DNA from: Armatimonadota bacterium
GTDB lineage: Bacteria > Armatimonadota > Armatimonadia > Armatimonadales > Armatimonadaceae
Length of the DNA stretch: 46,305 nt
Direction: 5' to 3'
NCBI GenBank assembly: GCA_026392155.1
Contig: JAPLCP010000177.1
Coordinates: 1-46,305 of the forward strand
This document shows positions 1 to 46,305 of the stretch, in pieces. The notes under the pieces were generated by a model that saw only the letters and a list, made by a program, of their open reading frames with translations, was not told the DNA's origin and ran no database searches. Numbering within the stretch: the first letter of the stretch is position 1; each line of letters starts with the position of its first letter. A program made the translations under genes and the position numbers.

Positions 1-501
1 GCGCTCTCCAACTACTCCGCGGATCAGACCAAGCTCGCTCTGGCCGTCTGTGAGGCAAATGGGTTTGTGAAGCCCATCTTGCACCAGCCGAGCTACTCGC
101 TGCTCAACCGCTGGATAGAGAACGGCCTGACCGATGTCTGCGGCGAGAAAGGCGTCGGGCTGATCGCCTTCTGCCCACTTGCACAGGGACTTCTCACCAA
201 CAAGTATCTGGGCGGCACGATCCCCGAAGACTCCCGCGCCAAGCAGCCGTCGGGCTTTCTCAAGGAGTCCGCCGTGACCCCTGAAGTGCTTGCCAAGCTA
301 GAGAAGCTCAACGCCATCGCCGCAGACCGAGGCCAGACCCTGGCTCAGCTCTCGCTCTCCTGGGTGCTCCGCGACTCCCGGATGACCTCGGCTCTGATCG
401 GAGCCAGCCGTCCCGAGCAGATCACGGAGAATGTCAAGGCCGCAGAGAAAACAAAATTCGCCGACGATGAAATCGCGGCGATTGAAGAGGCTCTGAAGTA
501 A
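1..501 (+). CDS. Aldo/keto reductase, C-terminal part (cut by window edge)
   Basis: The reading frame is open from the first base to a TAA at 499-501, so the 5' end lies outside the window. The visible 166 residues start with ALSNYS, which corresponds to the G-x-SNYS strand of aldo/keto reductases. They continue with QPSYSLLNRWIE, the FCPLAQGLLTNKYL strand/loop and the C-terminal segment LIGASRPEQITENVKA, which binds the adenosine 2'-phosphate of NADPH in this family. The closest match by eye is the YghZ/Kv-beta-like branch, which reduces small aldehydes such as glyceraldehyde 3-phosphate. The catalytic Asp-Tyr-Lys-His tetrad should lie mainly upstream and cannot be checked. The substrate is unknown. 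A strong terminator follows directly. Confidence 0.9.
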   Translation, partial: ALSNYSADQTKLALAVCEANGFVKPILHQPSYSLLNRWIENGLTDVCGEKGVGLIAFCPLAQGLLTNKYLGGTIPEDSRAKQPSGFLKESAVTPEVLAKLEKLNAIAADRGQTLAQLSLSWVLRDSRMTSALIGASRPEQITENVKAAEKTKFADDEIAAIEEALK

Positions 502-503
502 TC

Positions 504-543
504 AATACCCCTGGGGATCTTGCCCTCCCCAGGGGTATTTTTC
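504..543 (+). terminator. Rho-independent terminator after the aldo/keto reductase
   Basis: A perfect 13-bp stem (504-516 paired with 527-539, AATACCCCTGGGG) encloses a 10-nt loop and is followed by a run of T. It lies between the convergent aldo/keto reductase and the small lipoprotein gene, so it may act in both directions. Confidence 0.9.
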
Positions 544-544
544 G

Positions 545-745
545 TTAGCGCGGTGCCTGTGCTCCGGGCGGAGGCCCGGCGTTGGCTTTTTGCATGGCCG
601 CTGCCGCCTCGGGAGGCATGGGCTGACCAAGTGGCTTGCGCATGTTGTCTTCTTCCTGCTTGCTCATGGCTTTATCTGCATCCGGCTGACAGCCCACAAG
701 CAGTAGACCAACTAAAAGAGTCACAAAGATCGAGAACTTTTTCAT
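545..745 (-). CDS. Small predicted lipoprotein
   Basis: This 66-residue protein begins MKKFSIFVTLLVG and has a lipobox (LLVGC, Cys about residue 19), so it should be exported, lipidated on the Cys and anchored in the membrane. The mature part is only about 48 residues, charged and then Pro/Ala-rich, with no recognisable domain. The ATG at 745 is preferred over the ATG at 751 because AAAGGA lies 6 nt ahead of it. It starts 14 bp after the stop of the pseudopilin gene and is probably the third gene of the LacI/pseudopilin operon. The function is unknown. Confidence 0.7.
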   Translation of the reverse strand: MKKFSIFVTLLVGLLLVGCQPDADKAMSKQEEDNMRKPLGQPMPPEAAAAMQKANAGPPPGAQAPR

Positions 746-759
746 AGACATTCCTTTAC

Positions 760-1575
760 CTAGTTACGGTAGGCATTCCACATATTATCCAGTGGACGTG
801 TATTCGGATTTGGATTGGTTTGACGAGGATCCATAGACTTCACGTGGCCGTCTGCAAAGGCAAAGTTAGCCTTCTCTTGGTGCCGGGGAATAATGGAGCC
901 GTACTGGCCCGTAGGATCCGTGATAGGCTTAGCGGCTACAGAGCCATCTGGGATTAGACTAGGCGAGCCTGAGCCATCCCACCAGTTGACACCTGTTACC
1001 ATCGCACCTGGCCCCCACATGAGGACGTTTCCTGGTGCCGTAGAGACCGTAGGAGCACCGGACCAAGCATGATGACGCTCCGCAAGCAGAATGGTCTCGG
1101 CCGGACGGTTTACGGCAGCTTGTCCGGTTGTGGTGCGGCCCATCCAGCTCTGTGACATACCCATGAGACCAAACACAGACCAGTTCGATCCGTCCCACTG
1201 CATCAGCCCATTGGAGACATAGGTCAAGCGCTGCCCTGCCCAAGAAAAACCAGCTGGGGTTGTTTGTGAGGCGCTGTCGCTTGGGCAACGGAAGACCTGG
1301 AGATTTTTAACGTAGGGAGCCGTCGTCCTATACCAGGTGCAGTCCCACCAGTCCTGCTGAAGTCCATTGGGGAACTGCTCATCATAGTCTTGCGTGTACA
1401 TCAGCACCCCAAGCGAGAGGTTTTTCATATTGCTCACACAAGAGATCGCGCGAGCCCGCTCACGGGCTTGTGCAAAAACCGGGAAGAGGATCGCGGCTAG
1501 AATAGCGATAATAGCAATAACGACGAGGAGTTCGATGAGCGTAAAGGCGCTCTTATTAGTGTCTTTCTGTGACAT
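760..1575 (-). CDS. DUF1559 type II pseudopilin-like protein (H-X9-DG)
   Basis: The 271-residue protein has a type IV prepilin leader: a short charged N-terminus, cleavage before FTLIE, the conserved Glu5 and a hydrophobic helix ending [12 protein letters not shown]. The residue before the cleavage site is Ala, not the usual Gly. The C-terminus has the H-X9-DG signature (RHQ...FADGHV) that defines the DUF1559 pseudopilins, which are expanded in Planctomycetes and Armatimonadota. These proteins are processed by prepilin peptidase and are thought to belong to secretion-type pseudopili or to the cell surface; individual roles are mostly unknown. AAAGG lies 9 nt before the ATG. The gene follows the LacI regulator by 13 bp and is probably co-transcribed with it. 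Confidence 0.9.
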
Positions 1576-1588
1576 TTTTTTTAACCTT

Positions 1589-2608
1589 TCAGGGTTGTTT
1601 TTGGGCCACGGGGCCCGTTGTCTCCCGCACGATCAGTTCCACCGGAAGAACCCGGCGGCACTCTTCTGCAGGGGCACCTTGGATCAGACGATCCACAAAT
1701 GTTGCTGCCAGCTCTCCGACCTGCAGCCCGGGCTGTCGCACGGTTGTCAGGCCAGTGCTCCCGCTGGCAATAGGAGCATCGTCAAAACCAATGAGCGAGA
1801 GCTGATCGGGCACAGAGATGTTATGTGCCGCAAAGAACTCTAACCACATCATCGCAAAACCGTCGTTGCCGGCAATCAGCGCAGTGGGCGGCTCAGCGAG
1901 AGCCTGCCATGCCTGCCAAGTCGGCAAGAGTGGCGCATGGTACTCCTCGGGTACCGCACAGAGGCTAACATCCGTATGTGCTCCGAGCTCCCGACAAGAC
2001 GCCTTGTATGCGGCACAACGCTCGTTAAAGTCCTCAGAGTTCAGTGGCGAGTAGTAGGCGATCCTTCGGTGGCCCAGTGCGATAAGATGCGCGACAGCTT
2101 GCCAGATTCCGCTGACATTATCCACTTTTACGTATCCCACACCCGCAGGGACTTCGGACTGGTAGAGAGTCACGGTTGGCAAGCCCGCTCGCGCCAAGCT
2201 TTCCAGAGTCGTGTCTTCTAGCTCATGCGGAACCAAGATGGCACCATCGACCCGACCATCCAGCAAGACCGTGCCTAGATCCCGCCCTGGACAGCGTGAG
2301 TAGAGCAGCATATCGGTCTGTAGCGCGGCAAGGCCATGCGAGACTCCCGTTAAGAGTGCTAGATCCACGCTTAAAATGCCTGTTTCGCGTACCGGCCAAG
2401 TCAATAAGCCGACGGTTCCCGTCCGCCCACTCTGAAGGGAGCGAATCAGTGCATTCGGGGCAAAACGTAGCTCTTCTGCGGCACGAGCGACCGCGGCCCG
2501 TGTCTCGGTGGAGATACGCCCTTGGTTGTTGAGTGCTTTGGAGGCAGTCCCCACAGAGACTCCCGCCTGCGCTGCAACATCACGAATTGTCGGAAGCCGC
2601 CTAGCCAT
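1589..2608 (-). CDS. LacI-family transcriptional regulator
   Basis: The 339 residues match the usual LacI/GalR length. An N-terminal helix-turn-helix (about residues 7-27, [20 protein letters not shown]) is followed by a hinge helix and then a periplasmic-binding-protein-like ligand domain (about 60-335, with [20 protein letters not shown] and LIGFDD). Members repress or activate sugar-related genes in response to a small ligand; the ligand here cannot be read. The gene is first in an operon with the pseudopilin and lipoprotein. Two palindromic AAACTATGTTT boxes lie just upstream of its start, which suggests autoregulation and perhaps control of the divergent ispF side. No clear ribosome binding site precedes the ATG. 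Confidence 0.92.
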
Positions 2609-2610
2609 TT

Positions 2611-2637
2611 TAAAAAACTATGTTTCCTAAGAAAACA
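2611..2637. promoter_or_regulatory. Operator-like box 1 upstream of the LacI gene
   Basis: The core AAACTATGTTT is centred on 2620. It overlaps a near-perfect palindrome, TGTTTCCTAAGAAAACA (2621-2637, 7 of 8 pairs). It begins 3 bp upstream of the LacI start codon, where a bound repressor would block expression. The assignment is inferred from symmetry and position. Confidence 0.5.
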
Positions 2638-2651
2638 CTACCCTACGACGG

Positions 2652-2672
2652 TTGAAAAACTATGTTTCTCAA
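2652..2672. promoter_or_regulatory. Operator-like box 2 upstream of the LacI gene
   Basis: This 21-bp imperfect palindrome (8 of 10 pairs) has the same core, AAACTATGTTT, centred on 2662. It lies 42 bp from box 1, four turns of the helix, so two repressor dimers would sit on the same DNA face. Confidence 0.5.
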
Positions 2673-2719
2673 TTCTATCGCAGCCATTTTTACTTGTCAA
2701 GGCTCACGAGAGATCGTGC

Positions 2720-2725
2720 TATACT
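2720..2725 (+). promoter_or_regulatory. Candidate -10 hexamer for ispF
   Basis: TATACT ends 10 nt before the preferred ispF ATG at 2736, which would give a leader of only a few nucleotides. A TTGTCA lies 20 bp upstream, a spacing longer than usual. Confidence 0.35.
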
Positions 2726-2735
2726 AAAGATACTC

Positions 2736-3239
2736 ATGACTCCTTTGCTCCGTATTGGCCACGGCTACGATATTCACCCTTTTGCCGAAGGCCGTCCCCT
2801 CTGGCTGGGCGGTGTGCACTTCCCCGATTCTCCCATCGGCTTGGCGGGACACTCCGATGCCGATGTGCTCCTCCATGCCCTCTGTGATGCGCTTCTGGGA
2901 GCGGCGGGATTAAGCGATATCGGCAAGTACTTCCCGCCCTCAGATATGCGCCACAAAAATCGCCCCAGCATTGAGTTTGTTGGTGAGGTGCGAGTTCTTC
3001 TGCTGGAGCGTGGCTGGCGGATCGGCAATGTAGATGTCACCGTGATCGCCGAGGTTCCCAAGATCGGGCCACGCGCCGAGGAGATGAAGACCGTGATCGC
3101 CGATGCACTTCAGATCTCTCCGATGGCCATTGGTATCAAGGCTACTACGAACGAAGGACTGGGCTTTGTGGGGCGCGGCGAGGGAATCTGCGCTCATGCG
3201 GTCGCACTGATTTACCAGGAGGAATTTCCGGGCTCTTAA
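2736..3239 (+). CDS. ispF: 2-C-methyl-D-erythritol 2,4-cyclodiphosphate synthase
   Basis: The enzyme converts CDP-ME 2-phosphate to MEcPP and CMP in the non-mevalonate isoprenoid pathway, as a cytoplasmic homotrimer. The 167 residues match the family length. Visible signatures are GHGYDIHPF (metal ligands Asp12 and His14), GHSDADVLLHALCDALLG (third metal ligand His47), DIGKYFPPSD and the C-terminal ATTNEGLGFVGRGEGI. An upstream start at 2652 would add 28 residues that do not resemble the family, so the ATG at 2736 is chosen. No ribosome binding site is visible there, and a possible -10 lies just upstream. hpf follows after 29 bp. Confidence 0.96.
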   Translation: MTPLLRIGHGYDIHPFAEGRPLWLGGVHFPDSPIGLAGHSDADVLLHALCDALLGAAGLSDIGKYFPPSDMRHKNRPSIEFVGEVRVLLLERGWRIGNVDVTVIAEVPKIGPRAEEMKTVIADALQISPMAIGIKATTNEGLGFVGRGEGICAHAVALIYQEEFPGS

Positions 3240-3268
3240 CCGAAACTTATTACTGGAGGTTATTCACC

Positions 3269-3811
3269 ATGCAAGTTCAGGTTCGCGGCAAAGGAGTCGT
3301 AATCACGGACGCTCTGCGGGACTACGCAGACAAGAAAGTCAACAAGCTCTCGAAGCACTTCGCCACGCTTCAGACCGCCACGGTCACCCAGAGCGTTCAC
3401 GGCAAACACCATCGGGTTGAGGTTCAGCTGGAAGGCGATGGAATTCTTCTACGTGGGGAGTACGGCTGTGAGGACATGTACGCCGCTATTGACCATGTTG
3501 TCGATAAGCTTGAGCGCCGGATGTCCAAGTACAAGGAGCGTCACAAGTGGCACCAGCGCGGCAACCACCATGAGCACGACTCGCCTCGACACATGCCCAC
3601 AGCAGCTGATGACGAAGCCGATGACGATGACGGCAAGGTTCTGCGGCGCAAGCGCTTTGCCATCAAGCCACTCACGGAGCTGGAGGCGGTGGCCCAGATG
3701 GAGCTCCTCTCCCATGATTTCTTTGTTTTTGAGAACGCCGACACCGGCCAAGTGAGCGTCCTCTATAGACGGGCGGATAAAAACTACGGTATCCTAGAGC
3801 CCGAACGATAA
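3269..3811 (+). CDS. hpf: Ribosome hibernation promoting factor, long form
   Basis: The 180 residues comprise an N-terminal S30AE/YfiA domain (about 1-100; MQVQVRGKGVVITDALRDY, then VDKLERRMSKYKERHK), an acidic linker rich in Asp and His, and a C-terminal dimerisation domain (about 125-178; KRFAIKPLTELEAVAQMELL, FFVFENADTGQVSVLYRR). The long form binds the 30S decoding region and dimerises idle ribosomes into 100S particles in stationary phase or starvation. GGAGG lies 9 nt before the ATG, so unlike many genes here it has a classical ribosome binding site. A terminator follows. Confidence 0.96.
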   Translation: MQVQVRGKGVVITDALRDYADKKVNKLSKHFATLQTATVTQSVHGKHHRVEVQLEGDGILLRGEYGCEDMYAAIDHVVDKLERRMSKYKERHKWHQRGNHHEHDSPRHMPTAADDEADDDDGKVLRRKRFAIKPLTELEAVAQMELLSHDFFVFENADTGQVSVLYRRADKNYGILEPER

Positions 3812-3820
3812 CAAAACTAG

Positions 3821-3866
3821 AAACAGCCCCGAAGTTACTCGCGTTACTTACCGGGGCTGTTTTTCG
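3821..3866 (+). terminator. Rho-independent terminator after hpf
   Basis: AAACAGCCCCG (3821-3831) pairs with CGGGGCTGTTT (3852-3862) across a 20-nt loop and is followed by T residues. It separates ispF-hpf from the phosphofructokinase gene. Confidence 0.85.
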
Positions 3867-3879
3867 GGGAGCTTGATTA

Positions 3880-4914
3880 GTGAAAGTTGGAATCTTAACC
3901 GGCGGGGGCGACTGTCCCGGCCTCAACCCGGCGATCCGGGGCGTGGTGTACCGCGGAATGGACTTTGGTTTCGAGTTTGTCGGGATCGAAGAGGGCTGGC
4001 GTGGGCTGGTCAAGGGAATGTACCGTCCGCTGGGCCTAAACGATGTCGAGGAGATTATCTACCAGGGCGGCACGATGCTGGGCTCCTCGCGCACCAACCC
4101 CTTTAAAAAAGGCGGCGAGAAAGATTTAGAGGCCGTGCTCGCTAATATCAAGTCTGCAGGCTTTGATGCGATTGTAGCCTGTGGCGGCGAGGACACGCTG
4201 GGTGTGGCCGCGAAGCTCTTCCGTGATCACGGCGTCCCGACCGTGGGCGTCCCCAAGACCATGGACAACGATCTGTCGGGCACGGACTTCACGTTTGGTT
4301 TTGATACGGCAGCAGCCGTCGGTTTAGATGCCATTGATCGCCTCCGCGACACGGCCCGCTCCCACCGCCGCGTGATGGTGCTCGAAGTGATGGGCCGCCA
4401 CGCAGGCTGGGTCGCCTGGTATGTCGGAGTTGCCGGTGGCGCGGACTGGGTCACCCTTCCTGAGGAGCCACTAGACGTCGACGCGATGATCGCGCACCTC
4501 AATGCGATCAAGGCGCGCGGCAAGAAATACGGCCTCGTGGTCTGCTCCGAGGGCACCGAGCTTCCTGCGGTAATCGGCGATGAAAAAGCCGTGGACGACT
4601 TTGGCCATGTGAAGCTCTCGGACCGCAGCGTCGGTGAGTATGTCGCCAGCATCATCAGCGAGAAAACCGGCTGGGAGAGCCGCCACGCAGTTGTGGGCCA
4701 TGTCCACCGTGGGGGCGCTCCGACCCTCTTTGACCGTGTGCTGGGCATGCGCGTCGGAATGAAGGCTGCAGAGCTGGTCAACGAGAAGCAGTTCGGCCAG
4801 ATGGCGGCCCTCGTCGGCACCGAAGTCAAGGGCGTGGACATCGTCGCCGCCACGTCGGTGCTGAAAGTTGTTCCCCCGCAGCTTATCGAGCTGATGAAGA
4901 CCACGTTTAAGTAA
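3880..4914 (+). CDS. 6-phosphofructokinase, predicted PPi-dependent
   Basis: The 344 residues phosphorylate fructose 6-phosphate to the 1,6-bisphosphate. Visible are the N-terminal phosphoryl-donor loop LTGGGDCPGLN, GGTMLGSSRTNP, the catalytic PKTMDND motif (base Asp129) and VMGRHAGW for substrate binding. Two residues decide the phosphoryl donor in this family. Asp105 in CGGEDT (Gly in ATP enzymes) and Lys126 in PKTMDND (Gly in ATP enzymes) are both of the pyrophosphate type, so a reversible PPi-dependent enzyme is predicted, like the actinomycete PPi-PFKs. The start is GTG with GGGGAG about 8 nt upstream. The gene stands alone between the hpf terminator and a REP-like region. Confidence 0.93.
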   Translation: MKVGILTGGGDCPGLNPAIRGVVYRGMDFGFEFVGIEEGWRGLVKGMYRPLGLNDVEEIIYQGGTMLGSSRTNPFKKGGEKDLEAVLANIKSAGFDAIVACGGEDTLGVAAKLFRDHGVPTVGVPKTMDNDLSGTDFTFGFDTAAAVGLDAIDRLRDTARSHRRVMVLEVMGRHAGWVAWYVGVAGGADWVTLPEEPLDVDAMIAHLNAIKARGKKYGLVVCSEGTELPAVIGDEKAVDDFGHVKLSDRSVGEYVASIISEKTGWESRHAVVGHVHRGGAPTLFDRVLGMRVGMKAAELVNEKQFGQMAALVGTEVKGVDIVAATSVLKVVPPQLIELMKTTFK

Positions 4915-4920
4915 AAATTG

Positions 4921-5086
4921 CCGGTTTAGAGTGTCCCGCCGATTAGAACGGCGGGACTGGAGAGCTAAAGCTACAAAGGCCGTTCCGGCCATTCCCTATT
5001 TCATGGGCGGAACGCCCTTCGTAGCCGAAGGCTCTAAAGTACCGCCGTTCTAATCGGCGGTATCTCCAGCCCCCCGCTCTAACCGG
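4921..5086. repeat. REP/BIME-like foldback element
   Basis: Two hairpins, 4933-4957 (9-bp stem) and 5040-5062 (8-bp stem), share the 19-bp core CCGCCGATTAGAACGGCGG in exactly inverted orientation. Further complementary arms lie outside them (CCGGTTTAGAG at 4921 against CTCTAACCGG at 5077). Small hairpins lie between them (GGCCG-TTC-CGGCC and GGGCG-GAA-CGCCC). The whole 166 bp can fold on itself, like paired REP sequences. It fills the gap between the phosphofructokinase and the FAD oxidoreductase and may act as a transcription boundary. Confidence 0.75.
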
Positions 5087-5096
5087 TGTGGCTATC

Positions 5097-6812
5097 ATGA
5101 ACCAACCACTCGCCCTCTCCATCACTCTTCTTGCCTTTCTGAGCCTTGCCATGCCTGAAGCCAACGCCCAAGCCCCTACGGTCCCTGCTCCCTTTGAGCT
5201 CACCCGCGTCTTAGATATCGAAAAGCGCCGTGCCGTTGAGGTGGCAGTCAATCCCTCAGACGTGAGCCTGAGCTGCGATGTGCTCGTGATCGGTGGCGGA
5301 CTAGGCGGCGTCGCGGCAGCCGAAGCGGCGGCGAAGCGCGGCTTCTCCGTGGTGATTGTCGAGCCCACCCGGATGCTCGGCGGACAGCTCACCAGCCAGC
5401 TCGTGCCGGTCCCCGACGAAAACTCGCATGTCGAGAAAGAGCCAGGGCCCTCGACCAAGACCTACCGTGCCCTTCGGCAGGCCGTGCGCGATCACTACAA
5501 CGCCCAGCCCGGCGTGAAGCCCGGCGCGGGAAAGAATATTGGCGACTGCTGGGTCAGCCGCGTTTCTGGCCTGCCCGATGTCTGGGAGAAGGCCATTAAA
5601 GACCGGCTTGCGGCCTACCCTCCACGAAGAATTCTGATGCGCCACCAGCTGCGCTCGGTCACGCGCTACTCGGGGCAGGAGCGCATCAACTACGCCGATA
5701 TCGCCGATCTAGAGACGGGCAAGATCATCCGAGTCGGTTGCCAGTTCTTGCTAGACGCCACCGAAGATGGCTCGGCGCTCGCCCTGGCGGGCTCCCCGTT
5801 TCGCCTTGGACAGGAGGCGCTCTCCGAGTTTGGCGAGTCGCTCGCGCCGGAGACGGCCAACCCAAGCTGGGTGCAGAGCTTCACGTATTGTTTCCTGATG
5901 GAGTGGCAAGCGCAGCCCGGCCCGACACTGGAAAAACCCGCCGAGTACGACTACTTCAAGAGCTTTGGCGACTACACGCTCGACTATATCTACCGCGATA
6001 AAGCCGAGCCCTACTCCGTGACCTACAAAGTTCTGGACAAAGCGCAAGCCAATGGCCGCAGCTATCTCCCCTTCTGGACCTACCGGCGGCTCATCGCCTC
6101 CTCCAGCTTCACCGAGAAAAAATCGCCCGTTGGAGACCTAGCCCTCATCAACTGGCGCGGCAACGACTTCCATGAGGAGAGCTATCTCGACAAGCCCGTG
6201 GACGAGCAAGTGCGCATCCTGGAGCGCGGCCTGAACTTCGCCAAGGGCTTTGCCTACTGGCTCCAGACCGAGTGCCCGCGCGACGATGACCCGACTAAGC
6301 TAGGCTATCCCGAGATGCAAGTCCCAGCAGACGGCGGCTGGGCAATCCACCCGTATATCCGGGAATCGCGGCGCTTGCAGGCTCGCACGACCCTCACCCA
6401 GAACCACCTGCGCTCGACCGATCCCGCCGCCAAGTGGGGAACGGCGTTCGAGGACTCCGTGGGGTGCGCTCTCTACGCCATGGACATCCACCCGAGCAAG
6501 GGCGAGCCGCCCCTGCTCTCGGTCGCGCTCCCCTACCACCTGCCCCTCGGCGCGTTTCTCCCCGCGTCCGGCCCGACCAATATCCTGCCCGCCGCCAAGA
6601 ACTTCGGAGCCAGCCGCCTCGCCCTCGCGTCGGCCCGCATGCACCCCACGGAGTTTCTGGCCGGAGAGATCGCCGGGACGCTGGCCGCCTTCTGCCTGGA
6701 GAAGAACCTACGCGACCCCAGCGCCGTCCACGACTCCCCCGCGCTTCTGGCCGAGTTCCAAGCACGTCTCAAAGTCCAAGGCGTCCTGCTCCGCTGGGAC
6801 GAGATTCTGTAA
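5097..6812 (+). CDS. Exported FAD-dependent oxidoreductase (FAD_oxidored family)
   Basis: The 571 residues start with a Sec signal peptide (MNQPLALSITLLAFLSLAMP, likely cut after ANA). At about residue 60 comes a dinucleotide-binding Rossmann motif, CDVLVIGGGLGGVAAAEAA, with the family sequence EPTRMLGGQLTSQ after it. The C-terminus has a typical FAD-contacting stretch (GAFLPASGPTNILPAAKNFGAS). This family is common in heterotroph genomes from soil and water and its substrates are largely unknown. The ATG at 5097 is preferred to the GTG at 5088 because the signal peptide starts there; no ribosome binding site is seen. REP-like hairpins lie on both sides, so it is probably transcribed alone. 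Confidence 0.85.
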   Translation: MNQPLALSITLLAFLSLAMPEANAQAPTVPAPFELTRVLDIEKRRAVEVAVNPSDVSLSCDVLVIGGGLGGVAAAEAAAKRGFSVVIVEPTRMLGGQLTSQLVPVPDENSHVEKEPGPSTKTYRALRQAVRDHYNAQPGVKPGAGKNIGDCWVSRVSGLPDVWEKAIKDRLAAYPPRRILMRHQLRSVTRYSGQERINYADIADLETGKIIRVGCQFLLDATEDGSALALAGSPFRLGQEALSEFGESLAPETANPSWVQSFTYCFLMEWQAQPGPTLEKPAEYDYFKSFGDYTLDYIYRDKAEPYSVTYKVLDKAQANGRSYLPFWTYRRLIASSSFTEKKSPVGDLALINWRGNDFHEESYLDKPVDEQVRILERGLNFAKGFAYWLQTECPRDDDPTKLGYPEMQVPADGGWAIHPYIRESRRLQARTTLTQNHLRSTDPAAKWGTAFEDSVGCALYAMDIHPSKGEPPLLSVALPYHLPLGAFLPASGPTNILPAAKNFGASRLALASARMHPTEFLAGEIAGTLAAFCLEKNLRDPSAVHDSPALLAEFQARLKVQGVLLRWDEIL

Positions 6813-6818
6813 ACCCGT

Positions 6819-6842
6819 AGCCGCCGGTTGAAACCGGCGGCT
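6819..6842. repeat. REP-like hairpin
   Basis: An 11-bp stem (AGCCGCCGGTT with AACCGGCGGCT) has a 2-nt GA loop and begins 6 bp after the oxidoreductase stop. The CCGCCG...CGGCGG arms match those of the 4921-5086 element. There is no T-run, so it is more likely a REP unit than a classical terminator. Confidence 0.7.
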
Positions 6843-6952
6843 GCTGTAAAAGCAGATCAACAATCCTCCCCGTGCGATTCTAATTTTTTGAGAACCCGTA
6901 ACAGATAGCCAGACCATGCATTGCTCTAGCTGTCATACACCAAAGGTCGTGG

Positions 6953-6958
6953 TAGAGT
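6953..6958 (+). promoter_or_regulatory. Candidate leaderless -10 for threonine aldolase
   Basis: TAGAGT lies 7 nt before the ATG. The GAGG between them is only 1 nt from the start codon, too close to work as a ribosome binding site. Confidence 0.4.
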
Positions 6959-6965
6959 TCGAGGC

Positions 6966-8000
6966 ATGACTGTGATTGACCTTCGTAGCGATACCGTGAC
7001 CCGCCCGACACCAGCGATGCGTGAGGCGATGCTGGCCGCGCCTGTCGGGGACGATGTGTGGGGCGACGACCCCACCGTTCTGGAGCTGCAAGAGAGACTC
7101 GCCGCGCTCTCGGGGAAGGCGGCGGGGCTGTTTCTGCCGACGGGAACCCAGAGCAACTTGGCGGCACTGATGGCCCACTGCGAGCGCGGCGATGAGTATA
7201 TTGTCGGGCAGCTTGCGCACACCTACAAGTACGAAGGCGGTGGTGCCGCCGTGCTGGGCTCGATCGTGCCACAGCCTATCGAAAGCGAGCCCAATGGCTC
7301 ACTACCGCTGGCAAAGATCGCTGCCGCGATCAAGCACCATGGGCCAGGAATGGGGGCGCACTATGCCCGCACGAGGCTCCTCACGCTGGAGAACACGTTT
7401 CATGGCCAAGTCGTCCCGCGCGACTACCTCAAAGCGGCGACAGACTTTGCCCATAGCCGTGGGCTGGCGACGCACCTAGACGGCGCACGGGTCTTCAACG
7501 CTGTGGTCGCGCAGGGCATCACGCTGACTGAGGCATGCGAAGGTTTTGACTCGGTCTCGATCTGCCTCTCGAAGGGCCTCGGCGCTCCCGTCGGCTCCGT
7601 GCTCGTGGGCTCTGCGGAGCTGATCGAGCGCGCCTACCGCTGGCGCAAAGTGCTGGGCGGCGGCATGCGCCAGTCGGGGATTCTGGCGGCGGCAGGCCTC
7701 TACGCCCTGGAGCACAATATTGCCCGCCTCGCCGATGACCACGCTAACGCCAAGCTGCTCGCCGATGGGCTAGCTGCTCTTCCTATTCCCGTAAGCTACG
7801 CCACCAACATGGTCTTTGCCACATTCCCCGAGGCCCACTGTGAGCCACTCGAAACCTATCTCGCCGAGCGCGGGATGCTGGCCTCCATCGCCCCCGAGTC
7901 GCGCTTTGTCACGCACCTCGATGTCACCCCCGAAGCCATCGCCGCGTTTCTCGAAGCCCTCACGGACTACTTCGCCAAAGCACTTTCTGTAGGGAGTTAA
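6966..8000 (+). CDS. ltaE: Low-specificity L-threonine aldolase
   Basis: This PLP-dependent fold-type I enzyme cleaves L-threonine and L-allo-threonine to glycine and acetaldehyde in the cytoplasm. The 344 residues match the family length. Visible motifs are the N-terminal IDLRSDTVTRPTPAMREAM, GDDVWGDDPTV, the cofactor Asp172 in HLDGAR and the PLP lysine Lys203 in SICLSKGLGAPVGS. The gene stands alone and converges on the phosphoesterase gene. The two stop codons overlap in the palindrome TTAA at 7997-8000. Confidence 0.95.
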   Translation: MTVIDLRSDTVTRPTPAMREAMLAAPVGDDVWGDDPTVLELQERLAALSGKAAGLFLPTGTQSNLAALMAHCERGDEYIVGQLAHTYKYEGGGAAVLGSIVPQPIESEPNGSLPLAKIAAAIKHHGPGMGAHYARTRLLTLENTFHGQVVPRDYLKAATDFAHSRGLATHLDGARVFNAVVAQGITLTEACEGFDSVSICLSKGLGAPVGSVLVGSAELIERAYRWRKVLGGGMRQSGILAAAGLYALEHNIARLADDHANAKLLADGLAALPIPVSYATNMVFATFPEAHCEPLETYLAERGMLASIAPESRFVTHLDVTPEAIAAFLEALTDYFAKALSVGS

Positions 8001-10504
8001 GGGGTTGGATAGGGCTTGTCGCCGTGGAGGTTGTGCCAAAGCACGCGGTTGAGCGTGTTGAAGTCCGCGGCGTCCATCTCGCTCCAGTCGAGCGATGCAG
8101 AGAGGTCGTACCACTTTTGCTCCGACGGAGCGAGAGCGGCACGCGGCGCGTTCATGTCGTCGAGTTTGATGCGATTCGGCAGGTGGATATAGGGCGAGTA
8201 GTTGGGCGTGTCGGTGAAGCAGGCGGCCATGGGCGGCGTGTTGGCGTCGAACTTGTTCATCGGATCGAGGCCCAGCATCTTCTCAATGGTCGAGAGCATG
8301 GTCACCGTGGTGTAGAAGTTCGAGTCCACAAAGCCGCGCTTGACATAGGGCGAGTAGCAGGCAAAGACCGTCCGGTGGCCATCGACGTGGTCTGGCCCGG
8401 CTTGGGCATCGTCCTCGATCACAAAGATTGCGGTGTTCTTCCACTGCGGCGACTTGCTCACGGCCTCGACAATTCGCCCGAGCGCTAAGTCATTGTCGGC
8501 GACCATGCTCTTGGGCTTGGGGTACTCCGCAGAGAGCCCTTCCGTGTGATCTGATGGGAGCGAGAGTACCATCAAATTAGGCACCGTGTTGGCCTTACTG
8601 AACTTGGTGTACTCTTCGATAAAGATATCCGCCTTGACCTGGTCGCTCTGGAGCAGAGGCCAGTAAAGATAAGTGGGGTGGGCTAGTTTCTTAACATTGT
8701 GGACGCGTGGCACGGACTTGTAAGTAAACTTGTTGGTCCCCCGCGCCTGCCAGACCTCCAGCCAGTCCTTGGGTTTCGGCGTGATAATATTGCTGCCATC
8801 GTCGCAGAACTCCCCATAGATACGCACCGTCTTCTTTTTCTTCAGCGCCGCGTCCCAGAGCGCCCCCGATGATGCCACGCCCATCGGATCGTCACCATCG
8901 TCGGGGTAGGTGCGATAGCCGGTGTACATGTGCTCTAGGTAGTCGTTGGCCATCGCCGTATCGGTCCAGTTATGCCCATCGGCGGAGTTGGTGCCGCTGA
9001 CATAGCCATTGTCAAAGAGCGTAAAGCTTCGGGCGAGTGCGTGGTGATTGGGAGTCACTTCCTCCCCTAGGCCACAGAGCTTCGCGTCCCCATTGCCCTC
9101 CTTCATATCGCCGAAGACCTCGTCGTAGGTGCGGTTCTCTTTGATGATGTAGAGCACGTGCTTAATCTCGCCGTTGAAAACTTTGAGCTTCGGCGTGACA
9201 CGTGGCGCGTCCCAGTGATTGAGCTGCGCGACCTTGGCCGTGGCCGCCTTCAGATCAGAGCTGCGGTCAATCACCGAGATGCTTCCCTGGAAGTCATGCG
9301 CATTGCCCGGCTGCCCCAGCACCGTGCGTCGCACCGAGCCATTGCCCTTGGTGTTGAGGGCGAAAATACGCCCTCCTCCCCCAGCCCCCGGGTACCCTCT
9401 GGGTGCCAATCCTGGGAGGAGGGGAGAGGTGGGGGGAATGGCGAGGGCCATCGGGTAGTAGCCTGTGGGCCGGTAGCCCAGCACTTTTCCGGTCGCCGCA
9501 TCCACCTCCGCGACGGCATTGTCTCCGCCACACGCAACAAGCATCACCTTCCCTCCTCCCAGGATTGGGAGGAGGGCTAGGGAGGAGGGCATTGAGCCGA
9601 GCAACCGATTCTTGCCCCAGGTCAGCGGCCAGGTCGCCGTCACGGACTTCTGAGTCAGGTCAATCACGCTGAGACTGTCACTGGCGGCGTTGGCGACAAA
9701 GGCTCGATTGCCGTCGATCAGAAGCGCCGTGGGGTGCAGACCGACAGGGAGCTGGGTGGTGGTGCCACTGCCGCGCTCGATTATACTTACGCTACCCGTG
9801 GCAGTAAAGCCGCGCGGGTCACTGACGAGCCAGGCTCCATTGGACTCGGCACGCTCGCCGTTTTCCAGCGCATCCTCATCGGTAACGGGCCGTCCGCCCC
9901 AGTTGCTGGCAATCAGGGTTTTCTCATCGGGTGAGAGTGCGACGGTGAAGGGAAGTTTTTGGGTAGGTAATGTCCGGGTGGCCGTGCCGCTGGCAATGTC
10001 CAGCTCGGCGATGCAGTCGCGATCCATTAACGCCACAAAGAGCGTCTTGCCATCGCGTGTCAGGCACATTCCGCCGGGTCTAGGATTCCCCTTGCCGCCA
10101 AACTCCAGCTTGCGCCCCGCCGTCAGCTTCCCGTTTTCGTAGAGGCATTCTTGAACCACACCATTGCTCACACTAGCAAAGAGGCGCGTGCCATCGGGTG
10201 TCCAGAGCAGGCCATGAAAGCCCGCACCAGCGCCCAGCGGCACATCCGTGCCAGAGATCACGCCTGTTTCCGTCGCGAGAAAGACTTTATTCTGGCCCAG
10301 CACCGCCAGCGTCTTGCCGTCCGGATGGAGTGCGATGTCTACGGGACGGCCCTCAAAGGCAATCGTCCCCGGCTCGATGGTCTGCCCCGACGAGACAACA
10401 AACTGACCATTGGCCTGCTTTCCGAGCTTGCGGGTCTGGCTTGCCTGGAGCGTAAAGCCAACAGCCGCAACCCCCAACACTGCGGCGAGAAGAATTCTTT
10501 TCAT
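7997..10504 (-). CDS. Exported beta-propeller and phosphoesterase fusion
   Basis: The 835 residues start with a signal peptide (MKRILLAAVLGVAAVGFTLQA). An N-terminal YVTN/NHL-type beta-propeller follows (about 30-430, repeats such as PVDIALHPDGKTLAVLG and PTALLIDGNRAFVAN). The C-terminal half (about 460-830) is an alkaline-phosphatase-superfamily phosphoesterase: VLYIIKENRTYDEVFGDM, SADGHNWTDTAMANDY, FVIEDDAQAGPDHVDGHR. The metal-binding Asp/His residues appear present. Substrates of this fusion family are unknown. The ATG at 10504 is chosen because the signal peptide starts there and TATAAT sits 7 nt ahead. Two CCCTCCTCCC-type repeats lie in frame inside the propeller and encode Gly/Pro-rich loops near residues 305-318 and 356-378. 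Confidence 0.85.
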   Translation of the reverse strand: MKRILLAAVLGVAAVGFTLQASQTRKLGKQANGQFVVSSGQTIEPGTIAFEGRPVDIALHPDGKTLAVLGQNKVFLATETGVISGTDVPLGAGAGFHGLLWTPDGTRLFASVSNGVVQECLYENGKLTAGRKLEFGGKGNPRPGGMCLTRDGKTLFVALMDRDCIAELDIASGTATRTLPTQKLPFTVALSPDEKTLIASNWGGRPVTDEDALENGERAESNGAWLVSDPRGFTATGSVSIIERGSGTTTQLPVGLHPTALLIDGNRAFVANAASDSLSVIDLTQKSVTATWPLTWGKNRLLGSMPSSLALLPILGGGKVMLVACGGDNAVAEVDAATGKVLGYRPTGYYPMALAIPPTSPLLPGLAPRGYPGAGGGGRIFALNTKGNGSVRRTVLGQPGNAHDFQGSISVIDRSSDLKAATAKVAQLNHWDAPRVTPKLKVFNGEIKHVLYIIKENRTYDEVFGDMKEGNGDAKLCGLGEEVTPNHHALARSFTLFDNGYVSGTNSADGHNWTDTAMANDYLEHMYTGYRTYPDDGDDPMGVASSGALWDAALKKKKTVRIYGEFCDDGSNIITPKPKDWLEVWQARGTNKFTYKSVPRVHNVKKLAHPTYLYWPLLQSDQVKADIFIEEYTKFSKANTVPNLMVLSLPSDHTEGLSAEYPKPKSMVADNDLALGRIVEAVSKSPQWKNTAIFVIEDDAQAGPDHVDGHRTVFACYSPYVKRGFVDSNFYTTVTMLSTIEKMLGLDPMNKFDANTPPMAACFTDTPNYSPYIHLPNRIKLDDMNAPRAALAPSEQKWYDLSASLDWSEMDAADFNTLNRVLWHNLHGDKPYPTP
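9371..9436. repeat. CCCTCCTCCC-family element A, inside a coding sequence
   Basis: This runs from CCCTCCTCCCCCAGCCCCC to a purine-rich GGGAGGAGGGGAGAGG arm. It strongly resembles element D at 41853. It is in frame and codes for a Pro/Leu/Gly loop of the phosphoesterase protein's propeller domain. Confidence 0.65.
9551..9590. repeat. CCCTCCTCCC-family element B, inside a coding sequence
   Basis: A perfect 10-bp inverted repeat, CCCTCCTCCC (9551-9560) and GGGAGGAGGG (9567-9576), has a 6-nt loop and is followed by another GGGAGGAGGG. It lies in frame in the same propeller domain as element A. Confidence 0.65.
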
Positions 10505-10511
10505 GCCCGAA

Positions 10512-10517
10512 ATTATA
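10512..10517 (-). promoter_or_regulatory. Candidate leaderless -10 for the phosphoesterase
   Basis: A consensus TATAAT on the minus strand lies 7 nt before the ATG at 10504. No ribosome binding site separates them, so transcription would begin at or next to the start codon. The hexamer lies between the histidine kinase stop and this gene. Confidence 0.6.
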
Positions 10518-10533
10518 CCGGGTAGCACTCCCC

Positions 10534-12000
10534 TTATGGGTTAAGAGTTACCGTCACGGTAGTTCCTTCCCCGAGGACACTCTGAATCTCCAGCGTGCCG
10601 CCGAGTGCCGCCGTAATTTCTTTGCAGAGAGCGAGCCCTAGGCCGACCCCACCTTGCTCACGGGCGCGGGAGGCATCGGGGCGGTAGAACGGCTCCCCGA
10701 GGCGCTCCAAGTGCTCCGGCGCGATTCCCTCACCTGTATCGGTGACAGTGAGAGTCAGGCTTCCTGCCACACTCGCCTTGAGCATGACGTTTCCCTCAGG
10801 CGGGGTGTGACGCAGGGCATTGCTCACCAGATTCACCACGACGCGATGAAGAAGCTTGCTATCGGTGATGAATGGCTCCGGCGGGACATCGAGCACCACG
10901 ATTGCGTGCGGCGTGCTCTGTCCCGCCTCAGCGGCCTGCGCAGCCTCACTGAGCACCTCTTGTAGCGAGAGACTTTCTCTCTGTACCGGCAGGCTACCGT
11001 TCTCAGCACGCGCCAACAGCAAGAGATCTGAGACGAGTGTGTTAGCCCGATCCACGGTTTTATCCGTGCGGAAGAGTGCACGTCGCTGGCGCTCCGTGAG
11101 GGGATCGTCGTTTTCGAGTAAGAAGCTAGAGGCGGCTTTAATGACCGCGAGGGGCGTGCGAAGCTCGTGGCTCGCATCAGCGGTGAAGCGTTTCTGGCGC
11201 GTGAAAGCCGCCTCCATCCGCGAGAGCATCGCATTAAGAACCGTGACAAGCTGATCGAAAGTATCGTTGCCCCCGGGTTGCGGCAGGCGCAGCTCTAGGT
11301 TACTAGGCTGAAGCGCTGCCGCAGCTCGCGTGAGCTTGCGGATCGGGGCGAAGGCGATATCGGTGAGGAGTGCGCCCAGCAGGCCCATCAATAGGCCCAC
11401 GGGAAGGATCAGTACGGTGAGTGCTTGTTGAATTTCACGAAGAGCAGCATCGGTCTGCTCCAGGCTAGCGGCTGTCTGGAAGATACAGTCGGGCTGGCGT
11501 ATCGAGAAAACCCGGATCGCCTTACCGTCTTTGTCAAGCTCCTGCCGAAGATCGGTTCCCCGCTCTCGTGCCGCCGCTGCGCCTGCAACCGACCAAGGCG
11601 GCTCCGTCGGATTCGATGCCTGCCTCTCCAGCGGAATTCGACGTGGCTTGAGCAGTGCCGTCGTGCCAAAACGTATAACATCAGGGCCACCACCCGGCCC
11701 TCGCCCTCGGCCAAGATCAAAGCCACGGCCAAGATCAAAGCCACGGCCAAGATCAAAGCCTCTCCCAAAGTCAAAACCGCCACGCCCGCGCCCCCCACGA
11801 TCGCCAAATCCATCGCGGGGAAAGCCCGGCGGCGGCCCGTGGTGGAGCATAGCCTCTGCTTGTGACTTCACCGCGCGATCCACGGCGTTGTAGAGCACCG
11901 TGCGAATGCGGCTCTGCGCCAGGACAACCAGTGCGACCAGAGCAAGGCCACTAAGAAGGCCGTTGAGCAGCCGTGCACGCCACGTCATAGAGAGCTTCAT
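10534..12000 (-). CDS. Sensor histidine kinase with glycine-rich periplasmic loop
   Basis: The 488 residues contain TM1 (about 11-28), an extracytoplasmic domain (29-191), TM2 (about 192-214), a HAMP region (about 215-265), HisKA with phospho-acceptor His278 (FTADASHELRTPLAVI) and HATPase (N-box VVNLVSNALRHTPPEG, G-boxes DTGEGI and GGVGLGLALCKEI). The unusual part is residues 61-106 of the sensor domain, which are almost entirely Gly, Arg, Asp and Phe and include three copies of GRGFDL. The gene overlaps the response regulator stop by 4 bp. With the divergent glycine-rich protein it looks like an envelope-sensing system; the signal is not known. Confidence 0.93.
   Translation of the reverse strand: MKLSMTWRARLLNGLLSGLALVALVVLAQSRIRTVLYNAVDRAVKSQAEAMLHHGPPPGFPRDGFGDRGGRGRGGFDFGRGFDLGRGFDLGRGFDLGRGRGPGGGPDVIRFGTTALLKPRRIPLERQASNPTEPPWSVAGAAAARERGTDLRQELDKDGKAIRVFSIRQPDCIFQTAASLEQTDAALREIQQALTVLILPVGLLMGLLGALLTDIAFAPIRKLTRAAAALQPSNLELRLPQPGGNDTFDQLVTVLNAMLSRMEAAFTRQKRFTADASHELRTPLAVIKAASSFLLENDDPLTERQRRALFRTDKTVDRANTLVSDLLLLARAENGSLPVQRESLSLQEVLSEAAQAAEAGQSTPHAIVVLDVPPEPFITDSKLLHRVVVNLVSNALRHTPPEGNVMLKASVAGSLTLTVTDTGEGIAPEHLERLGEPFYRPDASRAREQGGVGLGLALCKEITAALGGTLEIQSVLGEGTTVTVTLNP
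11711..11764. repeat. 18-bp tandem repeat in the sensor loop of the histidine kinase
   Basis: Two identical 18-bp units (CCAAGATCAAAGCCACGG) at 11711-11728 and 11729-11746 are followed by a third at 11747-11764 that differs only in its last four bases. A degenerate unit follows. Each unit encodes six residues (GRGFDL), so copy-number change keeps the frame. Confidence 0.85.
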
Positions 12001-12692
12001 AGAGATCCACTGCCCTCCGGCTCCCGCAGAACATAGCCCATCCCATAGACCGTGTGAAAGAGCCGAGCACTCTCGGTGCGGTCGCTATCGAGCTTGCGAC
12101 GGAGCGAGACCATGTGAACATCAATCGTGTTAGAGCCCACTTCCGCATCGCCTCCCCAGATCGCCCGTAGCGCCTCTTTGCTCACCACATGACCCACACG
12201 CGCCGCCAGTGCCTCTAAAAGATCAAACTCACGCCGGGTGAGCGAGACCGCCTTGCCGCTCCGCGTCACTTCATGGAGATCCGTGTCTATCACCAGATCG
12301 GCCACTTGGATCGTGCGGCGACGCTGGAGCCGCTCTCGCCGCAGGAGCGCAGCGATGCGTGCCTTCAGCTCAGGAAAGGCAAAGGGCTTGGTCAGATAGT
12401 CATCCGCGCCCAGCTCCAGCCCGCGGACTTTTTCCGCCACTTCATCCAATGCCGTCAGCATCAAAATGGGGGTCGGATCGCGCCGATCACGCAGGCGGCG
12501 GCAGAGGCTCCAGCCGTCCATTCCCGGCAGCATCAAGTCAAGAAGAATCACGGCCCAGCCGCCCTCACACGCACGCTCAAAGCCCTCCGCGCCACTACGA
12601 CACCAGGTTATCTCATGCCGGGCAGCTTCCAGCCCCTCGACGATCATCTCGCCAAGTAGCTCTTCGTCCTCGATTAGGAGCAATCGTGCCAT
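11997..12692 (-). CDS. OmpR/PhoB-family response regulator
   Basis: The 231 residues contain a receiver domain (1-120; acidic pocket Glu8/Asp9, phospho-acceptor Asp52 in LLDLMLPGMDG, Lys102 in DYLTKPF) and a C-terminal winged-helix DNA-binding domain (about 130-225; LTRREFDLLEALAAR, TIDVHMVSLRRKLD, TVYGMGYVL). It is phosphorylated by the kinase encoded just downstream. The start at 12692 (MARLLLIEDE) is preferred to 12701 because it matches the family N-terminus and lies 7 nt after TACAAT. Its likely operator is the nested palindrome with 11-bp-spaced repeats in the divergent promoter region. Confidence 0.95.
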   Translation of the reverse strand: MARLLLIEDEELLGEMIVEGLEAARHEITWCRSGAEGFERACEGGWAVILLDLMLPGMDGWSLCRRLRDRRDPTPILMLTALDEVAEKVRGLELGADDYLTKPFAFPELKARIAALLRRERLQRRRTIQVADLVIDTDLHEVTRSGKAVSLTRREFDLLEALAARVGHVVSKEALRAIWGGDAEVGSNTIDVHMVSLRRKLDSDRTESARLFHTVYGMGYVLREPEGSGSL

Positions 12693-12699
12693 AAGAGCC

Positions 12700-12705
12700 A
12701 TTGTA
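12700..12705 (-). promoter_or_regulatory. Candidate leaderless -10 for the response regulator
   Basis: TACAAT on the minus strand lies 7 nt before the ATG at 12692, with no ribosome binding site between. The 12711-12769 palindrome begins 5 bp upstream of it. Confidence 0.5.
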
Positions 12706-12710
12706 GCGGC

Positions 12711-12769
12711 AAACCGTGAAGCAAACCTGAAGAAAATTCGGCGGAATTTTCACTATTGCTTCACGGTTT
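12711..12769. promoter_or_regulatory. Nested palindromic operator between response regulator and glycine-rich gene
   Basis: The outer arms are a perfect 14-bp inverted repeat (AAACCGTGAAGCAA at 12711-12724, complement at 12756-12769). Inside lies a second perfect 8-bp inverted repeat (GAAAATTC at 12732-12739, complement at 12744-12751). The left arm also carries CGTGAAG and CCTGAAG spaced 11 bp apart, the pattern used by OmpR/PhoB dimers. It sits between two divergent promoters, so it probably binds the neighbouring regulator and couples both directions. Confidence 0.65.
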
Positions 12770-12774
12770 AGCCT

Positions 12775-12780
12775 TACTAT
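12775..12780 (+). promoter_or_regulatory. Candidate -10 for the glycine-rich protein gene
   Basis: TACTAT lies immediately downstream of the palindrome. The -35 position would fall on the palindrome's right arm, as at promoters activated by PhoB-type regulators. A classical AGGAGA follows before the ATG at 12803. Confidence 0.45.
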
Positions 12781-12802
12781 GAGGGACAGGAGAACTGAAA
12801 AG

Positions 12803-13654
12803 ATGAACCGATTGGCTTTAACGTTTGTGGCATTGATGGTAGGTGGCGCTGCACTGGCACAGCCGCCTCAAGGTGGCGAACAAGGCGGTGGCTTTGGGGG
12901 CCGTGGCGGTGGCCGCGGCGGACGTGGTGGTGGCCAGGGTGGGCCGGGAGGCGGCTTTGGCGGCCAGGGGGGAGGCTTCCCTGGTGGGGGTGGTTTCGGC
13001 GGGATGATGGGAGGAATGATGGGCGGTATGGGCGGCCCTGGCGGGATGATGGGGATGATGGGGATGAACCGTGAGATTAGCGCAGCCAATGTCGCGCTTC
13101 GGATCATGGCGCTCTACCTGAGCCTGACCGATGCTCAATCCGGCAAAATTGCGCTCATTCGTGAGGAATCCCAAGACGCCATGCGTCCTCAGATGCCCCC
13201 GCGCCGTCCTCAGCAAGACCCCAATGCTGACCCCAATGCGGCCCAAAATGCTCAAGGTGGCGGTCGCCCCGATATGCAAGCCATGATGCAGGAGATGCAG
13301 GCTGCGATGCAGGAGATGCAAGCGAATATAGCCAAGGCGGAGCGTAAGGCAACAACAGACACCGATGCCGTGCTGAGCGAAGCGCAGCGCACCCGCTTGA
13401 AGCTGCTGATCAAGGCACTAAAAGGTCTGCAAGAGGCGGGGATTCGCCCTGAGGCAACTCTGAAGCTCATGCTCAATGAAGACCAGCTCACCAAGCTCGC
13501 TCAAGGTCGAAAGCCTGAGAGTGTGCTAAGCACCGAGCAGCAGACGATTGCGAAAGGCTACACAATGCCTATGGGCCGTGGTGGTCAGGGTGGCCCTGGG
13601 GGCGGCTTTGGCGGACGCGGCGGTGGCCAAGGGGGGCCGGGCGGCGGCGGTTAG
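12803..13654 (+). CDS. Exported Gly/Met-rich protein with Spy/CpxP-like LxxxQ motifs
   Basis: This 283-residue protein starts with a Sec signal peptide (MNRLALTFVALMVGGAALAQ). Residues 24-67 are Gly-rich (GGRGGG repeats), 68-88 Gly/Met-rich (GGMMGGMMGGMGG), 90-250 a helical core and 255-283 a second Gly-rich tail. The helical core contains LTDAQ (108-112), LSEAQ (191-195), LNEDQ (224-228) and LSTEQ (242-246), resembling the LTxxQ motif of the periplasmic chaperones Spy and CpxP, plus a Met/Gln-rich repeat (MQEMQAAMQEMQ). AGGAGA lies 9 nt before the ATG. It is divergent from a two-component system whose kinase also has a Gly-rich sensor loop, so a role as the target or feedback partner of that system is inferred. 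No family is certain. Confidence 0.8.
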   Translation: MNRLALTFVALMVGGAALAQPPQGGEQGGGFGGRGGGRGGRGGGQGGPGGGFGGQGGGFPGGGGFGGMMGGMMGGMGGPGGMMGMMGMNREISAANVALRIMALYLSLTDAQSGKIALIREESQDAMRPQMPPRRPQQDPNADPNAAQNAQGGGRPDMQAMMQEMQAAMQEMQANIAKAERKATTDTDAVLSEAQRTRLKLLIKALKGLQEAGIRPEATLKLMLNEDQLTKLAQGRKPESVLSTEQQTIAKGYTMPMGRGGQGGPGGGFGGRGGGQGGPGGGG

Positions 13655-13676
13655 CCTGCGCCTTGATTGCAGAGAG

Positions 13677-13716
13677 TCTCCCTCGTGAAAGAAAAATCAC
13701 GAGGGAGATTTTTTTT
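13677..13716 (+). terminator. Rho-independent terminator after the glycine-rich protein gene
   Basis: A perfect 12-bp stem (TCTCCCTCGTGA at 13677-13688 with its complement at 13697-13708) is followed by eight T. Confidence 0.95.
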
Positions 13717-13784
13717 GAAGGCAGAGAACTTTAGAGGAACCTAACCTCAGGATAGGAATCCACAGTAGGTAGAAAAGGGAAAAG

Positions 13785-14323
13785 ATGAGATTATTAGAAC
13801 TAACAAAATCACGCAAAGTCGGCATTCTGGCGCTTTCAGCAACGACTTGGCTGGCACTGCATGGCTGTGGCGGCGGCAGCTCGACCACCAACCCCGACAC
13901 CTAGCCCGACACCGAATCCCACAAACCCTCTACGACCGACTTTCCAGCCTGCAAACAGCAGGAGCCAGTATCACCGCTGTGACAATTGGCCCTACGGGTG
14001 CCTGGGCCGTTGTCTACGGAGGCGCGAGCCGAGGCTACTACACCAGTGGCGTTCCCAGCACGTTCTTCAGTCGGCTCAAGCGCCTCGTTGAGGACGGCAA
14101 CAGCGTCCGCCAGCTCGCGTTAGGTACCAGCGACTCGTGGGCGATGGTTGCCAACGAGAATATCTGCTATCTCAGTGGCGTTCCTGCGGCACTGACCACT
14201 GCCGTGACCACTATCCAAATGAGCAACCTGCGCATCAATGCAATAGCACTCGGTAGGTCCGGCAGCTATGCCGTGATCTATAAAAACAACACTTGGTACG
14301 CCAGCGCCACCCGTAAAAGATAG
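13785..14323 (+). pseudogene. Broken lipoprotein with repeated propeller-like motifs
   Basis: The ATG at 13785 (AAGGGA upstream) encodes a lipoprotein signal peptide with lipobox LALHGC, then GGGSSTTNPDT and a stop at 13902. The expected Pro/Thr linker (PTPSPTPNPTNP) continues in the next frame. The domain from LYDRLSSLQTAGASI to the stop at 14323 is in the third frame, so two frameshifts separate three pieces of one protein. The domain has about three units of roughly 40 residues sharing the pattern A-L/I-G-x-x-G-S/A-W/Y-A-V/M and Y-x-S-G-V-P. I do not recognise the family. Recent gene decay or sequencing error could explain the frameshifts. Confidence 0.7.
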
Positions 14324-14331
14324 CGAAAGAA

Positions 14332-14365
14332 ACAGCGCCCCTTAACTTGCGAAAAGGGGCGCTGT
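14332..14365 (-). terminator. Terminator hairpin between convergent genes
   Basis: A perfect 12-bp stem (ACAGCGCCCCTT with AAGGGGCGCTGT) has a 10-nt loop. T-rich sequence follows it on the minus strand, so it serves mainly the minus-strand Lys/Ala-rich gene. Confidence 0.75.
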
Positions 14366-14386
14366 GGCTTCAAAAGCCGTAAGAGC

Positions 14387-14611
14387 TTACTTTTTGCCCG
14401 CAGGCTTAGCGGCGGTCTTCGCCGCAGGCTTAGCAGCCATTTTTGCTGCGGGCTTAGTAGCCTTCTTCGTTGCTGTCTTTCCGGCAGGTTTAGTAGCCAT
14501 CTTCGCCGCAGGCTTTGCAGCTGACTTACCATCGGGCTTCTGGGCAAAAGCGGAGATGCTAAGTAGCGACAGTGCGGAGAGCATTACAAGGGAGCGAAAA
14601 CTTGTTTTCAT
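14387..14611 (-). CDS. Small exported Lys/Ala-rich polycationic protein
   Basis: The 74-residue protein begins with a Sec signal peptide (MKTSFRSLVMLSALSLLSISAFA). The mature part of about 50 residues is almost only Lys, Ala, Pro, Thr and Met in repeats of the type AAKPAAKMATKPAGKTATK. It resembles histone H1-like tails in composition but is predicted to be exported. A very high positive charge suggests binding to anionic envelope polymers, nucleic acid or phospholipid headgroups. It starts 22 bp after the stop of the MprF-like gene on the same strand and is probably co-transcribed with it. No good ribosome binding site is visible. The function is unknown. Confidence 0.7.
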   Translation of the reverse strand: MKTSFRSLVMLSALSLLSISAFAQKPDGKSAAKPAAKMATKPAGKTATKKATKPAAKMAAKPAAKTAAKPAGKK

Positions 14612-14633
14612 GAGGGTATCTTTTCTGGATATT

Positions 14634-17297
14634 TTATTCCCTGAGGGGATTTCCAGTAGCTAGTGCGTCGGCCATGGCTGTTTTAGTTCCCAGAAGCCGC
14701 CATTTTTTTTGGAACCCAGGATTGTCAGCGCGGACGATCGCAACGACTGCCTGGGGAAGCGAGAGAGAGCTTCGGTAGATCAGGTAGCGCGGCTCCCAGC
14801 GGGGCTGGAACTTGCGCTTGTAGGCGTGCAGTCCCTCGAAAGAGTAGAAACGCCCCCCACGCCGGAAGACCAGGTTGAGAACACGCTCTACGAGGGGATC
14901 GTGCGCGTCCTGTCCCACCCCTGAGAGTGGTGCCAGCCCCAGGTTGAAGCTCGCAAAACCTTGCTCGCGCGACCAGGTGATCAGCGCCACAAAAAGAAGA
15001 TCCATCACCCCCGACTTCGCGCGACGATGATGGCGCATCAGATCTATCGTGATCTCGGATTTCTGGTACTCGGAGACAATATTGGCAAAAGCAAGAATCT
15101 CCCCCGTGGCATCGCGGGCGACAATCACGGGGCCATCGTTGAGATAGGCTTCGTCGAACCAGCCCAAGGAGAAGCACTTCTCACCGCCGTGCTGCTGGTG
15201 GAGCCAGTCATCGCTGACGAGGCGTAGCTGATGGAGAAGCTCGGGCGCGTGCGGTGCCTGAAGAACCTCCGTAGTGTAGCCCGCCTTTGTCAGCCGCGTC
15301 ACGCTATTTCGCAGGCTCTTGAGCGCCCCACCAGCGAGCGTGAAGCTCTGCAGCTCCACCACCGCCTCGCTGCCAATACAAAGTGCCTGGAGCCCAGCGC
15401 TTCGGTAGGCCTCCAAGTGGTCAGGCAGCGTCTGATAGAACGCGGGATCCCAATCGTTAAGGGCACAGAACTCCACAAAGCCTGCAATCGCGGCCTCGCT
15501 ATCGGTCTTTGGACCAATCGCATCCCCCAGCGCGACGGCAAAACGCCCCACCAGAGCATAGCCCACCACAGAGCCACCCGGACTAAACCAGTAGAGCTTG
15601 TCTGAGAACAAGACAAAGCGCGCCAGCGACGACTCTCCATGCGCTTGGACAATTATCCGGGCACGGGCTTGCTCCGCCAGAGTGGCACGCTGGCGGAGAA
15701 GTACCGGCTGGAGCAGGGTAAAAAGCGCGTAGCCGATGGTCGTCGCCGCAACCGTGTAGATCGAGTCTGAGAACCAGTGACCAAAGCGCGTGATAGGCAG
15801 TGGGCCAGGGTCGCTGAAGGAGATAAACATCGCCAGAGTCTGCTCCAGCGCCGCACGAAAACCAAAGTCGTAGACGAAGTGCCTGTCTAAAAGCCAGAAC
15901 CCTAAGACACCGTAGATCAGCGTGAACCCCAGCGCCCAGAGAAGTCGCTTTAATCCCTGGTGCACCGTGGGGCCATCGGAGCGGGCAACAAAGCTCGCGC
16001 GGTAGAGCCAGAGCGCCATTAGCAGGCCCAGCGCCAGGGTCGCTTCTTCCCAGTCGAGCCCTTTTGAGAGGTGCGCCAGCACCGAGAGTACGAGAGCCAT
16101 CATGGTCAAACGGTGCGCGAGCTGCTTACGTCGCAGGAGCCCTTGTGCCAACAAAAGCAGGGCAAAGGCCGCCACCACCGTCGCCAGCCGCGAGCCATAG
16201 CGCACTTCGAGCGGCAGGTGATTGCGCAAGAAGGTCAGCCGCAGCCCCAGGGCAGGCAGGGTGCCACTCACCAGATTTACCAGCCCCATCAGCGCCGTCA
16301 TTGCGCTGATCACCCGCACGGCAAGCGCACGGCGCGAGCGGAGCCGCAGGTGTCTCAGTGAGAGCATCGCTCCCACGGCAAGCGGCAGCCAGAGCGCCAG
16401 CCCCCGAAACGCCAGGGTGACAGCGGTCGCTTTTACCAAGGGCACGCCCAGCGAGACAAACGTGACGGTCATCATTCCCTCGACGGCACCAAGGCCATCG
16501 GGGGTAATGGCCACGATCCAAAAAAGTAATCCCACGGAGAATGCCGCAAGCAGCGTCCCTGGCGTGAGCTGCAGGCCAAACGCCCGCGAGAGAAACGCAA
16601 GGCACAGCAGATCAACAAGATGCGCGGCTAGGGCCAAGCAAAGCGGCAAGATTAAACGGCGCGGCTGGGCAAAAAGCTCTCCCACACTCGCACGGGCGTG
16701 GCGTGCCTGCTCCACTCCCCAGCCAGTCTTGAGCCACCCCCGCGAGATCCCCTCAAGACGTGTCAGCAAGCGCTCCAGGCGCTGTGGAGCCACATGCGCC
16801 AGAACGAGCCCACTGCCCCAGACTCCGATAAGCACCAGCAGCCCCAGTGCCGCCAGAGCCTCCACAGGGCGCAGGACACTGTGCAGTGAGAGCGTGATCA
16901 GGCCCGCCAGCAGAATGACACCAAAAGTTGCCAAGTCGCAGACACGCACCAGAAGTAGCCCCGCCGTTGCTCGTGCAGGAGCAATTCCCCGCGTAGCCGC
17001 ATCCGCAACAAAGGCCGTCGCACCGGTTCCGGGGATCGTCAGGTTGATAAACAGCGATGTAAACCAGACGGGCAGGAGCGTCCAAAAGCGTGCTGGTGCT
17101 CCCACGGCTTGAAACGCCGCGGTATGCAAGGCAATCATCAGCACAAAGAAGCCAAGCTGGCAGGCCACGGCTCCCAGCACGGGCAAGAGACGCGCTTGCT
17201 CCAGAGCCACCATCAGCGCCAGGAGCTCCCGCCGCTGGAGCAGCACCGCGACGGCTCCTAAAAGAACCAGCACCAGAAGGGCGAGCTGTCGCCTCAT
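14634..17297 (-). CDS. mprF: MprF-like phosphatidylglycerol lysyltransferase
   Basis: The 887-residue membrane protein has an N-terminal LPG_synthase_TM flippase-type region of many helices (about 1-310), further helices to about residue 540, and a C-terminal cytoplasmic DUF2156/GNAT-fold domain (about 560-870; VGYALVGRFAVALGDAIG, SLRNSVTRLTKAGYT, MDLLFVALITWSREQG, SFNLGLAPLSGVG). MprF moves lysine or alanine from aminoacyl-tRNA to phosphatidylglycerol and flips the product, lowering surface negative charge. The amino acid used cannot be read. The ATG at 17297 overlaps the upstream esterase stop by 4 bp (ATGA). A Lys-rich exported protein follows. Confidence 0.92.
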   Translation of the reverse strand: MRRQLALLVLVLLGAVAVLLQRRELLALMVALEQARLLPVLGAVACQLGFFVLMIALHTAAFQAVGAPARFWTLLPVWFTSLFINLTIPGTGATAFVADAATRGIAPARATAGLLLVRVCDLATFGVILLAGLITLSLHSVLRPVEALAALGLLVLIGVWGSGLVLAHVAPQRLERLLTRLEGISRGWLKTGWGVEQARHARASVGELFAQPRRLILPLCLALAAHLVDLLCLAFLSRAFGLQLTPGTLLAAFSVGLLFWIVAITPDGLGAVEGMMTVTFVSLGVPLVKATAVTLAFRGLALWLPLAVGAMLSLRHLRLRSRRALAVRVISAMTALMGLVNLVSGTLPALGLRLTFLRNHLPLEVRYGSRLATVVAAFALLLLAQGLLRRKQLAHRLTMMALVLSVLAHLSKGLDWEEATLALGLLMALWLYRASFVARSDGPTVHQGLKRLLWALGFTLIYGVLGFWLLDRHFVYDFGFRAALEQTLAMFISFSDPGPLPITRFGHWFSDSIYTVAATTIGYALFTLLQPVLLRQRATLAEQARARIIVQAHGESSLARFVLFSDKLYWFSPGGSVVGYALVGRFAVALGDAIGPKTDSEAAIAGFVEFCALNDWDPAFYQTLPDHLEAYRSAGLQALCIGSEAVVELQSFTLAGGALKSLRNSVTRLTKAGYTTEVLQAPHAPELLHQLRLVSDDWLHQQHGGEKCFSLGWFDEAYLNDGPVIVARDATGEILAFANIVSEYQKSEITIDLMRHHRRAKSGVMDLLFVALITWSREQGFASFNLGLAPLSGVGQDAHDPLVERVLNLVFRRGGRFYSFEGLHAYKRKFQPRWEPRYLIYRSSLSLPQAVVAIVRADNPGFQKKWRLLGTKTAMADALATGNPLRE

Positions 17298-18208
17298 GCC
17301 TCCGATTGCCTCCACCACTGCCCCAAGAGCGGCAATGCGGCCAAGAAGTGCTTGCTCCAGAAGCTCCACTTATGGCCCCCCGTATCACGATCTAGCTTGA
17401 CGGTCGCTCCTGCCCCCCGTGCAACCGTGACAAACCCCACAGCATCGCCGATCAGATCCGCGTCATCGTCGTTGCCCACGCTGACTAAGAAATGGAGCTT
17501 CTTCCGGGTTTCAGGAGCCACGCGCCGAAGCTGCTCAACAGGCGAGTTGGCACTCCGTAAAGCCGCATCGGTGCCAAAGATATCCGTATCATCACCCCAG
17601 TCGTCTTTGACCCGCAGATCTCCGGAGAAGACAAGCGCACTCTGGAAGCGCTCGGGGTGGCGGACAGCGAGATTGGCCGCACCGTAGCCCCCCTCCGAGA
17701 GCCCCCCGATGGCCCAGAGCGCGAGGTTGGCGGTGGCACGGTAGCGTGTCTCTAAGAACTGCGAGAGATCCCGCACGATTGCCGTCTCCATATTACACTT
17801 CCCCCCCAGCGCATCGGCCCACTCCGAGCCGCCTTTGTAGAAAGGCCCATGGCCATCGGGAACGGCGACAAGGCAGGGTGGCAGCGTGCCTGCCGCGATT
17901 GCTTTATCGATTGCGCGGTGCACATCACCTTCGTAGAGCCAGTCAATGGGCTCGCCCGGTGAGCCGTGCAGAAGCACCAGCACCGGATAGCGCCGGGTGG
18001 GGTTTTGCGCAAAGCCCGGCGGCGTGTAGATAAAGACCGAGCGGCTCTCCCCCAGCGCGGGTGAGGAAAACTGCGTCTTCTCCAGTTTCCCAGAGAGCTT
18101 CTGGCCCAGTACCTGTCGCTCATGAAAGACGCGAAAAATATCCGCATGGGCCGGGGCACTTATGAGAAGCGGGAGTGCGGCAAAGGCAAGTAGAGAAAGT
18201 CGTTTCAT
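17294..18208 (-). CDS. Exported esterase of the Fes/esterase D type
   Basis: The 304 residues comprise a Sec signal peptide (MKRLSLLAFAALPLLISAPAHA) and an alpha/beta-hydrolase domain of the enterochelin-esterase/esterase D family. Visible features are RSVFIYTPPGF, VLVLLHGSPGEPIDWLYEG, PCLVAVPDGHG, nucleophile Ser171 in GGLSEGGYGA and a C-terminal catalytic His in GGHKWSFW. Substrates in this family range from siderophore esters to acylated sugars, and no specificity can be read here. AGGAG lies 5 nt before the ATG. It overlaps the mprF start by 4 bp, so the two are translationally coupled, which suggests a cell-envelope role. Confidence 0.88.
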   Translation of the reverse strand: MKRLSLLAFAALPLLISAPAHADIFRVFHERQVLGQKLSGKLEKTQFSSPALGESRSVFIYTPPGFAQNPTRRYPVLVLLHGSPGEPIDWLYEGDVHRAIDKAIAAGTLPPCLVAVPDGHGPFYKGGSEWADALGGKCNMETAIVRDLSQFLETRYRATANLALWAIGGLSEGGYGAANLAVRHPERFQSALVFSGDLRVKDDWGDDTDIFGTDAALRSANSPVEQLRRVAPETRKKLHFLVSVGNDDDADLIGDAVGFVTVARGAGATVKLDRDTGGHKWSFWSKHFLAALPLLGQWWRQSEA

Positions 18209-18258
18209 AGGAACTCCTGCGCCACTTCCCTAGCACTTAGTTCCCTTTCCGTCGCTCT

Positions 18259-18837
18259 CTATCCCAAGAATTTAGCAAGCCAGTCGGGGTGAAACGACCA
18301 GCCCAGAAAGCCCCCCAGCCCCAGAAAGACGCCCAGCCCCGCCAGGCATAGCGCAAAGGTCAGTAGCCAGCGCTTTCGGGTGAGGGCCGTGATTCCAAAA
18401 AGTGCCAGCCCCACCGAGAGGCAGGCCTCCGACATGTCGAACTGATCGTCGTGGATATTGAGCTGCTCGTACTCGGATTCGAGGCTCTTGGCCTCCTTCT
18501 GGATCTCGCCTTTTTCTTTTTCATAGCGGGCGATCTCATCCTTGTAGTGTGCCTGCACGGAATCAGGCGCTTTTTGGAGCTGGGCAAGTGCCAGAGTTGT
18601 CTCCGCCAAGTTCTGCTTGGTGCTCTTAGACTGGTACTGGCTCCACTTGCTCACGCTGTGTGCCTGGGCCTGCGCCATCGCCTGACAGATATTGCCATCT
18701 TTGATGTTGCACAAGGCCATAAAAGTCGCGGAGAGGGCCACGAAGATCGCGATGATCGAGTTGAGACGATCCTCTTTGCTCGGAGCGGACGGAGCACTCT
18801 CGATGACTTCGTGAATCGCGTCTTGAATATCACTCAT
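18259..18837 (-). CDS. DUF4337 membrane protein
   Basis: The 192-residue protein has a TM helix near residues 25-45 (SIIAIFVALSATFMALCNI), a charged coiled-coil segment (about 60-130; ALAQLQKAPDSVQAHYKDEIARYEKEKGEIQKEAKSLESEYEQL) and two C-terminal hydrophobic segments ending with GFLGWSF. This order is typical of DUF4337, a family of unknown function. The start MSDIQDAIHEV at 18837 is chosen by family resemblance. Upstream in-frame ATGs at 18855 and 18903 would add poorly conserved residues. It is divergent from the decayed GH18/GT2 gene and 50 bp upstream of the esterase gene, on the same strand. Confidence 0.85.
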   Translation of the reverse strand: MSDIQDAIHEVIESAPSAPSKEDRLNSIIAIFVALSATFMALCNIKDGNICQAMAQAQAHSVSKWSQYQSKSTKQNLAETTLALAQLQKAPDSVQAHYKDEIARYEKEKGEIQKEAKSLESEYEQLNIHDDQFDMSEACLSVGLALFGITALTRKRWLLTFALCLAGLGVFLGLGGFLGWSFHPDWLAKFLG

Positions 18838-18914
18838 AGTAAACCTATGCGTCATTTTACTCCAGAAAGGTTCCAAGGAACCAATTCCGATGCGACAACG
18901 CACACTAGATCAAG

Positions 18915-19662
18915 ATGCCTGAGCCGACCCGCCCCATTTTCTACGACCCCTCGAACCGTCGCCGTGTTCTCTTGCTGCGCCTGTTTTTACTGGGAGGGCT
19001 TGTCGTGGCAACCGCGCTGGCGATATTCTTTGCCAGCACTCTCAGCGTCCCCGTTGCGCCCCGAACACACGCAGCAGCCGCTGACACTTCCTGTGGGGGG
19101 AGCCACACGGGGCAAGGGGCAAGGTGTCGTGGGTGCATTCTATGTGGACTGGGATGAAGTAAGCCTTGCATCTCTGCGGCTTCATGCCTCGGAGCTTACG
19201 CATCTGTTTCCTGGCTGGCTCCATCTCAATGACACCGGTGACGGCCTCCAGATCACCGACCACGACCCCAGCGACGACGAAGCGCGGGCTCTGGCAAGGC
19301 AGCACCATCTTGCGATTTTCCCCCTGGTCAATAACTTCTCCGCCAACATCAATGACTTTGAAGAGTCGCGCCTGCACAAGCTCTCCGGCTTTCTCAAGGC
19401 CGTGCCTGCCGATAAAACGGTGCTTGCCATCGGCAACTACGCCTACGACTGGGTTGTGGGCAAGGCGGGCGCGAAGACTCTGGTGCCCACCCTGGCTCCC
19501 GCCGCCGATCTGGGGGTGCTCTTTGCCGCGCTTTCGGGGAACCTGTACTTGCTCTTTGCCGTTCTTGTCCGAACGCTTGGAGCGGCGCTCTCAGGAGTTC
19601 GGGCGGGCTGGGGAAAGCTGGAGCGTCGGGGGAGCGCACAGACCAAGCTCAGCAAAAAGTAA
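18915..19662 (+). pseudogene. Remnant of a GH18/deacetylase/GT2 fusion protein
   Basis: The ATG at 18915 starts MPEPTRPIFYDPSNRRR plus one TM helix, the N-terminus seen in large proteins that join GH18-like, NodB deacetylase and family-2 glycosyltransferase domains. At about 19050-19065 the frame changes by +1 and continues as TLPVGGATRGKGQGVVGAFYVDWDE, the start of the GH18-like domain. After TVLAIGNYAYDW (about 19445) the sequence jumps to a hydrophobic stretch and GVRAGWGKLERRGS, which resembles the extreme C-terminus of the GT2 part. So a frameshift and a large internal deletion, probably more than 2 kb, have occurred. The model comes from recalled family architecture. Confidence 0.65.
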
Positions 19663-19743
19663 TTCTGTATTTGGGAACTTTGCGCGAGCTTTTTTTCGCA
19701 CTACTAACATGAACCCTATTGCAGCAAACTGGTCAAAGGCTGG

Positions 19744-19749
19744 TATAAA
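19744..19749 (+). promoter_or_regulatory. Candidate leaderless -10 for the ECF sigma gene
   Basis: TATAAA ends 7 nt before the ATG at 19757. The AGAGGA in that gap abuts the start codon and is too close to act as a ribosome binding site. Confidence 0.45.
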
Positions 19750-19756
19750 TAGAGGA

Positions 19757-20308
19757 ATGTGGCTGACCAAGCGCTCGATAACGGCGCAGAAACACGCGGA
19801 GTTTGATGCACTGGTCGCCAAAGACTGGGATCGCTTCTGGCGCTTCGCCTATCGTTTGACCAGCAACCGGGATCTCGCCGAGGACCTTCTCTCCGAGACT
19901 CTTATTGATGCATTTGTCGCCTTTGAGCGCTACCGGGGTGAGCGGTTCGCGAGCTGGTTTTTCAAGATGCTAGCCAACAACCGAATCGACATGGCACGCA
20001 AAGCCAACCGTCGGCAGGTGGAGAGCCTAGATACCGTGTTCTCCGAGACGGAGGGCAAAGACATCCCCGATCTGAGCCATAATCCTGAGAAGTGCCTGGT
20101 AGACCCCCTTTACTCGGAGCCGGTGCAGAGAGCCCTGGATGCGCTGCCTCTTGAGAACCGAGTTGTGGTCTTACTGGCGGATGTGGAAGGATATGACTAC
20201 ACCGAGATCGCACAGATGCTCAGCATCCCTCTCGGGACGGTTCGCTCGCGCATCTCGCGAGGCCGTGAAAAACTACGCCTTACGCTTAGTCAGGACTCGT
20301 TGCAATGA
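19757..20308 (+). CDS. ECF-type RNA polymerase sigma factor
   Basis: The 183 residues contain sigma region 2 (about 15-80; DWDRFWRFAYRLTSNRDLAEDLLSETL, FASWFFKMLANNRIDMARK) and region 4 (about 120-175; ALDALPLENRVVVLLADVEGYDYTEIAQML, IPLGTVRSRISRGREKLR) with no region 1 or 3, as in ECF factors. It redirects RNA polymerase to a small regulon. The start at 19757 follows TATAAA by 7 nt; an earlier in-frame ATG at 19710 is possible. Its stop overlaps the next ATG (ATGA at 20305-20308), so the three genes here are translationally coupled. The membrane protein that follows is the likely antagonist. Confidence 0.93.
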   Translation: MWLTKRSITAQKHAEFDALVAKDWDRFWRFAYRLTSNRDLAEDLLSETLIDAFVAFERYRGERFASWFFKMLANNRIDMARKANRRQVESLDTVFSETEGKDIPDLSHNPEKCLVDPLYSEPVQRALDALPLENRVVVLLADVEGYDYTEIAQMLSIPLGTVRSRISRGREKLRLTLSQDSLQ

Positions 20309-20640
20309 AAGATGAAGACTTACAAAAAACTCTAAAAGAGGCCCCGATCCCCGAACCTATCGGAGGACAGGATGCCGCACGAGAGCGTGTGATGGGCCGC
20401 GTGCGCCATCAGTTCCCCCCTGATGAGCCTCTGAAAGCCCACCGCCGCTCCCTGTGGCGTCCCTTGGGCGCGACAGCACTAGCCGGTGTGATCGCCCTGG
20501 TGGTCTTTCTTGTCTGGCCCGAGCAGAGTGCCGAGGCCGACCCCCTGCCGTCTGAAGCGCAGATGCAGCAGTTCTACGATCGGCACGAGACCAACCACAC
20601 CGAGCATCTCCAAGAAGTGCAGGGAGTAAAGTCGCGATGA
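20305..20640 (+). CDS. Single-pass membrane protein, candidate anti-sigma factor
   Basis: The 111 residues comprise a cytoplasmic N-terminal half (about 1-53, charged), one TM helix (about 54-70, ATALAGVIALVVFLVW) and a short external tail (about 72-111). This topology and the overlap with the sigma gene fit an anti-sigma factor. The zinc-binding HxxxCxxC signature of the common ZAS class is absent, so the fold is uncertain. It overlaps the following exported protein by 4 bp. The role is inferred from position. Confidence 0.75.
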   Translation: MKDEDLQKTLKEAPIPEPIGGQDAARERVMGRVRHQFPPDEPLKAHRRSLWRPLGATALAGVIALVVFLVWPEQSAEADPLPSEAQMQQFYDRHETNHTEHLQEVQGVKSR

Positions 20641-21068
20641 GAGAGGCTTTTGTCGCCATCTCGCTCGTCGGAGCCACTCTCGCGCTTCCTGTTCTAGGAC
20701 AGGCTCCAGCCCTCATCAAAGTGGGAGGCGACGCGGCACCCGAGGCACGTAAAGTGGGCCTTCCTGCTAAAGTCGGGGCTTGGGAGCTGGTTCGCTTCAT
20801 TCCTGGGGAGCACAATCATTTTCTTTATGCAGCCCAGAAGCGCTCCTTCTCGCTCTTCGTGACGGAGACTAAGAACACACACCCTCTTCAGGCACAGACG
20901 GGCTGGAAAAAAGTGGGGCAAGAGGGGCTCTGGAGCGGCTTTATCCACCAGGACTCTCGCAACCCCGAGTGCACCGCCATCGTCTTCAAACACGCTACCC
21001 AGCGCCGGATGGTCATGGGCAAGCTCACCGAGGCCGAGCTCATCGGCCTGGCAAGACTCCTGCACTAG
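20637..21068 (+). CDS. Exported protein of the sigma operon
   Basis: The 143-residue protein has a signal peptide (MREAFVAISLVGATLALPVLG) and a compact mature domain without Cys pairs or recognised motifs (VGAWELVRFIPGEHNHFLYAAQKRSFSLFVTE, IVFKHATQRRMVMGKL). The mature part alternates beta-like segments and ends in a helix, recalling the C-terminal domain of RseB/MucB-like sensors that relay envelope signals to an anti-sigma factor. That resemblance is weak. Its 4-bp overlap with the candidate anti-sigma gene makes a sensing or feedback role likely. Confidence 0.7.
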   Translation: MREAFVAISLVGATLALPVLGQAPALIKVGGDAAPEARKVGLPAKVGAWELVRFIPGEHNHFLYAAQKRSFSLFVTETKNTHPLQAQTGWKKVGQEGLWSGFIHQDSRNPECTAIVFKHATQRRMVMGKLTEAELIGLARLLH

Positions 21069-21079
21069 TTTCGGCGCGA

Positions 21080-21085
21080 TACAAT
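21080..21085 (+). promoter_or_regulatory. Candidate -10 for the Nramp-related gene
   Basis: TACAAT lies 9 nt before the ATG at 21095, predicting a leader of only a few nucleotides. No ribosome binding site is visible. Confidence 0.4.
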
Positions 21086-21094
21086 CTGTCCATA

Positions 21095-22456
21095 ATGCAT
21101 AAATCGGAGTCCCTTGAGCAAGAAGATGCCCGTGAGGATGCCTCAGATCTCAAGACGGCACAAGATCCTCTAACAGAAAGCGCCACGAAGACTCCTTTTT
21201 GGAAGCACTTAGGCCCTGGGCTGATTACTGGGGTCGCCGACGATGACCCTTCCGGAATTGGAACCTACTCCATCGCCGGGGCACAGTTTGGCTATGGCCT
21301 TGTCTGGCTCGCGCCCTTTACGATTCCCCTTGTTATCGTGGTTCAAGAGATGTCGGGGCGCATTGGCTCCATCACGGGTGAGGGACTCGCAGCCGTTATT
21401 AAGAAGCACTACCCACGCGGCATTCTTCTAGGCGCTGTCGCACTCTTGTTTCTTGCCAATGTGATCAATGTCTGGGCAGATCTCAATGTCATGGCGGCCT
21501 CGGCGCAGATGCTCTTTGGCTTCTCGTTCACTCTTTGGCTAACGGTGATTGCTCTTGGGACGATCACCCTTCTGATTCTGATTCCGTATAAAAGCTATGT
21601 CAGATATCTCAAGTGGCTCTGCCTGGCGCTACTTGCCTATGTGGTCACAGCGCTGCTTCCAGGGGTCAAACACAACTGGGGAGCCATAGTTCATCATATC
21701 GTTCTGCCCCACTGGCAACCCGATTTTGGCTATCTCATGGCAGTTGTCGGCTATCTGGGAACGACGATCTCTCCCTACTGCTTCTTCTGGCAAGCGGGAG
21801 AAACGGTCGAGGAAGAGATCGCCCATGGGATTGAGGTAGAGCCCGGGCACCGGCTCTTTCCCGTCGCCGAGTCTGAGATCCGGGCCATTCGTGCCGACAC
21901 GGTCACCGGGATGGTGATCTCCCAGGTGATCGCGTTTTTTATCATGATCTGCACCGCCGCCACGCTCCATGCAAGCGGGCACACCGAGATCAACACGGCG
22001 CAGGACGCCGCCCGAGCGCTCTTGCCACTTGGCAAGTCCGCGTACTGGCTCTTCACGATTGGCATTCTGGGTGCAGGACTGCTGGGCATTCCCACTCTGG
22101 CGGGCTCGGCGGCCTACGCTCTGGCCGAGACCTTTGGCTGGCGCTACGGCCTCTATCGCAGGTTTCGTCGCGCACGGGGGTTCTATCTGACGATTGTCGC
22201 GGTGATCGTGATGGGCTATCTTCTGAACTTTATTCCCGGCATCAGCCCCGTCAAAGCACTTCTCTACGCCGCGGTGATGAACGGTGCGGTCGCTCCTCCT
22301 TTGATCGTACTTCTCATGCTAATCTGCAACAACCCAGCCATTGTCGGCGAGCGGCGTAATAGCCGTCTGACTAATCTCCTGGGCAGTTTTGCCGTGCTGA
22401 CCATGACCGTGGCGATCCTCTTGCTCTTCTGGGGTCTGGCAACGGGCAAGACCTAG
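21095..22456 (+). CDS. Nramp-related divalent metal transporter, possibly Mg2+ (NRMT-like)
   Basis: The 453-residue inner-membrane protein has about 11 TM helices of the LeuT fold. The metal site of classical Nramp/MntH is DPGN in TM1 and a Met-containing motif in TM6. Here TM1 reads DDPSGIGTYSIAGAQFG and TM6 reads TTISPYCFFWQAGE, so the Asn and the soft-ligand Met that select manganese and iron are missing. These changes are those reported for Nramp-related magnesium transporters, and the next gene is mgtE, which supports Mg2+. A cytosolic acidic stretch (ESLEQEDAREDASDLKTAQD) precedes TM1. The ATG at 21095 avoids an unlikely 42-residue extension. Confidence 0.87.
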   Translation: MHKSESLEQEDAREDASDLKTAQDPLTESATKTPFWKHLGPGLITGVADDDPSGIGTYSIAGAQFGYGLVWLAPFTIPLVIVVQEMSGRIGSITGEGLAAVIKKHYPRGILLGAVALLFLANVINVWADLNVMAASAQMLFGFSFTLWLTVIALGTITLLILIPYKSYVRYLKWLCLALLAYVVTALLPGVKHNWGAIVHHIVLPHWQPDFGYLMAVVGYLGTTISPYCFFWQAGETVEEEIAHGIEVEPGHRLFPVAESEIRAIRADTVTGMVISQVIAFFIMICTAATLHASGHTEINTAQDAARALLPLGKSAYWLFTIGILGAGLLGIPTLAGSAAYALAETFGWRYGLYRRFRRARGFYLTIVAVIVMGYLLNFIPGISPVKALLYAAVMNGAVAPPLIVLLMLICNNPAIVGERRNSRLTNLLGSFAVLTMTVAILLLFWGLATGKT

Positions 22457-22530
22457 GGAACTTTCTATCTCCCAGTGACGCACTCACTCAGACAACACCT
22501 GATGAAAACCAAAACCCACCCACAAACGAC

Positions 22531-22628
22531 GGAAGACGGTAGTCGATTGCGGTGGGCTTCCTACTCCCACCTGCTTCTCTAAGGCATGGGTGGGCAGGGT
22601 AGCCCACCGCGACAAACGCCTGTCTTCC
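22531..22628. repeat. Long hairpin upstream of mgtE (REP-like or RNA leader)
   Basis: GGAAGAC at 22531 pairs with GTCTTCC at 22622, GCGGTGGGCT at 22549 pairs perfectly with AGCCCACCGC at 22601, and an inner CCCACCTGC/GCATGGGTGGG stem closes the loop. The 98-bp foldback occupies most of the gap before mgtE. It does not match the M-box magnesium riboswitch by eye. Either a REP-like repeat or a cis-acting RNA leader is possible. Confidence 0.55.
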
Positions 22629-22645
22629 GGGAAAGATCTATCGCC

Positions 22646-24037
22646 ATGATCCGACTAGAGACACTTGAGAGCAATACTTTGCGCCTAGAGGAGCGTGTTC
22701 ACGCCGCACTGAGCCAAGCCGAAGAAGCCACACTTCACACCGCCGTTTTAGGCTACCACCCCGCCGATATCGCGGAGGTGATGGAGCGCCTGGGCAATGA
22801 GGACGCGATTCGCCTCTTTCGCTGCCTAGACTCAGAGCGCGCCGCCGAAGTGCTCGATGAGCTCGATCAGCAAAAAGCGCGCTATCTACTCGACAACGAA
22901 GTGCCCGAGCGCATCGCTGCCCTACTGGACCTCTTGCCCATGGACGATGCCGCGGGTGTGCTGGCCGAGTCGGCGTCCCCGGAGCGGCAAGAAGTCTTAT
23001 TAAGCCAGTGGGCGGACCAAGAAGACGCTGCAGAAGTCCGTGAGCTGCTCTCCTATCCTAAGAGCAGCGCTGGGCGCTTGATGACCGAGAAGTTCATGCG
23101 CCTCACACCAGAGCTCACGGTCGAGGAGGCCTTTGCTGCCATCCGTAAAGCCGACCCAGAAGTCGAGACACTTAGTGATCTCTATGTCGTGGTGGATGAG
23201 CGCCTTATCGGCATTCTCTCGCTCCGGGATCTGGTTCGTGCCAAGAGCGAGCAGCAAATCGCGGAGATCATGACCCGCGATATTATCTCCGTCCAGATAG
23301 ACACGGATCAAGAAGAAGTCGCGCGCCTGATCGCACGCTATGACTTTCTGGCGATGCCCGTGCTCCATAGCAACGGCACGATTGCAGGGATCATCACGGT
23401 GGACGATATCGTCGATGTTCTCACCGAGGAGCAGACCGAGGATGCCCTCAAGCAAGGCGCTATCTCTGCCGAGCCCAGCGTGATAAATGCCCCTTACTTC
23501 TCCCTTCCCATCTGGCGCGTGGCTCGAAGCCGTGTGTCCTGGCTCGTCCTACTTTTTGTCGCGGAGACAGCCACAAGCTCTGTCCTTCAGCACTTCGAGG
23601 GAGAGCTACAGCGCGTGGTGGCTCTGAGCTTTTTCATTCCCCTGCTGATCGGAACGGGAGGCAACGCGGGCTCACAGACCGTCTCGACGATCATTCGTGC
23701 GATGGCACTGAAAGAGATTCGGGTACGCGATGCGGGACGTGTTCTTCTTCGTGAGGCATCCACAGGGCTCCTCCTCGGCGTGATCTTAAGCGTGATTGCG
23801 TTTTTACGTTCGATTGTCATGGGGCGAGGGATCTTGCTCTCAGCCGTCGTATCGTTGTCGCTCCTTGCGATCTGCATCTGGGCAACGACAATCGGCTCGC
23901 TGATTCCCTTGATCGCAAACAAGTTCAAGATAGACCCGGCTCTTGTCTCTGCCCCCCTGATTGCCACACTCGTGGATGCCACAGGGCTCATCCTCTACTT
24001 AAATATAGCCCATATGCTTCTTCCTCAGCTTCACTGA
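22646..24037 (+). CDS. mgtE: Magnesium transporter MgtE
   Basis: The 463 residues match the family length. A cytosolic N domain (about 20-130; HPADIAEVMERLG, LLDLLPMDDAAGVL) is followed by a CBS pair (about 135-265; GRLMTEKFMRL, IAEIMTRDIISVQIDTDQEEVARLIARYDFLAMPVL, GIITVDDIVDVL) and a five-helix channel domain (about 285-463; PLLIGTGGNAGSQTVSTIIRAMAL, the conserved GGNAG filter loop). MgtE is a Mg2+ channel gated by cytosolic Mg2+ through the N and CBS domains. The start at 22646 is chosen since residues before it are not family-like; only a weak GGGAAAG precedes it. Confidence 0.96.
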   Translation: MIRLETLESNTLRLEERVHAALSQAEEATLHTAVLGYHPADIAEVMERLGNEDAIRLFRCLDSERAAEVLDELDQQKARYLLDNEVPERIAALLDLLPMDDAAGVLAESASPERQEVLLSQWADQEDAAEVRELLSYPKSSAGRLMTEKFMRLTPELTVEEAFAAIRKADPEVETLSDLYVVVDERLIGILSLRDLVRAKSEQQIAEIMTRDIISVQIDTDQEEVARLIARYDFLAMPVLHSNGTIAGIITVDDIVDVLTEEQTEDALKQGAISAEPSVINAPYFSLPIWRVARSRVSWLVLLFVAETATSSVLQHFEGELQRVVALSFFIPLLIGTGGNAGSQTVSTIIRAMALKEIRVRDAGRVLLREASTGLLLGVILSVIAFLRSIVMGRGILLSAVVSLSLLAICIWATTIGSLIPLIANKFKIDPALVSAPLIATLVDATGLILYLNIAHMLLPQLH

Positions 24038-24039
24038 GT

Positions 24040-24045
24040 TAGAAT
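24040..24045 (+). promoter_or_regulatory. Candidate leaderless -10 for the alpha/beta hydrolase
   Basis: TAGAAT lies 6 nt before the ATG at 24052; the intervening AGGGGC is too close to the start to serve as a ribosome binding site. It overlaps the 3' end region of mgtE, only 14 bp from its stop. Confidence 0.45.
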
Positions 24046-24051
24046 AGGGGC

Positions 24052-25224
24052 ATGAGTCAACACTACCAAGACCTTGGGATCTATAGCGACCTGGTGGGAG
24101 CAGCGCAGCGCTCCCACCCGCTCTGGCCGGAGGCAAGGCCCGGCAAAGCAACACAGAGAAAAGTGCGCGAGGCGCTGGCGTTCGCGCCCGGCGACGAAGC
24201 CCCACAAGACGTAAGAATAGAGCAGCGCTGGGAGCGCGATGGTGTCTCCGGCGAGCTGCTCTCTTGGTCGGTGGGCTACGGGCCACGCACCCAGGCGTTC
24301 TATCTCCGCCCCGTGGGCAGCGATGGCAAGAAGCTCCCTGGTGTGCTTGCCCTGCACCATCATGGTGGCTTCAAGCTCTACGGCAAAGAACAAATCGCCG
24401 ATGGCCCCGAGCCGGTTCCGGAGCCCGTTGCACCGTCGCGAGGACAGTACTACGGAGGCCGCGCCTACGCCAACGAGCTGGCCCGGCGCGGCTTTGCCGT
24501 GCTCGTCCCCGATGTCTTTCTCTGGGGCAGCCGCAAGTTCCCACTGGAGACCATGACCGCACTCCACCAAGGGCGCGGCAAGAAGCTGGCCTCTGAGTCT
24601 GGGGCCAACCCCGCACAGCTCTACAATACGACAGCAGGCCTGCACGAGGAGCTGGTTGCCAAGTACGCCACGGTTCTAGGGATTAGCCTCGCGGGCGTGG
24701 TCAGCTACGAAGACCGAGTCGCGGCGAGCTACTTGGCATCGCGCCCCGATGTGCAGAGCAGGGCACTCGGCTGTGTCGGGCTCTCGGGCGGCGGCCTGCG
24801 GGCAGCGCTGCTTCAGGCAACTTGCTCTAAGATTCGGGCCTCGGTAGTGGTGGGGATGATGAGCACCTTCCCCAGCCTGCTGGATCATAATATTGTCAGC
24901 CACACCTGGCTCCTCTACCCACCTGCCTGGATGCCCCACGGCGACTACCCCGATCTCGCTGCCTGCCGGGCACCGTCGCCGCTCATGGTCCAGTACGACG
25001 AAGCCGATCCGCTCTTTACGCTGGAGGGAATGCGCACCGCCGATGCGAGAATTGCGCGGCACTACGCGTCGGTGGGGAAGCCTGAGAACTATGTCGGGCA
25101 GTTCTATCCTGGTGGACATAAATTTGATCTGCTCATGCAAGCTGCGGCGTTTGATTGGCTCGCGGCTCAGCTTAAAGCGGCCGGGTCTACACACAAAGGT
25201 GGGCGCTTGCCCGTCTCAGTGTAG
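24052..25224 (+). CDS. Alpha/beta hydrolase (dienelactone hydrolase/acetyl-esterase-like)
   Basis: The 390 residues have an alpha/beta-hydrolase core with ALHHHGGFKLYGKEQ (oxyanion region, about 100-113), nucleophile Ser245 in CVGLSGGGLR, a catalytic Asp (316 or 319, in QYDEADPLF) and His356 in YPGGHKFD. No signal peptide is present, so it acts in the cytoplasm. The size and a helical N-terminal extension resemble the acetylxylan-esterase/abhydrolase_7 group, which acts on small esters; the substrate cannot be read. Its 3' end overlaps the convergent PhyH gene by 58 bp. Confidence 0.87.
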   Translation: MSQHYQDLGIYSDLVGAAQRSHPLWPEARPGKATQRKVREALAFAPGDEAPQDVRIEQRWERDGVSGELLSWSVGYGPRTQAFYLRPVGSDGKKLPGVLALHHHGGFKLYGKEQIADGPEPVPEPVAPSRGQYYGGRAYANELARRGFAVLVPDVFLWGSRKFPLETMTALHQGRGKKLASESGANPAQLYNTTAGLHEELVAKYATVLGISLAGVVSYEDRVAASYLASRPDVQSRALGCVGLSGGGLRAALLQATCSKIRASVVVGMMSTFPSLLDHNIVSHTWLLYPPAWMPHGDYPDLAACRAPSPLMVQYDEADPLFTLEGMRTADARIARHYASVGKPENYVGQFYPGGHKFDLLMQAAAFDWLAAQLKAAGSTHKGGRLPVSV

Positions 25225-25853
25225 CGGGCGTTGGTAGCGCAGAACTGTGCGGCGTAGGCGTAGCGGTTTTTATCGGTCGTGTTGGTCAGCGAGCGGTGGA
25301 GCGTGTCGCGGGTAAAAATACACGTATCGCCGGGTTGAAGCGTGGGCAAGAGCAGCCCATTCTCAGGCTCGACCAGCGCCTCACGGTGGCCCTTGGCGGT
25401 GGTCTCGTTGCGCTTGGATGCCTGCGTCCCGAGCTTGTGCGAACCCGGCGCAACCCACAGATTGGCCATCTCTGGCGTGATCTCCGAGAGCGCTACGAAG
25501 ATATTGAGCGCCCCACCATAGATATGCGAGTACATATTGTCCTGGTGCCAGGGCAGGCCATTTCCCCCGTGCGCCGGGACAATGGCGAGCATGCCGTAGT
25601 AGATCAGCGGTGGTGTTCCTAGGAGCTGCCCTGCCGTAGTGACAACACTCGGGTGGCGCAGGATCGCATGAAGCTCAGGCTCATATATCGGGTTCTCACG
25701 GTCAAATATTTTAGGTGTCCAGCCGCCACCGTCGGTGGTTTTCGTCGTCTCGCCGATTGCCCGAACGGACTCGACGACGCTCTGTGGCACTAGGTTTCTC
25801 TTGAGCAAGTAGCCCTCACAGAAGTACTGCTCGATCTCGTCTTCGGTTAGCAT
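25167..25853 (-). CDS. Phytanoyl-CoA dioxygenase (PhyH) family protein
   Basis: The 228 residues form a double-stranded beta-helix Fe(II)/2-oxoglutarate oxygenase. The metal triad is His103 and Asp105 (PWHQDN) with distal His186 (TRDTLHRSLTNTT); Arg197 probably binds 2-oxoglutarate. The N-terminal EIEQYFCEGYLLKRNLVPQS is typical of PhyH proteins. Many bacterial members hydroxylate small natural products rather than phytanoyl-CoA. It lies 33 bp after the AraC regulator gene on the same strand, and that regulator has a cupin-like sensor, so a shared carbon-compound response is likely. Its 3' end overlaps the alpha/beta hydrolase gene by 58 bp. Confidence 0.9.
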   Translation of the reverse strand: MLTEDEIEQYFCEGYLLKRNLVPQSVVESVRAIGETTKTTDGGGWTPKIFDRENPIYEPELHAILRHPSVVTTAGQLLGTPPLIYYGMLAIVPAHGGNGLPWHQDNMYSHIYGGALNIFVALSEITPEMANLWVAPGSHKLGTQASKRNETTAKGHREALVEPENGLLLPTLQPGDTCIFTRDTLHRSLTNTTDKNRYAYAAQFCATNARYTETGKRPPLCVDPAALS

Positions 25854-25886
25854 GTCTGCATTATTCCTGATTTTTTGATGACTAAG

Positions 25887-26735
25887 CTATTTTCGCCAGT
25901 GGCTGGGAGGAACGCCTAAGACACGCTTGAAGGCGGTTGAGAAGGCAAACGGGTTGGCATAGCCGACCGCGCGGGCGATCTGCTCAATACTGGCCTCTGT
26001 GGAGAGCAGGAGCGCTCCTGCATGGCGCATCCGCAGGAGCGTCACTTGCTCCAAAGGGCTATTTCCGGTCTCCTGCTGACAGACCACACGGAGCTGCCCC
26101 TCAGAGAGGCAAGCAATGGCGGCCAGCTCAGGGGCAGTCCAAGGGTGCGCAAGGTCTCTCTCAATAGCATCCCAGAGACGGCGCAGGCGCTCGGGACGAG
26201 CACCACCACGGAGCAGGCGCCGGGCTTGGAGCAGGGTCAGCTCCGCCCAGACCGTTAGGTGCGCTGCCTCCGCCGCGGCCCGCGACTCACGCCAGAGCCC
26301 TAAGATCGCATCGCGCAGGGGCTCAGGGTCGGCATTAATGAGACTCGCGTGCTCCGGCCAGGGAAGCTCCGCATCTGGGGTAAAGATCACCCAAGCAAAC
26401 TCCCAAGGCGCATCGGGATAGCGTGGACGAAACGCATGCGGAACGCCCGGTGGGGAGAGATAGGCGGTTCCAGAGGCAACAGGAAGCCACTCCTCGTTCA
26501 CCCAGGCAAGTCCCTCGCCACCGTAGCTGACCAAGACTTGTCCTTGTTGCCAGCGGGTGCGCACCATCTCGTAGGGCGCAAATGCCTCCGAGAGCCCCGC
26601 GACACGCAGGCCGCGCGAGACCATAGCGGGGCCTGCGGGGCGGTGGGTAATGCGCTCTCGCGTCCGCTCCCCAATGATCCCCGTATCAGTCAGCTCAGCG
26701 GCGGTTTGGCGAAGGTCTTCCTGCGTTTCACTCAT
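25887..26735 (-). CDS. AraC-family transcriptional regulator
   Basis: The 282 residues comprise an N-terminal cupin-like ligand domain (about 30-150; WQQGQVLVSYGGEGLAWVNEEW, AYLSPPGVPHAFRPRYPD, WVIFTP) and a C-terminal double helix-turn-helix (about 185-280; LAAIACLSEGQLRVVCQQETGNSPLEQV, RMRHAGALLLSTEASIEQIARAVGYANPFAFSTAFKRVLGVPPSHWRK). It is first in an operon with the PhyH gene and divergent from the DUF1549 gene, either of which it may control. The ATG at 26735 is preferred over 26750 because a possible -10 (TACCCT) lies 6 nt ahead. Confidence 0.93.
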   Translation of the reverse strand: MSETQEDLRQTAAELTDTGIIGERTRERITHRPAGPAMVSRGLRVAGLSEAFAPYEMVRTRWQQGQVLVSYGGEGLAWVNEEWLPVASGTAYLSPPGVPHAFRPRYPDAPWEFAWVIFTPDAELPWPEHASLINADPEPLRDAILGLWRESRAAAEAAHLTVWAELTLLQARRLLRGGARPERLRRLWDAIERDLAHPWTAPELAAIACLSEGQLRVVCQQETGNSPLEQVTLLRMRHAGALLLSTEASIEQIARAVGYANPFAFSTAFKRVLGVPPSHWRK

Positions 26736-26741
26736 GGCGAT

Positions 26742-26747
26742 AGGGTA
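26742..26747 (-). promoter_or_regulatory. Candidate leaderless -10 for the AraC gene
   Basis: TACCCT on the minus strand lies 6 nt before the ATG at 26735. It is the weakest hexamer of the set and shares the 57-bp divergent region with the DUF1549 gene. Confidence 0.3.
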
Positions 26748-26792
26748 CACTTCCGTTGTACCATACGTTGATTGACAAAGGCTAAGGAACCC

Positions 26793-29702
26793 ATGCGGAA
26801 AGAATTATTGGGAGTGATTGGTGTGCTCGGGCTGGCGGCAATGGCGATGGGCCAGCAACAGAAGACACCAGAAACGTTAACGGCAGAACAGACGGCGTTC
26901 TTCGAGTCGAAGATCCGGCCTCTCGTGCTGGCGAAGTGCGAAGGGTGCCATGGAGAAGCAGGCGCATCTGCGGGGCTACGTCTCGACAAGACAATTCCCG
27001 CCGACAAGCTCGCTCTGGTGATGCAGCGTGTCAATGGCCTTGGCGGCAAGCCGCGCATGCCTCTCAACAACGCGCCCCTCTCGCCCGCCGAAGTGGCGGC
27101 TCTGACGGAGTGGACAAAAGCAGGTGGTCTCTGGCCCGCAAGCCCCGCAGCTCCCAATGGGGTAGGAAGCCCTCTCTTTGAGATGGGAAAGACCCACTGG
27201 GCCTTTCAACCCGTCAAGAATGCTACGCCCCCCAAAGTCAAGAACGCCGCCTGGGTGCGCAATCCCATTGATGCGTTTGTGCTTGCAAATCTAGAAAAGA
27301 AAAACCTCAAGCCCAGCCCCACGGCAAGCCGCCGTGAGCTGATTCGGCGACTGAGCTACGACTTGACGGGCCTGCCGCCCACCCCCGAGGACGTGACCGC
27401 CTTTGAGGCCGATAAAGCGCCTGATGCCTACGAAAAACTGGTCGATCGCCTCCTCGCCTCGCCGCACTATGGCGAAAAGGCGGGACGGCAGTGGCTCGAT
27501 CTGATGCGCTATGCCGAGACCAACTCCTACGAGCGTGATAACCCCAAGCCACAGCCGTGGCGCTACCGCGACTACGTGATCCGTAGCTTCAACGCCGACA
27601 AACCCTACGATAGATTTGTCAAAGAGCAGCTCGCCGGTGATGAAATGCCCGACGGCGGCAACGATGGCTTGCTTGCCACGGGCTTCTATCGCCTCGGAAT
27701 CTGGGATGATGAGCCCACGGATCGTGAGCAGGCCCGCTACGATGGCCTCGATGACATTGTCACTACGGTTGGACAGACCTTTATGGGCCTGACCTTTGAC
27801 TGCGCCCGCTGCCATAATCATAAAATAGACCCCATTCTCCAGAAAGACTACTATAAGCTCGTCAGCTTCTTCAATGGGATCAATCACTTCCGCAACGGTG
27901 GCCCCACCGATGAGAAGCCCATCTTTGAGAACGAATTGCAGCGTGCGGACTACCTGAAGCGGCTCGAAGAGAAAAAACAAAAACTCGATGCCCTCCAGCT
28001 CAAGCTCAAAGAGCTCGAAAACGCCGCCCCGAGCGCCGACCCCAGCGCCGCAAGCGACCTCGACGACCTGACCTACAAGTACTACCGCGACACGTTCGAG
28101 AAGCTCCCCAACTTCGACACGCTAAAAGCCGAGCGCAGTGGCCCCGTGCCCAGCAAGCGCTTTGATATCACGCTCCGAGACCGAGACAGCGCCATCGGCT
28201 TTGTCTTTGAAGGCACGTTGGTCGTTCCGAAAGCCGGGCGCTATACGTTCTTCTTAGACTCCGATGATGGCTCGCGCTTGGTAGTGAACGGCACCGAGCT
28301 CATCAAGCACGATGGCATCCATGGCCAGGGCCAAGAGCAGAGCAAGGCCGTTCAGCTAGAGGCGGGACGTGTCCCGATCCGGCTGGAGTACTTCCAGAAT
28401 AACTTTGGGATCGGCCTGGCTGTCTCTTGGGCAGGGCCTGGACAGGGCCCGAGAGCCCCACGTCGCCTGCTCTCCACCAATGCCAGCAACGGCCCCGAAG
28501 GCCAGGCGAGTGTGGCGGTCGCCAATCCTGAGTACGCCCGCGCTAAGAAGCAGCTCGAAGATCTTAAGAACCAGCCAGTCGAGGTGAACCGTGCGCTGTG
28601 TGTCACGGAGATGGACAAGCCACTGGAGACGTTTGTGCTTCTGCGAGGCTCCGCCGCGGCCCCCGCTGATAAAGTAGAACCAGGCTGGCCAGAGATTCTC
28701 GGCGGCGGCAGTGCCAAGCTGCCCGTTGAGCGCATCCCCGTGCCCCCCTCCACGGGCGAGCCCGTCCGAGGTGGGCGGGCCTCCATTCCCGCCGCGCAGC
28801 TCAGCGAGAGTAGCTCAGGCCGCCGCCTGACCCTCGCCAACTGGATCGCGAGCCCGGACAATAAGCTCACGGGCCGCGTGATGGCCAATCGTATCTGGCA
28901 AGGGCACTTTGGGCGCGGGATCGTCCGCTCGTCCAGTAACTTTGGTCTTGGCGGCGATGCGCCCACACACCCAGAGCTTCTTGACTACCTGGCAACCAAG
29001 TTCACCCATGAGCTAGGCTGGTCGGTCAAGAGCCTCCACAAGCTGATTCTAATGAGCAATACCTACAAACAAAGCTCACGGAACAGTGCGGTAGCCCTCA
29101 AGGCAGACCCACAGAACAATCTTTTCTGGCGGATGGACATGCGGCGCTTAACGGCAGAAGAGCTCCGCGACTCGGTGCTAACGGTCTGTGGAAACCTCAA
29201 CCCCAAGCTCTACGGGCCGTCGGTCTATCCCGATATTCCCAGAGAAGTACTCCAGGGCCAGTCCGTGCCGGGTAAAGACTGGTACCCGGATCGCATGACG
29301 CCTGAGGACAAGGCCCGGCGCAGTGTCTATATCTTTGTGAAGCGCTCGCTGATCTTCCCGCTGATGGATGGCTTCGATGCCGCAGAGACCGACCGCACCA
29401 CCCCGACACGTTTCTCCAGCACCCAGCCGACTCAGGCGCTCACCACGCTCAACGGCAAGTTCTTCCACGACCAAGCCAAGATTCTAGCGGCTCGTCTCGA
29501 TAAAGAGAGTGGTGGAACGGTTGAGAAGTTTGTCGCTCGTGGCCTGACTCTCGCCACGCAGCGCACACCGACTCCTGCCGAGATCACCCGTGGCCTCAAG
29601 CTGATCAAGACACTAGAGAGCCAAAAGATGTCACTTGAGCAAGCAAAAGCGACCTTCTGCCTGCTCACGCTCAATCTCAATGAGTTTATGTATCTAGACT
29701 AG
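26793..29702 (+). CDS. DUF1549/DUF1553 cytochrome-type protein with PA14 domain
   Basis: The 969-residue exported protein has a signal peptide (MRKELLGVIGVLGLAAMAMG), a PSCyt1 c-type heme motif CEGCH (residues 49-53), DUF1549 (about 155-370; NPIDAFVLANLEKK, RRELIRRLSYDLTGLPPTPED, plus a second CARCH motif), a PA14 carbohydrate-binding-type domain (about 460-560; GFVFEGTLVVPKAGRYTFFL, DDGSRLVVNG) and DUF1553 (about 670-950; RRLTLANWIASPDNKLTGRVMANRIWQGHFG). Such proteins, with a DUF1501 partner, are abundant in Planctomycetes and implicated in polysaccharide breakdown. AAGGA lies 4 nt before the ATG. The DUF1501 gene follows after a foldback element. Confidence 0.93.
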   Translation: MRKELLGVIGVLGLAAMAMGQQQKTPETLTAEQTAFFESKIRPLVLAKCEGCHGEAGASAGLRLDKTIPADKLALVMQRVNGLGGKPRMPLNNAPLSPAEVAALTEWTKAGGLWPASPAAPNGVGSPLFEMGKTHWAFQPVKNATPPKVKNAAWVRNPIDAFVLANLEKKNLKPSPTASRRELIRRLSYDLTGLPPTPEDVTAFEADKAPDAYEKLVDRLLASPHYGEKAGRQWLDLMRYAETNSYERDNPKPQPWRYRDYVIRSFNADKPYDRFVKEQLAGDEMPDGGNDGLLATGFYRLGIWDDEPTDREQARYDGLDDIVTTVGQTFMGLTFDCARCHNHKIDPILQKDYYKLVSFFNGINHFRNGGPTDEKPIFENELQRADYLKRLEEKKQKLDALQLKLKELENAAPSADPSAASDLDDLTYKYYRDTFEKLPNFDTLKAERSGPVPSKRFDITLRDRDSAIGFVFEGTLVVPKAGRYTFFLDSDDGSRLVVNGTELIKHDGIHGQGQEQSKAVQLEAGRVPIRLEYFQNNFGIGLAVSWAGPGQGPRAPRRLLSTNASNGPEGQASVAVANPEYARAKKQLEDLKNQPVEVNRALCVTEMDKPLETFVLLRGSAAAPADKVEPGWPEILGGGSAKLPVERIPVPPSTGEPVRGGRASIPAAQLSESSSGRRLTLANWIASPDNKLTGRVMANRIWQGHFGRGIVRSSSNFGLGGDAPTHPELLDYLATKFTHELGWSVKSLHKLILMSNTYKQSSRNSAVALKADPQNNLFWRMDMRRLTAEELRDSVLTVCGNLNPKLYGPSVYPDIPREVLQGQSVPGKDWYPDRMTPEDKARRSVYIFVKRSLIFPLMDGFDAAETDRTTPTRFSSTQPTQALTTLNGKFFHDQAKILAARLDKESGGTVEKFVARGLTLATQRTPTPAEITRGLKLIKTLESQKMSLEQAKATFCLLTLNLNEFMYLD

Positions 29703-29704
29703 AG

Positions 29705-29832
29705 CCCTCCTCCCCCCGGCCCCCTCCTCCCGAAAACCACGGGAGGAGGGGGAGAGGAGAGGGTTCTATAAACTCCCCCTCGCTCAACCCTGCCTCCGCA
29801 GGGTTGGGAGGAGGGGGCCGGGGGGAAGAGGG
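29705..29832. repeat. CCCTCCTCCC-family element C with 27-bp inverted ends
   Basis: The first 27 bp (29705-29731) and the last 27 bp (29806-29832) are inverted copies with one mismatch. A second internal CCTCCTCCC/GGGAGGAGG hairpin lies near 29723-29751, and CAACCCTGC/GCAGGGTTG makes another. It fills the DUF1549-DUF1501 gap. Its right end supplies the GAGGG just before the DUF1501 ATG. Confidence 0.75.
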
Positions 29833-29836
29833 TACT

Positions 29837-31297
29837 ATGGAAAACTTTTGCAAGCGAACACGACGTGAGTTTCTTTGGGAAGCGGGAGCCAAGTTTACGG
29901 GTCTGGCCCTGACCGGCCTGCTGGCCAAAGATGGCTTCGCCTTCAATTCCCCCGCAAGCGGGGGTCAGGGGGCACAAAAAGCGCTGGGCAATCCCCTCGC
30001 GCCTAAACCGCCGATGTTTCCGGGTAAGGCCAAGTCGGTGATCTTTCTGTTCATGTACGGCGGCCCCAGCCATATTGACACGTTTGACTATAAACCCACC
30101 CTGTACGGGCGGGATAACCAGACCATTGAAGTAAAGACGTTCGGGCGGGGTGGCAAGCGCAACCAGGGCCGCCTGATCGAGCCCAAGTGGAAGTTCAAGC
30201 AGTACGGGCAAAGCGGCAAGTGGATCTCCGATCTCTTCCCTAATGTCGGCAACTGCGTGGACGACATGGCGTTTATCCACTCCATGACGGCGGACTCCCC
30301 GATCCATGGCTCCGCAATGCTCCAGATGAACTCGGGCAAGATTCTCTCCGGTGCGCCGTGTCTGGGCTCGTGGGTGAACTACGGCCTCGGGTCCGTCAAT
30401 GAGAACCTGCCCGGCTTTGTGGTGATGCTGGATCAGTCTGGTGGCCCGATCTCAGGCGCAAAGAACTGGAGCAGTGGCTACATGCCCGCCAGCTACCAGG
30501 GAACCGTGCTGCGTCCCGCCGGAACGCCCATTCTGGATCTAGCACGTCCCGAGGAGCTCTCCAAAGATGCCCAGCGCCAGCTTTTAGACTCACTCCAAGA
30601 ATACAACCACGAGCACCTTGGCCCTCGCGCCGACAACTCCAACCTGGCGGCCCGAATCGCGAGCTACGAGCTTGCCTACAAGATGCAGTCCAACGCCCCC
30701 GAGGCCGTCGACGTCGACAGTGAGCCCGAGCACATCAAGAAGCTCTACGGCCTCGACGATCCCAAGACGGCAGACTTTGCCCACAAGATGATCCTGACGC
30801 GGCGCTTGGTCGAGAAAGGCGTGCGCTTTATTCAAGTGTACTCAGGCGGTAGCCACAACGATGCCAACTGGGATGCCCACGGCGATCTGATGTTCAACCA
30901 CACGCTCCACGCAGGCCGCACCGACAAGCCCATCGCGGCGCTGATGCAGGACCTCAAGCAGCGCGGGCTTCTGGACTCGACCCTTATCATCTGGGGCGGT
31001 GAGTTTGGCCGTCAGCCGGTCGCGGAGTACGCGGCAGGCACTGGGCGCGACCACAATGCCTACGGCTTCACGATGTGGATGGCGGGCGGCGGGGTGAAAG
31101 GCGGCGTGAGTGTCGGCTCCACGGATGAGCTAGGCAGCCGCGCCGTGGACAGCCCATTTCATGTCAAGAGCCTGCATGCCACCGCGCTCCAGCTCATGGG
31201 CCTCGATCCCAACAAGCTCAGCTACTTCTACGGCGGGCTGGATCAGAAACTCGTCGGTGTGGAGCACACAGACCCCATCAAGGAGATTATCGCTTAA
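29837..31297 (+). CDS. DUF1501 protein with Tat signal
   Basis: The 486 residues carry a twin-arginine signal (KRTRREFLWEAGAKFTGLALTGLLA, Arg9-Arg10), so it is exported folded. The rest is a DUF1501 alkaline-phosphatase-like (sulfatase-type) domain: KSVIFLFMYGGPSHIDTFDYKP, FGRGGKRNQGRLIEP, RRLVEKGVRFIQVYSGG, LIIWGGEFGRQPVAE, GRDHNAYGFTMWMAGGGVKGG. This is the usual partner of DUF1549/DUF1553 proteins. The ATG at 29837 is chosen because the Tat motif follows; upstream codons belong to the repeat. Its 3' end overlaps the convergent TSUP gene by 11 bp. Confidence 0.94.
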   Translation: MENFCKRTRREFLWEAGAKFTGLALTGLLAKDGFAFNSPASGGQGAQKALGNPLAPKPPMFPGKAKSVIFLFMYGGPSHIDTFDYKPTLYGRDNQTIEVKTFGRGGKRNQGRLIEPKWKFKQYGQSGKWISDLFPNVGNCVDDMAFIHSMTADSPIHGSAMLQMNSGKILSGAPCLGSWVNYGLGSVNENLPGFVVMLDQSGGPISGAKNWSSGYMPASYQGTVLRPAGTPILDLARPEELSKDAQRQLLDSLQEYNHEHLGPRADNSNLAARIASYELAYKMQSNAPEAVDVDSEPEHIKKLYGLDDPKTADFAHKMILTRRLVEKGVRFIQVYSGGSHNDANWDAHGDLMFNHTLHAGRTDKPIAALMQDLKQRGLLDSTLIIWGGEFGRQPVAEYAAGTGRDHNAYGFTMWMAGGGVKGGVSVGSTDELGSRAVDSPFHVKSLHATALQLMGLDPNKLSYFYGGLDQKLVGVEHTDPIKEIIA

Positions 31298-32087
31298 TCA
31301 GGGTGGCAGCTCCAATAATCAGCAGAAACGTGGCAAAGACAAGCTGGAGGGTTCGGGGGTTGGTGTGGTGGGCGAGGCGCTGGCCGACCACCATGGCAGC
31401 CAGAGTCACGGCGAGAAAGGCTCCGGCCAGCCCCCAGGCGATATGTACCTGGCCGATATAGCCCACGAGCGCCGCCGCCGCGTTGCCGGTGATGATCCAG
31501 ACCGAGGTGGCGGAGGCACGTTTGAGGGAGAGGCCGCCGATCAGGGTGAGCGCAGGAACAATGATAAATCCTCCGCCCACTCCCACAAGGCCGGTCAGCC
31601 CGCCTACCCAGAGTCCTAGAAGAGGAGCCAGCCAGCGTGGTGGCACTTTAGCGGGCGCTGGTGTATCCGTAGGAGACTTAGCCAGCGCCCGTGCAGCTAG
31701 AGCGGCGGCGGCGGCCACGACGATGGCTCCAAAGAGCAGCTTTAGCGCCACATCGGGGATAAACGGGGAAAGTTTTGCCCCACCCCAAGAGCCTAAGAGA
31801 CCTGCCACAAGAAAAGGCAGGGCGATTTTAAAGTCGGGCAGGGCTTCGTCGGGGCTGGCTTGGCAGCGACGGAGCGTCATCAGTCCGCCGATCAAGGCCG
31901 CCGTTCCCACAACCAACAGGCTTGTTGCGCTCGCCTCACGATGAGGCAAGTGCGCTGCGTAGGTGAAGGCGGGCAGCGCCAGAATCGCGCCTCCTGCCCC
32001 CAGAGTCCCGAGTGCAAGCCCCGTCAGAATCGCAAAGATGGCTAAGACCGCGCTAGTTTCCCAGGGCACGTATCGCTCGCTCCACAT
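31287..32087 (-). CDS. TSUP-family (TauE/SafE) membrane exporter
   Basis: This protein of about 266 residues has eight predicted TM helices in two similar halves (AVLAIFAILTGLALGTLGAGGAILALPAFTY and PLLGLWVGGLTGLVGVGGGFIIVPALTLIGG, with the paired glycine-rich loops). TSUP proteins move sulfite, sulfoacetate or related anions. The start is unclear: ATG at 32087 and GTG at 32069 both overlap the upstream aminotransferase gene, and the longer frame to 32222 would overlap it more. It is the last gene of the operon with the class V aminotransferase and the sulfite-oxidase-like gene, which supports sulfite as cargo. Confidence 0.87.
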   Translation of the reverse strand: MWSERYVPWETSAVLAIFAILTGLALGTLGAGGAILALPAFTYAAHLPHREASATSLLVVGTAALIGGLMTLRRCQASPDEALPDFKIALPFLVAGLLGSWGGAKLSPFIPDVALKLLFGAIVVAAAAALAARALAKSPTDTPAPAKVPPRWLAPLLGLWVGGLTGLVGVGGGFIIVPALTLIGGLSLKRASATSVWIITGNAAAALVGYIGQVHIAWGLAGAFLAVTLAAMVVGQRLAHHTNPRTLQLVFATFLLIIGAATLIKR

Positions 32088-33174
32088 CATCGCGGGTCGT
32101 GTAGGCATGCGGCGAAAAGCGCACCCAGTCGCACCGCACGGCGGCCCAGATACTCTGACTGTCAAGTGACTCCAGAACGTCTTCGTTGCTCCGAGTCGGG
32201 TGCCGAAACGGGACGATGCCACTGTGGCCGTCCGTCGGGCAGAGCATCATGTCACACGCGCGCAGTTTTCCGCGCAGTGCCTCGGCATTGGCACGGACGG
32301 CGGCCTCGATTGCCCCCATTCCCACCGACTCCAGCAGCCCAAGCGAGGCTTCCAGAGCCGCTACAGCCAAGATCGCGGGGCTTCCCTCTTCAAAGCGCTC
32401 CGTGCCCGGCTTGGTATCCTCAAAGCGCAGCCGATCCCAGACAAAGGGTCGATCCACCCAGTTCCAGCCGACATTGGTGGGAAGTAGCTCACGGAGGCGC
32501 TCAGGCTTGATATAGAGAGGGCCAATCCCCGCCGGAGCCAGCAACCACTTGTGACAGCCCCCGGCGGCGATATCCGCACCACAGGCCGTTAGATCACACT
32601 CCAGTGCCCCCAGCCCCTGGATCACATCCACCACAAACCAAATATCTCGGGCCTTACAGAACGCCCCGAGCTTCTCTAGGTCCATCCGCTGGCCGGTTCC
32701 CCACTGCACCCAGCTCACGGCTAGCACACGGGTTTTCTCGTCACAGGCCGCCATTAAGTCGTCTTCGGAGAGAAGACCCTCAGGACAGGCGACCAGTCGC
32801 GTCTCTACACCACGCCAAGCCTGCGACTGCCAGGGATAGACCACCGATGGGTACTCGCACGCCCCCACCACGACGTTCTCGCCCGGCAGAAACGGGATCG
32901 CCTGGGCCGCAATTGCCAAGCCATGGCTCGTGTTGCGCACCAGGCCCACTCCAACAGGCGCGACATTCATGAGCCGGGCAAGCTGCTCGCGTAGGCGCTG
33001 TGCCCGCCCTAGGTGAGCACGAAAGGCCATCATGCCATCGCCATGACTCAGCTCAGTAAGAGCTTGATGAACGGCGGTGGAGACCACCATGGGAACGGGC
33101 CCCATTCCCGCGTGGTTCAGGTGCACCCCATTCTGGGTACTGGGAAACTGCGCCCGAAACTCTGCAAGTGTCAT
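32053..33174 (-). CDS. Class V aminotransferase (cysteine desulfurase/isopenicillin epimerase-like)
   Basis: The 373-residue PLP enzyme has NHAGMGPVP near the N-terminus, the phosphate-binding NTSHGLAIAA, Asp183 (FVVDVIQGLGAL) and the PLP lysine Lys209 in AAGGCHKWLLAPAG. Class V members include cysteine desulfurases, kynureninase and cysteine-sulfinate/C-S lyases. No typical SufS/IscS cysteine loop is obvious, so desulfurase activity is uncertain. It overlaps the upstream sulfite-oxidase-like gene by 4 bp (33171-33174) and the TSUP gene downstream. That setting suggests action on a sulfur-containing amino acid that yields sulfite or sulfide. Confidence 0.88.
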   Translation of the reverse strand: MTLAEFRAQFPSTQNGVHLNHAGMGPVPMVVSTAVHQALTELSHGDGMMAFRAHLGRAQRLREQLARLMNVAPVGVGLVRNTSHGLAIAAQAIPFLPGENVVVGACEYPSVVYPWQSQAWRGVETRLVACPEGLLSEDDLMAACDEKTRVLAVSWVQWGTGQRMDLEKLGAFCKARDIWFVVDVIQGLGALECDLTACGADIAAGGCHKWLLAPAGIGPLYIKPERLRELLPTNVGWNWVDRPFVWDRLRFEDTKPGTERFEEGSPAILAVAALEASLGLLESVGMGAIEAAVRANAEALRGKLRACDMMLCPTDGHSGIVPFRHPTRSNEDVLESLDSQSIWAAVRCDWVRFSPHAYTTRDDVERAIRALGN

Positions 33175-33881
33175 AGCTCATCGCCCGTTTCTTCGCTGAA
33201 GCGGAAGCGCTGCTCTTTCCAGGGATCGCCTAGCATGTGGTAGCCACCTTTTTCCCAGTAGCCCGGTGCGTCTTCCGACTTAAACTCAATCGCGCAGACC
33301 CACTTTGCCGACTTCCAGGCGTAGAGCTTTGGAATCACCAGCCGCAGTGGCCCGCCGTGCTCATTGGTCAGCGGCTCACCGTCGTGGCTCCAAGCCACGA
33401 GGCAGTCGTCATGGCGGAAGTGCTCCAGTGGCAGGTTCGTGCTCCAGGTCGCGGAGCCCCCCCGAAAGAATGTCACTTCATCGCGCCCGTAGACCATCAC
33501 GTACTTGGCCGTTGGCTTGAGCTTGACTTGTTGAAGAAGTGTCTGCGTGCTAATCCCTTCCCAGAGATTGCCCAGCCGCGACCAGCGCGTGACGCAGTGC
33601 ATGTCCGCCGCGACGGTGGTCTTTGGAAGCTCTTGCAGCTCCGCCCAAGTGAGCAAGACCGGCGCCTCGACCTCGCCATAAAGCTCCAGCGTCACATCCT
33701 CAGGCGCAATCGGCTTGGGATGAATCCCCGTGTCCAGCACCGGCCACTTCTTCGTGCGGCTCTGGTTGGGCGGAATGCGCTGGCTGCGGCGCATATCGGG
33801 AGAGACACACACGCCCTCGGGAATGTCCCCAGGGCCGGGAGGTGTCTCCCCCTGAAGCTTGGTATCAGGGGGAAGTTGCAT
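33171..33881 (-). CDS. Molybdopterin-dependent sulfite-oxidase-like protein (YedY/MsrP fold)
   Basis: The 236 residues form a single sulfite-oxidase-type Moco domain: VTLELYGEVEAPVLLTWAELQELP, Cys96 as molybdenum ligand in ADMHCVTRWS, WEGI, VMVYGRDEVTFFRGGSATW and GGPLRLVIPKLYAWKSAKWV. Unlike MsrP it has no Tat signal, so it should be cytoplasmic. Related proteins reduce sulfoxides or oxidise sulfite; the substrate is unknown. The ATG at 33881 is preferred (TATCAT lies 6 nt before it). It heads the sulfur-type operon with the class V aminotransferase and TSUP exporter. Confidence 0.9.
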   Translation of the reverse strand: MQLPPDTKLQGETPPGPGDIPEGVCVSPDMRRSQRIPPNQSRTKKWPVLDTGIHPKPIAPEDVTLELYGEVEAPVLLTWAELQELPKTTVAADMHCVTRWSRLGNLWEGISTQTLLQQVKLKPTAKYVMVYGRDEVTFFRGGSATWSTNLPLEHFRHDDCLVAWSHDGEPLTNEHGGPLRLVIPKLYAWKSAKWVCAIEFKSEDAPGYWEKGGYHMLGDPWKEQRFRFSEETGDEL

Positions 33882-33887
33882 GATCCC

Positions 33888-33893
33888 ATGATA
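33888..33893 (-). promoter_or_regulatory. Candidate leaderless -10 for the sulfite-oxidase-like operon
   Basis: TATCAT on the minus strand is 6 nt before the ATG at 33881, with GGGATC between and no usable ribosome binding site. It lies in the 28-bp gap after the macro-domain gene. Confidence 0.5.
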
Positions 33894-33909
33894 CCTGTTT
33901 ATCGCACGG

Positions 33910-34404
33910 CTAGGTACCGGGCTCCTCAGCCACAATGCCGGGTTTATAGTCCTCATAGACATAAACCGGAGTACTCAAGCTCCCTAGGTGCTTCTCCATC
34001 AAGGGCTTCACATCACCCCACTCCAGCCCTCCCACTCCCGTTGCCAGACGAGGCAGCGCAAGGCTGGTCAGTTTCTCGGTCTCCACCAGCTTCGCCAGCT
34101 CACGCAGGGCATGATTGACATGCTCAAGGTGAGCCTTCCCCGGGTGTCCATGGCTATGTTCAGGCGCGGGTTCCTGAGTGAACAGGCTCACGATCCGCAC
34201 GCCACCCACGCCGCTCCAGATCCACAGGTTCCCCGGCTTCGGGTGGTACGTTTTATAGTAGTGCCGCAGGTCGCCATACATCCCTGGCCACTGCTCACGA
34301 AGCGCCAGAGCCAGTCCGGACTTGCAGTCATCATTAGGTGCGACTCCGTGCGCCAGTGCCGCCGCCTTTGTCTTGAGAATGTCACCTTCCACAAAGTAGA
34401 TCAT
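33910..34404 (-). CDS. Macro-domain protein
   Basis: The 164 residues resemble macro domains, which bind or hydrolyse ADP-ribose derivatives: IYFVEGDILKTKAAALAHGV at the start (the binding loop D-I-L), FTQEPAP, and LALPRLATGVGGLEWGDVKPLMEKHL near the end (the A-x-x-x-L-x-x-G-x-G-G loop). The ATG at 34404 has GGAGG 5 nt ahead. It overlaps the preceding 126-residue gene by 23 bp and is last in the Nudix operon. Enzyme class, reader or eraser, cannot be told from sequence. Confidence 0.8.
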   Translation of the reverse strand: MIYFVEGDILKTKAAALAHGVAPNDDCKSGLALALREQWPGMYGDLRHYYKTYHPKPGNLWIWSGVGGVRIVSLFTQEPAPEHSHGHPGKAHLEHVNHALRELAKLVETEKLTSLALPRLATGVGGLEWGDVKPLMEKHLGSLSTPVYVYEDYKPGIVAEEPGT

Positions 34405-34762
34405 CATTTCCTCCACCGACAATTTTAAGGCAGAGCGGAGCAAAGAGAATCCACACTTCAGCAGATTTAGGCTCAGAGATCAGGCTCCAGCGCCACCGAA
34501 AAGCTTCCTCCACCTTTTTCGGGCTCCCAACCAAGATGCGGGTATAACTGCTCCCGTCTGGTAACCGAACGTACTCACCATTGTTCCAGTCGGGGCGCGG
34601 CCCACCAAAGTCCACTTGCAATACAGGCCCACCGCTCTCTAGCGCAACTCCCGCCCAGAGATGCTGACTCAAGTTAGAGTCTGCTGGCTCGTGGCGCACC
34701 TTCCAACGGTACGCAACCCCATCCACGACAATACGGCGTGAGCCACGCTTAGGAATCGCCAT
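34382..34762 (-). CDS. Conserved-looking hypothetical protein, 126 residues
   Basis: The protein starts MAIPKRGSRRIVVDGVAYRWKVR, a pattern seen in small uncharacterised proteins, and has alternating beta-type segments (VALESGGPVLQVDFGG, YVRLPDGSSYTRILVGSP). No signal peptide, TM helix or catalytic motif is visible. It overlaps the thioesterase-like gene upstream by 14 bp and the macro-domain gene downstream by 23 bp, so it is translationally coupled to both and belongs to the operon. The function is unknown. Confidence 0.75.
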   Translation of the reverse strand: MAIPKRGSRRIVVDGVAYRWKVRHEPADSNLSQHLWAGVALESGGPVLQVDFGGPRPDWNNGEYVRLPDGSSYTRILVGSPKKVEEAFRWRWSLISEPKSAEVWILFAPLCLKIVGGGNDDLLCGR

Positions 34763-35204
34763 CGTACTGCACTCCTACAAAGCTCCCCGTCAGCTGCGCG
34801 GCGATGATGCCCGCGCTGGTCACTTCGACACTGAGCTTGAGCCGCCCGCGACCTTTGCGGGTGACCATCTCCGTAAACCGCATCCAGTCTCGCTCACTCG
34901 GGGCCGTGCAAGTGGCGATAAACTCACCCGTGGCGGGTAGAAGATACTCGATCTGGCTGGACTGAACCACCACACGCGCCGTGATATTTTCCCGGCGCAA
35001 GCCTGTGTGCACCACCGCCCACGCCGCAAGAGTCGCCAGGGATGCTAAGCTCCCCCCAAAAACCGTTCCTCGGTGGTTGGAGTTCGGAGGCAGCGGTGCC
35101 GCGAGCACAACTCCCGCCTCGTCGCACTGCTGCACCACCAGCAACATCGCCGCGGTAATCGGGATATGCTCATGGAGATAGGCTTCTAGCTCACTCGCAC
35201 TCAC
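34749..35204 (-). CDS. YiiD-C-type hot-dog thioesterase
   Basis: The 151 residues start at a GTG (VSASELEAYLHEHIPITAAMLLVVQQCDEAGVVLAAPLPPNSNHRGTVFGGSLASLATLAAWAV), the opening of the YiiD_C putative thioesterase family. The single-domain hot-dog fold includes the NHRGTVFGGS helix cap that holds the substrate. The true start is inferred from family resemblance; the open frame upstream is non-homologous. This GTG overlaps the ancestral stop of the methyltransferase (GTGA at 35201-35204), a coupling that has since been lost through the 44-bp duplication. The substrate acyl group is unknown. Confidence 0.82.
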   Translation of the reverse strand: MSASELEAYLHEHIPITAAMLLVVQQCDEAGVVLAAPLPPNSNHRGTVFGGSLASLATLAAWAVVHTGLRRENITARVVVQSSQIEYLLPATGEFIATCTAPSERDWMRFTEMVTRKGRGRLKLSVEVTSAGIIAAQLTGSFVGVQYDGDS

Positions 35205-35268
35205 CGGCGGGGCTTCTCTTTCCAGGCGACCACGGCATAGGCATCGGCGGCGCTGGTGACAGCGACAA

Positions 35269-35356
35269 ATCCCGCTTCGTGCAGGCGCTTGACGACGCCT
35301 TTGGTGACTGTCATCCCGCTTCGTGCAGGCGCTTGACGACGCCTTTGGTGACTGTC
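35269..35356. repeat. Perfect 44-bp tandem duplication in the methyltransferase gene
   Basis: Two identical 44-bp copies (35269-35312 and 35313-35356) lie back to back at the 3' end of the methyltransferase gene. Because 44 is not a multiple of three, the frame shifts and a TGA (35311-35313) forms exactly at the junction. Confidence 0.95.
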
Positions 35357-36111
35357 GCTCCGTGCTTGCTATTGGGATCGCCGATGTAGTGAAAGAGCCG
35401 CCCGCGCCGGGAGAGAACGCGAAATGCCTCACGGTAGAACGCCCCCGAGTAGAGGTCGCCCGCAAGCTGCATGGTCGGCGGGTCATGGACTACCAGATCG
35501 AATGTCGCATCCGAAAACTCTTTGATGACAGCTCCCGCATCGCCGCTCTTTCGGGTGATATTGCTCTTGCTAAACAGCGGCTCAGACCACGGGTTTTTCG
35601 CCGCCATCGCCTCGACCCCTGGATCGAACTCGATCACCGTCACGTGCGAAGCGGTCTTTGCCGCACAGATCGCTGTGTAGCCTAGGCCCATGCACGTGTC
35701 GAGGACACGCCCACGCACAGGCTCACAGGCGGCGATTTTCTTCTGCGTATCTTCCCAGGGGTCTACATGCTTGGTGCGGTGCATGGGAAAGCCCGCCACC
35801 AGCACGGTGGGCGCTCCCTCCGGCTGGCCCCATAAAGAGACGGCTCGCTTCGTGGATGGGGAGAAAATATAGGCCCGCTCCAGCGAGCCATCATCCTTTA
35901 TCGTAAAGCAGCCCGTGTCGTGCTCCGCCACTTCTTTGACCGCATCCCACGAAACAGTTGGCCCATCGCCCGGAAGCTGCACGCCCGCCTCGGTCAGACT
36001 CACCATGACGCGCGACTTGTTTAAGTCAAGCGTCGTCTCCAGCTCACCAACGCCCTCTTTAAAAGCAAGTAACCAAGGAAGGGCTTGCCACCGGCAAATA
36101 ATGGGGGTCAT
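35311..36111 (-). CDS. COG2521-like SAM-dependent methyltransferase, C-terminally truncated
   Basis: The 266 residues resemble the archaeal-type COG2521 methyltransferases: [30 protein letters not shown] (SAM-binding motif I, about 135-165), [51 protein letters not shown] (motif IV) and [15 protein letters not shown]. The target is unknown. The frame stops at HEAG because of the 44-bp tandem duplication. Removing one copy extends it by 22 residues (FVAVTSAADAYAVVAWKEKPRR) to a stop overlapping the thioesterase start, and that tail resembles the family's end. The gene overlaps the Nudix gene by 4 bp. The truncated protein lacks the last beta-strands and may be unstable. Confidence 0.85.
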
Positions 36112-36599
36112 CGTGTGTAGCTCCAGCTCAGGGGTGAGCCACCTTCGTAGGGCATGACCCCGTGAAACGGGCGGGGATCGTTGTCGAAAACCAGGGGCAG
36201 GAAGTGCTTATCCCCGGGCCAGAGCGGCAGCGCACACGCAATCAACTCCTCCAGTGGCTGCCAGCTCAGGGTACCTTCGTCGTTGCCCGCACTCACCTCA
36301 CCTGTAAACTCGGTAATCACGAAGATAAACCCAAACCAGTCCTCGCCGTTCTTGCCAAAACCCGGCCAGGAGAGCGTCCCACGCAGGCTCATCTCGCTCG
36401 CCTTGATCCCCGCTTCTTCCAAAAGCTCACGCTTCATCCCGGCAGCAGCATCTTCGGTAGGCTCTAGTTTCCCACCAAGGCCATTGTACTTTCCCAGTGC
36501 CGGGTCATCCGGGCGGGTATTGCGATGGATCAGCAAGACCGAGCTGCGATCTGGCGAGAGAACATAGCCCAGCGTGGCTAAAATCGGAGTGTACGGCAT
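36108..36599 (-). CDS. Nudix hydrolase (MutT/MTH1-like)
   Basis: The 163 residues carry a complete Nudix box, [24 protein letters not shown] (GX5EX7REUXEEXGU), starting near residue 40, after [21 protein letters not shown]. Nudix enzymes hydrolyse nucleoside diphosphates linked to another group; this spacing and the [10 protein letters not shown] context resemble the 8-oxo-dGTP/MTH1-type branch. A macro domain in the same operon makes an ADP-ribose link possible. The ATG at 36599 is preferred over the frame start at 36698, which runs into the divergent gene. It heads the compact operon that ends with the macro-domain gene. Confidence 0.9.
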
Positions 36600-36614
36600 A
36601 TCTCTCTGTGATAC

Positions 36615-36620
36615 CATATT
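36615..36620 (+). promoter_or_regulatory. Candidate leaderless -10 for the HNH gene pair
   Basis: CATATT lies 6 nt before the ATG at 36627. An overlapping TACCAT (36612-36617) is the alternative. The gap to the Nudix gene is only 27 bp, so opposing promoters overlap. Confidence 0.3.
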
Positions 36621-36626
36621 CCTGCT

Positions 36627-36968
36627 ATGAGTCAGGTAATTGTGATCTCGCAAGATGAAACCCACGACAGCTACGAAGCTCGTCTTAATGGCACGCACGG
36701 CGAAGGTGCAACCTTGGGCGCAGCACTCGACCAGCTTCTCAATCAGCTAGATGATCCCTACACACCGCTCCTTTTGGTGCGTCAAGATCGCCCCGATCAC
36801 TTCTTTTCCCAGAAAAACTTTGAGCGTTTGCAGGAGCTTCAGAGAAAGGCAAAGTCATCATTAGAGAGCCTTAATCCTACTGAGACAACAGAGCTTAGGG
36901 ACTTAATCGCCAAAGAATTCCGCGCCACAATCCAGCGAAGTGAAGCGCTGGTCGCCCAAGCCGCATGA
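36627..36968 (+). CDS. Small helical partner of the HNH endonuclease
   Basis: The 113-residue protein has a beta-rich start (MSQVIVISQDETHDSYEARLNGT) then helices (LGAALDQLLNQLDD, FERLQELQRKAKSSLESLNPTETTELRDLIAKEFRATIQRSEALVAQ). No catalytic motif is seen. It overlaps the HNH gene start by 4 bp (ATGA), so the two are coupled. Similar small helical proteins are found directly upstream of HNH genes, especially in cyanobacteria, as I recall. An antitoxin or chaperone-like role is possible but unproven. Confidence 0.78.
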   Translation: MSQVIVISQDETHDSYEARLNGTHGEGATLGAALDQLLNQLDDPYTPLLLVRQDRPDHFFSQKNFERLQELQRKAKSSLESLNPTETTELRDLIAKEFRATIQRSEALVAQAA

Positions 36969-37366
36969 ACGCGTTCTATCCGCTTGTCGCAGCACGCGCC
37001 GAACATCGCTGCGAGTACTGCCGTGCTCCAGAGATCATCTTTAACTTTCGTTTTGAAGTGGAGCATATCGTCCCACAGGCTAGCTCCGGCACGAGCGATT
37101 TGAGCAACTTAGCGCTTGCTTGTCGCGCCTGCAACTCCTTTAAGTCCTATTTTTGGTCCGCAGCCGACCCCGAGACGGGGACTGTTGTTCCCCTCTTCCA
37201 TCCTCGCCAAGATATCTGGGCGGAGCACTTCCGCTTCGATCCCACCAGCTACCAAATCCAAGGTATCACTCCCATCGGCAGAGCCACCGTGGAGCGGCTC
37301 TTACTCAATGCGGACTACCAGCTCGAAGCTCGCTCGCGCTGGTTTTTGCTGGATATTTTCCCTTAA
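36965..37366 (+). CDS. HNH endonuclease
   Basis: The 133 residues carry a zinc-HNH fold: Cys16-x-x-Cys19 (HRCEYCR), His34 in VEHIVPQASSGTSDLSNLALACRACN, Asn48, and Cys53-x-x-Cys56. It is a stand-alone nuclease domain with a C-terminal tail (PLFHPRQDIWAEHFRFDPTSYQIQGITPIGRATVERLLLN). This tail recurs in HNH proteins coded next to such helical partners. The biological target is unknown; it could be a mobile or a defence nuclease. The stop lies 2 bp from that of the convergent flavoprotein gene. Confidence 0.9.
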   Translation: MNAFYPLVAARAEHRCEYCRAPEIIFNFRFEVEHIVPQASSGTSDLSNLALACRACNSFKSYFWSAADPETGTVVPLFHPRQDIWAEHFRFDPTSYQIQGITPIGRATVERLLLNADYQLEARSRWFLLDIFP

Positions 37367-37368
37367 AT

Positions 37369-38541
37369 TTACTTAAACGGGTTCTTGAGCTTGTCGTAGA
37401 TGCGCTGCTCTAGGTGCTCCAGAGAGACTTCTCCCGACATGAGTCGCCCGACGAGCTTGGTGCCTGCGGGGTTCTTCACACCGAGCTTGTAGGAGAGATA
37501 GGGCGTACGATGAAACACTTTGCCGACCCGAAGCGCGGCGTCAAACTCGCCGGCCAGCTCGGTCTTGACGGCCTCTGTGTAGCTCTGGGTGGTGTTTTCG
37601 GCGAGGTGCTGCGCGGCGATATTGCCGGTGCGAACGGCGTACTGGATGCCCTCGCCAAAGAGCGGCTGAACGACACCTGCCGCATCGCCCACTAACAAAA
37701 CGCGGCCATCTTTGGTGGCGAGTGGCTCGATGCCGGTCCAGAATGGGATCGGGTGCGCCCAGAGCTTGGGCGCGTCCATGCCTTCGGGGTAGGTCATCCC
37801 AACGGAGCCGAGCATGGTGTGAATGGCATCCATGAGAATCTTGCCGACATTCTGCTCCGCTTTAGGCTGGCGCGGCACGAGCATTCCCGCCCCCACGGAG
37901 AGATAGCCCGCCTTGGGAAAGATCCAGGCGTAGCCGTTCTTCACCGAGCCATAGTCGAGGTAGCAAGCATCTTTCAGCACACCCGCGCTTGCGGGGTACT
38001 CAAACGGAATCTCTACTTCCCTCGCAATGCCCCAGCGCTTGCCCAGGCGTAGACCAGCGCGGGCTCCGACAATGCCTTTTGCACCGTCGGCTCCGACCAC
38101 GTAGCGGGCAGTCCAGCTTTCGTCGCCCGCCGTGACCGTCACGCCGTCACTTTGAACCGTCACGTCGCTGACTTTCACGCCCAGCTTGAGCGTCGCACCT
38201 GCCGCTTGGGCTTTCTCCACCAGGTAGGTATCGAAGCTCGGGCGCATGACCATCCAGACCTGGGCAGGCTCTCCATTGCTACAGGTCATCTCCGCGAGCA
38301 CCGGCGACTTGCCACGCCAGGTATGGCGCAGCTTGGTCACGGTAAGATCGGTGAACTTCTCCGGCTCTAGGCCATCAATATGCCGCATCAGCGACGAAGG
38401 AATTCCCCCGCCGCAGGGCTTGTAGCGCGGCAGGCTTGGGGCACGGTCCAGCAAGAGCACTTTCAGCCCCCGCTCGGCACACTTCCAGGCGCAGGTAGCA
38501 CCACCCGGCCCTGCACCCACAACAATCACATCAAAAATCAT
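37369..38541 (-). CDS. Geranylgeranyl-reductase-family FAD oxidoreductase
   Basis: The 390 residues carry the N-terminal FAD motif FDVIVVGAGPGGATCAWKCAERG, the PCGGGIP loop, RYVVGADGAKGIVGARAGL (second FAD-binding motif) and DGRVLLVGDAAGVVQPLFGEGIQYAVRTG, the GD-A-G segment shared by p-hydroxybenzoate-hydroxylase-like flavoproteins. GGR-family enzymes reduce isoprenoid double bonds of lipids or menaquinone; the substrate here is unknown. It overlaps the large secreted protein gene by 4 bp (38538-38541) and is transcribed after it. Confidence 0.9.
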   Translation of the reverse strand: MIFDVIVVGAGPGGATCAWKCAERGLKVLLLDRAPSLPRYKPCGGGIPSSLMRHIDGLEPEKFTDLTVTKLRHTWRGKSPVLAEMTCSNGEPAQVWMVMRPSFDTYLVEKAQAAGATLKLGVKVSDVTVQSDGVTVTAGDESWTARYVVGADGAKGIVGARAGLRLGKRWGIAREVEIPFEYPASAGVLKDACYLDYGSVKNGYAWIFPKAGYLSVGAGMLVPRQPKAEQNVGKILMDAIHTMLGSVGMTYPEGMDAPKLWAHPIPFWTGIEPLATKDGRVLLVGDAAGVVQPLFGEGIQYAVRTGNIAAQHLAENTTQSYTEAVKTELAGEFDAALRVGKVFHRTPYLSYKLGVKNPAGTKLVGRLMSGEVSLEHLEQRIYDKLKNPFK

Positions 38542-41500
38542 TTCTCTAATGTTACCGCAAAGATCTTGATCTTAGGGTCGCGGGTGAGGGTGATCGAGAC
38601 AAGCTCCTTGGTGACGGCTATTGGAAAGACGATATGCCGGACGGTGAGTGTGCCCACCTGATCCCCCTCCAGGCGACGCTGGCGCGGGGTGGTGAAGGCA
38701 GCGGCCTCATCAGCGGCTTCTGGTGTGGCAATATCGCGCAGGACCCGCTTGAGCACCTCGGTCGTGCCGTCTTTGTAGGTTAACAGAACGCTTAGGTTGC
38801 GCTCCCCTCCTGTCGCCACCGCCGCCATGTGCGCGGCGAAAAACTTACCTTTTGGAACGCGGATGACCTGCTCATTGCACGAGATCATGTTCTTCTGACC
38901 ATCCACACTAGAGCCGTAGCGGAAGCTGATGCTACGAGCTGCTTGCGAGGAAATATCAGCGAAGTACCCTGAGGGAACAATCGAATTGCCTTGATTGAGC
39001 CCATAGCGGTCGCTGGGGAACCACTCGGCAGGGATTGTTAGCCCCGTTCCATCCAGGTTGCCATCCCGCGCACGTGCCTCGGAGGAGACTCCATCACTAT
39101 CGTACAGTGCTGTGAGGTCAAGGAGTGCTTGCCGCCCGCCGGTGACATTGAGGGGTACCATGAGCATGTCTCCGGTGCGGCTGATCGGGTGCATGGCAAA
39201 GACGACCTCCGGCGGACGAAGCGCGAAGAGCGCCAGTACATACCGGCCTGGCCTCTCAGGGACAGCGATCTCTGCGGTGATCTCGATGGACTCGCCGGGG
39301 GCAACCTCACGCTCCAGAAACGCATTCAGGATCGCGCGGCCCAGAGGAGCCCGCAAGCCATCTGCCTGAAACCAGCGACCTGTCACGGCGACACGGCCCT
39401 TGTCCCAGCGCTTCAGACCACGGTTGATCAGGATCACTTTTACCACGACGTTTTTTTCCGCCTCAACCGTGTCCACAAGTTTTGCATCGGGGGCCAGCAT
39501 CAGGCGCGCGTCATCGTCGCCGGGGTAGACCGCCACGCGTTCCTCATAGACCCCCTGGACGGGATTGGTTGTGCCAAGACGCGAGAGTGCCCACCGAATT
39601 CGATAGCCCGCTTTCCGAACATCAGGCGACTCCAGCCGCCGCTCCGGGTAGGCGGGCTCCAGCGGTGCTCCCTCTTTGTCGGTGAGCGCCACGACCATCG
39701 GAAGCTCTGTCCAGACACCCGGCTTAAGAGCACTTCCCACTGGCGCTGAGCCTGAGGAGATCACCTCTTTGCCATCGTTGCTGAGGATCTGGTAGAGAAG
39801 CTGGGCATCGGCGGGAGCCAGTGCCTCTTTTCCCAGCCAGCGCAGACGCACGGTGGCGGGGAACTTGCCTCCTGTCCGAAGCAGCGGCGAGAGAGTCGAG
39901 TGGTCAAACTGCACGGTATCGGTGAGCTTCTCTTCCACACGAACGGGCAGCCGAATCCCCGTGCGCTCGCCGGGGGTCAGGAGCTCCAGGCTGAGCTCGT
40001 AGTTTCCGGTGGGCAGGGGCGTCCCATCGCCCTTGATCGTGGCAACTCCCAGTGAGACAGTGGTGGAGAAGCCAGGCAGGAGCGACTCTCGCAAGGGAAC
40101 CCGCACCGGACCCTCGGCGACCACGGTCTCGCCCTGCATCCAGCGGTAGGCCACCTGCACCGAGTCATCGAGACTGATGGCCTTTCCCCCAATATTGGTG
40201 AGGGGAATCGGAAGCGCGGTCAGTGTCCCCGAGGCGAGCTTCCGGGGCAGGTCCAGCACACCAAACTGAAGGAGCGCGTTCTTATTGGCATCGGGAATCG
40301 TGGCGAGGCGGCGGGTCAGCTCCGTGTAGAAGTCACCGTACTGGCGCGAGGGAGCGAGCTCGGTGCCTCGGGTAAAGTCGTTCCAGGAGTCCAGAACCAC
40401 CCAGGGATCGCCACTCTTGCGGGCACTCTCCCAGGACTGGGCAAACGCCTCCCCCGAGCGTCGCATGACAAACGGCTCGTGGCCTCCGGGCGAGACACTG
40501 GCAAACGGTAGCCCAACCGCGATACTGATCCCACCCGAGGTCGCCCCGAACTCTTGTGCAAATGTCTGGCGCAGTGCCGCCGCGACCTCGGGAGTTAGAG
40601 TGCTCGCATCGGAGAGAAAGACCGGATAGACCGAGATCCCGCCCACGCGAACCATGGCACGTAGCTCGGGCGGCACGAGAGAGAACCAGCGGCTGATGGC
40701 CGGATAGAGATCGCCCTTGACTTGTGACATGTCCAGCCAGAGACCTAGCTGCGGAAATGCCTGGCGCTCTTGTTGCATCTCGCGACAGGCAGCCACCAAG
40801 ACGGCCAGCGCTTTCTCTTCTAGCGGCCCGGTTGCGATATCGGGGCTACCAAGCTGTGTCAGCGCCACTTCTACCCCCGTGCGACGGAGCTGCGCCAGCT
40901 CCGTGCGTGCCCAGCCAACCCGATCGGCAGAGTACCAGGGACCAAAGCCATTGGCAGGCTGATCCACTGGGACAAATGTCCCGTTGGCCCCGATAATTCC
41001 CTGGGGTGGGAACGTGATCTTGGTAATATCGCCCTGGTAGGCCAGCGAGAGACGCGCAAAGAGCCGCCGCTCGCGAGCACCATTGGCAGGCAGGGCCGGG
41101 GCAGTTGCCTGGTCGGGGTCGAGCGCGGCGGGAGCCACGGGGCCTACAGCGGCTTGAACCGGCGGTGCAGGGACGGCAAAGCGAACACTGGCTCCCGGCC
41201 ACTCCCCGATCTTCTGCTCGCCGTCAATAAAGGGAGCGGTCACGGATGCCTGAAGCGCCAGCGGCCCAAAGCTCTCCGCCTTGTCGAGCGCCGCCGTTGC
41301 GGGAAAGACAGCGGGCGTGGGAACGCCTTTTTTGCGCACCGCGGCTGCATAGGAGATTGCCGTTGTCGCAGCCTTCTTCCCATCCACCCCCAGCGCATCC
41401 CAGGGAATCGCCAGCTCGACCGTGTAGCCCTTGTCGGTGTCATCAAGGCGATTGAGTGTCCCCTTGCGCGTCACGCCAAACTTGACACTAAAGAGCGGCT

Positions 41501-41813
41501 TGGGTGCCCCGTTCTCCAGAAACGTAAAGCCCCCCGCCACCGAGACCAGCATGGCCCGCACAGGCTCGTTGCCGATCTTGAGGTAGAGGCCCACTCCGTC
41601 ATCGTCCTCGATGTTTTTCGCCATTGGCTCCGGATGCACTCCTAGAAGCTGGGCATTGTCTACCTGAAACGTCGCGTAGAGGTAGCTGGCATCGTAGGTG
41701 AAGCGTGCCTCTGCCTGAGGCAATGCAGGCGCGGGGGCCTGCGCAAGAGCCGCTCCCGGCAGAAGTAGGGCAAGGGCCGCCGCAGCGGCAAAGGTATTTC
41801 TGAGCATAGTCAT
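38538..41813 (-). CDS. Large secreted protein with CBM9-like and GH99-like domains
   Basis: The 1091 residues begin with a signal peptide (MTMLRNTFAAAAALALLLPGAALA). An N-terminal CBM9/DOMON-like domain (about 30-215; FTYDASYLYATFQVDN, DDDGVGLYLKIG, GYTVELAIPWDALGVDG) is followed by a (beta/alpha)-barrel (about 240-510) that looks GH71/GH99-like, with LDSWNDFTRGTELAPSRQYG matching the W-N-E/D...E-G...P-s-x-x-Y-G strand. Then come beta-sandwich domains of the Ig/CARDB type. This suggests a carbohydrate-active exported enzyme, but no catalytic acid can be assigned. The ATG at 41813 starts the signal peptide; the open frame upstream runs through repeat D. It is co-transcribed with the flavoprotein gene. 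Confidence 0.8.
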   Translation of the reverse strand: MTMLRNTFAAAAALALLLPGAALAQAPAPALPQAEARFTYDASYLYATFQVDNAQLLGVHPEPMAKNIEDDDGVGLYLKIGNEPVRAMLVSVAGGFTFLENGAPKPLFSVKFGVTRKGTLNRLDDTDKGYTVELAIPWDALGVDGKKAATTAISYAAAVRKKGVPTPAVFPATAALDKAESFGPLALQASVTAPFIDGEQKIGEWPGASVRFAVPAPPVQAAVGPVAPAALDPDQATAPALPANGARERRLFARLSLAYQGDITKITFPPQGIIGANGTFVPVDQPANGFGPWYSADRVGWARTELAQLRRTGVEVALTQLGSPDIATGPLEEKALAVLVAACREMQQERQAFPQLGLWLDMSQVKGDLYPAISRWFSLVPPELRAMVRVGGISVYPVFLSDASTLTPEVAAALRQTFAQEFGATSGGISIAVGLPFASVSPGGHEPFVMRRSGEAFAQSWESARKSGDPWVVLDSWNDFTRGTELAPSRQYGDFYTELTRRLATIPDANKNALLQFGVLDLPRKLASGTLTALPIPLTNIGGKAISLDDSVQVAYRWMQGETVVAEGPVRVPLRESLLPGFSTTVSLGVATIKGDGTPLPTGNYELSLELLTPGERTGIRLPVRVEEKLTDTVQFDHSTLSPLLRTGGKFPATVRLRWLGKEALAPADAQLLYQILSNDGKEVISSGSAPVGSALKPGVWTELPMVVALTDKEGAPLEPAYPERRLESPDVRKAGYRIRWALSRLGTTNPVQGVYEERVAVYPGDDDARLMLAPDAKLVDTVEAEKNVVVKVILINRGLKRWDKGRVAVTGRWFQADGLRAPLGRAILNAFLEREVAPGESIEITAEIAVPERPGRYVLALFALRPPEVVFAMHPISRTGDMLMVPLNVTGGRQALLDLTALYDSDGVSSEARARDGNLDGTGLTIPAEWFPSDRYGLNQGNSIVPSGYFADISSQAARSISFRYGSSVDGQKNMISCNEQVIRVPKGKFFAAHMAAVATGGERNLSVLLTYKDGTTEVLKRVLRDIATPEAADEAAAFTTPRQRRLEGDQVGTLTVRHIVFPIAVTKELVSITLTRDPKIKIFAVTLEK

Positions 41814-41852
41814 CCGCTTAGAGAATACCCGATAGAGGAAAGTTACAGGATA

Positions 41853-41920
41853 CCCTCCTCCCCCAGCCCCTCCTCCCAATCCTGGGAGGAAGGGGAGAGA
41901 GGGGAGCCCGGGGGATGGGG
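41853..41920. repeat. CCCTCCTCCC-family element D
   Basis: The sequence starts CCCTCCTCCCCCAGCCCC, has a CCTCCCAATCCTGGGAGG hairpin, then a purine-rich GGGGAGAGAGGGGAG tail. It matches element A at 9371 closely. It fills most of the gap between the stop of the helical 222-residue gene and the start of the secreted-protein gene. Confidence 0.7.
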
Positions 41921-42589
41921 TTAGAGGCGGAGGGCGCGGTAGAAGGGGGTGGTGAAGACGCGGAGGGCTTTTACGGCCTCGTTACGCGCTGCGGTGGTGG
42001 CTTTGGCGTGAGCCTGCGCCTCGGCACTGCTGCGCCGGGCTGTGGCAAAGCTCTCCACCTGTGCCGCGAGGGCCGCCAGCGCGGCGCTGTCGTAGCCCAC
42101 GGAGGCGACGAGTGCGGCATAGGGTGCCTGCGCCGCCGTCTTGAGGCTTGCCTGTGCCGCTGTCAGGAACTTCTCGCCGTCCTTGGGAATGCGTCCCGTC
42201 ACGCCCAGTGCCGTCTGAGTGGTCTTGTCTGACGTGGCGATGCGGATGGCCTCGCGAAAGCGCACAATGCCACTCAGCGCCGTCGCCTGTGCCGCCTTCG
42301 CCGCTGCCACGCCCTTGTCTGCCTCACCCAGCGCCCGCTGCCGCGCCGCAAACGCAGTCACGGCGGCCTCGGCCAGTGCTGCCCCGTCGGTTAGGCGTGC
42401 CACGCTAAACCCAAGCGTGGCTAACTTCGTCAGGGTCGCGGGTGTCTCCAGCGCTTGCTTGATACTCTGCCGCGCTTCGTTGATGTAGTTCTGGATGTCC
42501 TGATCTTGTTCCTCAGGAGTCCGCCGTGGTGCCTTCGTCTTCGCGGCCAGTTCCCCCGCCGTTCCTTGCGGTACTTCTTCGTTTCCCAT
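41921..42589 (-). CDS. Helical Ala-rich hypothetical protein
   Basis: The 222-residue protein is almost entirely amphipathic helix, rich in Ala, Lys and Glu (ALGEADKGVAAAKAAQATALSGIVRFREAIRIAT, LAALAAQVESFATARRSSAEAQAHAKATTAARNEAVKALRVF). There is no signal peptide or TM helix and no recognised family. Coiled-coil bundles of this type are often structural or repeat proteins. The gene lies alone between repeat D and the restriction enzyme gene. The function is unknown. Confidence 0.68.
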   Translation of the reverse strand: MGNEEVPQGTAGELAAKTKAPRRTPEEQDQDIQNYINEARQSIKQALETPATLTKLATLGFSVARLTDGAALAEAAVTAFAARQRALGEADKGVAAAKAAQATALSGIVRFREAIRIATSDKTTQTALGVTGRIPKDGEKFLTAAQASLKTAAQAPYAALVASVGYDSAALAALAAQVESFATARRSSAEAQAHAKATTAARNEAVKALRVFTTPFYRALRL

Positions 42590-42713
42590 ACGTTTCCTTA
42601 CTTTCCGGCATCGCTGCCTTGATCTCAGGCATCGTTACCTTTGTCTCCGCCACGGTTCCTGAGCGATTCTGGGCCGTCCCCTTGCTCTCAGGCACCGTTA
42701 CCTCACGTTCCAT
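42513..42713 (-). CDS. Possible small ORF with imperfect VTxPExK repeats
   Basis: This 66-codon ORF overlaps the 222-residue gene by 77 bp in another frame. Its product holds repeats such as VTVPESKGT, VTMPEIKAA and MPESKET, matching degenerate repeats of about 20-40 bp in the DNA near 42600-42710. It may be non-coding repeat DNA; no ribosome binding site stands out. Confidence 0.2.
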   Translation of the reverse strand: MEREVTVPESKGTAQNRSGTVAETKVTMPEIKAAMPESKETYGKRRSTARNGGGTGREDEGTTADS

Positions 42714-42826
42714 GGCGGTTCTCTTTGATACGCGAAAAGAGCTTACAAACGTTCCCGTGGTTCGAGTTTTGTTTTGCCTCCCCCGGCTCGCTTAGGCTCG
42801 CCCCCCCTCCGGCTTCGCGAAGAGGG

Positions 42827-45370
42827 TTAGGTGGAAATGCTGGTTGCGTTTTCTTTGAAGAAGGGTTCAACATCGCTGCTGGTTTTGATGCGCTTGAAGA
42901 TGGCTTCTCGGATTTTTTCGTCTTGGAGGTTGAGCCGCCTAATTTCGCCGTCTTCGACAACGATGGATTCGATTCGGCCAAACTCTGCCCCGTGGTCTTT
43001 GGCGTACTGTGCTAGTCCAACCAATTTAGGAGCGGCATCCGCGAACGAGGAGGTATGTGGGTCTATGATGTCTATCTTGAGGCCGTCGGAGGTTTGGCGC
43101 ACGGTCAGGAAGTCAGCGAAGACGCGCTTCCATTTCTCGCCTTCTTTGTAGGGTGCGGCCAGCGCCCAGGGTTTCCGTGGGACATTGCGAAGCCAGCCCA
43201 GCGTATCCGAGCGCTTGAGTTCTGCCTCTAAGACTGGGGCTTCCCACTCGTTGAGATCAGCAGGATAGGAACCGTCCTCAGCGATATAGAGATGCTTTTT
43301 CCAGGGAGCCGTGTTTTTCTTGGAAACTTCCAGCACATCGGGGTAGCTTAGAGGAGTCAGCACGGGTTCGGTTGCCAGCCCATGAATGTCAAGGTAGGCT
43401 TGCCGTTTTGCCTCGGAGAGTGTGGCGATTTGTTCTTGGTGACGAATGAGATAGCCATTGGCTTTCTTTTTTGCCACTGCCTCTATATCCCGCTTAAGGT
43501 CGGCATTGGTGAGGGCGACCAGCTCTAGCTTTGCCTGCCGGGTGGAGACTTTGCCCTCGGTGACACGCTTGCGCCACCAGGTTTTATGGATGCCCTCTAA
43601 GAGCTTTCGACCAGCGGCTTCAAAGAGTCCCTCAATGTCTTCGTTGGCTGCCTGGAGCTTCTGCGCATCACCAACTGTGGATAAAGTGCCATAGAGTAGG
43701 TAAGTGACAAGCTGAATGTCCAGTGTGTCCCGCTCCTCAATGATGGCCTGAAACTCAGGAGTGCTGGCACGTCGTCCGAGCGCGGTATCTATCACTTCCA
43801 AGAGTGCGGCTTGGGCATCGTCTATTGCGGTCTCGTGGAGTCCGTCCATCGTGAGCCTTCGCGCCAGCTTCATCACCCGTCGCGTCTCGCTGGGAGTGGT
43901 GGCACGGGGCACGGCGTATGATGGGAGCTTGGCAAGTGCCGCAAAGATTGCATCGGTGTCCGGGGCGCGGCGAACGGTAACGCTTTCCTCCCCTGCCCGT
44001 GCCTCTGTTGGTGGCAGGAGCGAGGAGCCAGGTTCGGTGAGCTTCTCGACCACGGTTTTTAACCCCTGGGCATCGTAGTGCGGCAGGTAGAGCGCGACGG
44101 TGTTTAGGTGCTCGTTGGAGTCTACGCGCCGTGCCAGTGGGGTTCGCACCATCCGCCCGACAAGCTGGGCGATATTGGTGGAGTCGGTGGCAGAGCGAAA
44201 CGACATCATCACCTCGGCGCGGGGGCAGTCCCAGCCCACCGAGAGGCTTGTCTTAAAGAGAATAACCTGGACATGGGGATCGCTGTCTATGTCCGAGGGA
44301 GCCAGGTAGCGAATGGTGCGATTTCCTACCGTAATGGGAGTATGCCGATCAAAAGCGTGGGCGATAGCCTCTGAGGGAAACCCGCCGAGTTCCGTGTCTA
44401 AACAGGCTAGAACTTCGTCCAAGTTCGTCTTTGTCGCGGCTGTCTCCTTGGCCTTTGCGCCCGCTTCCTCTCCTGCATCACTCTTACCGGGCGCATCTTC
44501 TACCTGGAGCACGAGCAGGGGGCGAACCATCGAAATCCCCTCTTTTGCGCTGTAGTCGCTCCAGTGGTGCTGGTAGTTACGCCATGCCTGAACCGCAGAG
44601 CGCAGGAGGGTCATATCCCCAGGCTGTTTCTCGGTGGGGTGCCAGAAGACAATCGCCTCTTTAATCAGCCCCGACTCGCGCACCTCAGACGGAGGGATAC
44701 TAACGCGTTTAGGGGCACGGTCTGTACCGGCGATTAGGTCATCAAAGCGCTTGGGCGTAGCAGAGATTCCCACGATCAACGGAACAGGGTTTGCTTCCCC
44801 AGATTGGCCAATGATGAACTTCTGAATGATAGCCTGAGCTTCCTTGGTGGCTTGCGGCGATTGCCCCATACCTCGGTGTGCTTCGTCAATCAGAACATAG
44901 AAATCGCCGGGACTCTGCGCCGCCGTGTTGTTTACCGTCTCGAAGAATGTGTACTGCCGCTTGTCGCCGTGGGAATTGAGTAAGCCTTTCTTACCGAGCT
45001 TCTGTGTGTTGAGGAAGTAGACCATCCCTGGTGTGAGAGTTTCCTGGTCGAAGTCAGTATCAATCACGCGGAGCCGAGAAGGGCCAAGAAGGTGGCTTAC
45101 CTGAATCATCCGGCGGCGTGTCTGCTCGTTCAGCTCGGGCTGATCGGTGATCCAGAGAAAGACCGCGTTCGGGGTCGGTCCTGCATCTTCGTCTCCTTCC
45201 AGCAATCTCTCGATGGCCGCTGTAATCATCACCGTCTTGCCCGAGCCTGTCGGTGCCGAAAGAGAAACGGCCTGTAGTTCGCCTTCTGCTGCGAAACGTG
45301 AGGCACGACGTAGGTTTGCTACGAGTTTATCTACGTGTTCAGTTTGGAAGTCTTTAAGTAGTATTTTCAT
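42827..45370 (-). CDS. Type III restriction enzyme, Res (helicase-nuclease) subunit
   Basis: The 847 residues contain a superfamily-2 helicase core: Walker A SAPTGSGKT (residues 38-46), Walker B LIDEAHRGMG (160-169), motif III GISATPKRF, and the C-terminal RecA half with LFKTSLSVGWDCPRAEVM and QLVGRMVRTP (motif VI). The C-terminal region (about 700-800, ADFLTVRQTSDGLKIDIIDPH) occupies the place of the PD-(D/E)xK nuclease of type III enzymes, though its active-site residues are not fully clear. With Mod it cleaves DNA away from unmethylated recognition sites. It overlaps mod by 4 bp. Confidence 0.9.
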   Translation of the reverse strand: MKILLKDFQTEHVDKLVANLRRASRFAAEGELQAVSLSAPTGSGKTVMITAAIERLLEGDEDAGPTPNAVFLWITDQPELNEQTRRRMIQVSHLLGPSRLRVIDTDFDQETLTPGMVYFLNTQKLGKKGLLNSHGDKRQYTFFETVNNTAAQSPGDFYVLIDEAHRGMGQSPQATKEAQAIIQKFIIGQSGEANPVPLIVGISATPKRFDDLIAGTDRAPKRVSIPPSEVRESGLIKEAIVFWHPTEKQPGDMTLLRSAVQAWRNYQHHWSDYSAKEGISMVRPLLVLQVEDAPGKSDAGEEAGAKAKETAATKTNLDEVLACLDTELGGFPSEAIAHAFDRHTPITVGNRTIRYLAPSDIDSDPHVQVILFKTSLSVGWDCPRAEVMMSFRSATDSTNIAQLVGRMVRTPLARRVDSNEHLNTVALYLPHYDAQGLKTVVEKLTEPGSSLLPPTEARAGEESVTVRRAPDTDAIFAALAKLPSYAVPRATTPSETRRVMKLARRLTMDGLHETAIDDAQAALLEVIDTALGRRASTPEFQAIIEERDTLDIQLVTYLLYGTLSTVGDAQKLQAANEDIEGLFEAAGRKLLEGIHKTWWRKRVTEGKVSTRQAKLELVALTNADLKRDIEAVAKKKANGYLIRHQEQIATLSEAKRQAYLDIHGLATEPVLTPLSYPDVLEVSKKNTAPWKKHLYIAEDGSYPADLNEWEAPVLEAELKRSDTLGWLRNVPRKPWALAAPYKEGEKWKRVFADFLTVRQTSDGLKIDIIDPHTSSFADAAPKLVGLAQYAKDHGAEFGRIESIVVEDGEIRRLNLQDEKIREAIFKRIKTSSDVEPFFKENATSIST

Positions 45371-46305
45371 TGGATACGGAAGGAGCGTAGGTAGTCACGG
45401 TAGAGCATCTGAATATTTGTAATGGTGGAGGGAAGCTCTGGTTTCATCTCGGCATATGCCTCGTTGGAGTCGGTCACCAGGAAGGCATGGGTCACGTCGG
45501 GCCGGGCTTGCAGTGCCGCCACAAACGCAGGCAGGCGCTTCTCGTCAAAGAGTACCCCGTACTTTGCGCCCTCGGGAATCAGAAACCCCACCGCGCTTTC
45601 CTGCGTCTCGCACTCACCAACGGCACCCGCAGCCAGCCAAAGTGCCGGAGCAATCGCGGCAAACTGCGTCCCAATATCCACCAAGTCGGGGTCGAGGTAG
45701 TTGAGCTTGAAGAACGAAACATTCTCCTCAAACCCCTGCTTAAACTCTCGTCCTCCAATATGAGCCCCTGGAATCGGCGTACCGTCTGGCCGCAACCCCG
45801 TCACAACCGCCTCACACCGACGGCGCGTCACTTTCTCAAAGATCCCCTCGGCCTCAAACTCAGGATCACCCCGCCGAAACCCCATTTCCTTAAGCGGCTT
45901 CTGAGCATCTTCCGAAACTTCATTGTTGGACACAAGAATACACCGCCGACTTCCCCCGTCCTCAGAATTGAGTAAGCAGGTTGCATGGAACGTGGTTCCA
46001 GATCCACCAAATAAATCAACAATGATCGCGTTTTCATTGTTGGCCCCAGCAACTTTGAGGCAGTCACAAACAGCATTTATAGATTTTGCGAATGGAAAAG
46101 GTGAATTACCAAAAATTTTGTTAAGAATACCAGTTCCCCACTCAACAATCGAATATGAAGGATCATCCCACCACGTTGAAGGCAATGATTTTGTATCATT
46201 AAGTCTAACTTTACGAAGAATCGAAATATTTTCTCCATCTCTTTTGATTTTAAAATCTGCTAGATTCTCTAGGGCTGTTTCGTATCCGAAAGACCAGATT
46301 CTTTC
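45367..46305 (-). CDS. Type III site-specific DNA methyltransferase, Mod (C-terminal part)
   Basis: The frame is open to the right edge of the window, so about 312 C-terminal residues are seen and the start lies outside. SAM motif I is visible as IIVDLFGGSGTTFHAT; in the beta class of N6-adenine methyltransferases this motif follows the catalytic DPPY, which must lie off the window. The C-terminal part (NYLDPDLVDIGTQFAAIAPALW and onward) is GC-rich, whereas the sequence beyond about 46000 is clearly AT-rich, a mosaic pattern. It overlaps res by 4 bp, making a standard mod-res operon. Confidence 0.9.
   Translation of the reverse strand, partial: ERIWSFGYETALENLADFKIKRDGENISILRKVRLNDTKSLPSTWWDDPSYSIVEWGTGILNKIFGNSPFPFAKSINAVCDCLKVAGANNENAIIVDLFGGSGTTFHATCLLNSEDGGSRRCILVSNNEVSEDAQKPLKEMGFRRGDPEFEAEGIFEKVTRRRCEAVVTGLRPDGTPIPGAHIGGREFKQGFEENVSFFKLNYLDPDLVDIGTQFAAIAPALWLAAGAVGECETQESAVGFLIPEGAKYGVLFDEKRLPAFVAALQARPDVTHAFLVTDSNEAYAEMKPELPSTITNIQMLYRDYLRSFRIQ

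Follow-up and report, generated by a model that had tools for sequence, protein, structure and literature searches.

A two-component switch that apparently controls a divergently transcribed Spy/CpxP-type exported protein in an Armatimonadota bacterium

The analysed stretch of DNA (the window; 46,305 nucleotides, contig JAPLCP010000177.1 of assembly GCA_026392155.1) stems from an Armatimonadota bacterium. It carries genes for a sensor histidine kinase and an OmpR-type response regulator on the minus strand and, divergently oriented, a gene for an exported Gly-rich protein. This trio had been described in a first-pass annotation, and all three genes were found at the positions given there. The likeness seen at that stage to the layout of CpxA/CpxR/CpxP or BaeSR/Spy was also supported, as an envelope-sensing kinase/regulator pair lies next to a divergent gene for an exported protein of the LTxxQ family. 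Genes and features of the locus are as follows:

10534..12000, minus strand: sensor histidine kinase, 488 aa (Pfam HAMP, HisKA and HATPase_c above cut-off; AlphaFold2 model)
11461..11661, minus strand: small folded periplasmic sensor domain, kinase residues 114-180, strand-helix-three strands (AlphaFold2)
11674..11829, minus strand: Gly/Arg/Asp/Phe-rich tract, kinase residues 58-109 (composition; pLDDT <50 over 58-109 in AlphaFold2)
11708..11760, minus strand: 18-bp tandem repeat, 2.9 copies, encoding the GRGFDL repeats (Tandem Repeats Finder, 100% match)
11997..12692, minus strand: OmpR/PhoB-type response regulator (Pfam Response_reg and Trans_reg_C)
12700..12705, minus strand: putative TACAAT -10 element for transcription of the regulator gene, spaced 10 nt from operator A (read from the sequence; identical in sister species G001)
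12716..12731, minus strand: candidate operator A, TTCAGGTTTGCTTCAC, facing the regulator gene (conserved in G001; same box upstream of the G009 regulator)
12749..12764, plus strand: candidate operator B, TTCACTATTGCTTCAC, facing the exported-protein gene (conserved in G001; period-11 motif in 10/10 divergent loci)
12775..12780, plus strand: putative TACTAT -10 element for transcription of the exported-protein gene, at a distance of exactly 10 nt from operator B (spacing statistics)
12803..13654, plus strand: exported LTxxQ (Spy/CpxP-family) protein, 283 aa (Pfam; PDB profile matches; AlphaFold2)
13671..13714, plus strand: intrinsic terminator hairpin after the exported-protein gene (18 pairs and a T-run; fold -27.8 kcal/mol, z = -6.2)

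The kinase is composed of TM1, a disordered Gly tract, a small α/β sensor domain, TM2, HAMP, HisKA and HATPase_c. According to the structural model, the Gly tract is predicted to be a disordered tether between the TM1 helix and the sensor domain. Residues 61-106 consist to 87% of Gly, Arg, Asp and Phe, in line with the 'almost pure' loop with GRGFDL repeats noted earlier. The loop proved not to be special to the window kinase, as hypervariable Gly/Pro-rich inserts occupy the equivalent position in many related kinases. At the DNA level the GRGFDL repeats are lineage-specific, the 18-bp unit behind them being absent from G001. Within the sensor domain, the pattern PWD..G..RV.S..VVQ is conserved among relatives; a search of the PDB with the sensor-domain profile gave no meaningful match.

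In the exported protein, a signal peptide is followed by a Gly-rich tract, a helical core and a Gly-rich tail. The core contains exactly four LTxxQ-like motifs (LTDAQ, LSEAQ, LNEDQ and LSTEQ), so that the earlier description of Gly-rich blocks at both ends and four such motifs was accurate, and AlphaFold2 modelled it as helical, at pLDDT ≥90 for the majority of residues. The proposed membership in the LTxxQ family was borne out by Pfam LTXXQ (PF07813; cut-off 24.3 bits): the match of the window protein alone was weak and below the cut-off (21.3 bits), that of the window protein with neighbouring stretches reached 25.5 bits, and that of an ortholog was clear (37.1 bits). Profile matches in the PDB included Spy (3.8e-5) and CpxP (0.1). 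STV (probability 0.99, E 0.28), Spy (probability 0.85, E 1.6) and CnrX were the leading family matches in Foldseek, all with weak E-values, the best being 0.28. No relatives of the exported protein were found in viral contigs.

The start of the exported-protein gene, judged by its sequence context, was corrected to ATG 12803 because AGGAG precedes this codon and conservation with the sister species begins at MNRLALTF. For the regulator, ATG 12692 is the likely start because the upstream ATG is overlapped by the -10 hexamer. The resulting TACAAT-N7-ATG spacing is common to the window and G001, and the regulator mRNA is probably leaderless. No Rfam match was obtained in 10300-14000. The terminator hairpin was found by folding and had been missed by the sigma-70 scan.

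The search for the same arrangement in related genomes, which the first-pass annotation had suggested, showed that the CpxRA/CpxP-like layout recurs across Armatimonadota. Of 93 measurable related kinases, 22 have an LTxxQ gene at most 1.7 kb away. The layout is present in G001, at a paralogous locus elsewhere in the genome that contains the window (G000 C64), in G007 and widely in the phylum. In the window the divergent periplasmic LTxxQ gene shares the promoter region of the regulator, an arrangement kept in G001, the C64 paralog, G007 and elsewhere.

The intergenic region contains two inverted tandem TGAAG boxes, with 10 nt between each box and a -10 hexamer. These putative operators are kept between the window and G001 although the intervening sequence has changed. 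The box TGAAGCAAnnnTGAAG has six exact matches in 12 family genomes, four of them at this kinase/regulator/LTxxQ system; among these four are the G009 regulator and, in G008, an unlinked LTxxQ gene. The incomplete genome of G009 yielded no LTxxQ gene at E ≤0.001, and none was found close to its kinase. The other two exact matches (G000 C51 and G008 C726) are both inside genes and were dismissed as chance.

The more general motif TTCAY-N6-TTCAY (period 11) occurs in 10/10 divergent intergenic regions, with 12 sites versus 0.036 expected and 0-2 at other periods; as it was first noticed in divergent loci, this count is partly post hoc. Better tests are provided by operons without a partner and by the spacing to the -10 hexamer. 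As an independent check, the motif was found to precede 19 of 48 kinase-regulator operons lacking a partner gene, compared to about 0.14 per control period. TAnnnT is located exactly 10 nt downstream of 14/25 regulator-facing and 5/8 LTxxQ-facing sites. Across 19 genomes the composite promoter had 79 matches versus four in the reversed control, and among its further targets are an LTxxQ gene at an unlinked position and a gene for a membrane fusion protein of the MacA type. The motif was not detected upstream of the regulator in same-strand regulator-kinase-LTxxQ loci (0/7), and it is missing from most LTxxQ genes of the Pfam search (present in 2/40). Neither proposed promoter was reported by the sigma-70 scan, as is expected because both would be activator-dependent and lack a -35 box. 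On the comparative evidence of motif and -10 spacing, both the LTxxQ gene and the operon of the regulator itself are very probably activated by this regulator.

We consider it likely that the locus encodes a Cpx/Bae-like envelope-stress circuit made up of a two-component switch and a divergent Spy/CpxP-type protein, with the Gly tracts as unpaired spacers. An envelope signal would be received by the small periplasmic domain of the kinase, hung on its flexible Gly-rich tether, and the kinase would phosphorylate the OmpR-type regulator, as is expected from the family. The regulator would bind the tandem TTCAY half-sites, which have an 11-bp period and lie 10 nt from the -10 hexamer; site placement relative to the hexamer is comparable in class II activation by PhoB/OmpR. 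Once bound, it would switch on the divergent gene as well as the operon that encodes it, a step with strong comparative evidence. The exported all-helical Spy/CpxP-type protein would most likely serve as an ATP-independent periplasmic chaperone and might, like CpxP, damp the kinase as well. In this view the kinase Gly tract and the arms of the exported protein, likewise Gly-rich, would serve as disordered spacers that form no matched binding pair.

The exported protein may act by CpxP-like feedback on the kinase or as purely Spy-like chaperone output. That it is output only and never regulates the kinase, with the same wiring otherwise and a neighbourhood that reflects co-regulation, has a chance that falls just short of even. 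It would fit the LTxxQ genes of G008 and G011, which share the operator and sit away from the kinase, as spy does in E. coli, and also the related kinases of Capsulimonas and G011 that adjoin MacAB-type efflux genes, an arrangement reminiscent of a Bae-like output regulon. Conversely, the exported-protein gene is tightly and recurrently paired with the kinase operon in divergent orientation, a trait of CpxP, which binds and silences its kinase (PMC4160245). A CusRS/CopRS-type metal sensor with a Met-rich, Cu(I)/Ag(I)-binding exported protein in a role like that of ZraP or CnrX appears improbable. The best NCBIfam matches are indeed heavy-metal subfamilies (cztS_silS_copS for the kinase, cztR_silR_copR for the regulator), one of the weak fold matches is CnrX, and Met makes up 8.6% of the exported protein, which includes GGMMGGMM runs. 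However, Met amounts to only 3-5% in most relatives, and no metal-efflux genes were seen among the neighbouring genes read in the window. This interpretation was set aside because the exported protein contains neither His nor Cys ligands and the subfamily scores are below cut-off (kinase, TIGR01386, 209 versus 292.55 bits; regulator, 202 versus 279.2 bits).

Most improbable of all is the coupling put forward in the first-pass annotation, namely that the Gly-rich regions of the two proteins, tract in the kinase and arms in the exported protein, bind each other or the same surface polymer. In the co-occurrence analysis it had called for (93 kinases), loops were somewhat Gly-richer in kinases with an LTxxQ neighbour (median 12 versus 8 Gly per 40 aa, p = 0.008 without phylogenetic correction), and both features occur together at some loci of other classes (L012, L294 and L284). 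The association was not significant after correction: 17 phylogenetically independent discordant pairs gave 10 for and 6 against (p = 0.17), and independent contrasts of kinase Gly against partner Gly gave r = 0.23 (p = 0.31). The combination named beforehand as speaking against coupling, a Gly-poor kinase loop with a Gly-rich partner, exists at the paralogous C64 locus of the same genome (L128; at most 4 Gly per 40 aa in the loop, 30% Gly in the LTxxQ partner) and similarly at L136 and L249. Conversely, a partner gene is missing for many Gly-rich kinases; those of L273, L277 and L309, for example, have 17-18 Gly per 40 aa and no LTxxQ neighbour. The prediction of both tracts as disordered by AlphaFold and the origin of the GRGFDL repeat in a lineage-specific DNA repeat also argue against coupling. 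The Gly-rich stretches are flexible, freely varying tethers without sign of acting as a matched pair, and neighbouring genes can share low-complexity composition without being coupled.

Literature searches retrieved no paper on such a system in Armatimonadota, and to our knowledge envelope-stress signalling has not been described in this phylum. The comparison assigns to one of the phylum's regulator families a precise and testable promoter code, TTCAY-N6-TTCAY-N10-TAnnnT, together with a Spy/CpxP-like output. With such a code, regulons become readable from genomes of mostly uncultured bacteria. It is conceivable, albeit unlikely, that this regulator family commands exported Gly/Pro-rich proteins of unrelated folds throughout the phylum (LTxxQ, DUF5666 and others) along with MacAB-type efflux and di-haem proteins, that is, a dedicated Gly-rich envelope proteome under one promoter syntax. 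If so, the Gly-rich extracytoplasmic inserts of the kinases would sample the same envelope environment.

Among known systems, CusRS/CopRS/SilRS represent the nearest NCBIfam subfamilies of the window kinase and regulator, from which the locus differs by scores below the subfamily cut-offs and by the lack of adjacent metal-efflux genes in the window. ZraP (of ZraSR) and CnrX belong to the same helical superfamily as the exported protein, which differs from them in having no His/Cys ligands. With CpxA/CpxR/CpxP of Escherichia coli the locus shares a kinase with an OmpR-type regulator, a divergent periplasmic gene of the LTxxQ family and a promoter in the shared intergenic region. In contrast to the Cpx system, the kinase reaches only 126.5 bits (CpxA cut-off 486), TTCAY-N6-TTCAY replaces the CpxR-type GTAAA repeat in the intergenic region, a disordered Gly insert precedes the sensor domain, and Gly-rich arms flank the core of the exported protein, which bears four LTxxQ-like motifs. 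From BaeSR/Spy of E. coli it is distinguished by the adjacent, divergent position of the exported-protein gene and by the BaeS scores of the kinase, which are below the cut-offs (158 versus 500 bits for NF012163; 126.9 versus 603 bits for NF007837). Nevertheless, the profile of the exported protein is nearer to Spy than to CpxP, and efflux genes of the MacAB type are found among relatives of the regulon, just as Bae controls MdtABC efflux.

All three genes described in the first-pass annotation were found in the window. Judging from the sequence, the start of the exported-protein gene should be corrected to ATG 12803, which is preceded by AGGAG; conservation between the window and the sister species G001 starts at MNRLALTF. 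The regulator start should be moved to ATG 12692, because the -10 hexamer TACAAT overlaps the upstream ATG. The features discussed below are as follows.

10534-12000, minus strand, kinase gene
11997-12692, minus strand, gene of the OmpR-type regulator
12700-12705, minus strand, -10 hexamer TACAAT of the regulator gene (from sequence)
12716-12731, minus strand, putative operator A, facing the regulator gene
12749-12764, plus strand, putative operator B, facing the exported-protein gene
12803-13654, plus strand, exported-protein gene

The spacing TACAAT, 7 nt, ATG is common to the window and G001 and suggests that the regulator mRNA is leaderless. The exported-protein gene is followed by a strong predicted terminator hairpin (13671-13714; 18-bp stem and T-run). 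Neighbouring genes, both on the minus strand, encode a lysyl-phosphatidylglycerol synthase (MprF-like; 14634-17369) and a phosphoesterase whose N-terminal part is propeller-like (7997-10528).

Pfam searches identified HAMP, HisKA and HATPase_c domains in the kinase, and receiver and Trans_reg_C domains in the regulator. The nearest NCBIfam models for both were heavy-metal subfamilies, with scores below cut-off, as were those of the CpxA and BaeS models; among named organisms in public genomes, the kinase has its closest relatives in Armatimonadetes, Capsulimonas and Chthonomonas, which places the host in Armatimonadota. The exported protein carries four LTxxQ-like motifs (LTDAQ, LSEAQ, LNEDQ, LSTEQ) between Gly-rich blocks at both ends. 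Alone, it fell just short of the LTXXQ profile cut-off (21.3 vs 24.3); its G001 ortholog scored 37.1, and a profile built from 15 relatives matched Spy (3.8e-5) and CpxP (0.1) among PDB sequences. Top family matches in Foldseek were STV, Spy and CnrX, with weak E-values. The profile comparisons place the protein in the LTXXQ (Spy/CpxP) family, and the initial family call was right.

The initial call of the layout was right too, and the layout recurs. It is shared by G001 (68% identity for the kinase, 76% for the exported protein), a paralogous locus on contig C64 of the window's own genome (G000), and G007. Of 93 kinases that could be measured in a phylum-wide survey of about 100 related-kinase loci, 22 had an LTxxQ gene within 1.7 kb, either divergent or downstream. 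The Capsulimonas operon (L007) has the order regulator, kinase, membrane fusion protein, MacB-type permease, LTxxQ-like protein, ABC ATPase; its LTxxQ-like protein was assigned by motifs only and had no Pfam match. Another paralogous kinase of G000 (L125 4900-6373, contig C98) looks truncated at its N-terminus, with in-frame stops upstream, through either an assembly error or real decay; the relative in G001, on C3, has its full length and a Gly-rich loop.

The region 12716-12764 contains a TGAAGCAAnnnTGAAG-like tandem box with an 11-bp period in two inverted copies, both kept in G001 despite changed sequence between them. The exact box occurred six times in 12 family genomes, four times at this system (G000, G001, G008 upstream of an unlinked LTxxQ ortholog, and G009 upstream of the regulator) and twice within genes. 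Its general form, TTCAY-N6-TTCAY, was present in 10/10 divergent intergenic regions (12 sites vs 0.036 expected from shuffles; 0-2 sites for each other spacing), a count that is partly a post hoc test. Regulator-kinase operons in which no LTxxQ neighbour was detected served as an independent check: 19 of 48 had the motif, where control spacings gave about 0.14 each. It was absent upstream of the regulator in same-strand loci (0/7), and the promoter code therefore does not cover every locus. TAnnnT lay exactly 10 nt downstream of the motif at 5/8 LTxxQ-facing and 14/25 regulator-facing sites, an arrangement that matches class II activation by regulators of the PhoB/OmpR type. Both divergent promoters of the window show it: the one towards the exported-protein gene reads TTCAC-N6-TTCAC-N10-TACTAT, and that towards the regulator is a slightly degenerate version ending in TACAAT. 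The composite pattern gave 79 matches across 19 genomes of the class, and the reversed control 4.

This genus also has a second, different 16-mer, TTCATGACTTCTTCAY, which is repeated at the same distance from TAnnnT in both G000 and G001 (e.g. L375, L377, L378, L380, L381, L382, L410-L412); a few of the copies fall inside ORFs. Genes behind it, which include those for a YHYH protein, lipoprotein-like proteins and a di-haem oxidoreductase, probably make up a regulon under a paralogous regulator. Upstream of a gene whose sequence looks like HemA, both species of the genus have a related composite promoter, TTCATGCCTTCTTCAC / TTCATGCGCTCTTCAT (L376, G000 C179; L383, G001 C2). In relatives within the order, the composite promoter also precedes exported Gly/Pro-rich proteins (L389, L395, L398, L400, L407), of which L398 matched DUF5666 above cut-off and L389 and L400 weakly. 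Di-haem oxidoreductases (DHOR) stand behind it in several genera (L406, L412, L413), and MacAB-type membrane fusion proteins encoded 3' of related kinases carry a copy of their own (L384, L390; the L384 gene confirmed by Pfam, as L131).

Gly, Arg, Asp and Phe make up 87% of kinase residues 61-106, where the GRGFDL repeats result from an 18-bp tandem DNA repeat (11708-11760; 2.9 copies, 100% identity). The GRGFDL repeat is missing from the G001 kinase, which still has a linker rich in Gly, Pro and Arg. For the window kinase, AlphaFold2 predicted a TM1 helix (5-54), a disordered stretch (58-109), a small strand-helix-three-strand domain (114-180) and TM2, into which this domain runs. Since the disordered stretch sits between TM1 helix and domain, the Gly tract is, in this model, a tether joining the membrane helix to the sensor domain. 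This layout resembles the PAS-type sensor of CpxA (PMC11078701), although sequence profiles revealed no relative of that domain in PDB. In the exported protein the helical core was confidently predicted, with pLDDT <50 over 259-277 and nearly all of 1-78.

The suggestion that the Gly-rich tracts of kinase and exported protein are coupled was not borne out. Kinases with an LTxxQ partner were modestly Gly-richer before correction (median 12 vs 8 per 40 aa, p = 0.008); however, phylogenetically independent pairs split 10 for and 6 against (p = 0.17), and Gly contents of kinase and partner did not correlate significantly in phylogenetic contrasts (r = 0.23, p = 0.31). Counter-examples ran both ways. 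The C64 kinase loop has no more than 4 Gly per 40 aa beside a partner with 30% Gly, and L136 and L249 are similar. Conversely, the kinases at L273, L277 and L309 reach 17-18 Gly per 40 aa but lack an LTxxQ gene nearby, and the genome that holds C64 also encodes Gly-rich LTxxQ proteins (C218, C48) apart from any such kinase. Most simply, the tracts can be read as disordered spacers that evolve freely in both proteins and are of a kind common among the proteins that these bacteria export.

Genome comparison shows family membership, conserved layout and conserved operator and promoter geometry. In the proposed circuit a signal would lead to phosphotransfer to the regulator and to activation by it; the exported protein would act as a chaperone and may feed back on the kinase. 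A circuit without such feedback has identical wiring, and the confidences in the two therefore overlap. A ZraP/CnrX-type metal sensor is disfavoured because the exported protein contains neither His nor Cys. Among known systems, CpxA is bound and silenced by CpxP (PMC4160245), and Spy is an ATP-independent chaperone induced via Bae and Cpx (PMC8144458), with methionines that chlorite oxidation targets (PMC12503329). On comparative grounds, the locus is a real, conserved Cpx/Bae-like circuit with an unusually clear promoter code; such circuits in general are already known, and what is new here is the variant.
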